Shown here: positions 1-42,069 of the stretch, one piece after another
How the letters are laid out: every line of letters begins with the position of its first letter
Numbering within the stretch: position 1 is the stretch's first letter
NCBI GenBank assembly: GCA_903925955.1
Contig: CAIYHO010000185.1
Span: 1 to 42,069, forward strand
DNA from: an uncultured Chloroflexota bacterium
Lineage (GTDB): Bacteria; Chloroflexota; Limnocylindria; Limnocylindrales; CSP1-4
DNA length: 42,069 nt
Reading direction: 5' to 3'
The notes under the pieces: model-generated
What the model was told of the DNA's origin: nothing
Seen by the model: the letters and a program-made list of their open reading frames with translations, nothing else
Databases searched by the model: none
Position numbers and translations under genes: made by a program

Positions 1-1
1 C

Positions 2-646
2 GTCCGCACCACGCTCCAGGCGCTGGCCGCTGTGCTTGGCGGGACGCAGAGCCTGCATACAAATTCACGCGACGAGGCGTTGGCGCTGCCCACGATGGAG
101 TCTGCTCGGCTTGCGCTGCGGACGCAGCAGATCATCGCCCACGAGGCGGGCGTCACCGAGACGCCCGATCCGCTGGCGGGCTCGTGGTTCGTGGAGTCGC
201 TGACGGACCAGCTCGAGGCCGCCGCAACGGCCTATCTGGAGGAGATCGACGCGATGGGCGGCACGCTCGCGGCCATCGAGGGCGGGTTCCAGCAGCGCCA
301 GATCCAGGAGTCCGCGTATCGCGTCCAGCGCGAGATTGAGCGCAGTGAACGCATCGTTGTGGGAGTGAACGCGTTCCGCGACGAGGAGGTGGGGCCAAAG
401 CCCACGCTGCTCAAGATTGACCCGGCCGGGGAGCAGCGCCAGGTGGTGGGTCTCCGCCGTGTGCGTGCCGAGCGCGATCCGGCTGCGTGGAACGCGGCGA
501 TGCGCCGCCTTGAGGACGAGGCCCGGGGCACCGGCAACCTTATGGCGCCCATCATCGAGGCCGTTGGCTCGTATGCCACCGTGGGTGAGATCTCGGATCG
601 GCTGCGCGCGGTCTGGGGCGTCCACCGCGAGTTGATCACCGTATGA
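2..646 (+). CDS. mutA: Methylmalonyl-CoA mutase large (catalytic) subunit, C-terminal part
   Basis: The 5' end lies outside the window, and the frame is open from base 2. The product interconverts methylmalonyl-CoA and succinyl-CoA with adenosylcobalamin in the propionate/methylmalonyl pathway. The visible part carries family-typical stretches: TLQALAAVLGGTQSLHTNS near the start, then TPDPLAGSWFVE, and the ending ISDRLRAVWG. No cobalamin-binding domain (DxHxxG) follows, so this is the stand-alone catalytic chain that pairs with a separate B12-binding subunit encoded elsewhere. The stop overlaps the next start as ATGA, so it is probably translationally coupled to the ribonuclease gene. The epimerase of the same pathway lies two reading frames downstream. 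Family assignment is firm; the gene symbol follows common usage for the large chain. Confidence 0.93.
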   Translation, partial: VRTTLQALAAVLGGTQSLHTNSRDEALALPTMESARLALRTQQIIAHEAGVTETPDPLAGSWFVESLTDQLEAAATAYLEEIDAMGGTLAAIEGGFQQRQIQESAYRVQREIERSERIVVGVNAFRDEEVGPKPTLLKIDPAGEQRQVVGLRRVRAERDPAAWNAAMRRLEDEARGTGNLMAPIIEAVGSYATVGEISDRLRAVWGVHRELITV

Positions 647-1134
647 GGTTCCGCGATCGGGCCCGTGCCATGGGGCGGGGCTCGGTCGGCGCACGGCTGG
701 TCGTTGTCGGCCTGCTCATCGGGTTGCTTGGCGGGTGCTCGACGGCAGCGCCCGGCACGAGCGCAGCGACCGGCACCGGTGCGCCGCCTGCGCCAGCGTC
801 CGCGACCGCGAACCCGACGCCGAAGGCGACCCAGCCCCGCAGCGATCCCCTCAGCGGTCTGCCCACGATCGCTGTGGCCGACCTGCCGGCAGAGGCAGTG
901 CCGGTGCTCGCGGACATCGCCACTGGCGACCCGTTCGCCTACAGCCAGGATGGCGTCGTGTTCAACAACCGAGAGGGCATCTTGCCCAGGCGAACCTCGG
1001 GCTACTACCACGAGTACACGGTCCCGACCCCCGGGTCGCCCGACCGCGGGGCTCGGCGCCTGGTCGCGGGCAAAGGCAGCGAGATCTACTACACGGCTGA
1101 CCACTACGCGAGCTTCTGGAGGGTCTGGCCATGA
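643..1134 (+). CDS. Secreted guanyl-specific ribonuclease (RNase Sa/barnase family), predicted lipoprotein
   Basis: A 163-residue protein. Residues 17-31 are hydrophobic and end in a lipobox, LLGGC, with Cys32 as the lipidation site. A Ser/Thr/Pro/Ala-rich linker runs to about residue 70. Residues 72-161 match microbial guanyl RNases closely: YSQDGVVFNNRE, GYYHEYTV, RGARRLV and YYTADHYASF. By alignment from memory with RNase Sa, the catalytic base is Glu124, the phosphate-binding arginines are Arg135 and Arg139, and the general acid is His154. All are present, so it should be active. The single RNase Sa disulfide has no counterpart. The gene overlaps both neighbours by ATGA, and the downstream frame begins with a barstar domain, the known inhibitor of this enzyme class. 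Whether it is a nutrient-scavenging nuclease or a toxin is inference. Confidence 0.92.
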   Translation: MRFRDRARAMGRGSVGARLVVVGLLIGLLGGCSTAAPGTSAATGTGAPPAPASATANPTPKATQPRSDPLSGLPTIAVADLPAEAVPVLADIATGDPFAYSQDGVVFNNREGILPRRTSGYYHEYTVPTPGSPDRGARRLVAGKGSEIYYTADHYASFWRVWP

Positions 1135-2042
1135 CGCCGAGCATCGCCGAGATCCTGCGCGGCGCCGCGCACGGCCCCCTGACGCTGGACGACGCCGACG
1201 CGGAACGTCTGGTCGATGCGGCTCGGGCCGCCGGTGGGACGATCGCCGTGCTCGACGGTCCGGACAGCAAGGCCGCGCTCCTGGAAGCGTTTGCCGACGG
1301 GTTCTCCTTCCCGGACTGGGGGCGAAACTGGGACGCCCTCGAGGAGCTCCTTCGCGGGGATCCCGCGGGCGGCTGGATCGAAGTGGTCCTCTGGCGTGAT
1401 CCAGAACGCCTGGCCCGTGCTGATCCCGACGCATGGGCGACCGCGTGTGACATCCTCGTCGAGGTCATGGGGGATCGACGACGGGTTGGCACACCGCCCA
1501 TCGTGGTCATCCTCACCGGTCGGCAGCCGGCCGCAGCGCCCGTGGAGAGCAGCATGAGCGAATCCAAGCATCCGGCCCCGGATCACACGCACCGCCTCCC
1601 GGGCAAGATCCGCCAGCTGGGCCGCGTCCACCACGTGGCGCTGATCGTCCGCGACATCGACGAATCGCTTGCGTTCTGGCGCGACACGCTGGGGCTGCCC
1701 GTGGACGCCGTGATGCACATGGAGCAGGACCGCAGCACCATCGCGTTCTTGCCCGTGGGTGAGTCCAAGGTGGAGCTTGTCATGCCCACAGACGACACCA
1801 CAGGCGTCGCCCGGTTCCTCGCCAACAAGGGCGAGGGGTTCCACCACGTCTGCTTCGAGGTGGACGACATCGCCGAGACGCTCACCCGGCTGTCGATGGA
1901 CGGGATCGAGTTGATTGACAGCGCGCCCCGCAAGGGCGGTGAGGGCCCGGTGGCGTTCCTGCACCCCAAGTCTTGCCATGGCGTCCTTGTGGAGCTGATT
2001 GAGGCGCCCGGCGGCCCGGCGTGGACGTCGCTGGGCTTCTAG
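1131..2042 (+). CDS. mce: Barstar-like inhibitor domain fused to methylmalonyl-CoA epimerase
   Basis: One uninterrupted frame encodes two unrelated domains. Residues about 36-130 resemble barstar: FPDWGRNWDALEELL corresponds to the barstar helix that plugs the RNase active site. Asp68 aligns with barstar Asp35 and Glu72 replaces Asp39 conservatively. A VVLWRD strand and the closing PPIVVILTG strand follow. Residues about 155-300 are a vicinal-oxygen-chelate epimerase: LGRVHHVALIVRDID, a KVELVMP strand, GFHHVCFEVDDI and GVLVELIE supply the two His and two Glu metal ligands. It converts (S)- to (R)-methylmalonyl-CoA for the mutase encoded upstream. The start overlaps the ribonuclease stop as ATGA. 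An internal in-frame ATG at 1554 with a good ribosome-binding site could also give a free 162-residue epimerase, the usual family size. Domain calls are firm; whether the fusion protein accumulates is unknown. Confidence 0.88.
   Translation: MTPSIAEILRGAAHGPLTLDDADAERLVDAARAAGGTIAVLDGPDSKAALLEAFADGFSFPDWGRNWDALEELLRGDPAGGWIEVVLWRDPERLARADPDAWATACDILVEVMGDRRRVGTPPIVVILTGRQPAAAPVESSMSESKHPAPDHTHRLPGKIRQLGRVHHVALIVRDIDESLAFWRDTLGLPVDAVMHMEQDRSTIAFLPVGESKVELVMPTDDTTGVARFLANKGEGFHHVCFEVDDIAETLTRLSMDGIELIDSAPRKGGEGPVAFLHPKSCHGVLVELIEAPGGPAWTSLGF
1544..1556 (+). promoter_or_regulatory. Internal ribosome-binding site and ATG for a possible free epimerase
   Basis: GGAGAG at 1544-1549 lies 4 bases before an ATG at 1554-1556, in the same frame as the barstar domain and exactly at the junction between the two domains. 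Initiation here would yield the epimerase without the inhibitor. The sequence shows the site; its use is inference. Confidence 0.5.
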
Positions 2043-2165
2043 CCCGTCCAGTTCAGCCGGCCGGTGACCCAGCCTTGGGTCAATTCCACGGTCTTTGTGC
2101 ACGGTTTGCGGGCGGAACGTGCAGTTTCGGGTGCGGACTGTGCGGCAGCCAAGGCGATCAGACCC

Positions 2166-2245
2166 AGACGTGGTCCCAGGGCATGTGACGTGGTCCCAAG
2201 GCGCGTGACGTAGGTTCAGGGCGCGTGACGTGGTCCAGGCCACGT
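2166..2245. repeat. Four tandem copies of a 20-bp unit
   Basis: Units start at 2166, 2186, 2206 and 2226 with an exact 20-base period. The consensus is TGACGTGGTCCCAGGGCGCG; the third and fourth copies diverge. The array lies between the convergent ends of the epimerase and methyltransferase genes. There is no T-rich tract, so it is not an obvious intrinsic terminator, although CACGTG-like palindromic stretches recur. Function is unknown. Confidence 0.85.
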
Positions 2246-2266
2246 GCCGCACCGGGAGACGGCCCG

Positions 2267-2869
2267 TCAGGGGCGGCGCGCCACCAGCAGGAACACCGGG
2301 TACGTCTGGCCCCGCTTCTGGAGCTCAAGCGCGGTGCTGAACGTCGGGTCCTCAAACCCGGTGGCGATTGCCAGCGCACCAAGCGCCGCCCGGTCAAAGC
2401 CGTGGATCACCGGCTCGGCTGGATCGTCGTGGTAGGTCCCGCCCTCGGTGTCGAGATCGAGGATGGCGAGGCGGCCGCCAGGCGCCAGCAAGAGGTAGAT
2501 CTCCGCGAGCGCCCGGGCCGTGTCGGCGACATGGTGCAGCGACATCAGGCCGGTGACGACGTCAAATCGCTCTGCTGGCAACGGATCAACGGTGAGCTCG
2601 TGGCGGAGCAGCCGGACATTCTCTACGCCGGTGGCGTCGATCTTTGCTTGGGCCTGACCCAGCATTCCGGCTGACGCGTCGGCCAACGTGACGTCGCGGG
2701 CCAGTTCTGCCAGGGGGAATCCAACAAGCCCAGTGCCACCCCCGAGGTCAAACACCCGGTCAGCCCCGGTGATCTTGGCGGCCTTCGCCACGGCTGCCGC
2801 CACACGTCGGCCACGCTCGATCCTGTCGGGCGTATCCCACTCGGGGGCGCGATCGTCAAACTTCGCCAC
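2267..2869 (-). CDS. Class I SAM-dependent methyltransferase
   Basis: A 200-residue protein with a Rossmann-type methyltransferase fold. Motif I is DLGGGTG at residues 41-47, an acidic residue follows the second strand (VTLADAS), then FDVVTGLMSLHHV and a post-motif APGGRLAILDLD. The pattern resembles small UbiE/Methyltransf_11-type enzymes; the substrate cannot be told. I chose the GTG at 2869 because the protein-like sequence AKFDDRAPEWD starts there and a GAGAGG ribosome-binding site lies 8-9 bases upstream. A longer frame to 3019 would run through the end of the oxidoreductase gene. It is the last gene of the minus-strand sucCD operon, 5 bases after the preceding stop. Confidence 0.85.
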   Translation of the reverse strand: MAKFDDRAPEWDTPDRIERGRRVAAAVAKAAKITGADRVFDLGGGTGLVGFPLAELARDVTLADASAGMLGQAQAKIDATGVENVRLLRHELTVDPLPAERFDVVTGLMSLHHVADTARALAEIYLLLAPGGRLAILDLDTEGGTYHDDPAEPVIHGFDRAALGALAIATGFEDPTFSTALELQKRGQTYPVFLLVARRP

Positions 2870-2874
2870 AACGG

Positions 2875-3555
2875 CTACCTCTCCCCAAACAGGGTGTGGA
2901 GCAGCCTGCTGGTGATGCGGCCCACCAAGCGGAGCGAGAGCCAGGTGGCCACCAGCACCAGCGCCTGACGCCAGATCCATGCTGAGCCGCCCGGGTCGTC
3001 TGCGCCGGGCTCCAGCCACTCGCCATCAGGCGTCACGCGGATGAGCGGCACCCAGTCCAGCGCCTTGATGATTGCGTCGTCGGGCGCCGTGAAGGGGTTC
3101 ACCCCAATCATCGACCCCGGCAGCGGGGTTGAGCGGATGAGCGCCGGCAGGATGCGCGCCCGGACCCGCGGATCCAGCTCCTCGGCGGCGCTTCCGGCGA
3201 AGCGCCGGCCGGGCAGCCATGCCTCAACACGCGGATCAGCGAGGAGGTTGCGGTACCACTCGGTCTTGGGCCCAAACCCGGCCAGCACCCAGATGGCGCC
3301 CTCGGCAACCAGGTAGTTGAGCGGCGTTTCGCGCATCACCCCGGACTTCCGACCGCGCACGCGCAGCAGCACCATGTAGCCGCCGATGGGCGTGGACACC
3401 CAGGCGCCAAGTCCCGCGCGATGCAGCGGCACCATGAAGGAGCGGTTGAGGGCCTTGAAGGCTGTTCGCAGATACGGATCCGCCGCCTGCCAGGCCTCGG
3501 ACGTGGGGGCCGGGGCCAGCGGTGGGAAGGACTCGCGAGGTGTGTCGGTTGTCAC
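2875..3555 (-). CDS. Deazaflavin (F420)-dependent nitroreductase/Ddn-family oxidoreductase
   Basis: A 226-residue protein with the Ddn-family core: RGRKSGVMRETPLNYLVAEG, then WVLAGFGPKTEWYRNLLADPRVE. This is the split beta-barrel signature of F420-dependent quinone/nitro-compound reductases. Members bind F420H2 and reduce lipophilic substrates at the membrane. A hydrophobic C-terminal segment at about residues 195-215 could anchor it. The start is GTG (ACAACCGACACA follows), two bases after the stop of the upstream hypothetical gene, so these are co-transcribed with sucCD. The physiological substrate is unknown. Cofactor assignment is family inference; no F420 biosynthesis genes are visible here. 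Confidence 0.85.
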   Translation of the reverse strand: MTTDTPRESFPPLAPAPTSEAWQAADPYLRTAFKALNRSFMVPLHRAGLGAWVSTPIGGYMVLLRVRGRKSGVMRETPLNYLVAEGAIWVLAGFGPKTEWYRNLLADPRVEAWLPGRRFAGSAAEELDPRVRARILPALIRSTPLPGSMIGVNPFTAPDDAIIKALDWVPLIRVTPDGEWLEPGADDPGGSAWIWRQALVLVATWLSLRLVGRITSRLLHTLFGER

Positions 3556-3557
3556 GG

Positions 3558-4028
3558 CTAGAACCCCCAGGCAAACACCACATCACGGGCGCCATCGGCT
3601 GCCCGCGCAAACCGCACAATGCGCTCCGCGAGGTCCCGGATCCAGGGCTTCTCCTCCCGTGGGAGCGGGCCAAACTCCTCCTCAAGCAGCTCGATCCACC
3701 GGCTGGCCAGCGGACCGAATTGCTCGTCGGGAACCCGGGCAACCGCGTCCACCCACACCGGGTCCACGCGCTCAAGGATGCGCTCCGTAGCCACCTTGAC
3801 GCCTTCAAGGTCAGAGCGAGCGTCAAGGAAGTCCGCAGGTTCACCCGTCTCGCCAAGTCCGCGCGCAGCCTCGGAGAACATGTCCAGCCACGTGGGGTCC
3901 AGCCCTCCGCCCAGCGAGAGGTGCGCGGTGAACCGGTCCGGGTCCGCAAAGGCGGCCACATCCTCAATTGCGAGCGCAAGCACGATGTCGCGCTTGTCGC
4001 CCGCGATCAGGTCCATCAGGCTGCCCAT
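3558..4028 (-). CDS. Hypothetical protein in the sucCD operon
   Basis: A 156-residue acidic, soluble-looking protein that I do not recognise. The start ATG at 4028 is supported by an AAGGAGGG ribosome-binding site directly upstream, which rules out the longer frame extending into sucD. There is no signal peptide or membrane segment. The sequence has helical stretches such as LDMFSEAARGLGE and SRWIELLEEEFGPL. It lies 25 bases after sucD and 2 bases before the Ddn-family gene, so it belongs to the same transcript. A role in succinyl-CoA metabolism is not implied by sequence. Confidence 0.8.
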   Translation of the reverse strand: MGSLMDLIAGDKRDIVLALAIEDVAAFADPDRFTAHLSLGGGLDPTWLDMFSEAARGLGETGEPADFLDARSDLEGVKVATERILERVDPVWVDAVARVPDEQFGPLASRWIELLEEEFGPLPREEKPWIRDLAERIVRFARAADGARDVVFAWGF

Positions 4029-4053
4029 CGGCGCCCTCCTTCGGTCCGGGCGA

Positions 4054-4934
4054 TCAGCGCCGGAAGCCGGCCTCGCGCAGCAGCCTCGGCAGCTCCGTGG
4101 GCGAGTTCGCCACGCGGAAGCCTGCCGCCTCAAGCGCCGACACCTTGGAGGCCGCGGTGCCCTTGCCGCCTGAGATGATGGCGCCCGCATGACCCATGCG
4201 CTTGCCCTCGGGGGCCGTCCGGCCGGCGATAAACGCCACCTTGGGAACGTTGGCCATGTGCTCGGCAGCCCAGGCCGCCGCCTCTTCCTCCGCGGTCCCG
4301 CCGATCTCGCCGATGAGGACAAGCGCCTCGGTGTCCGGATCCGCCGCAAACAGCTTGAGGATGTCGATGTGCTGGGAGCCGATGACGGGGTCACCGCCGA
4401 TGCCCACGCAGGTTGACTGGCCAAGGCCAGCGTCCGTCATGGCCTGGACAGCCTCGTAGGTGAGCGTGCCCGAGCGGGACACCACGCCCACGCTGCCCTG
4501 GCGGTGGATGGAGCCCGGAATGATGCCCACCTTTGCCGTGCCGGGCGACGTGGCGCCGGGGCAGTTGGGGCCGATGAGGCGGGCGCCGGCGAGGCGGACC
4601 TCTTCCACCACCGGAATCATGTCCAGCGCCGGGATGCCCTCGGTGATGCAGAAGATCGTCTTGATGCCCGCGGCAACCGCCTCAAGCACCGCGTCTGGGG
4701 CGCCACCCGCGGGGACGAAGATGCACGAGGTGTTGGCGCCGGTCTGGTAGACGGCCTCACGGACCGTGTTGAACACGGGGACCTTGCCGTCCAGCGCGGT
4801 CTGGCCGCCCTTGCCCGGTGTGACGCCGGCGACAAGCTGGGTGCCGTACTCAAGCATGGCGCGTGAGTGGAACTCGCCTTCGCGCCCGGTGATGCCCTGG
4901 ACGACAAGGCGGGTGCTGCGCCCAATCAGGATGC

Positions 4935-4938
<4 letters not shown>
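4054..4938 (-). CDS. sucD: Succinate--CoA ligase, alpha subunit
   Basis: A 294-residue protein of normal length. It has the N-terminal CoA-binding fold ([14 protein letters not shown]), the [11 protein letters not shown] segment, and the ligase domain with the phosphorylated histidine, His250, in RMGHAGAI, followed by the glycine-rich SGGKGTA. It catalyses substrate-level phosphorylation between succinyl-CoA and succinate with the beta subunit encoded immediately upstream; the sucC stop overlaps this ATG (ATGA). With the nearby mutase and epimerase it can drain methylmalonyl-derived succinyl-CoA into the TCA cycle. Confidence 0.97.
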
Positions 4939-6119
<1,181 letters not shown>

Positions 6120-6174
6120 GGGCGGGCGGGACCTCCGGACGGGCGGGCAGACGGACGGGAGTTGCAGGACGACG

Positions 6175-6180
6175 ATCATA
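6175..6180 (-). promoter_or_regulatory. -10 element for the sucCD operon
   Basis: TATGAT on the minus strand, about 55 bases upstream of the sucC GTG. No convincing -35 was found at 16-18 bases. It gives a leader of roughly 50 bases that contains the GGAGGT ribosome-binding site. Confidence 0.5.
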
Positions 6181-6229
6181 ACCGTCTGACACCCGCGTCC
6201 TCGGGACCTCTGGTCGCCCGAACGCGGGA

Positions 6230-6247
6230 CAACCGGCCCTTCGGTTG
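6230..6247. promoter_or_regulatory. Inverted repeat between the divergent sucC and icd promoters
   Basis: CAACCG (6230-6235), six bases, then CGGTTG (6242-6247): a perfect 6-bp inverted repeat about midway between the two divergent starts. It could be an operator shared by the TCA-cycle operons, or chance in GC-rich DNA. Confidence 0.3.
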
Positions 6248-6324
6248 CCGTTCTGGTGGTTACGGGCGCTTTGGCATGGCAGGGCCGGGACCGTTGGGCG
6301 CCCAACGAGGCCCCGCCGCCTCGC

Positions 6325-6330
6325 TACAAT
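6325..6330 (+). promoter_or_regulatory. -10 element of icd giving a leaderless mRNA
   Basis: TACAAT ends six bases before the icd ATG at 6337, so transcription would begin at or next to the start codon. No ribosome-binding site precedes the ATG, consistent with leaderless translation. No clear -35 box is present. Confidence 0.55.
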
Positions 6331-6336
6331 CGCCGC

Positions 6337-7341
6337 ATGTCCTACAACGTCACCCTGATCCCTGGCGACGGCATTGGTCCCGAGCTGGCGGAGGCCACCC
6401 GCCGTGTCCTAGACGCCTCCGGCGTCGCGTTCAACTGGGAGGTCCAAAACGCCGGCGAAGGCGTCATGGCCCAGTACGGAACGCCGCTCCCGGAGCACGT
6501 GCTGGAGTCCATCCGGCGCAACAAGGTGGCCCTCAAGGGCCCCATCACCACGCCTGTCGGCGCTGGTTTCCGCAGCGTCAACGTCACGCTGCGCCAGGTC
6601 CTTGGCCTGTACGCCAACCTGCGCCCGGCTCGCTCCATCCAGGGTCTCAAGACGCGCTACGACGACGTGGATCTCGTGATCGTGCGCGAGAACACCGAGG
6701 ACCTGTACGCAGGCATCGAGCACAAGGTTGGCCGGGACGCCGCCGAGAGCATCAAGATCATCACGCGCGAAGCGTCTGAGCGGATTGCCCGCTTTGCCTT
6801 TGAGTACGCCGTCAACAACGGCCGCCGCAAGGTGACCGCGGTCCACAAGGCCAACATCATGAAGCTCTCGGACGGCCTGTTCCTTGAGAGCTGCGCGCAT
6901 GTGGCCAAGGACTACGAGGGCAAGATCGAGTTTGAGGACCGCATCGTCGACAACATGTGCATGCAGCTGGTGCAGAAGCCCGAGCTGTATGACGTGATGG
7001 TGCTGCCCAACCTCTACGGCGACATCGTCAGCGACCTGTGCGCAGGGCTCGTGGGCGGTCTGGGCGTGGCGCCCGGCGCCAACATCGGCACGGAGGCCTC
7101 GGTCTTCGAGCCGGTCCACGGTTCGGCTCCCAAGTACGCCGGCATGAACAAGGCCAACCCCACAGCCCTGCTGCTGTCCGGTGTCCTGATGCTCCGCCAC
7201 CTCGGCGAGCAGGATGCGGCTGTCCTCGTTGAGAACGCCGTCCGCGATGTGATCGCGGAAGGCAAGCACACCACCTACGACCTTGGCGGCGATGCGGGCA
7301 CCAGCCAGTTCGCCGACGCGATCATCGCGCGTATCGGCTGA
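6337..7341 (+). CDS. icd: Isocitrate dehydrogenase, NAD-type (beta-decarboxylating dehydrogenase)
   Basis: A 334-residue member of the isocitrate/isopropylmalate dehydrogenase family. It has the N-terminal [10 protein letters not shown], the substrate-binding loop [44 protein letters not shown] and the metal/dinucleotide region [10 protein letters not shown] plus [13 protein letters not shown]. The short length and SVNVTLRQ loop fit the NAD-dependent isocitrate dehydrogenase branch rather than LeuB or the longer E. coli-type Icd; homoisocitrate dehydrogenase is a less likely alternative. The ATG at 6337 is chosen over an upstream frame start because the family N-terminus ([12 protein letters not shown]) begins there and a -10 box sits six bases before it. 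sdhCDAB follow after 56 bases. Confidence 0.9.
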
Positions 7342-7397
7342 CGCCGGACCGCACCACCACGCCCGGTCGTTGGCCGGGCGCGAGACTGGGAGGCTCC

Positions 7398-7787
7398 ATG
7401 CTCCTGCGGTATCGGGGCAGTGAGGGGATGCTCGCTTGGGCGTTCCACCGCGTCTCGGGTGTCGCCATCTGGGCGTTCATCCTGCTCCACGTGTTTGACA
7501 TCTGGCTGGTCGGGGTAAACCCGGACCTGTACAACGAACTCCTCTCCGTCTACGCAAGCCCAATTGGGCGCGTGGTGGAATCCCTCCTGGGCGCCGCGCT
7601 CCTGTACCACGCGCTCAACGGCATGCGCGTGATCATCATGGACTTCTGGCCCTCCATGACCCGGTACCACAAGCAGATCTGGTACGTGAACTGGGTCCTG
7701 TTTGCCGTCATCGGCCTGCCCATCCTGGTCCAGATCATGGCGCCGGCCTTCGGGCTCGCCGCGCCCTTCACCTTTGGAGGGCAGTGA
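7398..7787 (+). CDS. sdhC: Succinate dehydrogenase cytochrome b subunit
   Basis: A 129-residue membrane protein with three predicted helices. FHRVSG is the conserved quinone-site motif, and LYHALNGMRV carries the likely axial histidine for heme b. Together with SdhD it anchors the flavoprotein and iron-sulfur subunits and reduces quinone. GGGAGGC precedes the ATG. Its stop overlaps the sdhD start as TGATG. Confidence 0.92.
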   Translation: MLLRYRGSEGMLAWAFHRVSGVAIWAFILLHVFDIWLVGVNPDLYNELLSVYASPIGRVVESLLGAALLYHALNGMRVIIMDFWPSMTRYHKQIWYVNWVLFAVIGLPILVQIMAPAFGLAAPFTFGGQ

Positions 7788-8182
7788 TGGCCCCGCGCGT
7801 CACCCGCACCGGCACAGTGCGCCCGCAGGGCGGCGGCTGGGAGCTGGCAATCTGGTACCTCATGCGCCTGACGGGCCTCGGCCTGTTTGTCACGGCGCTT
7901 GCGCACTTCATCATCGTCCACTTCATCTACGACCCGTCGCTCCAGACGGCCAAGTGGATCACCGACGAGCGCTGGGGGAACATCGCCTGGCGGACCGTTG
8001 ACTGGCTGATGCTCACATTTGTCGTGTTCCACGCATTCATGGGTCTCCGCTCGGTGGTCCAGGACTACACGAAGGGCGGCACCCGCACCGTGCTCACGAT
8101 GGCCCTCTACCTCGGCGCCTTCGTTGTCTTCGCGATGGGGACCATCGCCGTGGCCACGCTCAACTTCCCGGTGAAGCCATGA
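7787..8182 (+). CDS. sdhD: Succinate dehydrogenase membrane anchor subunit
   Basis: A 131-residue protein with three hydrophobic segments. An Arg-rich N-terminus is followed by YLMRLTGLGLFVTALAHF, in which a histidine could be the second heme ligand, and VVFHAFMGLRSVV. The ATG at 7787 is preferred over the GTG three bases earlier because GGAGG lies six bases upstream of the ATG and it overlaps the sdhC stop by one base. The stop overlaps sdhA as ATGA. Two separate anchor proteins fit a heme-containing SDH with two membrane subunits. Confidence 0.9.
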   Translation: MAPRVTRTGTVRPQGGGWELAIWYLMRLTGLGLFVTALAHFIIVHFIYDPSLQTAKWITDERWGNIAWRTVDWLMLTFVVFHAFMGLRSVVQDYTKGGTRTVLTMALYLGAFVVFAMGTIAVATLNFPVKP

Positions 8183-9927
8183 TCCACGAGCACGACGCGC
8201 TCATCGTCGGCGCCGGCGGCGCTGGCCTGTGGGCCGCTCTGGAGCTTGCAAAGGCCGGTGTTGATGCCGCGGTCCTGACCAAGCTCTATCCCACCCGCTC
8301 CCACACAGGTGCCGCCCAAGGCGGTGTCTGCGCCGCCCTGGGCAACCAGGAGGAGGACCACTGGGAGTGGCACATGTTCGACACCATCAAAGGTGGCGAC
8401 TACCTGGTGGACCAGGATGCGGCCGAAGTGCTCGCCCGCGAAGCCATCGAGACGGTGATTGAGCTTGAGCACATGGGGCTGCCGTTCAACCGGACGCCCG
8501 ATGGGAAGATTGACCAGCGCCGGTTTGGCGGCCACACGCGCAACTACGGCGAGGGCCCCGTCATGCGGGCCTGCTTTGCCGCAGACCGCACGGGCCACAT
8601 GATCCTGCAGACCCTCTACCAGCAGTGCGTCAAGCTTGGCGTGAAGTTCTACGACGAGTACCACGTTGTGGACCTCATCACCGAGGGCGGCGAACTGGGC
8701 GACGGCGGCCGCTGCGCGGGCGTTGTGGCCTATCGCATCGCCGATGGCGAGCTGGTCACGCTGCGCTCGAAGGCCGTGATGATGGCCACCGGCGGCTTTG
8801 GCCGCATGTTCCGCGTCACGTCCAATGCGTGGAGCCTCACCGGTGACGGCGTCGCGCTGGCCTATCGCCATGGCGTGCCGGCGCAGGACATGGAGTTCTA
8901 CCAGTTCCATCCCACGGGCATCGTGGGCATCGGGATCCTGCTGTCCGAGGCAGCCCGCGGCGAGGGCGCCTATCTGCTCGACAACGACGGCTTCCGCTTC
9001 ATGGAGCGTTACGCCCCAAAGCTCATGGAGCTGGCGCCGCGCGACATGGTGAGCCGGGCCATCACCCAGGAGATCCGCGCCGGGCGCGGCATCAACGGCA
9101 AGGACTACGTCTACCTGGACGTCCGCCACCTGGGCCGCAAGAAGATTGACGAGAAGCTCCCGGACATCACGGACTTTGTCCGGGTGTACCAGGGTCTTGA
9201 GCCCTATACAGACCCCATTCCGATCCAGCCCACGGCGCACTACGCGATGGGCGGCATCCCCACCAACCTGCTTGCGCAGGTGACCCGGGACGCGTCCAAC
9301 ACCGTGGTGCCGGGGCTGTACGCCGCAGGCGAGACGGCCTGCGTGTCCGTGCACGGCGCCAACCGCCTGGGTACCAACTCGCTTGTGGACCTGCTGGTGT
9401 TTGGCCGTCGCGCCGGCCGCCAGATGGCCCGCGACGTGAAGGGCGTGGGCATGCCCAACGTGGCAGACGATGTCACCGAGCCCATCCGCGCTGAGCTTGA
9501 CGCCATCCGGGGCCGGGTCAAGGGCGAGCGCAAGGAGGCCATCCGCACCGAGCTTGCCGACGTGATGATGGACGACGCCGGGGTCTACCGCGATGCGGTG
9601 GGCCTTGAGCGTGCCCGCGCCAAGGTGGCCGAGCTGCGCGAGCGCTACAAGAACGTCAGCGTGGACGACAAGGGCACCGTCTTCAACACGGACCTCCTGG
9701 AGGCCCGCGAGGTGGGGTACTTGCTGGACACCGCCCAGACGATGGTGGCAGCGGCCATCAACCGCAAGGAGAGCCGCGGGGCGCACAGCCGCGAGGACTT
9801 TCCGGACCGGGATGACGTCAACTTCCTCACGCACTCTCTCGCGACCCAGGCCGCGGACGGCGGGGTGGACCTGGCCTACAAGCCTGTGACCATCACCAAG
9901 TTCCAGCCCAAGCCGCGCATCTACTAG
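8179..9927 (+). CDS. sdhA: Succinate dehydrogenase flavoprotein subunit
   Basis: A 582-residue protein of standard size. The FAD-binding glycine motif is GAGGAGLW at residues 11-18. The covalent flavin-attachment histidine is His42 in RSHTGAAQGG. Further signatures are FHPTGIVGIGILLSEAARGEG (active-site loop), PIQPTAHYAMGGI and HGANRLGTNSL. It oxidises succinate to fumarate on the inner face of the membrane and passes electrons to SdhB. It is translationally coupled to sdhD. Confidence 0.97.
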   Translation: MIHEHDALIVGAGGAGLWAALELAKAGVDAAVLTKLYPTRSHTGAAQGGVCAALGNQEEDHWEWHMFDTIKGGDYLVDQDAAEVLAREAIETVIELEHMGLPFNRTPDGKIDQRRFGGHTRNYGEGPVMRACFAADRTGHMILQTLYQQCVKLGVKFYDEYHVVDLITEGGELGDGGRCAGVVAYRIADGELVTLRSKAVMMATGGFGRMFRVTSNAWSLTGDGVALAYRHGVPAQDMEFYQFHPTGIVGIGILLSEAARGEGAYLLDNDGFRFMERYAPKLMELAPRDMVSRAITQEIRAGRGINGKDYVYLDVRHLGRKKIDEKLPDITDFVRVYQGLEPYTDPIPIQPTAHYAMGGIPTNLLAQVTRDASNTVVPGLYAAGETACVSVHGANRLGTNSLVDLLVFGRRAGRQMARDVKGVGMPNVADDVTEPIRAELDAIRGRVKGERKEAIRTELADVMMDDAGVYRDAVGLERARAKVAELRERYKNVSVDDKGTVFNTDLLEAREVGYLLDTAQTMVAAAINRKESRGAHSREDFPDRDDVNFLTHSLATQAADGGVDLAYKPVTITKFQPKPRIY

Positions 9928-9943
9928 GCCGGAGGAACGAGCA

Positions 9944-10645
9944 ATGCAGATTGAACTGCGCGTCCTCCGGTACGACCCGGAGCGCGACCAGCAGCCCCAC
10001 GAGGCCACGTACACAGTTGAGGCCAACCCGATGGATCGGGTCCTCGACCTCCTGCACAAGGTCAAGTACGAGCAGGACGGCACCCTGACATTCCGGCGCT
10101 CCTGTGCGCACGGCGTGTGCGGGTCTGACGCCATGCTGATCAACGGCCGCAACCGCCTTGCCTGCAAGATCCGCGTGGACCAGCTCAAGGGCAAGCGGAT
10201 CACCGTGGCGCCGCTGCCGGGGCTGCCGGTGATGAAGGACCTCGTGGTGGACATGGAGGGCTTCTTCGCGAAGTTCCGCAGCGTCCACCCGTACCTCCAG
10301 CCGTCGGGCCCCGTGCCGGAGCGCGAGCGCCTGCAGTCGGCCAAGGACCGGGCCAAGTTTGACGACACCACCAAGTGCATCCTGTGTGCGGCATGCACCA
10401 CGTCGTGCCCGTCGTTCTGGGCGCAGCCGTTCTACGTGGGGCCTGCGGCCATCGTGAATGCCCACCGGTTCATCTTTGACTCGCGTGATGACGCAGCCGA
10501 AGAGCGTCTGGAGATCCTGGCTGACCGCGACGGCGTGTGGCGCTGCCGCACGGTGTTCAACTGCGTGGAGGCTTGCCCGCGTGAGATCCACATCACCCAG
10601 GCGATCCTCGAGGTCTCCCGGGCAATCGTGGAGCGTCACGCCTGA
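9944..10645 (+). CDS. sdhB: Succinate dehydrogenase iron-sulfur subunit
   Basis: A 233-residue protein. [2Fe-2S] ligands are Cys54, Cys59, Asp62 and Cys74; Asp in the third position also occurs in E. coli SdhB. The C-terminal ferredoxin-like region has Cys145, Cys148, Cys151 and Cys155, then Cys201, Cys207 and Cys211, for the [4Fe-4S] and [3Fe-4S] clusters. A GGAGG ribosome-binding site precedes the ATG, 16 bases after sdhA. The stop overlaps a CTG that appears to start the RNase H gene. Confidence 0.96.
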   Translation: MQIELRVLRYDPERDQQPHEATYTVEANPMDRVLDLLHKVKYEQDGTLTFRRSCAHGVCGSDAMLINGRNRLACKIRVDQLKGKRITVAPLPGLPVMKDLVVDMEGFFAKFRSVHPYLQPSGPVPERERLQSAKDRAKFDDTTKCILCAACTTSCPSFWAQPFYVGPAAIVNAHRFIFDSRDDAAEERLEILADRDGVWRCRTVFNCVEACPREIHITQAILEVSRAIVERHA

Positions 10646-11145
10646 GCGACGCGGCGCTCCCGGTCATCCCGCACCTCATCATCCGCACAGACGGCGCTGC
10701 CCGGGGCAATCCCGGGCCGGCGTCGTTGGGTGCTGCCCTCTATGACGCAACACGCCCTGACGCCCGCGATCCGCTTGCGGCGCCGGACGCCACCATCTCG
10801 GAGGCGCTGGGCCACCAGACCAACAACGTGGCCGAGTACACAGGCGTCGTGCGGGCGCTGGACTTGGCGCTCCGGCTTGGAGCCGAGCAGGTGGACATGC
10901 TTCTGGACTCGAAGCTGATCGTGGAGCAGCTCCACGGGCGCTGGCGGGTGAAGGATGCGAAACTTGCCGTGCTCCACGGGGAGGCCAAGGTTCAGCTTGC
11001 ACAGATGCGGCGCTGGTCCGCGGCCCACGTCCCGCGAGCCCAGAACTCCACCGCGGACCGGTTGGCCAACGAGGCGCTCGACCGGGTTGCCGCAGGTGGT
11101 CCAGCCCGTGTCGCCCGTGCCCGGCGGATCTTGCCCGGCGCCTAA
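10642..11145 (+). CDS. rnhA: Ribonuclease HI family protein, probable CTG start
   Basis: A 167-residue protein that degrades RNA in RNA-DNA hybrids. Numbering from the CTG, all four acidic catalytic residues are visible: Asp17 in RTDGAARGNPGP, Glu65 in NNVAEY, Asp89 in LLDSKLI and Asp139 in NSTADRLAN. The first conventional start in this frame (TTG at 10726) lies after Asp17, and there is no ATG, GTG or TTG between the upstream stop at 10582 and the motif. The only plausible start is CTG at 10642, overlapping the sdhB stop as CTGA, like the ATGA couplings elsewhere in this genome. Family call is firm; the start is inference. It belongs to the short bacterial/archaeal RNase HI group. Confidence 0.88.
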   Translation: MSDAALPVIPHLIIRTDGAARGNPGPASLGAALYDATRPDARDPLAAPDATISEALGHQTNNVAEYTGVVRALDLALRLGAEQVDMLLDSKLIVEQLHGRWRVKDAKLAVLHGEAKVQLAQMRRWSAAHVPRAQNSTADRLANEALDRVAAGGPARVARARRILPGA

Positions 11146-11161
11146 GAGGATCGCCCTCCCC

Positions 11162-11590
11162 GTGTTTTCGCCTCGTTTCGCAGCCCGCCGCCTCCCGCTG
11201 GTTGGCCTCGTGCTGGGTTTGCTGTTGGTGGCTGTGGCGGGCTGTTCGGCCTTGGTGCCGTCCCCGCAGATTGGCCGATGGGAGCTGCAGACCGTGGCCG
11301 GCGCAAAGGCGGTCTTCCCGGCAACCATCGTCTTTACCAACAGCGACATCTCGATTGACACCGGCTGCAACAAGGGTGCGGCAACGTACACGCTGGACGG
11401 GTCCAAGCTCACGCTTGACGGCGCCGCGTTCACGCTGGTTGCCTGTGGTGGGGGAGCGCTGTCCGCGCAGGATGACGCCTTCCGCGCGATGGCCCAGGGC
11501 GCCAGCGCCACGTTTAGCGGGGAGACCCTGACGCTCGACATGGGCAACGGCCTGCCCATCTTGGTCCTGAAGCGCGGCGCCGGGTCCTGA
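11162..11590 (+). CDS. META-domain (HslJ-like) lipoprotein
   Basis: A 142-residue exported protein. The N-terminus RRLPLVGLVLGLLLVAVAGC is a lipoprotein signal with the lipobox cysteine near residue 27. The mature part has the META/DUF306 pattern: IGRWELQTVAG, TGCNKGAATYTLDG, LTLDGAAFTLVACGG and a closing ETLTLDMGNGLPILVLKR. HslJ relatives are linked to stress or novobiocin resistance, but the biochemical role is unknown. GTG at 11162 is chosen because the signal peptide begins there; a GAGG lies upstream at the end of the RNase H gene. Confidence 0.82.
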   Translation: MFSPRFAARRLPLVGLVLGLLLVAVAGCSALVPSPQIGRWELQTVAGAKAVFPATIVFTNSDISIDTGCNKGAATYTLDGSKLTLDGAAFTLVACGGGALSAQDDAFRAMAQGASATFSGETLTLDMGNGLPILVLKRGAGS

Positions 11591-11621
11591 GGCCATCCGC
11601 GGGAGCGGTGCCGGCATGACC

Positions 11622-11627
11622 TACACT
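11622..11627 (+). promoter_or_regulatory. -10 element of rnpB
   Basis: TACACT, seven bases before the first base of the P1 helix of RNase P RNA. No good -35 is visible. Confidence 0.55.
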
Positions 11628-11633
11628 GCGCGG

Positions 11634-11985
11634 GCCAGCGAGGCGGCTGGACGGTCGCGCGTCTGCCGGGCAACCGGAGGACGTGAGGAAAGTCCGAGCT
11701 CTCCAGCGCAGGGTGGCGGGTAACGCCCGTCCGCCGCAAGGCGAGGACTAGTGCCACAGTGACGATGCCGGCCTTTCGGGGCCGGAGTGAAACGCGGCAA
11801 ACTCCACCCGGAGCAAGGCCAAATAGGAGGGCGCAACCCCGGCTTGCCGGGGGGAGAGGCGCGCTGCCCAGCCCTCGGGTCGGCTGCATGAGCCGTCGGG
11901 TAACCGGCGGCCTTAGATGGATGACCGTCGCCGTGGCGCAAGCTGCGGCACAGAACTCGGCTTACAGGCCGCCTCGCTGGCGCCT
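11634..11985 (+). ncRNA. rnpB: RNase P RNA, bacterial type A
   Basis: The catalytic RNA of ribonuclease P, which matures tRNA 5' ends. The ends pair as helix P1: GCCAGCGAGGCGGC at 11634 with GCCGCCTCGCTGGC ending at 11981. The universally conserved core is present: GAGGAAAGTCCGAGCTC near 11690, AGTGAAACGCGGCAAACTCC, GGAGGGCGCAACC, and ACAGAACTCGGCTTAC before the 3' end. Length of about 350 bases fits type A. Open frames crossing this stretch are shadows. Confidence 0.97.
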
Positions 11986-12047
11986 AACCCGTCCGAGCAC
12001 CATGGCGTTTGCGCGTCCTGGCGTGTCTGCGCGCCAAGGGCCTCGTG

Positions 12048-12308
12048 CTAGTCCTCGTCGTCCCGGAATGTGGTGGGGATGGGGCACGCATTGCACGCGG
12101 CGGTCGCCTGCCGCCAGTCGCCAAGGAGGAGGGGAGCCCGAGGGTCAGGGTAGAGGCACTCCACGTGGTCCCGCGGACGATCCGGCATGGCCAGCCGCCG
12201 ATGGTGGCAGCGGCGAATGCGGTGAGCGGCCATCGTGGTGGCGGGTGGCGTGCTGGTTCCCGGCTCCGGCAGCGGCCTGCCGGGCGAGGTCTCGATCGAA
12301 AGCGCCAT
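12048..12308 (-). CDS. Possible small hypothetical protein
   Basis: An 86-codon frame within the roughly 490-base gap between rnpB and the LysM gene, which otherwise holds only the LysM promoter. The ATG at 12308 has GGAGG ten bases upstream. The C-terminal half (HVECLYPDPRAPLLLGDW, then CNACP and an acidic tail) looks protein-like and has three cysteines. The N-terminal half is Pro/Arg-rich and less convincing; a shorter start at an internal ATG (MPDRPRDHVEC) is also possible. No family is recognised. It may be non-coding. Confidence 0.35.
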   Translation of the reverse strand: MALSIETSPGRPLPEPGTSTPPATTMAAHRIRRCHHRRLAMPDRPRDHVECLYPDPRAPLLLGDWRQATAACNACPIPTTFRDDED

Positions 12309-12428
12309 GCGGTACAAGCCTCCGGGCGACTCAACGCCACGTCCGCCTCCCGGAGCGGACCGCGGTATCAGCCACCGATGGCGGAGCCTACCACCCGGGA
12401 TTCGACCACTGCAAGCCGCGGGAGGTAC

Positions 12429-12434
12429 TAGACT
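12429..12434 (+). promoter_or_regulatory. -10-like element for the LysM gene
   Basis: TAGACT, about 40 bases before the proposed CTG start and 27 bases before its GGAGG. No clear -35. Confidence 0.4.
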
Positions 12435-12474
12435 CCCCGCGACCATCAGACATCAGACAGCGGAGGCTGGAGCA

Positions 12475-13362
12475 CTGACCGAGGAGCCTGCCGCCCGCAA
12501 GCGGCCGACGACACGACGCAAGGCCAAAGCCATTGCGCCGGCGCCGTCACTCACCCAGCACCTGCTCATGCCGGGCATGTTTGATGAGCCGCGTGCAGAC
12601 GATGCCGCCATCTGCCCGTTCCTGCGCCACCAGCGCGGAACCGTCATTGAGGCCCCAGCGCCCCAGCCCAGCGACGCCAACGTGTGCGTTGCCGCGGGTG
12701 ATCCGCGCCCGCAGTCGCTTCGGCAGCAGGAGCTTCTCTGCCTGCACCTTTCGCACGCCGATTGTCCGCGCTATCTGCTTGGCGGCCTGGCCGATCCGGA
12801 CTTGGGGTCTGAGCCCGCTCGCCGGTCCGGCCGTCTGCCGCGCGCCACGGTTGCAGCCCTCCTGGTCCTCGTGCTCTCTGCGGGTCTCTCGTTTGGGTTT
12901 GTGATGCGCCGCGGCGGTATCGATCTGCCGAGCTTCGCCGGCGCCTCGTCCACGGCGGCTGCGGTTGTGCCGAGCGTTGCTGGGGAAACCGCATCGCCGC
13001 TGGCCGAGAGCCCGTCGCCCGCGGTGACGACGTCGCCGTCCATTGCCCCGACACCCTCGCCTAGCCCGTCGCTCATGCCAATACCCACGCCGGAGCCCAC
13101 GCCGACCGCAACGCCAACGCCGGCGCCCACCGCGACTCCCGCGCCGATCCCCACAGGCTCGCCCTCGCGGATGAAGCTTGTGACGGCGTGTCCGGGTGTG
13201 CCCGACTGCTACATCTACCGGATCAAGACCTATCGGACGCTGGTGGCCATCGCCACCTACTTCGGCGTGCCGATGAAGCGGATCTACGCGCTCAACCCCG
13301 GAATTGATCCGCGCGGGCTTCATAGCGGCCAGAGGGTCAAGATCCCAACGCCAACGCGCTAG
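12475..13362 (+). CDS. Membrane-anchored LysM-domain protein with N-terminal four-cysteine module
   Basis: A 295-residue protein with three parts. Residues 1-101 are cytoplasmic and carry Cys47, Cys71, Cys89 and Cys97 in a CPF(L)...C...QQELLCL.H..CPRY pattern that I recall from Chloroflexota proteins and that may bind a metal. Residues about 124-145 form a membrane helix. A long Pro/Thr/Ser linker (PTPSPSPS, PTPTATPTP) follows. The last 50 residues are a LysM peptidoglycan-binding domain (YRIKTYRTLVAIATYFGVPMKRIYALNPGI, LHSGQRVKIP). The start is uncertain: CTG at 12475 has GGAGG eight bases upstream and a -10 box before it, while the first ATG (12568) has no ribosome-binding site. It probably links the membrane to the cell wall. 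Confidence 0.8.
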   Translation: MTEEPAARKRPTTRRKAKAIAPAPSLTQHLLMPGMFDEPRADDAAICPFLRHQRGTVIEAPAPQPSDANVCVAAGDPRPQSLRQQELLCLHLSHADCPRYLLGGLADPDLGSEPARRSGRLPRATVAALLVLVLSAGLSFGFVMRRGGIDLPSFAGASSTAAAVVPSVAGETASPLAESPSPAVTTSPSIAPTPSPSPSLMPIPTPEPTPTATPTPAPTATPAPIPTGSPSRMKLVTACPGVPDCYIYRIKTYRTLVAIATYFGVPMKRIYALNPGIDPRGLHSGQRVKIPTPTR

Positions 13363-13532
13363 CGGTTCCGGGACGCTCAGCCGTCCCGCGTGAGCCGGCT
13401 CCTCGCCACGGGGCGCGTTGATGGACGCCTGACAGCACCGCTGGGCCTCGCCATCGTCCAGATGCCTGCGCGCCGGACGCTTGCGGCCCTCAGACACGCC
13501 ATCCGTACCCCCCGCTTGTTATCGAATTGGCA
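13363..13532. other. Intergenic stretch before the mraZ promoter
   Basis: No gene is supported here. A GGGACG/CGTCCC hairpin with a six-base loop at 13370-13387 follows the LysM stop and might slow transcription, but it lacks a T-tract. Long minus-strand frames crossing it are shadows of the low-complexity LysM linker. The next 130 bases hold the mraZ promoter, operator and leader. Confidence 0.6.
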
Positions 13533-13560
13533 TTGACGGACCCGGCTGGGGCGCTATGAT
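13533..13560 (+). promoter_or_regulatory. Sigma-A-type promoter of the dcw (division/cell-wall) cluster
   Basis: TTGACG at 13533-13538, a 16-base spacer and TATGAT at 13555-13560. This is one of the two best promoters in the window. Transcription would start near 13567, directly at the MraZ boxes. Confidence 0.8.
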
Positions 13561-13566
13561 GCCGGG

Positions 13567-13592
13567 AAGTGGCCCAAAGTGGAGGAAAGTGG
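13567..13592 (+). promoter_or_regulatory. MraZ operator: three direct AAGTGG repeats
   Basis: AAGTGG occurs at 13567, 13577 and 13587, exactly 10 bp apart, immediately downstream of the -10 box. Phased AAAGTGG-type direct repeats upstream of mraZ are the known binding sites of the MraZ repressor in other phyla, so autoregulation of the cluster is expected. Confidence 0.85.
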
Positions 13593-13662
13593 GTGGTCCG
13601 GTCGCTCGGACGCCCGTGAGACGCCTCCGGTGGGGCACCGACGTCAAGGAGCGGCACAGCAC

Positions 13663-14091
13663 GTGTTTACCGGCGAGTACCGGCATGCGGTTGACGACAA
13701 GGGTCGCTTGGCGATCCCGTCGCGCTTCCGTGCGCCTCTCGACGGCAGCGTGGTGGTGGCGAGGTGGCTGGACGAGTGTCTCGCCATCCACACGAGAGCG
13801 GCCTGGGATGTGATTGGGGACAAGGTGGCGGCACTGCCGATGACCGACCCGCGCGCCAGGCTGCTGCAGCGACGGCTGTTTGCAGGGGCCTTTGAGACGG
13901 AGCTTGACCGGCAGGGCCGGCTGCTCCTTCCACAGAGCCTGCGGACGTTTGCGGGCATCGATGCCGAGGCCACGGTGATCGGCTCACAAGGCCATGTCGA
14001 GATCTGGGCGCCGGAGCGCTGGGATGACTACAGCCGCGAGCTGGAAGATCCCGAGGCCTTCGCCGCCGCCATCGCCGGTCTGGGGATTTGA
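13663..14091 (+). CDS. mraZ: Transcriptional regulator MraZ
   Basis: A 142-residue protein with the duplicated AbrB-like fold. The first repeat is FTGEYRHAVDDKGRLAIPSRFR and the second is ETELDRQGRLLLPQSLR. It binds direct repeats upstream of its own gene as an oligomeric ring and controls the division cluster. GTG at 13663 is the start because the family begins with M-F-x-G-E-Y; AAGGAG lies 11 bases upstream. The frame extends to 13579 but that part overlaps the operator. Confidence 0.95.
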   Translation: MFTGEYRHAVDDKGRLAIPSRFRAPLDGSVVVARWLDECLAIHTRAAWDVIGDKVAALPMTDPRARLLQRRLFAGAFETELDRQGRLLLPQSLRTFAGIDAEATVIGSQGHVEIWAPERWDDYSRELEDPEAFAAAIAGLGI

Positions 14092-14152
14092 CGTCGAACC
14101 ATATGCGCTTCCAGGGTCCGCTCGGGATCCGTACACCACCCGTGGAGGAATG

Positions 14153-15097
14153 ATGGAGGTACTGCATTCGCCGGTGATGCAGGACGAGGTGCTTGGCGCC
14201 CTCGCCCCGCAGGCCGGCAGCCTCCAGATTGACGCCACGGTTGGCGGCGGTGGGCACACCGAGCGGATCCTGGAGGCCGCCAACCCTGACGGGCGCGTCC
14301 TCGGGTTTGACGCCGATGAGGCCGCGATTGCCCGCGTGGGCCAGCGGCTCTCCCGCTTCGGTGACCGCCTTGTGCTGCGCTGCGCCAACTTCCGCGAGCT
14401 GGCCGATGTTGCGCCCGAGGCCGGGTTTGGGGCCGTTGACGGGCTGTTCTTTGATCTGGGCCTGTCGTCCTTCCAGCTGGCCGACCGCGAGCGCGGTTTT
14501 GGCTTCCGGGCTGGTGGCCCGCTCGATATGCGCTTTGACGCCACACACGGCGTACCGGCCGCAGAACTCCTTTCCACGCTTGATGCTGACGGGCTTGCCT
14601 CGTTGTTCCGCCGTTACGGCGAGGAACCGGCAGCGTGGCGGATTGCCAAGGCCATCGTGGCCGAGCGCGCCTCGACGCCCGTGGGCACCGCGGAGGCTCT
14701 GGCGGCCCTTGTGGAGCGCGTGGTGCCGGGCAATCCGCGCCAGCCGCGCCGGACCCATCCAGCCACCCGCGTGTTCCAGGCGCTGCGGATTGCGGTCAAC
14801 GACGAGCTTGGCGCTCTCGAGGCTGGCCTCGCCGCCGCCATGGACCTGCTGCGCCCGGGCGGCCGCCTTGTGGTCCTGTCCTACCACTCGCTGGAGGACC
14901 GGATTGTGAAGCAGTTCCTCGCCGGCGAGCGCCGTGGCTGCATCTGCCCGCCGCAGGTGCCCATCTGCGTGTGCGGCCACACGCCGCGCCTTCGCCTTGT
15001 CACCCGACCTTCGCAGACGCCAAGCGACGCCGAGATCGCCGCCAACCCGCGCGCCCGCAGCGCCCGGCTTCGCGCGGCCGAGCGGCTCGCCGCCTGA
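14153..15097 (+). CDS. rsmH: 16S rRNA (cytosine(1402)-N(4))-methyltransferase
   Basis: A 314-residue protein that methylates C1402 of 16S rRNA in the ribosomal P-site. Visible signatures: N-terminal HSPVMQDEVL, motif I DATVGGGGHT, FFDLGLSSFQLAD, RTHPATRVFQALRIAVNDEL, LSYHSLEDRIVKQF, and the cysteine-rich CICPPQVPICVCG tail with NPRARSARLRAAE. Of the two adjacent ATGs, 14153 has the better spacing (4 bases after GGAGG). The stop lies inside a tandem octamer/nonamer repeat. Confidence 0.96.
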   Translation: MEVLHSPVMQDEVLGALAPQAGSLQIDATVGGGGHTERILEAANPDGRVLGFDADEAAIARVGQRLSRFGDRLVLRCANFRELADVAPEAGFGAVDGLFFDLGLSSFQLADRERGFGFRAGGPLDMRFDATHGVPAAELLSTLDADGLASLFRRYGEEPAAWRIAKAIVAERASTPVGTAEALAALVERVVPGNPRQPRRTHPATRVFQALRIAVNDELGALEAGLAAAMDLLRPGGRLVVLSYHSLEDRIVKQFLAGERRGCICPPQVPICVCGHTPRLRLVTRPSQTPSDAEIAANPRARSARLRAAERLAA

Positions 15098-15148
15098 ACC
15101 GCCCGAACCGCCTGAACGCCTGAACGCCCGAACCGCCCGGACGCCTGA
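15091..15148 (+). repeat. Seven tandem units of 7-9 bp (CGCCTGAAC type)
   Basis: Units CGCCTGAAC, CGCCCGAAC, CGCCTGAAC, GCCTGAAC, GCCCGAAC, CGCCCGGA and CGCCTGA follow one another without gaps. The first contains the rsmH stop codon. The change from 9- to 8-base units shifts the frame, so coding copies are not selected. Probably a slippage-prone low-complexity tract. Confidence 0.8.
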
Positions 15149-15195
15149 CCATCCCATCGCCCGACGCCACCAACGGACCATCTGGAGCCACCGTC

Positions 15196-15393
15196 ATGAG
15201 CAAGAGCCACGCCGCAAGCCGCCGCCGGAGTTACGGCCGCCGCCAGCACGACGTTGCCGAGCGCCGGTTCCGCGACATCGCGTCTGCACGGCCCGACGCT
15301 GCCGGGGACGCGCTGGGGCTCCAGACCGCACCCGACGGGCGGGCGATGGCTGACGCCAACGCCGCGCGCGGCCTGTACGCGATGGGGGCCTGA
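15196..15393 (+). CDS. Small basic hypothetical protein between rsmH and ftsL
   Basis: A 65-residue protein with a strongly basic N-terminus (SRRRSYGRRQHDVAERRFR) and a neutral tail. GGAG lies eight bases before the ATG, and the stop is three bases before the ftsL-like GTG, so it appears to be a real operon member. No membrane segment or known domain. Its place next to ftsL suggests a division-related or nucleic-acid-binding role, but that is only context. Confidence 0.65.
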   Translation: MSKSHAASRRRSYGRRQHDVAERRFRDIASARPDAAGDALGLQTAPDGRAMADANAARGLYAMGA

Positions 15394-15396
15394 GCC

Positions 15397-15810
15397 GTGG
15401 CCGTCTATGAGGGCGCCCGCCCGGGCGCCATCACCCTGCCGCCGGTCCGGCGCTCTCCGCGCACGGCAACACCGCCCATGCGGCGTGTGGGCGCCGAGTC
15501 GCCCGCGCTGCCGCGCCGCCGTCGCGCTACCGCTCGTTCGCGCGGCCGGTCGCCCGCCATGGGTCTGGTGCTGGCCGCGATCGTCGTGGCGTTTGCTGCT
15601 GCGTTCTTCTCCCTGTCGCAGGACATTCGGGTCTCCGCCACGGGCTATCAGGCGGACCGCCTCACCACGGAGGGCCGTCGGCTTGACGAACAGGCCCAGG
15701 ACCTGCGCAACCAGCTGAACCGCCTGGGCAAGGCACCCGCGATCAAGGCGCTCGCCGTTGACTCTGGTCTCTGGCCGTTGCCTGAGCCGGTTGTCGTGCC
15801 GGCGCGGTAG
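15397..15810 (+). CDS. ftsL: FtsL-like septum formation protein
   Basis: A 137-residue bitopic membrane protein. A Pro/Arg-rich cytoplasmic N-terminus of about 54 residues is followed by one membrane helix (MGLVLAAIVVAFAAAFFSL). An extracytoplasmic heptad-like segment (LTTEGRRLDEQAQDLRNQLNRL) ends in a short hydrophobic/proline tail. This topology and the position between rsmH and ftsI are those of FtsL, which with FtsQ/DivIB activates FtsW-FtsI. Sequence identity in this family is always low, so the name rests largely on synteny. The start is GTG. Confidence 0.75.
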   Translation: MAVYEGARPGAITLPPVRRSPRTATPPMRRVGAESPALPRRRRATARSRGRSPAMGLVLAAIVVAFAAAFFSLSQDIRVSATGYQADRLTTEGRRLDEQAQDLRNQLNRLGKAPAIKALAVDSGLWPLPEPVVVPAR

Positions 15811-15822
15811 GGATCCAAGCCC

Positions 15823-17652
15823 ATGCTCGGCCGGACTGACTCCAGGGTTCGCACGCTTGTTGTGCTGCTGGTCTTTGTGCTGGCGGCCAGCAGTATCGGC
15901 GTGCGTCTTGCGTACTGGCAGATCACCCGGCGCGACGAGCTTACGGCGATGGCCGCCCACCAGTCAGCAGTGACCTATGTTGTCCAGCCCACGCGTGGAG
16001 CCATCTACGACCGCTCGGGCACGGTCACGATAGCCACCACGGTCTCGCGCGATCAGCTTGCGGCAGACCCGTCAACGCTGACCCCTGCCCGCCGGGCGTC
16101 GGTGGCGGCTTCGCTTGTGAAGCTGTTGGGCCTCAAGGGCGACAAGGCGACGCAGCTGACAACGCTGATGACCTCCGAGAAGCAGTACGTCGTCCTTGCC
16201 CGCAACCTCACTCCGGAGCTGTCCGCGCAGATCCGGGCGCTCAGCCACGGCACCAGCCCCGAGCTGGCCGGCCTCATGCTGGAGCCAGAGGCCATGCGCT
16301 ACTACCCCCAGACGGGCGGGGCGCCCGGGACGTCGCTGGCGGCGCACCTCTTGGGCTTTGTGAACCGTGCTGGCGCGGGCCAATACGGTGTGGAGCAGTA
16401 CTACCAGGACACGCTTGCGGGAACGCCCACCACCTGGTCGGCCGAGCACGACTCGCTGGGCAACACCGTGCCCAACACCGAGCGTGTGGTGGAGCAGGGG
16501 AGTGCGGGTCAGGACCTCACCCTCACGATTGACGCGTCGCTGCAGGTTGCAGTTGAGCAGGAGATCCTCTCCGCATGGATCGCTGACCGCGCCAAGAGCG
16601 TGTCCGCCATGGTGATGGACCCCTACACGGGCGAGGTGTACGCCTATGGGTCGTATCCGTCCTACAACGCCAATGCCTACCAGACCATTGCCAATCGCAA
16701 CCCGGCCACCTTCACTGACCCAATGGCATCCGGCGTGTACGAGCCTGGGTCTGTGTTCAAGATGCTGACGGCGCAGGCGGCGCTGGGAGCCGGGATCATC
16801 GCGCTCACCACACCCGTCCAGGACGCGGTGAAGCTGACGCTCGACGGCGGCACCTCGATTGTCCAGAACGCCGACCACAAGGCGCGGCCCCACCTCACGT
16901 TCGCCGACGCCATCGCGTATTCGCGCAATGTCGTGGCCAGCATGACCGCGCTGCGGCTGGGCAGCACCACCAAGGCGGCGGCGTCCAAGCTGTATGCCAC
17001 GTGGTCCACGATGGGCTTTGGCCGGCGCACGGGGATTGATGTGGCCGGCGAGGCAGCGGGCATCGTCCGAGATCCGGCGAAGGTGGTCTATCGCCAGGTG
17101 GATGTCGCCAACGGCTCGTTTGGCCAGGGCGTCGCGGTCACGCCCATCCAGCTGGCGCAGGCCTTTGCCGCCATGGTGAACGGCGGCACGCTGATCCAGC
17201 CGCATGTTGTTCGCTCTGTGGGCAATGTGGAGACGCAGGGTGTCAACCACGGGCGCGTGATGACGCCCGCCCTGTCGGGCCAGCTGGTCAAGCTTATGCA
17301 GCACGTGATCTCCACGGTCCCGCTGTACCGCAGCCGGACGCAGATCCCGGGCTTTGAGGTTGGCGGCAAGACCGGCACGGCGCAGATCTGGGACGCCACA
17401 ACCAGCAACTGGAAGCCGCTGCTCTTCAACTACTCGTTTGCGGGCTACATCGCGCGCACGCCCGGCCACCCGGATCTCATTGTGGTTGTGCGGATTGAGG
17501 AGGCCACCCCAACGGTGGCCCGGCAGGGCGACATCGAGTTGCCCGTGTTCTCGTTTGAGCTCTTCCGCCGCATTGCCCACGACGCCATCTCCACGCCAAA
17601 CCTCATCCCTGACGATCGCGCGATGCCGCTTCCCCCGGAGGTGGCGCCGTGA
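15823..17652 (+). CDS. ftsI: Peptidoglycan D,D-transpeptidase (class B penicillin-binding protein, FtsI/PBP3)
   Basis: A 609-residue protein: membrane anchor at residues 11-30, dimerisation domain beginning VQPTRGAIYDRSG, then the transpeptidase domain. Active-site motifs are intact: SVFK with Ser310 and Lys313, SRN at 367-369 and KTG at 516-518. It cross-links septal peptidoglycan together with FtsW. No PASTA domains are present. The stop overlaps murF as GTGA; murE, which usually separates these two genes, is missing. Confidence 0.95.
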   Translation: MLGRTDSRVRTLVVLLVFVLAASSIGVRLAYWQITRRDELTAMAAHQSAVTYVVQPTRGAIYDRSGTVTIATTVSRDQLAADPSTLTPARRASVAASLVKLLGLKGDKATQLTTLMTSEKQYVVLARNLTPELSAQIRALSHGTSPELAGLMLEPEAMRYYPQTGGAPGTSLAAHLLGFVNRAGAGQYGVEQYYQDTLAGTPTTWSAEHDSLGNTVPNTERVVEQGSAGQDLTLTIDASLQVAVEQEILSAWIADRAKSVSAMVMDPYTGEVYAYGSYPSYNANAYQTIANRNPATFTDPMASGVYEPGSVFKMLTAQAALGAGIIALTTPVQDAVKLTLDGGTSIVQNADHKARPHLTFADAIAYSRNVVASMTALRLGSTTKAAASKLYATWSTMGFGRRTGIDVAGEAAGIVRDPAKVVYRQVDVANGSFGQGVAVTPIQLAQAFAAMVNGGTLIQPHVVRSVGNVETQGVNHGRVMTPALSGQLVKLMQHVISTVPLYRSRTQIPGFEVGGKTGTAQIWDATTSNWKPLLFNYSFAGYIARTPGHPDLIVVVRIEEATPTVARQGDIELPVFSFELFRRIAHDAISTPNLIPDDRAMPLPPEVAP

Positions 17653-19121
17653 CCGCGGAGACCGCCCCGGACGCCGTGACTCCGAGCACCGCGATGACCG
17701 CGGACGATCTTGTCGCCGCCACCGGTGGCCGTCTGTTGCGGCGCGGCACGCGACCCTGCCGTCATGGCGCCGTGGACTCGCGCCACGTGGTCCCGGGTGC
17801 CCTGTTTGTCGCGCTGCCCGGCGAGCGGACCGACGGCCACCACTATCTGCGCGATGCCGTTGCCGCTGGTGCGGCGGCGGTCCTGATCTCCCGTGAGCCC
17901 GACATGGCCGCCGGCGAGGCACCGCTTGACGAACTGGGCGACATCACCGTGGTCTTGGTGCCCGATACGCTCCGCGCCCTGCACGCGGTAGCCGGTGTCT
18001 GGCGACAGCGCTTCGCGCCTCTCGTGGTGGGCATCACGGGGAGCATTGCCAAGACGTCCACCAAGGAGGCGGTTGCCGCCGTTGTGGCGCGCAGCCGCAT
18101 CACGCTCAAGTCCGAGGGCAACCGCAACAATGAGGTGGGTTTGCCGCTGACCGTGCTGGACCTTGGGCCGGAGCACCAGGTCGTGGTCCTGGAGATGGGC
18201 ATGTATGCGGCAGGCGAGATCCGTGACCTCGCCGCCATCGCGCAGCCGTCAATCGGCATCGTCACAACCGTGGCGCCGGTGCACCTCTCCCGCATGGGGA
18301 CGATTGAGGCGATCGAGGACGCCAAGGCCGAGCTTGTGGAGGCGCTGCCCTCAGCCGCTCACGGCGGCGTGGCCATCCTCAATGCAGACGACGAGCGCGT
18401 CTGCCGCATGGGGACTCGAACGAGCGCCCGCGTCATCACCTATGGGTTTGCACCGGATGCGGACGTGCGCGCGGAAGCCGTCACGTCGGCGGGCTTTGAC
18501 GGCATGCGCTTCCAATTGGTAACGCCCGCCGGAGCGCGCGACGTGGCCATTGCGGCGCTGGGGCGTCTGGCCGTGCACAACGCGTTGGCCGGTGCCGCCG
18601 CGGGGCTTGCCGTGGGCATGACGCTCGATGCCATCGTGCCTGGGCTTGTGGCTGGCGGCGCTGCCCCACACCGCTCCGTGGTGATCCGTGCGGGCGGGCT
18701 GACCATCGTGGACGACGCCTACAACGCGTCACCCGGATCCGTGCGCGCCGCGCTGGACCTCCTGGCCGGTCTGCCGGGGCGACGCGTGGCCGTGCTGGGC
18801 GAGATGCGTGAGCTGGGCTCTGAGCACGAGGCCGGTCACCACGCCGTTGGCGAGGCCGCGGCCGGTGTGCTGGACGTGCTGGTGGTTGTTGACGGGATGC
18901 CGGGCGGCGCTGCCCACGGCATCGTCGAGGGGGCACTGGCCGCAGACCTGCCGCAGGCGCGCATCATCATGGCGCCGGACGCCGCCAGCGTCATCGCGCT
19001 TCTTGTGCCGATGTTGGCGCCCGGAGATGTCGTCCTGGTGAAGGCGTCACGGGGCGTGGAGCTGGAGCACGTCGTTGACGAACTTGTGATTGCCCTTGGT
19101 GGCCGGGAGGATGGCGCGTGA
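17649..19121 (+). CDS. murF: UDP-N-acetylmuramoyl-tripeptide--D-alanyl-D-alanine ligase
   Basis: A 490-residue Mur ligase that adds D-Ala-D-Ala to the UDP-MurNAc tripeptide. Domain 1 binds substrate (VDSRHVVPGALFVALPGERTDGH). The ATP site is ITGSIAKTSTKE with Lys135. MurF-specific features are EMGMYAAGEI, VDDAYNASPGS and LGEMRELG. The P-loop residue before Lys135 is Ala instead of the usual Gly, which is unusual. It begins with GTG overlapping the ftsI stop and ends overlapping mraY (GTGA). MurE is an unlikely alternative because the YNASP and GEMRELG motifs are typical of MurF. Confidence 0.92.
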   Translation: MTAETAPDAVTPSTAMTADDLVAATGGRLLRRGTRPCRHGAVDSRHVVPGALFVALPGERTDGHHYLRDAVAAGAAAVLISREPDMAAGEAPLDELGDITVVLVPDTLRALHAVAGVWRQRFAPLVVGITGSIAKTSTKEAVAAVVARSRITLKSEGNRNNEVGLPLTVLDLGPEHQVVVLEMGMYAAGEIRDLAAIAQPSIGIVTTVAPVHLSRMGTIEAIEDAKAELVEALPSAAHGGVAILNADDERVCRMGTRTSARVITYGFAPDADVRAEAVTSAGFDGMRFQLVTPAGARDVAIAALGRLAVHNALAGAAAGLAVGMTLDAIVPGLVAGGAAPHRSVVIRAGGLTIVDDAYNASPGSVRAALDLLAGLPGRRVAVLGEMRELGSEHEAGHHAVGEAAAGVLDVLVVVDGMPGGAAHGIVEGALAADLPQARIIMAPDAASVIALLVPMLAPGDVVLVKASRGVELEHVVDELVIALGGREDGA

Positions 19122-20095
19122 CCCTCGAGCTGATCCAGGGATTGCTCCTGGCGTTTGTGATTGTCGTAATCGTGATGCCGCCGTATTTGCGGCTGCTGCG
19201 GCACTTTGGCTTTGCCAAGCAGATCCGCGAAGAGGGTCCGCAGTCCCACATGGTCAAGTGGGGCACGCCCACCATGGGCGGTCTGCTGCTGATCGTGGTT
19301 GTGATCGCGCTGTTTGCGGCGCTTCGCCCCATCCAGGGCGGCATCATTGCCCCAATCGCCACGCTGGGTCTCGTGGGTCTGCTGGGCGCATTTGACGACT
19401 ACCTGAACGCCCGCACCGGCGAGGGGATCGGCGTCAAGCAGAAGCTCCTGTGGCAGTCCGTGGTTGCCTTTGCCGCGGCCTTCCAGATCCAGAGCACGTA
19501 CAACATCACCGCGATCTGGGTGCCCTACGTGGGCGATGTTGCGGTTGACCCAATCTTCTACGTGCCGTTTGCCGCGTTTGCAATCATCGCCGCGTCCAAC
19601 GGCGTGAACCTCACAGACGGCCTCGACGGCCTTGCCGGCGGCACATTGGCCTTCGCGTTTGTCTCGTTCCTGATCATCGCGCTCCTCAACCAGCCCGCCC
19701 AGACAAACATCGCGCTGCTCTGCGCGCTGATCATCGGCGCCCTGCTTGGCTTCCTGTGGTTCAACGTCCACCCTGCGCAGGTGTTCATGGGGGATTCGGG
19801 GTCGCTCTCGATGGGCGCCACGCTGGCTGTCATCGCCCTGATCTCGGGCCACATCCTGCTGCTGCCCCTCATTGGCCTCATCTTTGTCATTGAGGCGCTC
19901 TCGGACATCATCCAGATTGGCTACTTCAAGCTCTCGCACGGCAAGCGCGTCTTCCGCATGGCGCCCCTCCACCACCACTTTGAGCTTGGCGGCTGGGATG
20001 AGGAGAAGATCGCGCTGCGGTTCTGGATCGTGGGGATCCTGGCCGGGCTGCTGGGCGTGACGCTGTTCCTCTCCTCCATCCACGCGCTGGCATAG
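19118..20095 (+). CDS. mraY: Phospho-N-acetylmuramoyl-pentapeptide transferase
   Basis: A 325-residue polytopic membrane enzyme that attaches UDP-MurNAc-pentapeptide to undecaprenyl phosphate, forming lipid I. Signatures: GTPTMGG, LGAFDDYL with the aspartate pair, NLTDGLDGLAGG, VFMGDSGSL and the HGKRVFRMAPLHHHFELGGW loop. About ten membrane helices can be traced. GTG start coupled to murF. Confidence 0.97.
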   Translation: MTLELIQGLLLAFVIVVIVMPPYLRLLRHFGFAKQIREEGPQSHMVKWGTPTMGGLLLIVVVIALFAALRPIQGGIIAPIATLGLVGLLGAFDDYLNARTGEGIGVKQKLLWQSVVAFAAAFQIQSTYNITAIWVPYVGDVAVDPIFYVPFAAFAIIAASNGVNLTDGLDGLAGGTLAFAFVSFLIIALLNQPAQTNIALLCALIIGALLGFLWFNVHPAQVFMGDSGSLSMGATLAVIALISGHILLLPLIGLIFVIEALSDIIQIGYFKLSHGKRVFRMAPLHHHFELGGWDEEKIALRFWIVGILAGLLGVTLFLSSIHALA

Positions 20096-20105
20096 GCGAC
20101 GCGAT

Positions 20106-21641
20106 ATGCACGCCATCGACCTCGACTCCCTGACGCTTCCCGACGTCCTGCGCGGGTCACTCGACGGCCGACCCGTCACGGTGCTTGGGCTTGCCCGCAG
20201 CGGCGTGGCACTGGCGCGGTTCCTGCACGACATGGGCGCCCGCGTCACGGTGTACGACGGGCGACCGGCCGCGCAACTTGAACGATCTATCGCGCTGCTG
20301 GGCGAGCGCCAGATCAATCTGGTGCTTGGACCCGGCGCGGACCCAGCAACCACGTGGGCTGACGCCGCCCTGGTGGCCACCTCGCCCTCGATCACGCCAG
20401 ACTTCCCCACGACGGAGCCACGCCTGCGCGCAGGCCTCCAGGCACTTGTTGCGGCGCGACGTGGAGGAGACCCGTCTCGCCCGGCGCTGGTCAGCGAGTC
20501 CGACCTGTTCCTGCGCCTGTGCCCGTCGCCCACGATTGGCATCACCGGCACGAAGGGCAAGACCACCACCTCCTCGTTGATCCACGCGATCCTCTCCGCG
20601 GACCCGCTGCATCCCGCGGTTCTTGGCGGCAACATCGGCACCCCCCTGGTGGAGCGCCTGCCGGATCTGACGCCAAACCATCGTGTGGTGGTGGAGCTCT
20701 CAGAGCTGCAGCTGCCGTCACTGTCGCGCGGCACCACGGTGGCCGTGTACACCAACGTCACCTCAGACCACCTTGACCGCCACGGCTCGCTTGAGGCATA
20801 CCGGCGCGTCAAGCGGCGTCTGGCGGAGCTTGTCGATCCCGATGGCGCCATGGTCCTGAACCTGGAGGACCCGGTTGTCGGCGGGTACGCGGGCCTCGGG
20901 ACGGCCCCTGTTGTGCTGTACCGCAACGACGCGCCTGTCCCGGGCGGGCTTGGCGTGCTTGACGGCTGGATCGTGTCGGCAGCGGTGGAGCGGCTGCCCA
21001 TCGCCGGCGGCGGGACCGCGGCAACGGGACCTGGCGGCGCCATCATGCCGGTGGGCGAACTGGCGATCCCCGGGCGCCACAACGTGCTGAACGCATTGGC
21101 CGCAATTGCCGTGGGCATGCTGTTTGGCGTGGCGCCCGATGCCATCCGCCGGGCCGCCGGCTCCTTCACGGGCGTTGAGCACCGGCTGCAGTCCGTGGGC
21201 CTGGTGGACGGTGTCCGGTATGTCAACGACTCGCAGGGGACGCAGCCAGACGCCGTGATTGCCGCGCTCCGGGCCTTTCCGGCGCCGGTGGTCCTGATTG
21301 CGGGCGGGCGCGACAAGGGCGTGGACCTGTCGGACATGATCCGCGTGGCTGCTGGCACCGCCTTTGGCGCGGTGCTGATTGGCGAGAGCGGCCCGTTGCT
21401 CCAGGAGCGACTCACCGCGGCTGGCCTGGGGCGGACTGCCCGTGCCGCAAGCATGGACGAGGCGGTTGTGGCCGCCACGGCGATGGCCCGTGAGGCCCGC
21501 GCGGGGCTGGCCGATGACGCTGTTGCCACGGTGCTGATGAGCCCGGCGGCCGCGTCCTTTGACATGTTTGAGGACTACGCCGCCCGCGGCCGCGCCTTCA
21601 CGGCAGCCGTTGCGCGCATTGCGGGGAGCGGTGGCGGATGA
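20106..21641 (+). CDS. murD: UDP-N-acetylmuramoylalanine--D-glutamate ligase
   Basis: A 511-residue Mur ligase that adds D-Glu. It has an N-terminal Rossmann domain (TVLGLARSGVALARFL), the ATP site GITGTKGKTTTSSL, and TNVTSDHLDRHGS. The C-terminal domain contains VEHRLQ, YVNDSQGTQPDA and IAGGRDKGVD. The usual ELSSFQL segment reads ELSELQL here. The final SPAAASFDMFEDYAARGRAF is typical of MurD. The stop overlaps ftsW as ATGA. Confidence 0.95.
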   Translation: MHAIDLDSLTLPDVLRGSLDGRPVTVLGLARSGVALARFLHDMGARVTVYDGRPAAQLERSIALLGERQINLVLGPGADPATTWADAALVATSPSITPDFPTTEPRLRAGLQALVAARRGGDPSRPALVSESDLFLRLCPSPTIGITGTKGKTTTSSLIHAILSADPLHPAVLGGNIGTPLVERLPDLTPNHRVVVELSELQLPSLSRGTTVAVYTNVTSDHLDRHGSLEAYRRVKRRLAELVDPDGAMVLNLEDPVVGGYAGLGTAPVVLYRNDAPVPGGLGVLDGWIVSAAVERLPIAGGGTAATGPGGAIMPVGELAIPGRHNVLNALAAIAVGMLFGVAPDAIRRAAGSFTGVEHRLQSVGLVDGVRYVNDSQGTQPDAVIAALRAFPAPVVLIAGGRDKGVDLSDMIRVAAGTAFGAVLIGESGPLLQERLTAAGLGRTARAASMDEAVVAATAMAREARAGLADDAVATVLMSPAAASFDMFEDYAARGRAFTAAVARIAGSGGG

Positions 21642-22906
21642 GCGCCGTCACGCCGCTGTTGCGCGCGGATTTCCGGCCGCGTGCCGAGGCCACGCTCCGC
21701 CGGGAGCGTCACGAGCCGGAGTACGGGATCCTCGTTGCTGTCCTGGCCCTCGCGGCCGTTGGCATCCTGATGGTCTACTCGTCGTCGGCCATGAAGGCCT
21801 ATCTCAAGTTTGACGACACGTTTGCCATCGTTGGCCCGCAGATCCAGTGGGCGATCCTGGGGTTGGTGGCGATGGCGCTGACGTCGCTCGCGGACTACCG
21901 CTGGCTGCGCGTCCTGTCGATCCCGCTGTTTGCCATCGGCATCGTCGCGCTGATCCTGGTCTTTGTGCCCGGGCTCAACGTGGTGGTGGGCGGCTCCTCG
22001 CGCTGGCTCAAGATTGGTCCGCTGCCGGCGGTGCATCCGGCCGAGTTTATGAAGCTTGCGCTGGTGGTGTACCTCGCCCACTGGTTCGCCACGCGCGGGA
22101 CGGCCGTGAAGGGGTTCCGGACGGGCACCCTCCCGTTCATCCTGATTGCTGCCCCTGTGGCCGCGCTGGTGCTCCTGGAGCCAGACCTTGGCACAGCATC
22201 CGTGCTGGCGATCACCGCCTTCACCGTGTTCTTTGTGGCGGGCGGCAACCTCCTGCACCTTGGCGCGCTATCCGTCGTTGGGGCCGCGGGTGTGGTGCGC
22301 CTGTTCATGCAGGGCTACCAGGTGGACCGCATCACGGCCTGGCTGAACCCGTGGGCCGACCAGTCTGGCCTGGGCTTCCACAGCATCCAGGGCTACCTCG
22401 CGCTGGCGCTCGGTGGCGTGTTTGGCGCGGGCCTTGGGGAGAGCCGGATGGCGGGCGGCCTGTTCTTGCCGAATGCGTCCAACGACTTCATCTTCGCCAT
22501 CATCGGCGAGGAGCTGGGGATGCTTGGCGCAGGCCTCGTCATCGTGCTCTTCCTTGCATTTGCGTTCCTTGGCATCCGCACGGCACTTGGCGCGCCGGAC
22601 ACGTTTGGGGCGCTGCTTGCGGGCGGCATCACGGCGTGGATCAGCATCCAGGCGTTTATCAACATGGGTGTGGTGGTGGGGCTGCTCCCCGTCACGGGCA
22701 TTCCGCTGCCGTTCATCTCGGCCGGCGGCTCGTCGCTTGTCATCAGCTTTGCCGCAGTTGGCATCTTGCTCTCGGTGTCGCGGGAAACAGTGGAGAAGGG
22801 AACATGGAACGATGCGCCTGCTGATCGCGGGCGGCGGGACGGGCGGGCACATCTACCCGGCCCTCGCCGTCGCCCGATCGCTTCGCGCCCGCTCCGCGGC
22901 GGCTGA
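21638..22906 (+). CDS. ftsW: SEDS-family peptidoglycan glycosyltransferase / division protein FtsW
   Basis: A 422-residue polytopic membrane protein of the SEDS family. Features: GILMVYSSSAMKAY in the first helix, GGSSRWLKIGPLPAVHPAEFMKLALVVYLA (conserved loop), LLEPDLGTA, GFHSIQGYLALALGGVFGAGLGESR, FLPNASNDFIFAIIGEELG, and GIPLPFISAGGSSL. It polymerises lipid II at the septum with FtsI. The last 30 residues (after SRETVEKG) are hydrophilic, Arg/Pro-rich and overlap murG by 95 bases. They look like read-through of a lost stop rather than conserved sequence. Confidence 0.95.
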   Translation: MSAVTPLLRADFRPRAEATLRRERHEPEYGILVAVLALAAVGILMVYSSSAMKAYLKFDDTFAIVGPQIQWAILGLVAMALTSLADYRWLRVLSIPLFAIGIVALILVFVPGLNVVVGGSSRWLKIGPLPAVHPAEFMKLALVVYLAHWFATRGTAVKGFRTGTLPFILIAAPVAALVLLEPDLGTASVLAITAFTVFFVAGGNLLHLGALSVVGAAGVVRLFMQGYQVDRITAWLNPWADQSGLGFHSIQGYLALALGGVFGAGLGESRMAGGLFLPNASNDFIFAIIGEELGMLGAGLVIVLFLAFAFLGIRTALGAPDTFGALLAGGITAWISIQAFINMGVVVGLLPVTGIPLPFISAGGSSLVISFAAVGILLSVSRETVEKGTWNDAPADRGRRDGRAHLPGPRRRPIASRPLRGG

Positions 22907-23978
22907 CGCCGGCGCCGCCCTCGACCTTGCCTGGATGGGCGGGCATCGCGGGCTGGAGCGTTCAATCGTGCCGGAGGCGGGCATCCCGCTCCGGCGCTTG
23001 CTGCTGCGTTCGCTGCGGTCGGCTGGCCGCGACATCCACCTGGTGCTGGACCCCCTCCGCCTGCTGCTGTCCGTGCCGCAGGCACTCCTGCTCCTGATTG
23101 CCCGCAGACCAGCGGCAATCCTCACAACCGGCGGCTATGTGGCAATCCCTGTGCTGGCGGCAGCCGCGCTGCTGCGCATCCCCAGCGTGCTCTGGGAGGG
23201 CAACGTGGTTCCGGGCCGAAGCGTCCGTGTTGTGGCGCGCCTTGCCTCCGTGGTTGCGGTGAGCTTTCCCGAGACGGCAACTGCTTTGGCCCACCCGCGC
23301 ACCCTGGTCACCGGGACGCCAATCCGCGAAGCTGGCGTCATCGATCCCGATGAGGCGCGCGCCGTCTTCGGTGCCGTACCCGGTGAGCGGATCCTGCTGG
23401 TGTTTGGCGGGTCGCAGGCGGTTCGCAGGTTTAACGAAGCGGTGTCCGGCGCGCTGCTGCGCCTTGTGGAGCGCGTGCGCGTGGTCCACGTCACCGGTGA
23501 CGATGGGTACGAGGCCGCGCTGGCCGCCCGCGAAGCGCTGCCCGAGGCGCTCCGCGATCGATATCGCCCGTATCCGTTTCTCCACGCCGAGATGACGGCG
23601 GCGCTTGATGCTGCCGATCTGGCTGTGGGCCGCGCCGGCTCCTCCACGCTTGCAGAGGCGGCGGCATTTGCGCTGCCCATGGTGGTTGTGCCGTATCCGC
23701 ACGCGGGCGGCCACCAGCGCCGCAACGCTGAGGCCTACGCTGCCTCGGGTGCGGCAACCTTGGTTGACGACGCCGATTTCACTGCGGACCGGCTTGTTGA
23801 ACTGGCCGGCCTCCTGGCCGATCCGGCTGCGCACGCGCGGATGTCGGCGGCTGCCCGCGATGCCGCCCGACCCCATGCGGCTGATGCCGTCGCGGATCTT
23901 GTTGTGGCCCTCGCCCAGCGGTCCGCGCTCCCCACGCAGGCGCAGATTGACGCCGTGGCCCGTGGAGGCTCCCGATGA
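22812..23978 (+). CDS. murG: UDP-N-acetylglucosamine--undecaprenyl-PP-MurNAc-pentapeptide transferase
   Basis: A 388-residue GT-B glycosyltransferase that makes lipid II on the inner membrane face. The glycine-rich loop LIAGGGTGGHIYPALAVA starts at residue 4, fixing the ATG at 22812 inside the end of ftsW. GGYVAIPV, LVFGGSQAVRRFNE, and the UDP-GlcNAc-binding AVGRAGSSTLAEAAAFALPMVVVPYPHAGGHQRRNAE follow. The stop overlaps the ATG of the downstream mini-ORF. Confidence 0.96.
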   Translation: MRLLIAGGGTGGHIYPALAVARSLRARSAAADAGAALDLAWMGGHRGLERSIVPEAGIPLRRLLLRSLRSAGRDIHLVLDPLRLLLSVPQALLLLIARRPAAILTTGGYVAIPVLAAAALLRIPSVLWEGNVVPGRSVRVVARLASVVAVSFPETATALAHPRTLVTGTPIREAGVIDPDEARAVFGAVPGERILLVFGGSQAVRRFNEAVSGALLRLVERVRVVHVTGDDGYEAALAAREALPEALRDRYRPYPFLHAEMTAALDAADLAVGRAGSSTLAEAAAFALPMVVVPYPHAGGHQRRNAEAYAASGAATLVDDADFTADRLVELAGLLADPAAHARMSAAARDAARPHAADAVADLVVALAQRSALPTQAQIDAVARGGSR

Positions 23979-24097
23979 GCGCCAAGCGCTGGCGGATCAC
24001 GGTGGCAACGCGCGCGCTGAGTGCCAAGCGCTGGCCGCGGATCCGGCTTGGCCTCTGGCGCCCAATGACCGGCTGGCCGGTATGGTGGCGCCCATGA
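23975..24097 (+). CDS. 40-codon mini-ORF between murG and murB
   Basis: The ATG overlaps the murG stop (ATGA at 23975) and the TGA overlaps the murB ATG (ATGA at 24094), so it fits the gap exactly and follows the coupling style of the operon. The peptide is basic and tryptophan-rich (six Trp), begins MSAKRWRIT and repeats SAKRW from residue 16. The repeat comes from an 18-base direct duplication at 23976 and 24018 (17 of 18 identical). It could be an unrecognised small protein, a translational coupling device, or a coincidental frame in the place where murC normally lies. Confidence 0.4.
   Translation: MSAKRWRITVATRALSAKRWPRIRLGLWRPMTGWPVWWRP
24081..24086 (+). promoter_or_regulatory. Possible internal -10 element before murB
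   Basis: TATGGT ends seven bases before the murB ATG at 24094, a spacing like that of icd. It may allow a leaderless murB transcript. No -35 is evident, and it may be chance. Confidence 0.25.
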
Positions 24098-25047
24098 CCG
24101 ATGTTGCGAGGTTTGACGCCGTTGCGATCGCGGCCGACCTCGCACGGCGGGTTGGCGTCAGAGCGATCCGCGCCGAGCCGATGGCCGCCCACACAACCAT
24201 GCGCGTGGGCGGACCCGCCGACCTGTTTGTCACGGTCCGCAACGTCTTTGAGCTGCGCGGCGTTGCCCGCTACGCGCGGGCGCACGCGGTCCCCATGTTC
24301 CTCCTTGGGCGGGGGAGTGACCTCGTGGTGTCGGACGCCGGGATCCGCGGCCTTGTCGTGCTGGTCCGAGCGGAGAACACACGTGTTGACGGCGAGCGCT
24401 ACAGCGCCGATGCCGGCGTGCCGATGGCGCGGGTTGCCACGGAACTGCAGTTGGCGGGTCTGACGGGTCTTGAGTACGGGCTGGCGATCCCGGGCTCTGT
24501 GGGCGGCGCCGTGTGGGCAAACGCCGGCGCCCATGGCGGGGAGACGGCGGCGGTCCTGGAGAGCGCAACCGTGCTGCTGGCCGATGGCACCGAGGTGGTG
24601 CTGCCGGTTGCGGATCTTGGCTTTGCCTACCGTCACAGTCGCTTCAAGGACAACCCCGACGAGATTGTCCTGGCGGCGGTCTTCCGCCTCCGGGCCGACG
24701 AGCCCTCCTCTATTGCGGCACGCCTCACGGATATCCGCCGCTGGCGCCGCGAGCACCAGCCGCTGGGCCAGCCGTCGGCCGGGAGCGTCTTCCGCAACCC
24801 GCCCGAGGACTCGGCTGGCCGGCTGATCGACTCGCTTGGCCTCAAGGGTCGTCGTGTGGGCGGGGCCGTGGTGTCGCCCAAGCACGCCAACTTCATCGTC
24901 AACGACGGCCATGGCACGGCGTCGGACGTCCGTCGGCTGGCTGACGCGGTGCGGGCCGAGGTGCGTGCGCAGACAGGCGTGGATCTGCAGCCCGAAATCG
25001 AGTTCGCCGGCGACTGGTCGGCGTGGAGCCCCGAGGAGGCCGCCTGA
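24094..25047 (+). CDS. murB: UDP-N-acetylenolpyruvoylglucosamine reductase
   Basis: A 317-residue flavoenzyme that reduces the enolpyruvyl moiety to give UDP-MurNAc. Signatures: HTTMRVGGPADLF, LGRGSDLVVSDAGIRGLVV, IPGSVGGAVWANAGAHGGE, AYRHSRFK, the catalytic SAGSVFRNP and a terminal QPEIEFAGDW with the conserved Glu. The start ATG at 24094 is preferred; an in-frame ATG at 24082 would add four residues. The lack of a ribosome-binding site suggests coupling to the preceding mini-ORF or leaderless initiation. The stop overlaps ddl as TGATG. Confidence 0.94.
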   Translation: MTDVARFDAVAIAADLARRVGVRAIRAEPMAAHTTMRVGGPADLFVTVRNVFELRGVARYARAHAVPMFLLGRGSDLVVSDAGIRGLVVLVRAENTRVDGERYSADAGVPMARVATELQLAGLTGLEYGLAIPGSVGGAVWANAGAHGGETAAVLESATVLLADGTEVVLPVADLGFAYRHSRFKDNPDEIVLAAVFRLRADEPSSIAARLTDIRRWRREHQPLGQPSAGSVFRNPPEDSAGRLIDSLGLKGRRVGGAVVSPKHANFIVNDGHGTASDVRRLADAVRAEVRAQTGVDLQPEIEFAGDWSAWSPEEAA

Positions 25048-26189
25048 TGCCCGTTCCGCCGCTGGGGCACGCACCCGCCGCAACGCCGATCGCCGTGGTC
25101 TTTGGCGGTCCGTCGGCTGAGCATGACGTGTCCATCGTGTCCGGAACCGCGATTGCGGACGCGCTGGCAGGCGCCGGGTACCCCGTGGAAAGCTGGCTGA
25201 TTGACCTGGGCGACGGGTGGTGGCGGCTGCCAGCAGGGCACCACCGTGAGGGCCGACCGCAGGCCGCCTATGACGACCCCGCTGCCCTTGGCGCCTCGGG
25301 GCCGCTTGAGGCCTCCGAGGCCCTTGAGGACCTCGCTGCACGCCCGGTCCGGCCGGTGGTCTTCCTTGCGCTGCACGGCCCGTTTGGCGAGGACGGGACG
25401 GCGCAGGCGCTGTGCGAGGCCGCCCACCTGGTCTACACGGGCTCCGGCGTGGCCGCGAGCGCCATCGGCATGGACAAGGCGGTGTTCAAGCGCCTGGCCC
25501 GCGGGCTGGGCCTGCCGGTTGTGGATTGGCTTGAGGTCCGAGCGAGCCGCTGGGCGCGTGAGCCCGAGGCGGTCCTTGCCGACATGGACGCGTTTGCCGC
25601 GGCAACTGGCGAGGTGCGGCTCATGGTCAAGCCCGCTCGCCTGGGCAGTTCGCTCGGGATGACCCTGGCCCATCGGCCCGAGGAGCGCCGCGCGGCCATC
25701 GTGGAGGCCCTGCGCTACGACGATCTGGTGCTGGTTGAGCGCTATGTGGCGGGCGCCCGCGACCTTGAGGTTGCGGTGATCGGCAACGACCCCGCCACGC
25801 TTGAGGCGTACGGTCCCGGCGAGATCATCTCCGGCCATGAGTTCTACGACTACGCCGCCAAGTACACGCCGGGTCTCTCGCAGACGATGACGTCGGCCAA
25901 CGTGACCGAGGCCGAGGGCCTCCGGCTCCGGGAGCTTGCCATTGCCGCGTACGCCGCCATCGGCTGCGAGGGCTTTGCACGGGTGGACTTCCTGATGACC
26001 CCAGCTGGCGTTGTGCTCTCGGAGATCAACACGATCCCTGGGTTCACCCCAATCAGCCTCTTCCCCACGATGCCGGCATCGGCCGGGTACGACTTTGCAG
26101 CCGTTTGCGCCCGGGTTGTGGATCTGGCGCTCATCCGCGAGGCGGGACGGGTCCGTCATCGCCTGTCGCCCGCGGACCTCCCGCGGTGA
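25047..26189 (+). CDS. ddl: D-alanine--D-alanine ligase
   Basis: A 380-residue ATP-grasp enzyme that makes the D-Ala-D-Ala dipeptide used by MurF. Signatures: VVFGGPSAEHDVSIVSG, VFLALHGPFGEDG, YTGSGVAASAIGMDK, VKPARLGSSLGM, and the metal site FARVDFLM plus LSEINTIPGFTPISLFP. The EISGHEFYDYAAKYT omega-loop has Tyr, as expected for D-Ala-D-Ala rather than a D-Ala-D-Lac ligase. GAGGAGG precedes the ATG. Confidence 0.95.
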   Translation: MPVPPLGHAPAATPIAVVFGGPSAEHDVSIVSGTAIADALAGAGYPVESWLIDLGDGWWRLPAGHHREGRPQAAYDDPAALGASGPLEASEALEDLAARPVRPVVFLALHGPFGEDGTAQALCEAAHLVYTGSGVAASAIGMDKAVFKRLARGLGLPVVDWLEVRASRWAREPEAVLADMDAFAAATGEVRLMVKPARLGSSLGMTLAHRPEERRAAIVEALRYDDLVLVERYVAGARDLEVAVIGNDPATLEAYGPGEIISGHEFYDYAAKYTPGLSQTMTSANVTEAEGLRLRELAIAAYAAIGCEGFARVDFLMTPAGVVLSEINTIPGFTPISLFPTMPASAGYDFAAVCARVVDLALIREAGRVRHRLSPADLPR

Positions 26190-27127
26190 GCTGGCGGGGG
26201 AGTGGCGACCGCGGCAACCGGGTGTCGAGCACCCGGCGCAGTAGCGTGCGTCCGCTCCGGACTCGATCCGGGTCCGTCCCGTCGTCGGGCTGGCGCTCAG
26301 GCAAGGGCGTGCGGCGGGCGTCGGCGGGCATCTCGCGCTCGCGCATTGGCGGGGTGTTTGGCTTGGTGGTTGCTCTCGGCGGGCTCTACGGGATCACCAC
26401 CGCGGACGCGTTTCAGCTCAAGCGCACCGATGTGAGCGGCGCGATCTGGACGACCGAGACCCAGATCCGCGACGCTCTGGCAGTCCCCTCGGGGCAGAAC
26501 GTCTTTGAGCTGTCAACGTCTGCGCTGGCTGACCGTCTGGCGCCAATCACGGCCATCCGCTCGACGTCCATCCGGGTGGAGCTGCCCGACCGGCTCGTGG
26601 TGGCGGTCGTGGAGCGTGAGCCGCTGCTCACGTGGAGCGTTGGCTCGCACCGCTACCTTGTGGACAGCACGGGCCTGCTCTTCGCCGAGCTGAGCGCCGA
26701 CGCGGATCCTGCCGCCGTGGCCGCTCTGACTGCGGTGGACGACGGCCGCAGCACTGACGCTGCATTTGCCGCCGGGTCCCGCATCGACGCGGTCACCCTT
26801 GACGCGGCACTTCGGCTGGGATCGCTCAAGGCTGCCGATCTTGGGAGCAGCGCCGCGCTCCTGGCCATTCGTCTGGACGATGCGGATGGGTTCAGCATCA
26901 CCGCGGCACCCGTTGGCTGGACGGCCGTCTTTGGCTTCTACACGCCGACGCTGCGCACCACCGACCTCATCCCGGGGCAAGTCCGGCTGCTGCGAAGCCT
27001 GCTGTATGGGCGCGAAGCCGGTGTCCTGCGCGTTGTGCTCGCGGATGACCGCAGCGGCACCTATATTCCCCGTCCAACAGCGTCAGGCAAGCCCGCGGCC
27101 ACGCCCAAGCCGAGCGCGAAGCCGTGA
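26186..27127 (+). CDS. ftsQ: Cell division protein FtsQ/DivIB
   Basis: A 313-residue bitopic membrane protein. The GTG start overlaps the ddl stop (GTGA). A long Ser/Arg-rich cytoplasmic segment precedes the membrane helix (IGGVFGLVVALGGLYGI, about residues 52-68). A POTRA domain follows: LKRTDVSGAIWTTETQIRDAL, NVFELSTSALADRL and VELPDRLVVAVVEREPLLTW. The beta domain and a Pro/Lys-rich tail end the protein. It links FtsL and the septal synthase to the divisome. Confidence 0.9.
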   Translation: MSWRGSGDRGNRVSSTRRSSVRPLRTRSGSVPSSGWRSGKGVRRASAGISRSRIGGVFGLVVALGGLYGITTADAFQLKRTDVSGAIWTTETQIRDALAVPSGQNVFELSTSALADRLAPITAIRSTSIRVELPDRLVVAVVEREPLLTWSVGSHRYLVDSTGLLFAELSADADPAAVAALTAVDDGRSTDAAFAAGSRIDAVTLDAALRLGSLKAADLGSSAALLAIRLDDADGFSITAAPVGWTAVFGFYTPTLRTTDLIPGQVRLLRSLLYGREAGVLRVVLADDRSGTYIPRPTASGKPAATPKPSAKP

Positions 27128-27210
27128 CCGAGGGTGTTGGCATCGGGCATCACCGCCCCAGCGAGCGGGGGTCTGGTAGCGTATCGGCGAGGGTTCCATC
27201 GGACGGAGGG

Positions 27211-27543
27211 ATGTCGGTCGTGCTCCTGCCCATCGTGGGTCTGCTGATCGGCATTGCCGCCGGCTGGTTTCTCAACGTCAATGTCAGCTTCGAGCTGTCG
27301 CGCTATTCCGCAGTCGCGATTCTCGCGGCGCTTGACTCCGTTCTGGGCGCGGTCCGCGCCGAGCTGGACGGGACGTATGACAACCGGATCTTCATCAGCG
27401 GGTTCATCACCAACGCCATTGTGGCGGTGATCCTGACGTTCATCGGCGACCGGCTGAGCCTCGACCTCTACCTGGTTGCGCTGATCAACTTCGGCTTCCG
27501 GATCTTCAACAACGTGGCGGTCATCCGCCGCCATTTCATCTAG
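27211..27543 (+). CDS. sbp: Small basic protein (DUF1290)
   Basis: A 110-residue protein with three membrane segments: VVLLPIVGLLIGIAAGWFL, the region AVAILAALDSVLGAVRAELDGTYDN, and FITNAIVAVILTFIGDRL, ending NFGFRIFNNVAVIRRHF. This is the DUF1290/Sbp family found between ftsQ and ftsA in Gram-positive-type and Chloroflexota clusters; function unknown. ATG at 27211 gives the family-like N-terminus. An in-frame GTG at 27124 overlaps the ftsQ stop (GTGA) and would add 29 non-conserved residues; a GTG at 27220 has better spacing from GGAGG. Confidence 0.85.
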   Translation: MSVVLLPIVGLLIGIAAGWFLNVNVSFELSRYSAVAILAALDSVLGAVRAELDGTYDNRIFISGFITNAIVAVILTFIGDRLSLDLYLVALINFGFRIFNNVAVIRRHFI

Positions 27544-27583
27544 CCAGCATCACGGCATTCAAGAGCGCGGGACGAGAGGGCAC

Positions 27584-28813
27584 GTGGAACGCGAAGCGGT
27601 CCTAGTTGGCATCGACGTGGGCACGTCGAAGGTTTGCGCGCTCATCGGCGAGGTTGGCCGCGACGGGCGCGTGACCGTCATGGGGCACGGGACAGTGCCG
27701 GCGACGGGTCTCAAGAAGGGCGCCATCGTCAATATCGACCAGACGAAGCGCTCCATCGCCGAAGCCGTTGAGCGGGCCGAGCGCCTGTCGGGCTGGAAGA
27801 TCGACCGCGCGTTTGTGGGCGTGGGCGGTCCGCACGTGGAGAGCCTCAACTCACGGGGCCAGGTGGCGGTCACCGCCCATCACAGAGAAGTGACCCAGGA
27901 GGACATCAACCGGGCCATCGAGGTTGCCCGGGCCGTGTCCATCCCCAACAACCGCGAGGAGCTCCACGTGGAGCGGCGCGGCTTCACCGTTGACGGCCAG
28001 GAGGGCGTCAAGGACCCGCTGGGCATGAGCGCGCTGCGCCTCGAGGTGGAGACGCACATCGTCACCGCGTCCGCGCCGTCGCTGCAGAACCTCACCAAGT
28101 GCGTCCAGCAGGCGGGCGTCGAGATCGACCAGCTGGTTGCCGACGGGCTTGCATCGGCCGAGGCCGTCCTGGACGGACAGGAGAAGGAGCTGGGTGTCGC
28201 GGTGGCCGATATCGGCGCCGGGACCATTGACCTCGCGCTGTTTATCGAGGGATCACCGTTTCACACCGCGGTGCTGCCCATCGGCGGCAACAACGTGACA
28301 AACGACGTGGCGATTGGCGTCAGGACGCACCTGCTGGTGGCGGAGGAGATCAAGATCCGCTACGGGACGTGCGATCTGCGCAACCTCGTGGACGAGCCGA
28401 TCAGCGTGGCGGTCCCGGGTGATGACCAGGGCCGCACGGTGTCACGTCTGGAGCTGTGCCAGATCATCGAGGCGCGGATGCGCGAGATGTTTGAGATGCT
28501 CCGCAGCGAGATGGCCGAGGCCGGGCGCGTTGTGCTGCCTGCCGGCATCGTGCTGACAGGTGGCGCAGCCCAGATGTCGGGCGCGGCCGAGCTTGCCCGT
28601 GAAGTGCTCCAGATGCCAGTCCGCATCGGGTCGCCCGAGCGTATGGGCGGGCTTGTGGACACCATCTCCGACCCCTCCTATGCCACCGCCGTTGGCCTGC
28701 TCCACTGGGGCGCAGCGCAGGTGGCCGCCGCCGAGACCACACGGTACGAGTCCGCGCCCGGCCGTGGCGTGATTGGTCGGCTGCTTTCCGCCATCCGCAA
28801 TCTGTTCCCGTGA
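27584..28813 (+). CDS. ftsA: Cell division protein FtsA
   Basis: A 409-residue actin-like protein that tethers FtsZ to the membrane. Phosphate-1 is IDVGTSKVCALIGE, phosphate-2 is ADIGAGTIDLALF and the adenosine motif is LTGGAAQMSG. The 1C subdomain lies in between. The C-terminus GVIGRLLSAIRNLF is an amphipathic membrane-targeting helix. GTG start after a GAGAGGG. Confidence 0.95.
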   Translation: MEREAVLVGIDVGTSKVCALIGEVGRDGRVTVMGHGTVPATGLKKGAIVNIDQTKRSIAEAVERAERLSGWKIDRAFVGVGGPHVESLNSRGQVAVTAHHREVTQEDINRAIEVARAVSIPNNREELHVERRGFTVDGQEGVKDPLGMSALRLEVETHIVTASAPSLQNLTKCVQQAGVEIDQLVADGLASAEAVLDGQEKELGVAVADIGAGTIDLALFIEGSPFHTAVLPIGGNNVTNDVAIGVRTHLLVAEEIKIRYGTCDLRNLVDEPISVAVPGDDQGRTVSRLELCQIIEARMREMFEMLRSEMAEAGRVVLPAGIVLTGGAAQMSGAAELAREVLQMPVRIGSPERMGGLVDTISDPSYATAVGLLHWGAAQVAAAETTRYESAPGRGVIGRLLSAIRNLFP

Positions 28814-28877
28814 AATAGGGACTCCTGCATGGGCTCCGAGGCCGCATCCGGTCCAGCCGGTTTCGGGTCCGCCCGCG

Positions 28878-28883
28878 TATACT
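28878..28883 (+). promoter_or_regulatory. -10 element of an ftsZ promoter
   Basis: TATACT, 112 bases before the ftsZ start, in the 182-base ftsA-ftsZ gap. No matching -35 at 17 bases. It would give ftsZ its own transcript with a leader of about 105 bases. Confidence 0.5.
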
Positions 28884-28938
28884 TCCTCAACGCCAAGGAC
28901 CCGGGATCTGAGGCGGCATCCAGCACCCGGCAGCGCCC

Positions 28939-28959
28939 GGTCGGGAGTCCGGCCCGACC
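28939..28959 (+). promoter_or_regulatory. Hairpin in the ftsZ leader
   Basis: GGTCGGG, a seven-base loop and CCCGACC form a perfect 7-bp stem 36 bases before the ftsZ ATG. No T-tract follows, so it is more likely a leader structure than a terminator. Confidence 0.45.
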
Positions 28960-28995
28960 TCGCGTGACGCCGTCGTAACGCCCAGGAGACGCCCG

Positions 28996-30273
28996 ATGCC
29001 GTTGCGGTCCGATTCCGAGAACTTCGCCCTCATTCGCGTCATCGGTGTCGGTGGCGGCGGCAGCAACGCTGTCAACCGGATGATCCGGGCCGAGATGATG
29101 GGCGTCGAGTTCATCGCCTGCAACACGGACGCACAGGCGCTACTCCAGTCTGACGCGCCCAACAAGATCCGCATCGGCGACAAGATCACTCGTGGTCTCG
29201 GTGCAGGTGGAGACGCCACAATTGGCGCCCGCGCTGCCGAGGAGGACCGCGACCGGATCGCAGACGCCCTGGCTGACTCGGACATGGTGTTCATCACCGC
29301 GGGTCTCGGCGGCGGCACCGGCTCGGGCGCTGCACCTGTGGTTGCGGAAATCGCCAAGGAAGCCGGTGCGCTCACCATTGGCGTGGTCACCAAGCCGTTC
29401 GCGTTTGAGGGCGCCCGCCGCAAGCTGATTGCGGAGAAGGCCGCCGAGGAGCTCAAGAGCAAGGTCGATACGCTGATCACCATCCCCAACGATCGGCTCT
29501 CCAGCGTCGTGGACAGGAAGACTTCGCTCGTTGAGGCCTTCCGGGTTGTGGATGACGTGCTGCGCCAGGGCGTTGCGGGCATCAGCGACATCATCACCGT
29601 GCCCGGGCTCATCAACTTGGACTTTGCGGACGTCCGGACCGTCATGAAGGACGCGGGGTCAGCGCTCATGGGCATCGGCCGGGCCAGCGGCGAGAACCGC
29701 GCCCTCGATGCGGCGCGCCAGGCCGTCGCCAGCCCGCTGCTCGAGGTGAACATCACCGGGGCGCAGGGCATCCTCTTCAACATCACGGGCTCCTCAAACC
29801 TCACGCTGTTTGAGGTCACCGAGGCTGCGGAGGAGATCCGCGCCGCGGCAGATCCCGAGGCCAATATCATCTTTGGCACCAGCTTCAACGACCGTCTGGG
29901 CGACGAGGTCATGGTGACCGTCATCGCCACCGGGTTTGACGGCCGCCGCCGATCCGACACGCGGGCGATCCCTGAGCGTGAGCGCGCCGGCACTGGCCGC
30001 CAGAGCTACGGCGCCGTCCCCCCGGTTGCCGCCGCCACGGTGTTTGGCGCGAGCACACCCGCCGCCCCGTCGCGCGGCGTCCTTGACGCGCTCAGCGATC
30101 GGTACGAGGCCATTGAGCCCACGTCCACGCAGTACGACGAGCCAGCCGCGATTCCGGTGCCCGTTCGGCCGATTGAGCGCCCGGCGGAGACGCCCCGGCG
30201 TTCTCCGTGGAACCAGGATGATCTTGAGATCCCGGCGTTCCTGCGCCAGCCGCAGCCGCCGCGCGACCGGTAG
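28996..30273 (+). CDS. ftsZ: Cell division GTPase FtsZ
   Basis: A 425-residue tubulin homologue that forms the Z-ring. Visible: [15 protein letters not shown] at the N-terminus, the tubulin signature [12 protein letters not shown], and the T7 loop [12 protein letters not shown] variable linker from about residue 320 leads to the conserved C-terminal peptide [10 protein letters not shown] that binds FtsA. AGGAGA lies 8 bases before the ATG. It stands apart from ftsA by a promoter-containing gap. Confidence 0.98.
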
Positions 30274-30300
30274 GCGCACGACTGTTCGCCGCAGCCGGTC

Positions 30301-31059
30301 GTGACCGGCACGGACGCCCAAGAACCTGTGCCAGACGCTGACGTCGCCGCTGCTGCGCGCGTTCGTGCGGATGTGCTTGGGCGCATTGCGGCCGCCTGTG
30401 CGCGGTCTGGCAAGGATGTGGCGTCGGTGACGCTGGTTGCCGTCTCGAAGACCGCTCCTGCCTCGCGGGTTCGCGCCGCTGTTGCTGCGGGGCTCACGGT
30501 CTTGGGCGAGAACCGGGTGCAGGAGGCCGCGGGCAAGGTGCCCGAGGTGCCGGGCGCCATATGGCACCTGGTAGGGCCGCTGCAGTCCAACAAGGCGCGC
30601 CGCGCGGTGGAGCTGTTTGACGTCATCGAGTCCGTGGACTCGGTGGAGCTTGCGGTGCGGCTGGACCGTCTGGCGGGCGAGGTGCGCCCTGGGCGACCAC
30701 TGCCGGTGCTGATCCAGGTCAACGTTGACGCCGATGCGGCGAAGGCAGGGTTTGCACCCGCCGACGCCTGGGCGGCCGTCGAGGCGGTGCTGGCGCTGCC
30801 AAACCTGCGCCTTGATGGGCTGATGACCATCGGGCGCCTTGCGACGTCGCCCGAGGACGCACGGGCCACGTTTCGCGAGCTGCGCGAGCTTGGGCTGGCG
30901 CTGCGGGCGCGGTACCCGGGGCTGGGACCCGAGCTCTCGATGGGCATGACCGATGACTACGAGGTGGCCGTGGAGGAGGGCGCAACCATCGTGCGGGTTG
31001 GACGCGCGATCTTTGGCGAGCGTCCCCGGATTGCGGATCCCGATGCGGAACAGCGGTAG
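30301..31059 (+). CDS. yggS: YggS-family pyridoxal-phosphate homeostasis protein
   Basis: A 252-residue alanine-racemase-fold protein. PLP would bind Lys50 in VTLVAVSKTAP. Other family motifs are GENRVQEAAGK, WHLVGPLQSNKARRAVELF, LDGLMTIG and LSMGMTDDYEVAVEEGATIVRVGRAIFG. Family members bind PLP without known catalysis and affect amino-acid/PLP balance. It is common downstream of ftsZ. GTG start 27 bases after ftsZ. Confidence 0.94.
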   Translation: MTGTDAQEPVPDADVAAAARVRADVLGRIAAACARSGKDVASVTLVAVSKTAPASRVRAAVAAGLTVLGENRVQEAAGKVPEVPGAIWHLVGPLQSNKARRAVELFDVIESVDSVELAVRLDRLAGEVRPGRPLPVLIQVNVDADAAKAGFAPADAWAAVEAVLALPNLRLDGLMTIGRLATSPEDARATFRELRELGLALRARYPGLGPELSMGMTDDYEVAVEEGATIVRVGRAIFGERPRIADPDAEQR

Positions 31060-31068
31060 GCCGCCGTC

Positions 31069-31314
31069 ATGGCCATGATGCTTCGGGTCCTTGTCGGGGC
31101 CGTTGTGGCATTGGCGTGGCTGCTTGTCCTGGGGCGGATCTGGATCAGCTGGGTGGACCCAACCCGTCGGTCCCGGGTGGCCCGTTTCCTCTTCTCCGGC
31201 ACGGAGCCGGTCATCGCGCGAGTGCGCAGGGCGCTGCCGCCGACGGGCATGTTTGACTTCTCAAGTCTGCTTGTGCTGGTGGTGCTGGGCATCATCTGGC
31301 GCGCGCTCCTCTAA
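31069..31314 (+). CDS. yggT: YggT-family membrane protein
   Basis: An 81-residue protein with two membrane helices (VLVGAVVALAWLLVLGRIW and SSLLVLVVLGIIWRALL) separated by a basic loop. It contains WISWVDP and EPVIARVRRALPPTGMFDFS, typical of the YggT half-repeat. It is usually found beside sepF/yggS in division clusters, with a suggested role in membrane organisation or osmotic stress. Confidence 0.88.
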   Translation: MAMMLRVLVGAVVALAWLLVLGRIWISWVDPTRRSRVARFLFSGTEPVIARVRRALPPTGMFDFSSLLVLVVLGIIWRALL

Positions 31315-31339
31315 CTGCGCAGCTGGCGAGGGCGTTGCG

Positions 31340-31627
31340 GTGGGCGAGCGTGGTCTGCGGTTCAGCGTCCGGCTGACGCCCCGTGGCGGCCAGGACCGCG
31401 TGGACGGCGTGGCCGACGGCGTGCTGCGGGCGCGCGTGGCGGCACCCCCGGTTGACGGTGCGGCCAACGAGGCGCTTGTGCGGCTGCTGGCGTCCGAGCT
31501 TGGTGTGGCGCGCAGCGCGGTTCGCCTAGCCGGTGGCGCCACCGCACGGACCAAGACCATCGAGGTGGATGCAGATGCCGAGGGTGCAGTCGCGGCGCGC
31601 TGGCCGGGTCTCGCCCGGTCACGCTAG
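31340..31627 (+). CDS. DUF167 (YggU) family protein
   Basis: A 95-residue protein, the usual length for the family. The RFSVRLTPRGGQDRVDGV beginning, the central VAAPPVDGAANEALVRLLASELGV and the GATARTKTIEV ending are characteristic. Function unknown. The start is assigned to GTG at 31340 because family homology begins right after it; the longer frame would read back through yggT. The stop overlaps the -10 box of the tRNA gene. Confidence 0.85.
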   Translation: MGERGLRFSVRLTPRGGQDRVDGVADGVLRARVAAPPVDGAANEALVRLLASELGVARSAVRLAGGATARTKTIEVDADAEGAVAARWPGLARSR

Positions 31628-31630
31628 AAT
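31625..31630 (+). promoter_or_regulatory. -10 element of tRNA-Val
   Basis: TAGAAT overlaps the DUF167 stop codon and lies 20 bases before the tRNA 5' end. The short leader (31637-31650) contains a GGTCCC/GGGGA partial stem. Confidence 0.5.
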
Positions 31631-31650
31631 GCTGGTCCCTTCGGGGAAAC

Positions 31651-31727
<77 letters not shown>

Positions 31728-31742
31728 CCTTGCACAAACACG

Positions 31743-31776
31743 AGGCGGAGGCCCATGGGCCCCCGCCTTTTCGTTT
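31743..31776 (+). terminator. Intrinsic terminator after tRNA-Val
   Basis: GGCGG-A-GGCCC pairs with GGGCC-C-CCGCC around an AT apex, followed by TTTTCGTTT. It is a strong GC hairpin with a U-tract and probably ends the dcw/tRNA transcription. Confidence 0.85.
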
Positions 31777-31795
31777 GCCTGGCACGGACAGGGCA

Positions 31796-31824
31796 TTGAG
31801 TTGGCGGCCGGGGCGCCGTATGAT
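31796..31824 (+). promoter_or_regulatory. Promoter of the exported protein gene
   Basis: TTGAGT at 31796, a 17-base spacer and TATGAT at 31819. Transcription would start about 75 bases before the ATG at 31908. Confidence 0.75.
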
Positions 31825-31907
31825 CGCGCCGCGTTCCCTTTGTCGTGGCCGATTGGACTGGGGCTCGCGCTGCTTGACCCCGGCACCCCACCTGAAGGTG
31901 ATGCCCG

Positions 31908-32864
31908 ATGTCAGCGGAAGCACAGCGCCCCCAATCTCTATCCCGCCGCGCCGCGGCGCTCGTCGGTCTAGTTGTCATCGTGCTCGCTGCGGCGGGGGCC
32001 GGCTACTGGGCGGGAGCGCGGGCGCCCAGTGCGTCTGCTGCCCCGGTCCTGGCGGATCCCGCGGTCACCGGCCAAGGTCTGGCAGACACGTTCTTCAAGC
32101 TGCTGCAGGCGAAGGACAAGCCCGGCCTCGAGCAGTTCCTCTCTCCCTCGTTCCAGCTCCTGCGCGCCGACGGGAGCGCAAACGGCAAGACCGACTATCT
32201 CGCCGGCAACCTGCCCACGATCCAGAGCTACGCGTTGTCAGGCGTCACCGCCACGCAGGAGGGGAGCCTGCTCGTGGCCAGGTACACGGCCACCGTCACA
32301 GGGGTCACCAACGGGAAGCCGTACTCGCCTGGCCCTGCGCCGCGTCTCTCCACGTTTGTGTGGTCCTCGGGCGCCTGGCGGCTTGCCGGTCATGCCAATT
32401 TCGACGCCCTCGCGGGTACCGCGCCCACGCCCACGGGCACCAGCTACAAGCTCACCTTCATCGGGACAAGCGCAGCTGCCGACAACCGTTTCCATCAGGT
32501 TGGTCCCGACGCCGCCATCCAGTACGGAACCGCGCGGATCACGGGTTCGGCCACATTGGGATCCACGCCGGTTGGGGTTGAGCTGCTGGTGGCGCTTGAC
32601 CTGGCACAGGGGAGCGGGCCATTTGATGGCTTCCTCACGCTCACGTCTCCCAACGGCGACGTGCTGGGCTTCACCTACGCGGGCTCAACCACGTGGGACG
32701 GCACCACGTCCCGGATCCTGGGGACAGTGCGGACGATTGGCGGGACGGGAGCGCTTGCGGGCGTCATCGGCGGCGGGTCGATGACCAGCACCCGGACCGG
32801 CCCCGTCGGCTCCCCGGTGGAGTGCGTGCTGACGCTGGCGCTGACAGGTCTCGCCGGCGGGTAA
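31908..32864 (+). CDS. Membrane-anchored exported protein: SnoaL/NTF2-like domain plus beta-barrel-like domain
   Basis: A 318-residue protein. Residues about 14-37 form an uncleaved signal anchor or signal peptide (RRAAALVGLVVIVLAAAGAGYW). Residues about 55-170 look like an NTF2/SnoaL-type domain (LADTFFKLLQAKDKPGLEQFLSP, then TFVWSSGAWRLAGHANF). Residues about 180-318 are beta-rich with SGPFDGFLTLTSPNGDVLGF, GSTTWDGT and GGTGALAGVIGGGSM, which recalls allene-oxide-cyclase/dirigent-type barrels. Both domain labels come from pattern resemblance only. It has its own promoter and ends at a bidirectional terminator, so it is probably monocistronic. Function unknown. Confidence 0.7.
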   Translation: MSAEAQRPQSLSRRAAALVGLVVIVLAAAGAGYWAGARAPSASAAPVLADPAVTGQGLADTFFKLLQAKDKPGLEQFLSPSFQLLRADGSANGKTDYLAGNLPTIQSYALSGVTATQEGSLLVARYTATVTGVTNGKPYSPGPAPRLSTFVWSSGAWRLAGHANFDALAGTAPTPTGTSYKLTFIGTSAAADNRFHQVGPDAAIQYGTARITGSATLGSTPVGVELLVALDLAQGSGPFDGFLTLTSPNGDVLGFTYAGSTTWDGTTSRILGTVRTIGGTGALAGVIGGGSMTSTRTGPVGSPVECVLTLALTGLAGG

Positions 32865-32976
32865 TGCGTCGCGCAAATTGCCGCCGCGTCCCGTAACACA
32901 CCGCGAGGCTTGTTCGTCACAGGACCGAGCACCCTCGCCAAGCGGCCTCCTCCCCGCGCGCTCGAGGGTTCCGCAG

Positions 32977-33014
32977 ACGACAAAGCCCCCCGCACCAGCA
33001 GGGGGCTTTGTCGT
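32977..33014. terminator. Bidirectional terminator between the exported protein gene and acnA
   Basis: ACGACAAAGCCCCC pairs perfectly with GGGGGCTTTGTCGT over 14 bp, around a ten-base loop. AAAG/CTTT at mid-stem gives partial U-tracts in both directions. It lies between two convergent genes, 113 bases after one and 65 bases after the other. Confidence 0.8.
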
Positions 33015-33031
33015 GTGTGCGTCGTGTGTGC
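33010..33031. repeat. Two tandem 11-bp units beside the terminator
   Basis: GTCGTGTGTGC occurs twice in direct succession (33010-33020 and 33021-33031), overlapping the foot of the terminator stem. Likely slippage; no function assigned. Confidence 0.7.
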
Positions 33032-33078
33032 GCGGGTTGGCCGGCCGGGTGGGCAGGCGTTGGTCTACAGGCGTTGGT

Positions 33079-35754
33079 CTAGCTGAGCGCGAGGCGCCGC
33101 AGGACCGCCGGCAGGATGCCGCCTTGGCGGAGGTAGTCCACCTCGATCGGGCCATCGAGTCGGGCGATTGCCTGGAACGAGCGCTCAGCGCCGTCCAGGT
33201 CGGAGCGGGCGATCACCGTGACCACCTGGCGCGGGGCCAGGTCGGCGACGCCGGCGATGGTGTACGCCTCGCGGCCAGTAAGGCCGAGGGATGCGGCATT
33301 CTCGCCGGGCAGGAACTGCAGGGGCAGGACGCCCATACCCACAAGGTTGGAGCGGTGGATCCGCTCGTAGCTCTCGGCGATGACCACGCGGACGCCCAGG
33401 AGCGCAGTGCCCTTGGCTGCCCAGTCTCGCGACGAGCCCGATCCGTACTCCTTGCCGGCGATGATCAGGCACGGCGTGCCTTCGGCCTTGTACGCCATAG
33501 CGGCGTCGTAGATGAACGCCTGCTCGCCCGACGGCAGGCGCAGCGTGTGCGGCCCCTCCTTGCCCTCGACCAGCTTGTTCTTGAGGCGGATGTTGCCAAA
33601 CGTGCCGCGCATCATCACCTCGTGGTGACCACGGCGGGCGCCGTACTGGTTGAAGTCCGCGGGAGCCACGCCGTTTGCCTGCAGCCACTGGCCAGCAGGG
33701 GAGGAGGCGGCGATGGAGCCGGCGGGGCTGATGTGGTCCGTCGTCACCGAGTCGCCCAAGAAAGCCAGCACGCGGGCGCCCTGGATATCGGTGAGCGGCG
33801 CGGGCTCCGCGGTCAGGCCCTGGAAGAACGGCGGGTTGGCGATGTACGTGGAGTCCTCCTCCCACGCATAGCGGTCACCTTCGGGGATGGCGATGGCCTG
33901 CCAGCGCTCGTCGCCCTCAAAGACCGAGGCGTACGTGGAGCGGAAGAGCTCCGCATCGATCGACTCGCCCACCACTTGGCGGACCTGCGCGGGCGTCGGC
34001 CAGATGTCGGACAGCATCACGGGCGCACCGTCGCTGCCGATCCCGATGGGTTCGGTGGTCAGGTCCACATCCACGCGCCCGGCCAGCGCATACGCGACGA
34101 CGAGCGGCGGGGAGGCGAGGTACGCGGCCCGCACCAGCGGATGGACCCGGCCCTCAAAGTTGCGGTTGCCCGAGAGGACCGCCGCCACCACCAGCTCGTC
34201 GGCCTCGATGGCCTTTGTCACCGGCTCGTCAAGCGGTCCTGAGTTGCCAATACAGGTGGTGCACCCGTAGCCGGCGAGCGCAAAGCCCAGATGGGCAAGC
34301 GGCTCGATCAGCCCGGCGCGCTCGAGGTAGCCGGTGACGGCCTTGGACCCGGGTGCAAGCGAGGTCTTGACGGCCGGGTTGACCGTGAGCCCGCGGGCCA
34401 CGGCGTTGCGGGCGAGGAGCCCGGCGCCCACCATCACCATGGGGTTGGACGTGTTGGTGCATGACGTGATGGCGGCGATTGTCACCGAGCCGTGGCCGAT
34501 CTGGGTGGACCTGCCGCCAGCTTCGATGGTCTTTGGGGCAACGCCCACGGTGGCCGGGTAGGCCGTGCGGAAGTTGTCCGCGACACCGCCCAGGGCCACG
34601 CGGTCCTGCGGGCGTCGCGGCCCGGCCATCGACGGCACCACGGTGGACAGGTCAAGCTCCAGATGCGCGTCAAAGGCGGGCGCGGCGCCCGGTTCGCGCC
34701 ACATCCCCTGCGCCTTTGCGTAGCGCTCCACAAGTGCAACGCGCGTGGCCGGGCGACCGGTGAGGCGCAGGTACGCGATGGTCTCCGCGTCAATGGGGAA
34801 CAGCGTGGCGGTGGCGCCAAACTCGGGGCTCATGTTGGCGATGGTGGCGCGGTCAGCCAGCGGCAGCGAGGCGAGGCCGTCGCCCGCGAACTCCACAAAC
34901 GCACCCACCACGCCAAACTTGCGCAGCATCTCAGTGATTGTCAGCACGAGGTCCGTGGCTGTGGTGCTCTGCGGCAGCTCGCCCTTGAGGCGGACCCCGA
35001 CGATGCGCGGCATCTGCTGGTACAGCGGCTGGCCCAAGAGGACGGCCTCGGCCTCAATGCCGCCGACGCCGTAGCCCAGGACGCCCAGCCCGTTGATCAT
35101 CGTGGTGTGGGAGTCGGTCCCGACGAGGGTGTCCGGGAAGGCGACAGGGCCGCCCTCATCCGCGCGGTCAGCGATGACCGTGGCGAGGAACTCCAGGTTG
35201 ACCTGGTGGATGATGCCCGTGCCGGGGGGCACAACCCGCAGGTCGCGGAATGCGGTCTGCGCCCAGCGCAGCAGCTGGTAGCGCTCACCGTTGCGCTCAT
35301 ACTCGCGGCCCACGTTGAACGCAAACGAGCCCGCGCCGCCCCACGCGTCAATCTGGACGGAGTGGTCGATCACGAGATCTGCGGGGACAAGCGGGTTCAC
35401 TTTGGCGGGGTCGCCGCCGAGGGCTGCCATCGCATCGCGCATCGCGGCGAGGTCCACCACCGCCGGCACGCCCGTGAAGTCCTGGAGGACCACGCGTGAC
35501 GGCATGAAGGGGATCTCCACCTCCGCCGTGCCGCCCGGGCGCCAGGCCGCCAGCGCTGCCACATCCTCCTCGCGCACGATCCCGCCACCGGCATGGCGCA
35601 GGGCGTTCTCCAGCAGGATCTTGAGTGTCATGGGCATGCGATCAGGATCCACGCCCAGCGCCAGGCCGGACGTCACCAGCGCAGAGAGCCGGTACAGATC
35701 GGGGAGACCGGCGCCAAGTGAGGCTCGGGAACCAAAGGCGTTGGTGGCGGGCAC
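33079..35754 (-). CDS. acnA: Aconitate hydratase (AcnA/IRP type)
   Basis: An 891-residue monomeric aconitase of normal length. It isomerises citrate and isocitrate with a [4Fe-4S] cluster bound by cysteines in AAITSCTNTSNP and YGCTTCIGNSGPL. Further signatures are LVGTDSHTTMINGLGVLGYGVGGIEAEA and, in the swivel domain, GSGSSRDWAAKGTALLGVRVVIAESYERIHRSNLVGMGVLPL. GTG at 35754 is the start (AGAGGT upstream, PATNAFGSR at the N-terminus); an extension to 35859 would cross the divergent promoter region. It complements icd, sucCD and sdhCDAB in this window. Confidence 0.95.
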   Translation of the reverse strand: MPATNAFGSRASLGAGLPDLYRLSALVTSGLALGVDPDRMPMTLKILLENALRHAGGGIVREEDVAALAAWRPGGTAEVEIPFMPSRVVLQDFTGVPAVVDLAAMRDAMAALGGDPAKVNPLVPADLVIDHSVQIDAWGGAGSFAFNVGREYERNGERYQLLRWAQTAFRDLRVVPPGTGIIHQVNLEFLATVIADRADEGGPVAFPDTLVGTDSHTTMINGLGVLGYGVGGIEAEAVLLGQPLYQQMPRIVGVRLKGELPQSTTATDLVLTITEMLRKFGVVGAFVEFAGDGLASLPLADRATIANMSPEFGATATLFPIDAETIAYLRLTGRPATRVALVERYAKAQGMWREPGAAPAFDAHLELDLSTVVPSMAGPRRPQDRVALGGVADNFRTAYPATVGVAPKTIEAGGRSTQIGHGSVTIAAITSCTNTSNPMVMVGAGLLARNAVARGLTVNPAVKTSLAPGSKAVTGYLERAGLIEPLAHLGFALAGYGCTTCIGNSGPLDEPVTKAIEADELVVAAVLSGNRNFEGRVHPLVRAAYLASPPLVVAYALAGRVDVDLTTEPIGIGSDGAPVMLSDIWPTPAQVRQVVGESIDAELFRSTYASVFEGDERWQAIAIPEGDRYAWEEDSTYIANPPFFQGLTAEPAPLTDIQGARVLAFLGDSVTTDHISPAGSIAASSPAGQWLQANGVAPADFNQYGARRGHHEVMMRGTFGNIRLKNKLVEGKEGPHTLRLPSGEQAFIYDAAMAYKAEGTPCLIIAGKEYGSGSSRDWAAKGTALLGVRVVIAESYERIHRSNLVGMGVLPLQFLPGENAASLGLTGREAYTIAGVADLAPRQVVTVIARSDLDGAERSFQAIARLDGPIEVDYLRQGGILPAVLRRLALS

Positions 35755-35817
35755 TGGTTGACCTCTGACTGCGTCCTGTGCGGCTCGGGCGGGGACTGGC
35801 TTGCCTGTCCACTCGCT

Positions 35818-35823
35818 TACACT
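35818..35823 (+). promoter_or_regulatory. -10 element upstream of the DUF2520 gene
   Basis: TACACT, 50 bases before the ATG at 35874, in the 119-base divergent gap with acnA. No good -35 was found. Confidence 0.4.
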
Positions 35824-35873
35824 CGTCGCGTGGAAGCGTACCGTGCGCGCCGTTGGCAAGGAGCCAGCAGGCG

Positions 35874-36929
35874 ATGAGGCCTTGGGACGAGTCTGAGGAC
35901 GTCCTGCGACGCCTGGCCGAGCGCCGTGCCCAGTCCGACGACGAACGGCTGGCCGCCGTCCGTGAGCAGGGGATCAACCTCGACCCGGCGTCCCGCCATC
36001 GTCACGGCGAGACGGAGCACGCATCGGATCACGCTCACCCGCACACGCATGCGGGTCCGGGCGAACGCCCCGTGACCGGCATCATCGGGGCGGGGCCCGT
36101 GGGTCTGGCCCTTGGGGTGGCCCTGGCGAAGGCCGGCTGGCCCGTTGAGGCCGTTGCATCGCGCGATCCGGGTCGTCGCGCCCGGTTCCGGGAGCACCTG
36201 CCCGGGGTGCGCGCCTTTGCCGAGGCCACGGCGCTGGTGGATGACGTGGAACTGGTGATCCTCGCGGTCCCCGATGACGTGGTGGAGCCGCTTGCGGGCA
36301 CCCTTCACCTGTACGCGGGGCAGGCGATCATCCACACGAGCGGTCTGCTGGGTGCAGAGGCACTCGGGCCGGCGCTGGCCGCGGGCACGCAGGCGGGTGC
36401 CTTTCACCCGCTCGTGGCGTTTGCGGACCTCGAGCGCGCGTTGGCCGCCCTCCCCGGCGCAACGATCGCGATTGAGGGGGACGAGGAGCTGCTGGCCCAC
36501 CTGGCTGAGATGGCCGAGGCGATTGGCGGCGTGCCGGTGCGCCTTGCGCCGGGCACCAAGGCCGCGTACCACGCTGCGGCCGTGCTGGCGGCCGGCGGCG
36601 TCATCGCGCTGCTGGACGTCATTCGCGAGCTTGCCGCAGTCGTTGGGCTCGATGAGGCGGGCGCAATGCGGATCTACCGGCCGCTGCTGGACCAGACCAT
36701 CGCCAACGCCTCTGCGCTGGGCATCGCCGCCGCACTCACCGGACCGGCCACTCGAGGCGACGCGGGCACGCTTGCAGCCCACACCGCGGCGCTCAGCGTG
36801 AGCGCGCCCGGGGCCCTGCCTGCATACCAAGCGCTGCTTGCGCGAGACATCGAGATTGCCCAGCGGCGGGGCGCGCTGGCACCAGAGGTTGCGTTGCGGC
36901 TGCGTACCGTACTTGCGGGGGAGTCGTGA
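35874..36929 (+). CDS. Rossmann-fold/DUF2520 dehydrogenase-like protein with His-rich N-terminal extension
   Basis: A 351-residue protein. The nucleotide-binding GIIGAGPVGLALG begins at residue 69 (Gly72, Gly74, Gly77). VELVILAVPDDVV, the QAGAFHPLVAF motif and AAYHAAAVLAAGGVIALLDV define the Rossmann-like plus DUF2520 architecture, related to 6-phosphogluconate/pyrroline-carboxylate reductase folds. Substrate unknown. Residues 1-66 are an extra segment: a charged helix (MRPWDESEDVLRRLAERRAQ) and then a linker with seven His between residues 42 and 59 (HRHGETEHASDHAHPHTH), possibly metal-binding. ATG at 35874 is supported by AAGGAG upstream. Confidence 0.85.
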   Translation: MRPWDESEDVLRRLAERRAQSDDERLAAVREQGINLDPASRHRHGETEHASDHAHPHTHAGPGERPVTGIIGAGPVGLALGVALAKAGWPVEAVASRDPGRRARFREHLPGVRAFAEATALVDDVELVILAVPDDVVEPLAGTLHLYAGQAIIHTSGLLGAEALGPALAAGTQAGAFHPLVAFADLERALAALPGATIAIEGDEELLAHLAEMAEAIGGVPVRLAPGTKAAYHAAAVLAAGGVIALLDVIRELAAVVGLDEAGAMRIYRPLLDQTIANASALGIAAALTGPATRGDAGTLAAHTAALSVSAPGALPAYQALLARDIEIAQRRGALAPEVALRLRTVLAGES

Positions 36930-36940
36930 GGGGGTACGAT
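36913..36940 (+). promoter_or_regulatory. Promoter ahead of the NUDIX region
   Basis: TTGCGG at 36913, a 16-base spacer and TACGAT at 36935, inside and just after the end of the DUF2520 gene. It ends six bases before an ATG at 36947, the same geometry as at icd. Confidence 0.5.
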
Positions 36941-36946
36941 GCGGCT

Positions 36947-37255
36947 ATGCAGCGAAGCACCGTCACCCGGTTTTCCGCATGGCCGGCGCGCTATACGCAC
37001 CCCGCCGCCCGTGCCCGCCAGCGGCGTCTTGGCCTGCATCCCGGAAGCGGGTTTGTGACCGCGCCCACTCGGCAGACGGAACTCTTCGGGCGTGGGCAGG
37101 CACCGCTTGCCGCACTGCGTGCCCCATGGCGCTGCCCGGTGATCGAGCCCGTCGCCGTTGCTGCCGTGCGGGCCGCGTCGCCCGTGTCCTGGACTGGCGC
37201 CGGCCGTACAGCCGGACCGCGACGCACGTCCGTCGCCCCCGCGTGGCGCGCCTGA
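36947..37255 (+). CDS. Possible leaderless small ORF upstream of the NUDIX gene
   Basis: A 102-codon frame beginning six bases after a -10 box and ending 13 bases inside the proposed NUDIX start. The product is Arg/Ala/Pro-rich (TRFSAWPARYTHPAARARQRR near the start), without a known domain or membrane segment. It is the only candidate in the 313-base gap between the DUF2520 and NUDIX genes. It may be a real leaderless gene, a coupling leader for the NUDIX gene, or non-coding. Confidence 0.35.
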   Translation: MQRSTVTRFSAWPARYTHPAARARQRRLGLHPGSGFVTAPTRQTELFGRGQAPLAALRAPWRCPVIEPVAVAAVRAASPVSWTGAGRTAGPRRTSVAPAWRA

Positions 37256-37689
37256 CGCAGGGGACGGCCACCTCCGCTGGTGGCCTTGTCATCCGATACG
37301 CAGACGGCTTGCCGCAACTTGTGGCCGGCCGCCGCCGACGTGACCGTGACGGTGTCACCTGGACGCTGCCCAAAGGCACTCCCCACCTCGGCGAGACCAC
37401 CGAGGAGACCGCGCTGCGCGAGGTTGAGGAGGAGACGGGCCTGAAGGTGGAGATCATCGGCCCAGCGGGCTCCATTGCCTACAGCTTCGTGCAGCGCGCA
37501 ACCAAGATCCACAAGACCGTGCACTACTTCGTGATGCGGGCCACAGGGGGCGACCTGGATCGTCACGACCACGAGTTTGACGAGGTCCGATGGGTGGACA
37601 TCGCCGAGGCTCGAGACTTGCTCACCTTTGAGTCCGAGCGGGCGCTGGTCGCCCGCACGGCCGCCAGCCTGGAGGCCCCCAAACCGTGA
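37243..37689 (+). CDS. NUDIX hydrolase
   Basis: A 148-residue protein. The NUDIX box is complete: GTPHLGETTEETALREVEEE followed by TGL, matching GX5EX7REUXEEXGU. It lies in a fold with SAGGLVIRYADGLPQLVAGRR before it and FDEVRWVDIAEARDLL after it. These enzymes hydrolyse nucleoside diphosphates linked to another group; the WTLPKG start resembles MutT/Ap4A-type members, but the substrate is not determined. GTG at 37243 is the best of few starts (the frame is open farther upstream but not protein-like). The stop overlaps gcvT as GTGA. Confidence 0.85.
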   Translation: MARLTQGTATSAGGLVIRYADGLPQLVAGRRRRDRDGVTWTLPKGTPHLGETTEETALREVEEETGLKVEIIGPAGSIAYSFVQRATKIHKTVHYFVMRATGGDLDRHDHEFDEVRWVDIAEARDLLTFESERALVARTAASLEAPKP

Positions 37690-38801
37690 CCGATACGCCC
37701 ACCCCGACACCGCAGCCCTCGCCCATCGTGGACCGCCACGAGGCGCTCGGCGCCAAGATCGTGGAGTTTGCGGGCTGGCTGATGCCCATCCAGTACGGCG
37801 GCATCATCGACGAGCACCGCGCAGTGCGCTCGGCGGCCGGGCTGTTTGATCTGTCCCACATGGGCGAACTTGTCATCGAGGGGCCGGATGCGGGTGCCGC
37901 CCTCGCCGCTGCGCTCATCACGGATCCGCCGGCCCTCGCCGTTGGCCGGGCGCAGTATTCGCAGATCTGCAATGAAGACGGCGGGATCATCGACGACCTC
38001 ATCGTCTACCGGCTGGGCGAGACGCGGTTCATGGTGGTTGCCAACGCGTCCAACGCCCGTGTGGTGTCGGATGCGCTTGCGGCGCGGATCGCCGGCTTCC
38101 AGGCGGTCCTTGACGACCGCTCGCTTGCCACGGGCCTCGTCGCCATCCAGGGCCCGAAGTCCGCAGCAATGCTGCAGCCGCTCGCGAGCGTGGATCTGGC
38201 CGCAATCAAGTACTACGGCATCGCCGAAGGTGTCGTTGCCGGGCTGCCCGCGATGATCGCCCGGACGGGCTACACCGGCGAGGACGGCTACGAGGTCTTT
38301 GTTGACGTGGACCAGACCGGCGTGCTCTGGGATGCGATGCTGGCCGCCGGTCGCCCCGATGGCCTTGTGCCAGTTGGCCTGGGCGCCCGCGACACCCTCC
38401 GGCTTGAAGCAGGCATGCCGCTGTACGGCAACGAGCTTGGTCTGGACACCACGCCCTATGAGGCCAGCCTCGGCCGCGTGGTCAAGCTTGGCAAGCCCGG
38501 GCCATTCACCGGGCGCGCGGCCCTGGAGAAGGTCAACCGTGATGGCGTGTCGCGTCGGCTCGTCGGTCTGGCGCTGCGCGAGCGAGGCATCGCCCGCCAC
38601 GGCTACCCGGTCCTCGTCGGTGGCGCACCGGCTGGCATCGTGACCTCGGGCACGCAGTCGCCCACGCTGGGGCAGGCCATCGCGATGGCGTACGTCCCAA
38701 CGGCGGCAGCCGATCCCGGTACGATGGTTGCAGTTGAGATCCGCGGTGCCCCGGTTGCTGCCGAGGTTGTGCCGCTGCCGTTCTACAAGCGGCCTGCCTG
38801 A
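37686..38801 (+). CDS. gcvT: Glycine cleavage system T protein (aminomethyltransferase)
   Basis: A 371-residue folate-binding enzyme that releases ammonia from aminomethyl-lipoyl-H and forms 5,10-methylene-THF. Signatures: EFAGWLMPIQYGGIIDEHRAVR, GLFDLSHMGELVIEG, GIIDDLIVYRLGE, RTGYTGEDGYEVFV, GLGARDTLRLEAGMPLYGNEL and the C-terminal GIVTSGTQSPTLGQAIAMAYV. An eight-residue Thr/Pro stretch opens the protein. GTG start coupled to the NUDIX gene; first gene of the gcv set. Confidence 0.96.
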   Translation: MTDTPTPTPQPSPIVDRHEALGAKIVEFAGWLMPIQYGGIIDEHRAVRSAAGLFDLSHMGELVIEGPDAGAALAAALITDPPALAVGRAQYSQICNEDGGIIDDLIVYRLGETRFMVVANASNARVVSDALAARIAGFQAVLDDRSLATGLVAIQGPKSAAMLQPLASVDLAAIKYYGIAEGVVAGLPAMIARTGYTGEDGYEVFVDVDQTGVLWDAMLAAGRPDGLVPVGLGARDTLRLEAGMPLYGNELGLDTTPYEASLGRVVKLGKPGPFTGRAALEKVNRDGVSRRLVGLALRERGIARHGYPVLVGGAPAGIVTSGTQSPTLGQAIAMAYVPTAAADPGTMVAVEIRGAPVAAEVVPLPFYKRPA

Positions 38802-38882
38802 GCGCCTGCCGCAGCCCACAGCCCCCATATGCGGGTCCGGTCGCCCCGGTCGGCACGCCGCAAACACGAAGGAGCCAGCCAG

Positions 38883-39263
38883 ATGGTCCCCGCCGACCTG
38901 TGCTACACCAGCGATCACGAGTGGGTTCGAGTTGAGGGCGACGAGGTCGTCATCGGGATCACGCAGTTCGCGGCGGATCAACTGGGCGACATCGTGTTTG
39001 TCGAAATGCCCGCCGCGGGCAAGGCCCTCAAGGCGCACGCCACGTTTGGCGTTGTCGAGAGCGTCAAGGCCGTGAGCGACCTGTTTGCGCCAATCGGCGG
39101 CGACGTGCTCAGCGTCAACGACGCGTTGGCTGACAACCCGGAACTGGTCAACAGCGACCCGTACGGTGCGGGCTGGATGCTGCGCCTGCGGCCGTCCGAT
39201 GCCGCGGAGATCAGCGCACTGCTCGACGCCGCCGCGTACGAGCAGGTCGTCGCCGAGGGCTGA
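38883..39263 (+). CDS. gcvH: Glycine cleavage system H protein
   Basis: A 126-residue lipoyl carrier. The lipoylated residue is Lys62 in VVESVKAVSDLFAP. The N-terminus CYTSDHEWVRVEGDEVVIGIT and the DNPELVNSDPYGAGWMLRL stretch are characteristic. It shuttles the aminomethyl group between P, T and L proteins. ATG at 38883 has GGAG about nine bases upstream; the frame to 38829 lacks support. Confidence 0.96.
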   Translation: MVPADLCYTSDHEWVRVEGDEVVIGITQFAADQLGDIVFVEMPAAGKALKAHATFGVVESVKAVSDLFAPIGGDVLSVNDALADNPELVNSDPYGAGWMLRLRPSDAAEISALLDAAAYEQVVAEG

Positions 39264-39266
39264 CCA

Positions 39267-40640
39267 ATGCCGTACGGTCCGCACGCGGCCGATGACCGGT
39301 CGCGGATGCTCCAGACCATCGGCGTTGACTCGGTTGACCGGCTCTTCGACGACATCCCCGAGGCCCTTCGGTCCGGACCCCTTCGGCTTGATCCGCCGGA
39401 GCCCGAACTGGAGCTCTCGGCACGCCTCCAGGCGCTGGCAGCCCGAAACCAGACTGACCTCGTCAGCTTTCTGGGTGCCGGCGCGTACCGCCACTGGACG
39501 CCGGCTGTTGTAGACCAGATGCTGCTCCGGGGCGAGTGGTACACGGCCTACACGCCGTACCAGCCCGAGGTCAGTCAGGGCACGCTCCAGAGCATCTACG
39601 AGTACCAGAGCCTGCTCGCCGAGCTGACGCGCATGGACGTTGTGTCCGCGTCGCACTACGACGGCGGCGCGGCAACGGCCGAAGCGGCGCTCATGACGTG
39701 TCGCGCCACCGGCCGGGACCGCATCCTCGTTGGTCGTGGGGTGCATCCGCACTACCGCCAGACGCTTGAGACCTACGCCGAAGGCGCTGGGCTGAGCGTT
39801 GACGAGGTGCCCTTGGTTGCCGCTGGTCCGCTTGCGGGCACCACGGACCTTGAAGCGCTCGCCCGTCTTCTGGCAGATGCCGATCATCCGGTCGCGGGCG
39901 TTGTGGCTGCACAGCCCAACATCCTCGGTCTGCTTGAGGACATGCCGCAGATTGGCCGCCTGGCGCATGACGCCGGCGCCCTGTTTGTCAGCGTGATTGA
40001 GCCTGTGTCGCTGGCCGTGCTGGCGCCTCCCGGCGAGTACGGCGCCGACATCGCGGCAGGGGAGGGCCAGTCCCTCGGTATTCCGCTCCAGTACGGCGGC
40101 CCGTATCTGGGCATCGTCGCCTGCAGCGACGCCCTGATCCGCCAGATCCCAGGCCGCCTTGTGGGCCTGACCAAGGATCTTGACGACAAGCGCGCCTTTG
40201 TCATGACGATGCGCGCCCGGGAGCAGGACATCCGCCGCGAGCGCGCGGCGAGCAACATCTGCACCAACCAGGCGCTGCTGGCCCTGGCGGCCTCAATCTA
40301 CGTCTCCACCCTTGGCCCGCACGGCCTGCATGATGTGGCGGCGTTGGGCGCGGCCCGCGCCACCGAGCTTGAGGCGGCCCTGACGGCCGTTGGTGCCAAG
40401 CGGCTCCACGCAGGCGCCTACCTCAACGAGTTTGCCGTCCACGTCCCCAACGCAGCGGCAGTCCACAAGCGGCTGCTGGCGCGCGGGGTGCTCGCCGGCA
40501 TCCCGCTGGCGGACCTGCTTCCCGATGAGCCGGCCGTCGCCGACGCCCTGCTGGTGTGCGCCACCGAAGTGACCACGCCTGCCGACATCACGACATTCGC
40601 GACTGCCCTTGCGGCCGAGCTCGCGGGAGGTGCTGCATGA
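39267..40640 (+). CDS. gcvPA: Glycine dehydrogenase (decarboxylating) subunit 1
   Basis: A 457-residue N-terminal half of P-protein. It shows FLGAGAYRHWTPAVVDQMLLRGEWYTAYTPYQPEVSQGTLQSIYEYQSL, DVVSASHYDGGAATAEAAL, and REQDIRRERAASNICTNQALLAL. It has the aminotransferase fold but not the PLP lysine, which lies in subunit 2. Together they decarboxylate glycine and load the lipoyl arm of GcvH. Separate PA/PB genes are typical of Gram-positive, archaeal and Chloroflexota-type systems. The stop overlaps gcvPB as ATGA. Confidence 0.96.
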   Translation: MPYGPHAADDRSRMLQTIGVDSVDRLFDDIPEALRSGPLRLDPPEPELELSARLQALAARNQTDLVSFLGAGAYRHWTPAVVDQMLLRGEWYTAYTPYQPEVSQGTLQSIYEYQSLLAELTRMDVVSASHYDGGAATAEAALMTCRATGRDRILVGRGVHPHYRQTLETYAEGAGLSVDEVPLVAAGPLAGTTDLEALARLLADADHPVAGVVAAQPNILGLLEDMPQIGRLAHDAGALFVSVIEPVSLAVLAPPGEYGADIAAGEGQSLGIPLQYGGPYLGIVACSDALIRQIPGRLVGLTKDLDDKRAFVMTMRAREQDIRRERAASNICTNQALLALAASIYVSTLGPHGLHDVAALGAARATELEAALTAVGAKRLHAGAYLNEFAVHVPNAAAVHKRLLARGVLAGIPLADLLPDEPAVADALLVCATEVTTPADITTFATALAAELAGGAA

Positions 40641-42069
40641 GCGTCGTTGGCGAGCGTCTCCAGCCCACAATTTTTGAGCTGTCGCGGCCCGGTCGCGGCG
40701 GCGGCAAGATCCCACATCCGCCGGCCAACGCCCTGGATCGGATCCCGGCCGCAGCGCGTCGCGCCCAGGCGCCCGCCCTGCCGGAGCTCTCCGAGCCCGA
40801 GGTGGTGCGCCACTACGTCAACCTCTCCACGCTGAACTACTCGGTGGACTCGGGGTTCTATCCCCTTGGGTCCTGCACCATGAAGTTCAACCCCAAGCTC
40901 AACGAGTGGGCGGCGCGTCTGCCGGGGTTTGCGGGCCTTCATCCGATGGCCCCCGACAGCACCGCGCAGGGCACGCTTGCGATGCTCCACGAGCTTGAGG
41001 CCATCCTGGCCGAGATCAGCGGCATGGACGCCGTCACCCTGCAGCCTGCGGCCGGCGCCCACGGCGAGTTGACCGGGATCCTCATGATCCGGGCCTACCA
41101 CCGTTCACGCGGTGACCTTGAGCGGACCGAGGTGCTTGTCCCGGACTCAAGCCACGGCACCAACCCGGCTACGGCGTCCATGGCGGGCTTCAAGACCATC
41201 ACCATCCCGTCAGCGCCTGACGGCGGCGTAGACCTCGAGGCGTTCAAGGTTGCGCTTGGCCCCAAGACCGCCGCAATCATGATCACCAACCCGTCCACGC
41301 TGGGCCTGTTTGAGCGCCAGATTGGCGAGCTGCTTGAGGCAACCCACGCTGCGGGCGCGCTCGCCTACATGGACGGCGCAAACCTCAATGCGATCCTTGG
41401 CCGCTTCCGGCCGGGTGCTGCCGGGTTTGACGTCATGCACTTCAACACCCACAAGACGTTTAGCACTCCGCATGGCGGAGGCGGCCCGGGCTCGGGTCCT
41501 GTTGGCGTTCGCGCAAACCTCACGCCGTTCCTACCCAGCCCGCGGGTGATCCGCGAGGACGACGGCAGCTTCCGCCTGGAGCGCGTGGACGAGCGGGCCA
41601 CGTCAATTGGGCGCGTCCGCAGCTTCTTTGGCAGCACGGGTGTCTTGGTGCGCGCCTACGCGTACCTGCGCGCCCACGGTGCCTCCGGTCTGCGCGAGGT
41701 GTCCGATGACGCGGTTCTTGCGGCGAACTACCTCAAGGCCCGTTTGGCCCCCGTGTACGAGGTGCCGTTTGAGCGGGCCTGCAAGCACGAGTTTGTCGCC
41801 TCGGCTGCAGACCTCAAGCACCGCACCGGCGTGCGCACGCTTGACATCGCCAAGCGGCTGATCGACAAGGGCTACCACCCGCCGACGATCTACTTCCCGC
41901 TCACGGTCGAGGAGGGGATGCTCATCGAGCCGACCGAGACCGAGAGCCTCGAGACGCTCGACGCCTTCGCCGAGGCGATGCTGGAGATCGCTCGCGAGGC
42001 GCGCGAGACCCCCGACCTCGTGAAGGAAGCCCCCCACACGGCCCCGGTGCGCCGCCTCGACGAGGCGAC
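40637..42069 (+). CDS. gcvPB: Glycine dehydrogenase (decarboxylating) subunit 2, 3' end outside the window
   Basis: At least 477 residues, with no stop before the window ends. The PLP-binding lysine is Lys273 in FNTHKTFSTPHGGGGPG. Other signatures are YPLGSCTMKFNPKLNE, LQPAAGAHGELTGILMIRAYH, PDSSHGTNPATASMAGF and, near the end, TIYFPLTVEEGMLIEPTE. About 485 residues is usual, so little is missing. ATG coupled to gcvPA. The last ~190 bases use almost only CTC for Leu and TTC for Phe, unlike the mixed CTT/TTT usage before, but the protein remains family-like. Confidence 0.95.
   Translation, partial: MSVVGERLQPTIFELSRPGRGGGKIPHPPANALDRIPAAARRAQAPALPELSEPEVVRHYVNLSTLNYSVDSGFYPLGSCTMKFNPKLNEWAARLPGFAGLHPMAPDSTAQGTLAMLHELEAILAEISGMDAVTLQPAAGAHGELTGILMIRAYHRSRGDLERTEVLVPDSSHGTNPATASMAGFKTITIPSAPDGGVDLEAFKVALGPKTAAIMITNPSTLGLFERQIGELLEATHAAGALAYMDGANLNAILGRFRPGAAGFDVMHFNTHKTFSTPHGGGGPGSGPVGVRANLTPFLPSPRVIREDDGSFRLERVDERATSIGRVRSFFGSTGVLVRAYAYLRAHGASGLREVSDDAVLAANYLKARLAPVYEVPFERACKHEFVASAADLKHRTGVRTLDIAKRLIDKGYHPPTIYFPLTVEEGMLIEPTETESLETLDAFAEAMLEIAREARETPDLVKEAPHTAPVRRLDEA

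Follow-up and report, generated by a model that had tools for sequence, protein, structure and literature searches.

Genes at the sdhB/RNase HI junction

In the window, that is, the whole stretch of 42,069 nucleotides that was analysed, the gene for the succinate dehydrogenase iron-sulfur subunit (sdhB) ends within the proposed beginning of a gene for an RNase HI-like protein (Table 1). The downstream protein is assigned to this class by profiles, matching PF13456 (61.4 bits against a cut-off of 21.6; E 1e-16) as well as PF00075 (40.5 bits against a cut-off of 25.8; E 3.8e-10), and its residues 12-152 match PDB 3hst, the RNase HI domain of Rv2228c and its best solved relative by sequence, with an E value of 2.2e-32. 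Active-site roles in RNase HI are filled by four acidic residues (D, E, D, D), all of which are present where the blocks TDG, AEY, LDSK and ADRLAN of the window protein align to 3hst; cleavage of RNA-DNA hybrids is the predicted activity. Compared with Rv2228c, the 167-residue window protein has no second domain and carries an N-terminal extension behind the CTG. No NCBIfam RNase HI equivalog reached its cut-off (the best, NF005567, scored 143.5 bits with 326 needed), so that the protein has no named equivalog, and a plasmid search returned seven records, all below 60% identity.

Table 1. Features at the junction of sdhB and the RNase HI-like gene, in window coordinates.
Feature	Position	Strand	Remarks and evidence
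sdhB, succinate dehydrogenase iron-sulfur subunit, 233 aa	9944..10645	+	Stop TGA 10643-10645; open reading frame; NF004616 and TIGR00384 above cut-offs; PF13085
GGAG, possible Shine-Dalgarno core within sdhB	10630..10633	+	8 bases 5' of CTG; sequence
CTG, proposed RNase HI start codon	10642..10644	+	Shares CTGA with sdhB stop; conservation; ATG/GTG/TTG at same site in outgroup
RNase HI-like gene, 167 aa counted from CTG	10642..11145	+	Stop TAA 11143-11145; PF13456, PF00075, PDB 3hst
First catalytic Asp codon (TDGAARGNPG)	10690..10692	+	Aligned to Asp of 3hst
TTG, first ATG/GTG/TTG of RNase HI frame, too late for complete enzyme	10726..10728	+	List of open reading frames

The RNase HI frame opens after a TGA at 10582-10584, and from there to the first catalytic Asp codon it contains no ATG, GTG or TTG. 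The first such codon, the TTG of Table 1, falls inside the RNase HI domain, and the open reading frame called automatically from it (139 residues) lacks strand 1 and the Asp. The original prediction had placed the Asp upstream of every standard start in the frame and had noted that CTG overlaps the sdhB TGA as CTGA, and both statements hold: CTGA at 10642-10645 is a four-base stop-start overlap of the NTGA type, with CTG in the start position in place of ATG, GTG or TTG. Its further remark that ATGA and GTGA couplings occur at many other junctions of the window was roughly right, "many" amounting to three and four, respectively, among the eight four-base overlaps found with a simple gene caller; the eighth is a CTGA with an ATG one codon on, and the sdhB-rnh pair itself was missed by the caller. 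The predicted RNA fold of 10590-10720 was no better than those of shuffled sequences (z -0.45). Elsewhere in the window, at 31651-31724, a tRNA gene was matched by RF00005.

Junctions in the family and its relatives

RNase HI was detected in 91 of the 107 genomes of the window's family (f1), from which we assembled a set of 89 junctions from 87 genomes, all with sdhB upstream. Not part of this set were G109 (Asp outside the alignment), G113 (a fragment), G128 (no sdhB on a short contig) and G121, which was analysed apart, and eleven named loci (L047-L057) were not counted since the junction of each is identical to a counted one; that of L057, labelled Candidatus Limnocylindrales, is identical to that of G073. 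G011 and G103 contribute two loci each; both assemblies are comparatively contaminated (6% and 8%). One G103 copy may be foreign, because it is 80% like the window and lies in such an assembly; genus g20 has CTGA by the other copy too.

At 73 of the 89 loci, RNase HI lies in the -1 frame relative to sdhB and is open across the sdhB stop, the overlap being CTGA at 64, GTAG at four, ATAG at two, CTAG at two and TTGA at one; ATGA and GTGA are absent from these 73. CTG thus occupies the start position at 64 of the 65 in-frame, TGA-stopped loci, spread over 21 genera, a conservation that the original prediction had missed. From CTG to the Asp there is no ATG, GTG or TTG at 33 of the 64 CTGA loci (16 genera), and eight of these, the window included, lack one over the full length of open frame that precedes the Asp. 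The remaining 31 have such a codon downstream of CTG, and a shorter product is therefore possible there. The distance from the sdhB stop to the Asp ranges from 23 to 305 bases over the 64 loci, and a GGAG-type core of at least four bases lies at -16 to -4 in 33 of the 64. A sequencing error behind the missing start was rejected as unlikely, because the near relatives G007 and G008 (93% identity) share the arrangement.

Among the 16 f1 loci outside the open -1 frame, 14 have an ATG, GTG or TTG downstream of the sdhB stop; in a fifteenth, G105, the stop is overlapped by a GTG that lies four bases upstream. The last (G093, locus L043) has an in-frame TAG that cuts the -1 frame, and no normal start follows; this TAG, which sits within the otherwise conserved WDSLWD-VGAG block of RNase HI, may reflect damage, error or a restart. 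With G093 left out, a normal start is lacking at 33 of 64 CTGA loci and at none of 15 controls (Fisher p = 1e-4, only a guide because the loci are related).

The sister family f4 served as outgroup, with all 21 genomes that had a match included. A normal start lies no more than 40 codons from the Asp in all 21 loci; in nine of them it occupies the same overlap site: ATG in G057 and G164, GTG in G168, G158 and G172, and TTG in G171, G169, G163 and G170. The three in-frame CTGA loci of f4 are followed by an ATG; in G161 and G059 the sdhB matches are poor (30% and 29%) and the junction base is doubtful. The original prediction had proposed comparing this codon in relatives, and besides the nine f4 loci a standard start at the site was also found within f1, where G112 has TTG and G114 CTG, both before [TP]LFP[GE]LE. 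In G014 a GTG lies one codon further from the peptide EEPPLWEG, which in G094 is preceded by CTG. Nine of ten f2 loci examined have a normal start, the exception being G043, and at the three f3/f5 loci examined (L144-L146) no sdhB match was found.

Some junctions are at odds with a CTG start. Part of genus g13 has TAG as the sdhB stop, and the overlapping triplet is GTA (four loci) or ATA (two, plus one in G121). Between stop and Asp, four of these genomes (G129, G126, G120 and G117) lack a normal start and are therefore not explained by initiation at CTG, and G043 of f2 likewise has ATAA without a normal start; at the two CTA loci (G122 of g13 and G106 of g33) a TTG or GTG is near. By locus, GTA or ATA overlaps a TAG or TAA stop, with RNase HI in the -1 frame, at L042, L103, L111, L112, L113, L115 and L170 (g13) and L150 (f2), and five of these eight lack an ATG, GTG or TTG between stop and Asp. 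ATA and GTA are possible start codons at the g13 and f2 overlaps; to judge by a title cited in PMC2268962, initiation at GUA is known from a recJ mutant that IF3 changes relieve. A broader and rather doubtful idea is that the stop overlap, and not which triplet stands there, sets where translation restarts, so that CTG would serve over TGA, ATA and GTA would serve where TAG or TAA has replaced it, and re-initiation in this order would tolerate NTG or NTA codons that fresh initiation refuses.

Conservation of the overlap and a coding signature behind it

A FastTree phylogeny of the SdhB tail and RNase HI shows a single change at the base preceding TGA among the 65 in-frame NTGA loci. Among the 64 CTGA loci, 21 changes fall on the first two positions of the last sdhB codon; the third position of each of the 15 codons ahead of it changed between 5 and 19 times. 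The last codon is GGC at 25 of the 64, GCC at 18, GTC at nine, TCC and AGC at four each, ATC at two, and CCC and ACC at one each. Replacing C by G would be silent for sdhB at 58 of these loci (those with GGC, GCC, GTC, TCC, CCC or ACC) and would yield GTGA, with GTG as a better start. Given the conservation of the C throughout the family, the arrangement of CTG and TGA is beyond chance, and on balance we favour selection that keeps the CTG start weak. The CTG could also be the start with its weakness unselected, the C being kept by drift or stop-codon context. This is possible, if unlikely: C precedes TGA in 92 of 184 open reading frames in 400 kb of G015 and at nine of 12 out-of-frame, TGA-stopped f1 loci, and relatedness lowers the number of independent cases, but these figures contrast with a C at 64 of 65 loci, with the single change there against 21 in the same codon, and with a C at only seven of 20 TGA-stopped f4 loci at the same base (six of 18 without G161 and G059). 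Enrichment of C gave p = 0.01 against the out-of-frame loci and p = 1e-9 against f4, values that are only guides because related loci are not independent.

The same data bear on the possibility that ribosomes slip into the -1 frame as they approach the sdhB stop, which would produce a SdhB-RNase HI fusion with CTG as an internal Leu codon. The prevalence of the -1 frame (73 of 89 loci) would suit such an event, as would the TAG cases of g13, and a requirement for Leu would keep C or T at the conserved base. Against it, eight different codons occur in the last position of sdhB, RNase HI is read in a different frame and from a start of its own at 15 f1 loci, and f4 has ATG, GTG or TTG at the site in nine of 21; moreover, in a search for classical heptamers, an X XXY YYZ motif in the sdhB frame occurred within the last 60 or so bases at one of 73 loci (G122, with a TTG start nearby). 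We therefore hold a frameshift to be very unlikely.

In genus g2, a translation signature stands directly behind the CTG. We took the 17 of 20 g2 loci in which the first ATG, GTG or TTG is at least 15 codons on, or absent, and the peptide is in register, and counted variable alignment columns by RNase HI codon position. The counts were 14/2/3 in the 60 bases before CTG, where variation follows the sdhB codons, and 6/7/12 in codons 2-15 directly after it. A W[DE]SLW peptide is conserved in g2 at codons 9-13 after CTG (for example in L016, L038 and L141) and is possibly a short binding motif; in some other genera, LWEG, LFP, LDFGF or LTLGL peptides occur at the site of the extension. For g1 and g20 the counts from CTG to the Asp were 5/5/9 (10 loci) and 5/3/8 (the eight loci without a normal start), and those before CTG, 9/3/7 and 9/3/6, were less clean. 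Genera g5 and g15 (two loci each; 3/4/4 and 4/3/4) showed no clear period and g19 (four loci; 2/1/3) a weak one, so that the signal is clean only in g2.

These counts also touch on two other placements of the start. An ATG, GTG or TTG in the -1 frame inside sdhB exists upstream at 25 of the 33 CTGA loci that lack a downstream start, often at -69, -99 or -105 and, in 20 of the 25, between 63 and 105 bases before. A start there is extremely improbable: no such codon exists at the other eight loci, which excludes it for the window by sequence, and the 14/2/3 pattern before CTG in g2 is that of sdhB codons. Alternatively, translation might begin downstream at another non-standard codon, such as an ATC before the Asp (10666, 10678 or 10681). 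ATC belongs to the bacterial starts of translation table 11, and LIIRTDG is where the match of the domain to 3hst sets in; nevertheless, the conserved g2 peptide lies further upstream, the C of CTG is conserved, and the eight g1/g20 loci show a third-position excess between CTG and Asp (5/3/8), although that stretch includes the codons after the ATCs. We consider such a start highly improbable.

Proposed re-initiation at the overlap, other junctions and known systems

The CTG at 10642 is thus very probably the genuine start of RNase HI, as the original prediction had proposed, a conclusion drawn from comparison of the sequence with those of its relatives. In the mechanism that we envisage, ribosomes or 30S subunits that end at the sdhB TGA would start anew at the CTG within the CTGA overlap, placing fMet there as the first residue of RNase HI, and the GGAG inside sdhB, where present, would help. 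CTG being a poor start, only a small share of them would do so, and RNase HI, dependent in this way on sdhB translation, would be produced in a low and constant proportion to SdhB. We infer that the purpose of the weak, coupled start is most likely to set RNase HI low relative to SdhB. RNase HII was found in 20 of 21 genomes, so a low level of RNase HI may be bearable.

The initiation machinery appears ordinary. The standard pattern of the initiator tRNA anticodon arm was exact in 26 of 31 genomes, including that of the window (G000), in which ARAGORN called a tRNA-Met at the position of the arm, and IF3 was found in 29 of the 31, again including G000. A changed initiator tRNA and a missing IF3 were rejected on these grounds, and nothing in the machinery therefore marks a relaxed choice of start.

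A survey of 400 kb of G015 with the simple caller (277 open reading frames) gave 82 junctions of the same phase: 28 ATGA, 25 GTGA, 17 CTGA, 2 TTGA and 10 TAG. Twelve of the 17 CTGA junctions have a normal start within six codons, and three of the other five have one at the expected beginning of the protein (by eye, we take these to be GroEL-like, hydantoinase-like and aminotransferase-like), which leaves RNase HI and a CoA-binding gene. The idea that CTG starts are heavily used throughout was rejected, only these two of 82 junctions remaining; coupling by CTG may extend beyond RNase HI, yet it is a rare event.

The CoA-binding protein, named by eye, was followed in 30 loci from 100 matching genomes, the copy in the window's genome not among them. 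Six of the 30 have no normal start in the interval from codon -65 to codon -20 of the anchor. Five of the six (L191, L192, L196, L200 and L214) have an in-frame CTGA over the stop of an upstream open reading frame of at least 371 codons, and in the sixth, L217, which lies at a contig edge, an in-frame CTGA occurs at -36. A further six loci have both an in-frame CTGA and a normal start, and others have an in-frame ATGA (four) or GTGA (four) at the end of an open reading frame of at least 100 codons, some of which may be shadow frames. A coding-potential screen for other late starts listed 35 cases, by eye mostly shadow open reading frames, with one weak UbiA-like candidate. This open reading frame, UbiA-like by eye, lies in L178 near 9708-9760 (G015 contig C1, about 149708), where FRLVHPYPSLLNG precedes the first ATG, GTG or TTG; CTG TTT CGA is a possible start there, away from any stop overlap.

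CTG starts had been called rare in bacteria by the original prediction, and PMC11497404 puts CUG at 0.024% of bacterial starts and at 0.86% of AUG output. Among related genomes, according to PMC5622118, a start is only very rarely switched to CUG (2 of 61,358 AUG starts). The four-base overlap is described as a standard geometry of termination-reinitiation (Huber et al. 2019, PMC6728339), and the RNase HI junction shares with the ATGA overlaps of that work both the geometry and a downstream gene in the -1 frame; the difference is the CTG. ATGA and TGATG are named in that paper, whose main text contains neither "CTG" nor "GTGA". Neither a conserved CTG start of RNase HI nor a CTGA coupling in Chloroflexota was among the literature matches listed, in a coverage that mostly excludes subscription journals.

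If correct, our reading would describe a CTG start that bacteria of 21 genus-level groups have conserved despite an easy and mostly silent change to GTG, and would offer a natural test bed for codon choice by re-initiating ribosomes and for weak starts as expression set-points. Gene finders limited to ATG, GTG and TTG would shorten RNase HI or misplace its start; in the window they would be left with the TTG at 10726, beyond the Asp.

The AUU of infC in E. coli is a conserved non-AUG start thought to hold expression low. Conserved non-AUG starts of chloroplast genes are thought to keep expression low as well (PMC9845219), and at the RNase HI junction, as in both of these cases, a weak start has been kept in evolution. 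Unlike them, the codon here is fixed in a stop overlap, and the gene that it would start is that of RNase HI behind sdhB.
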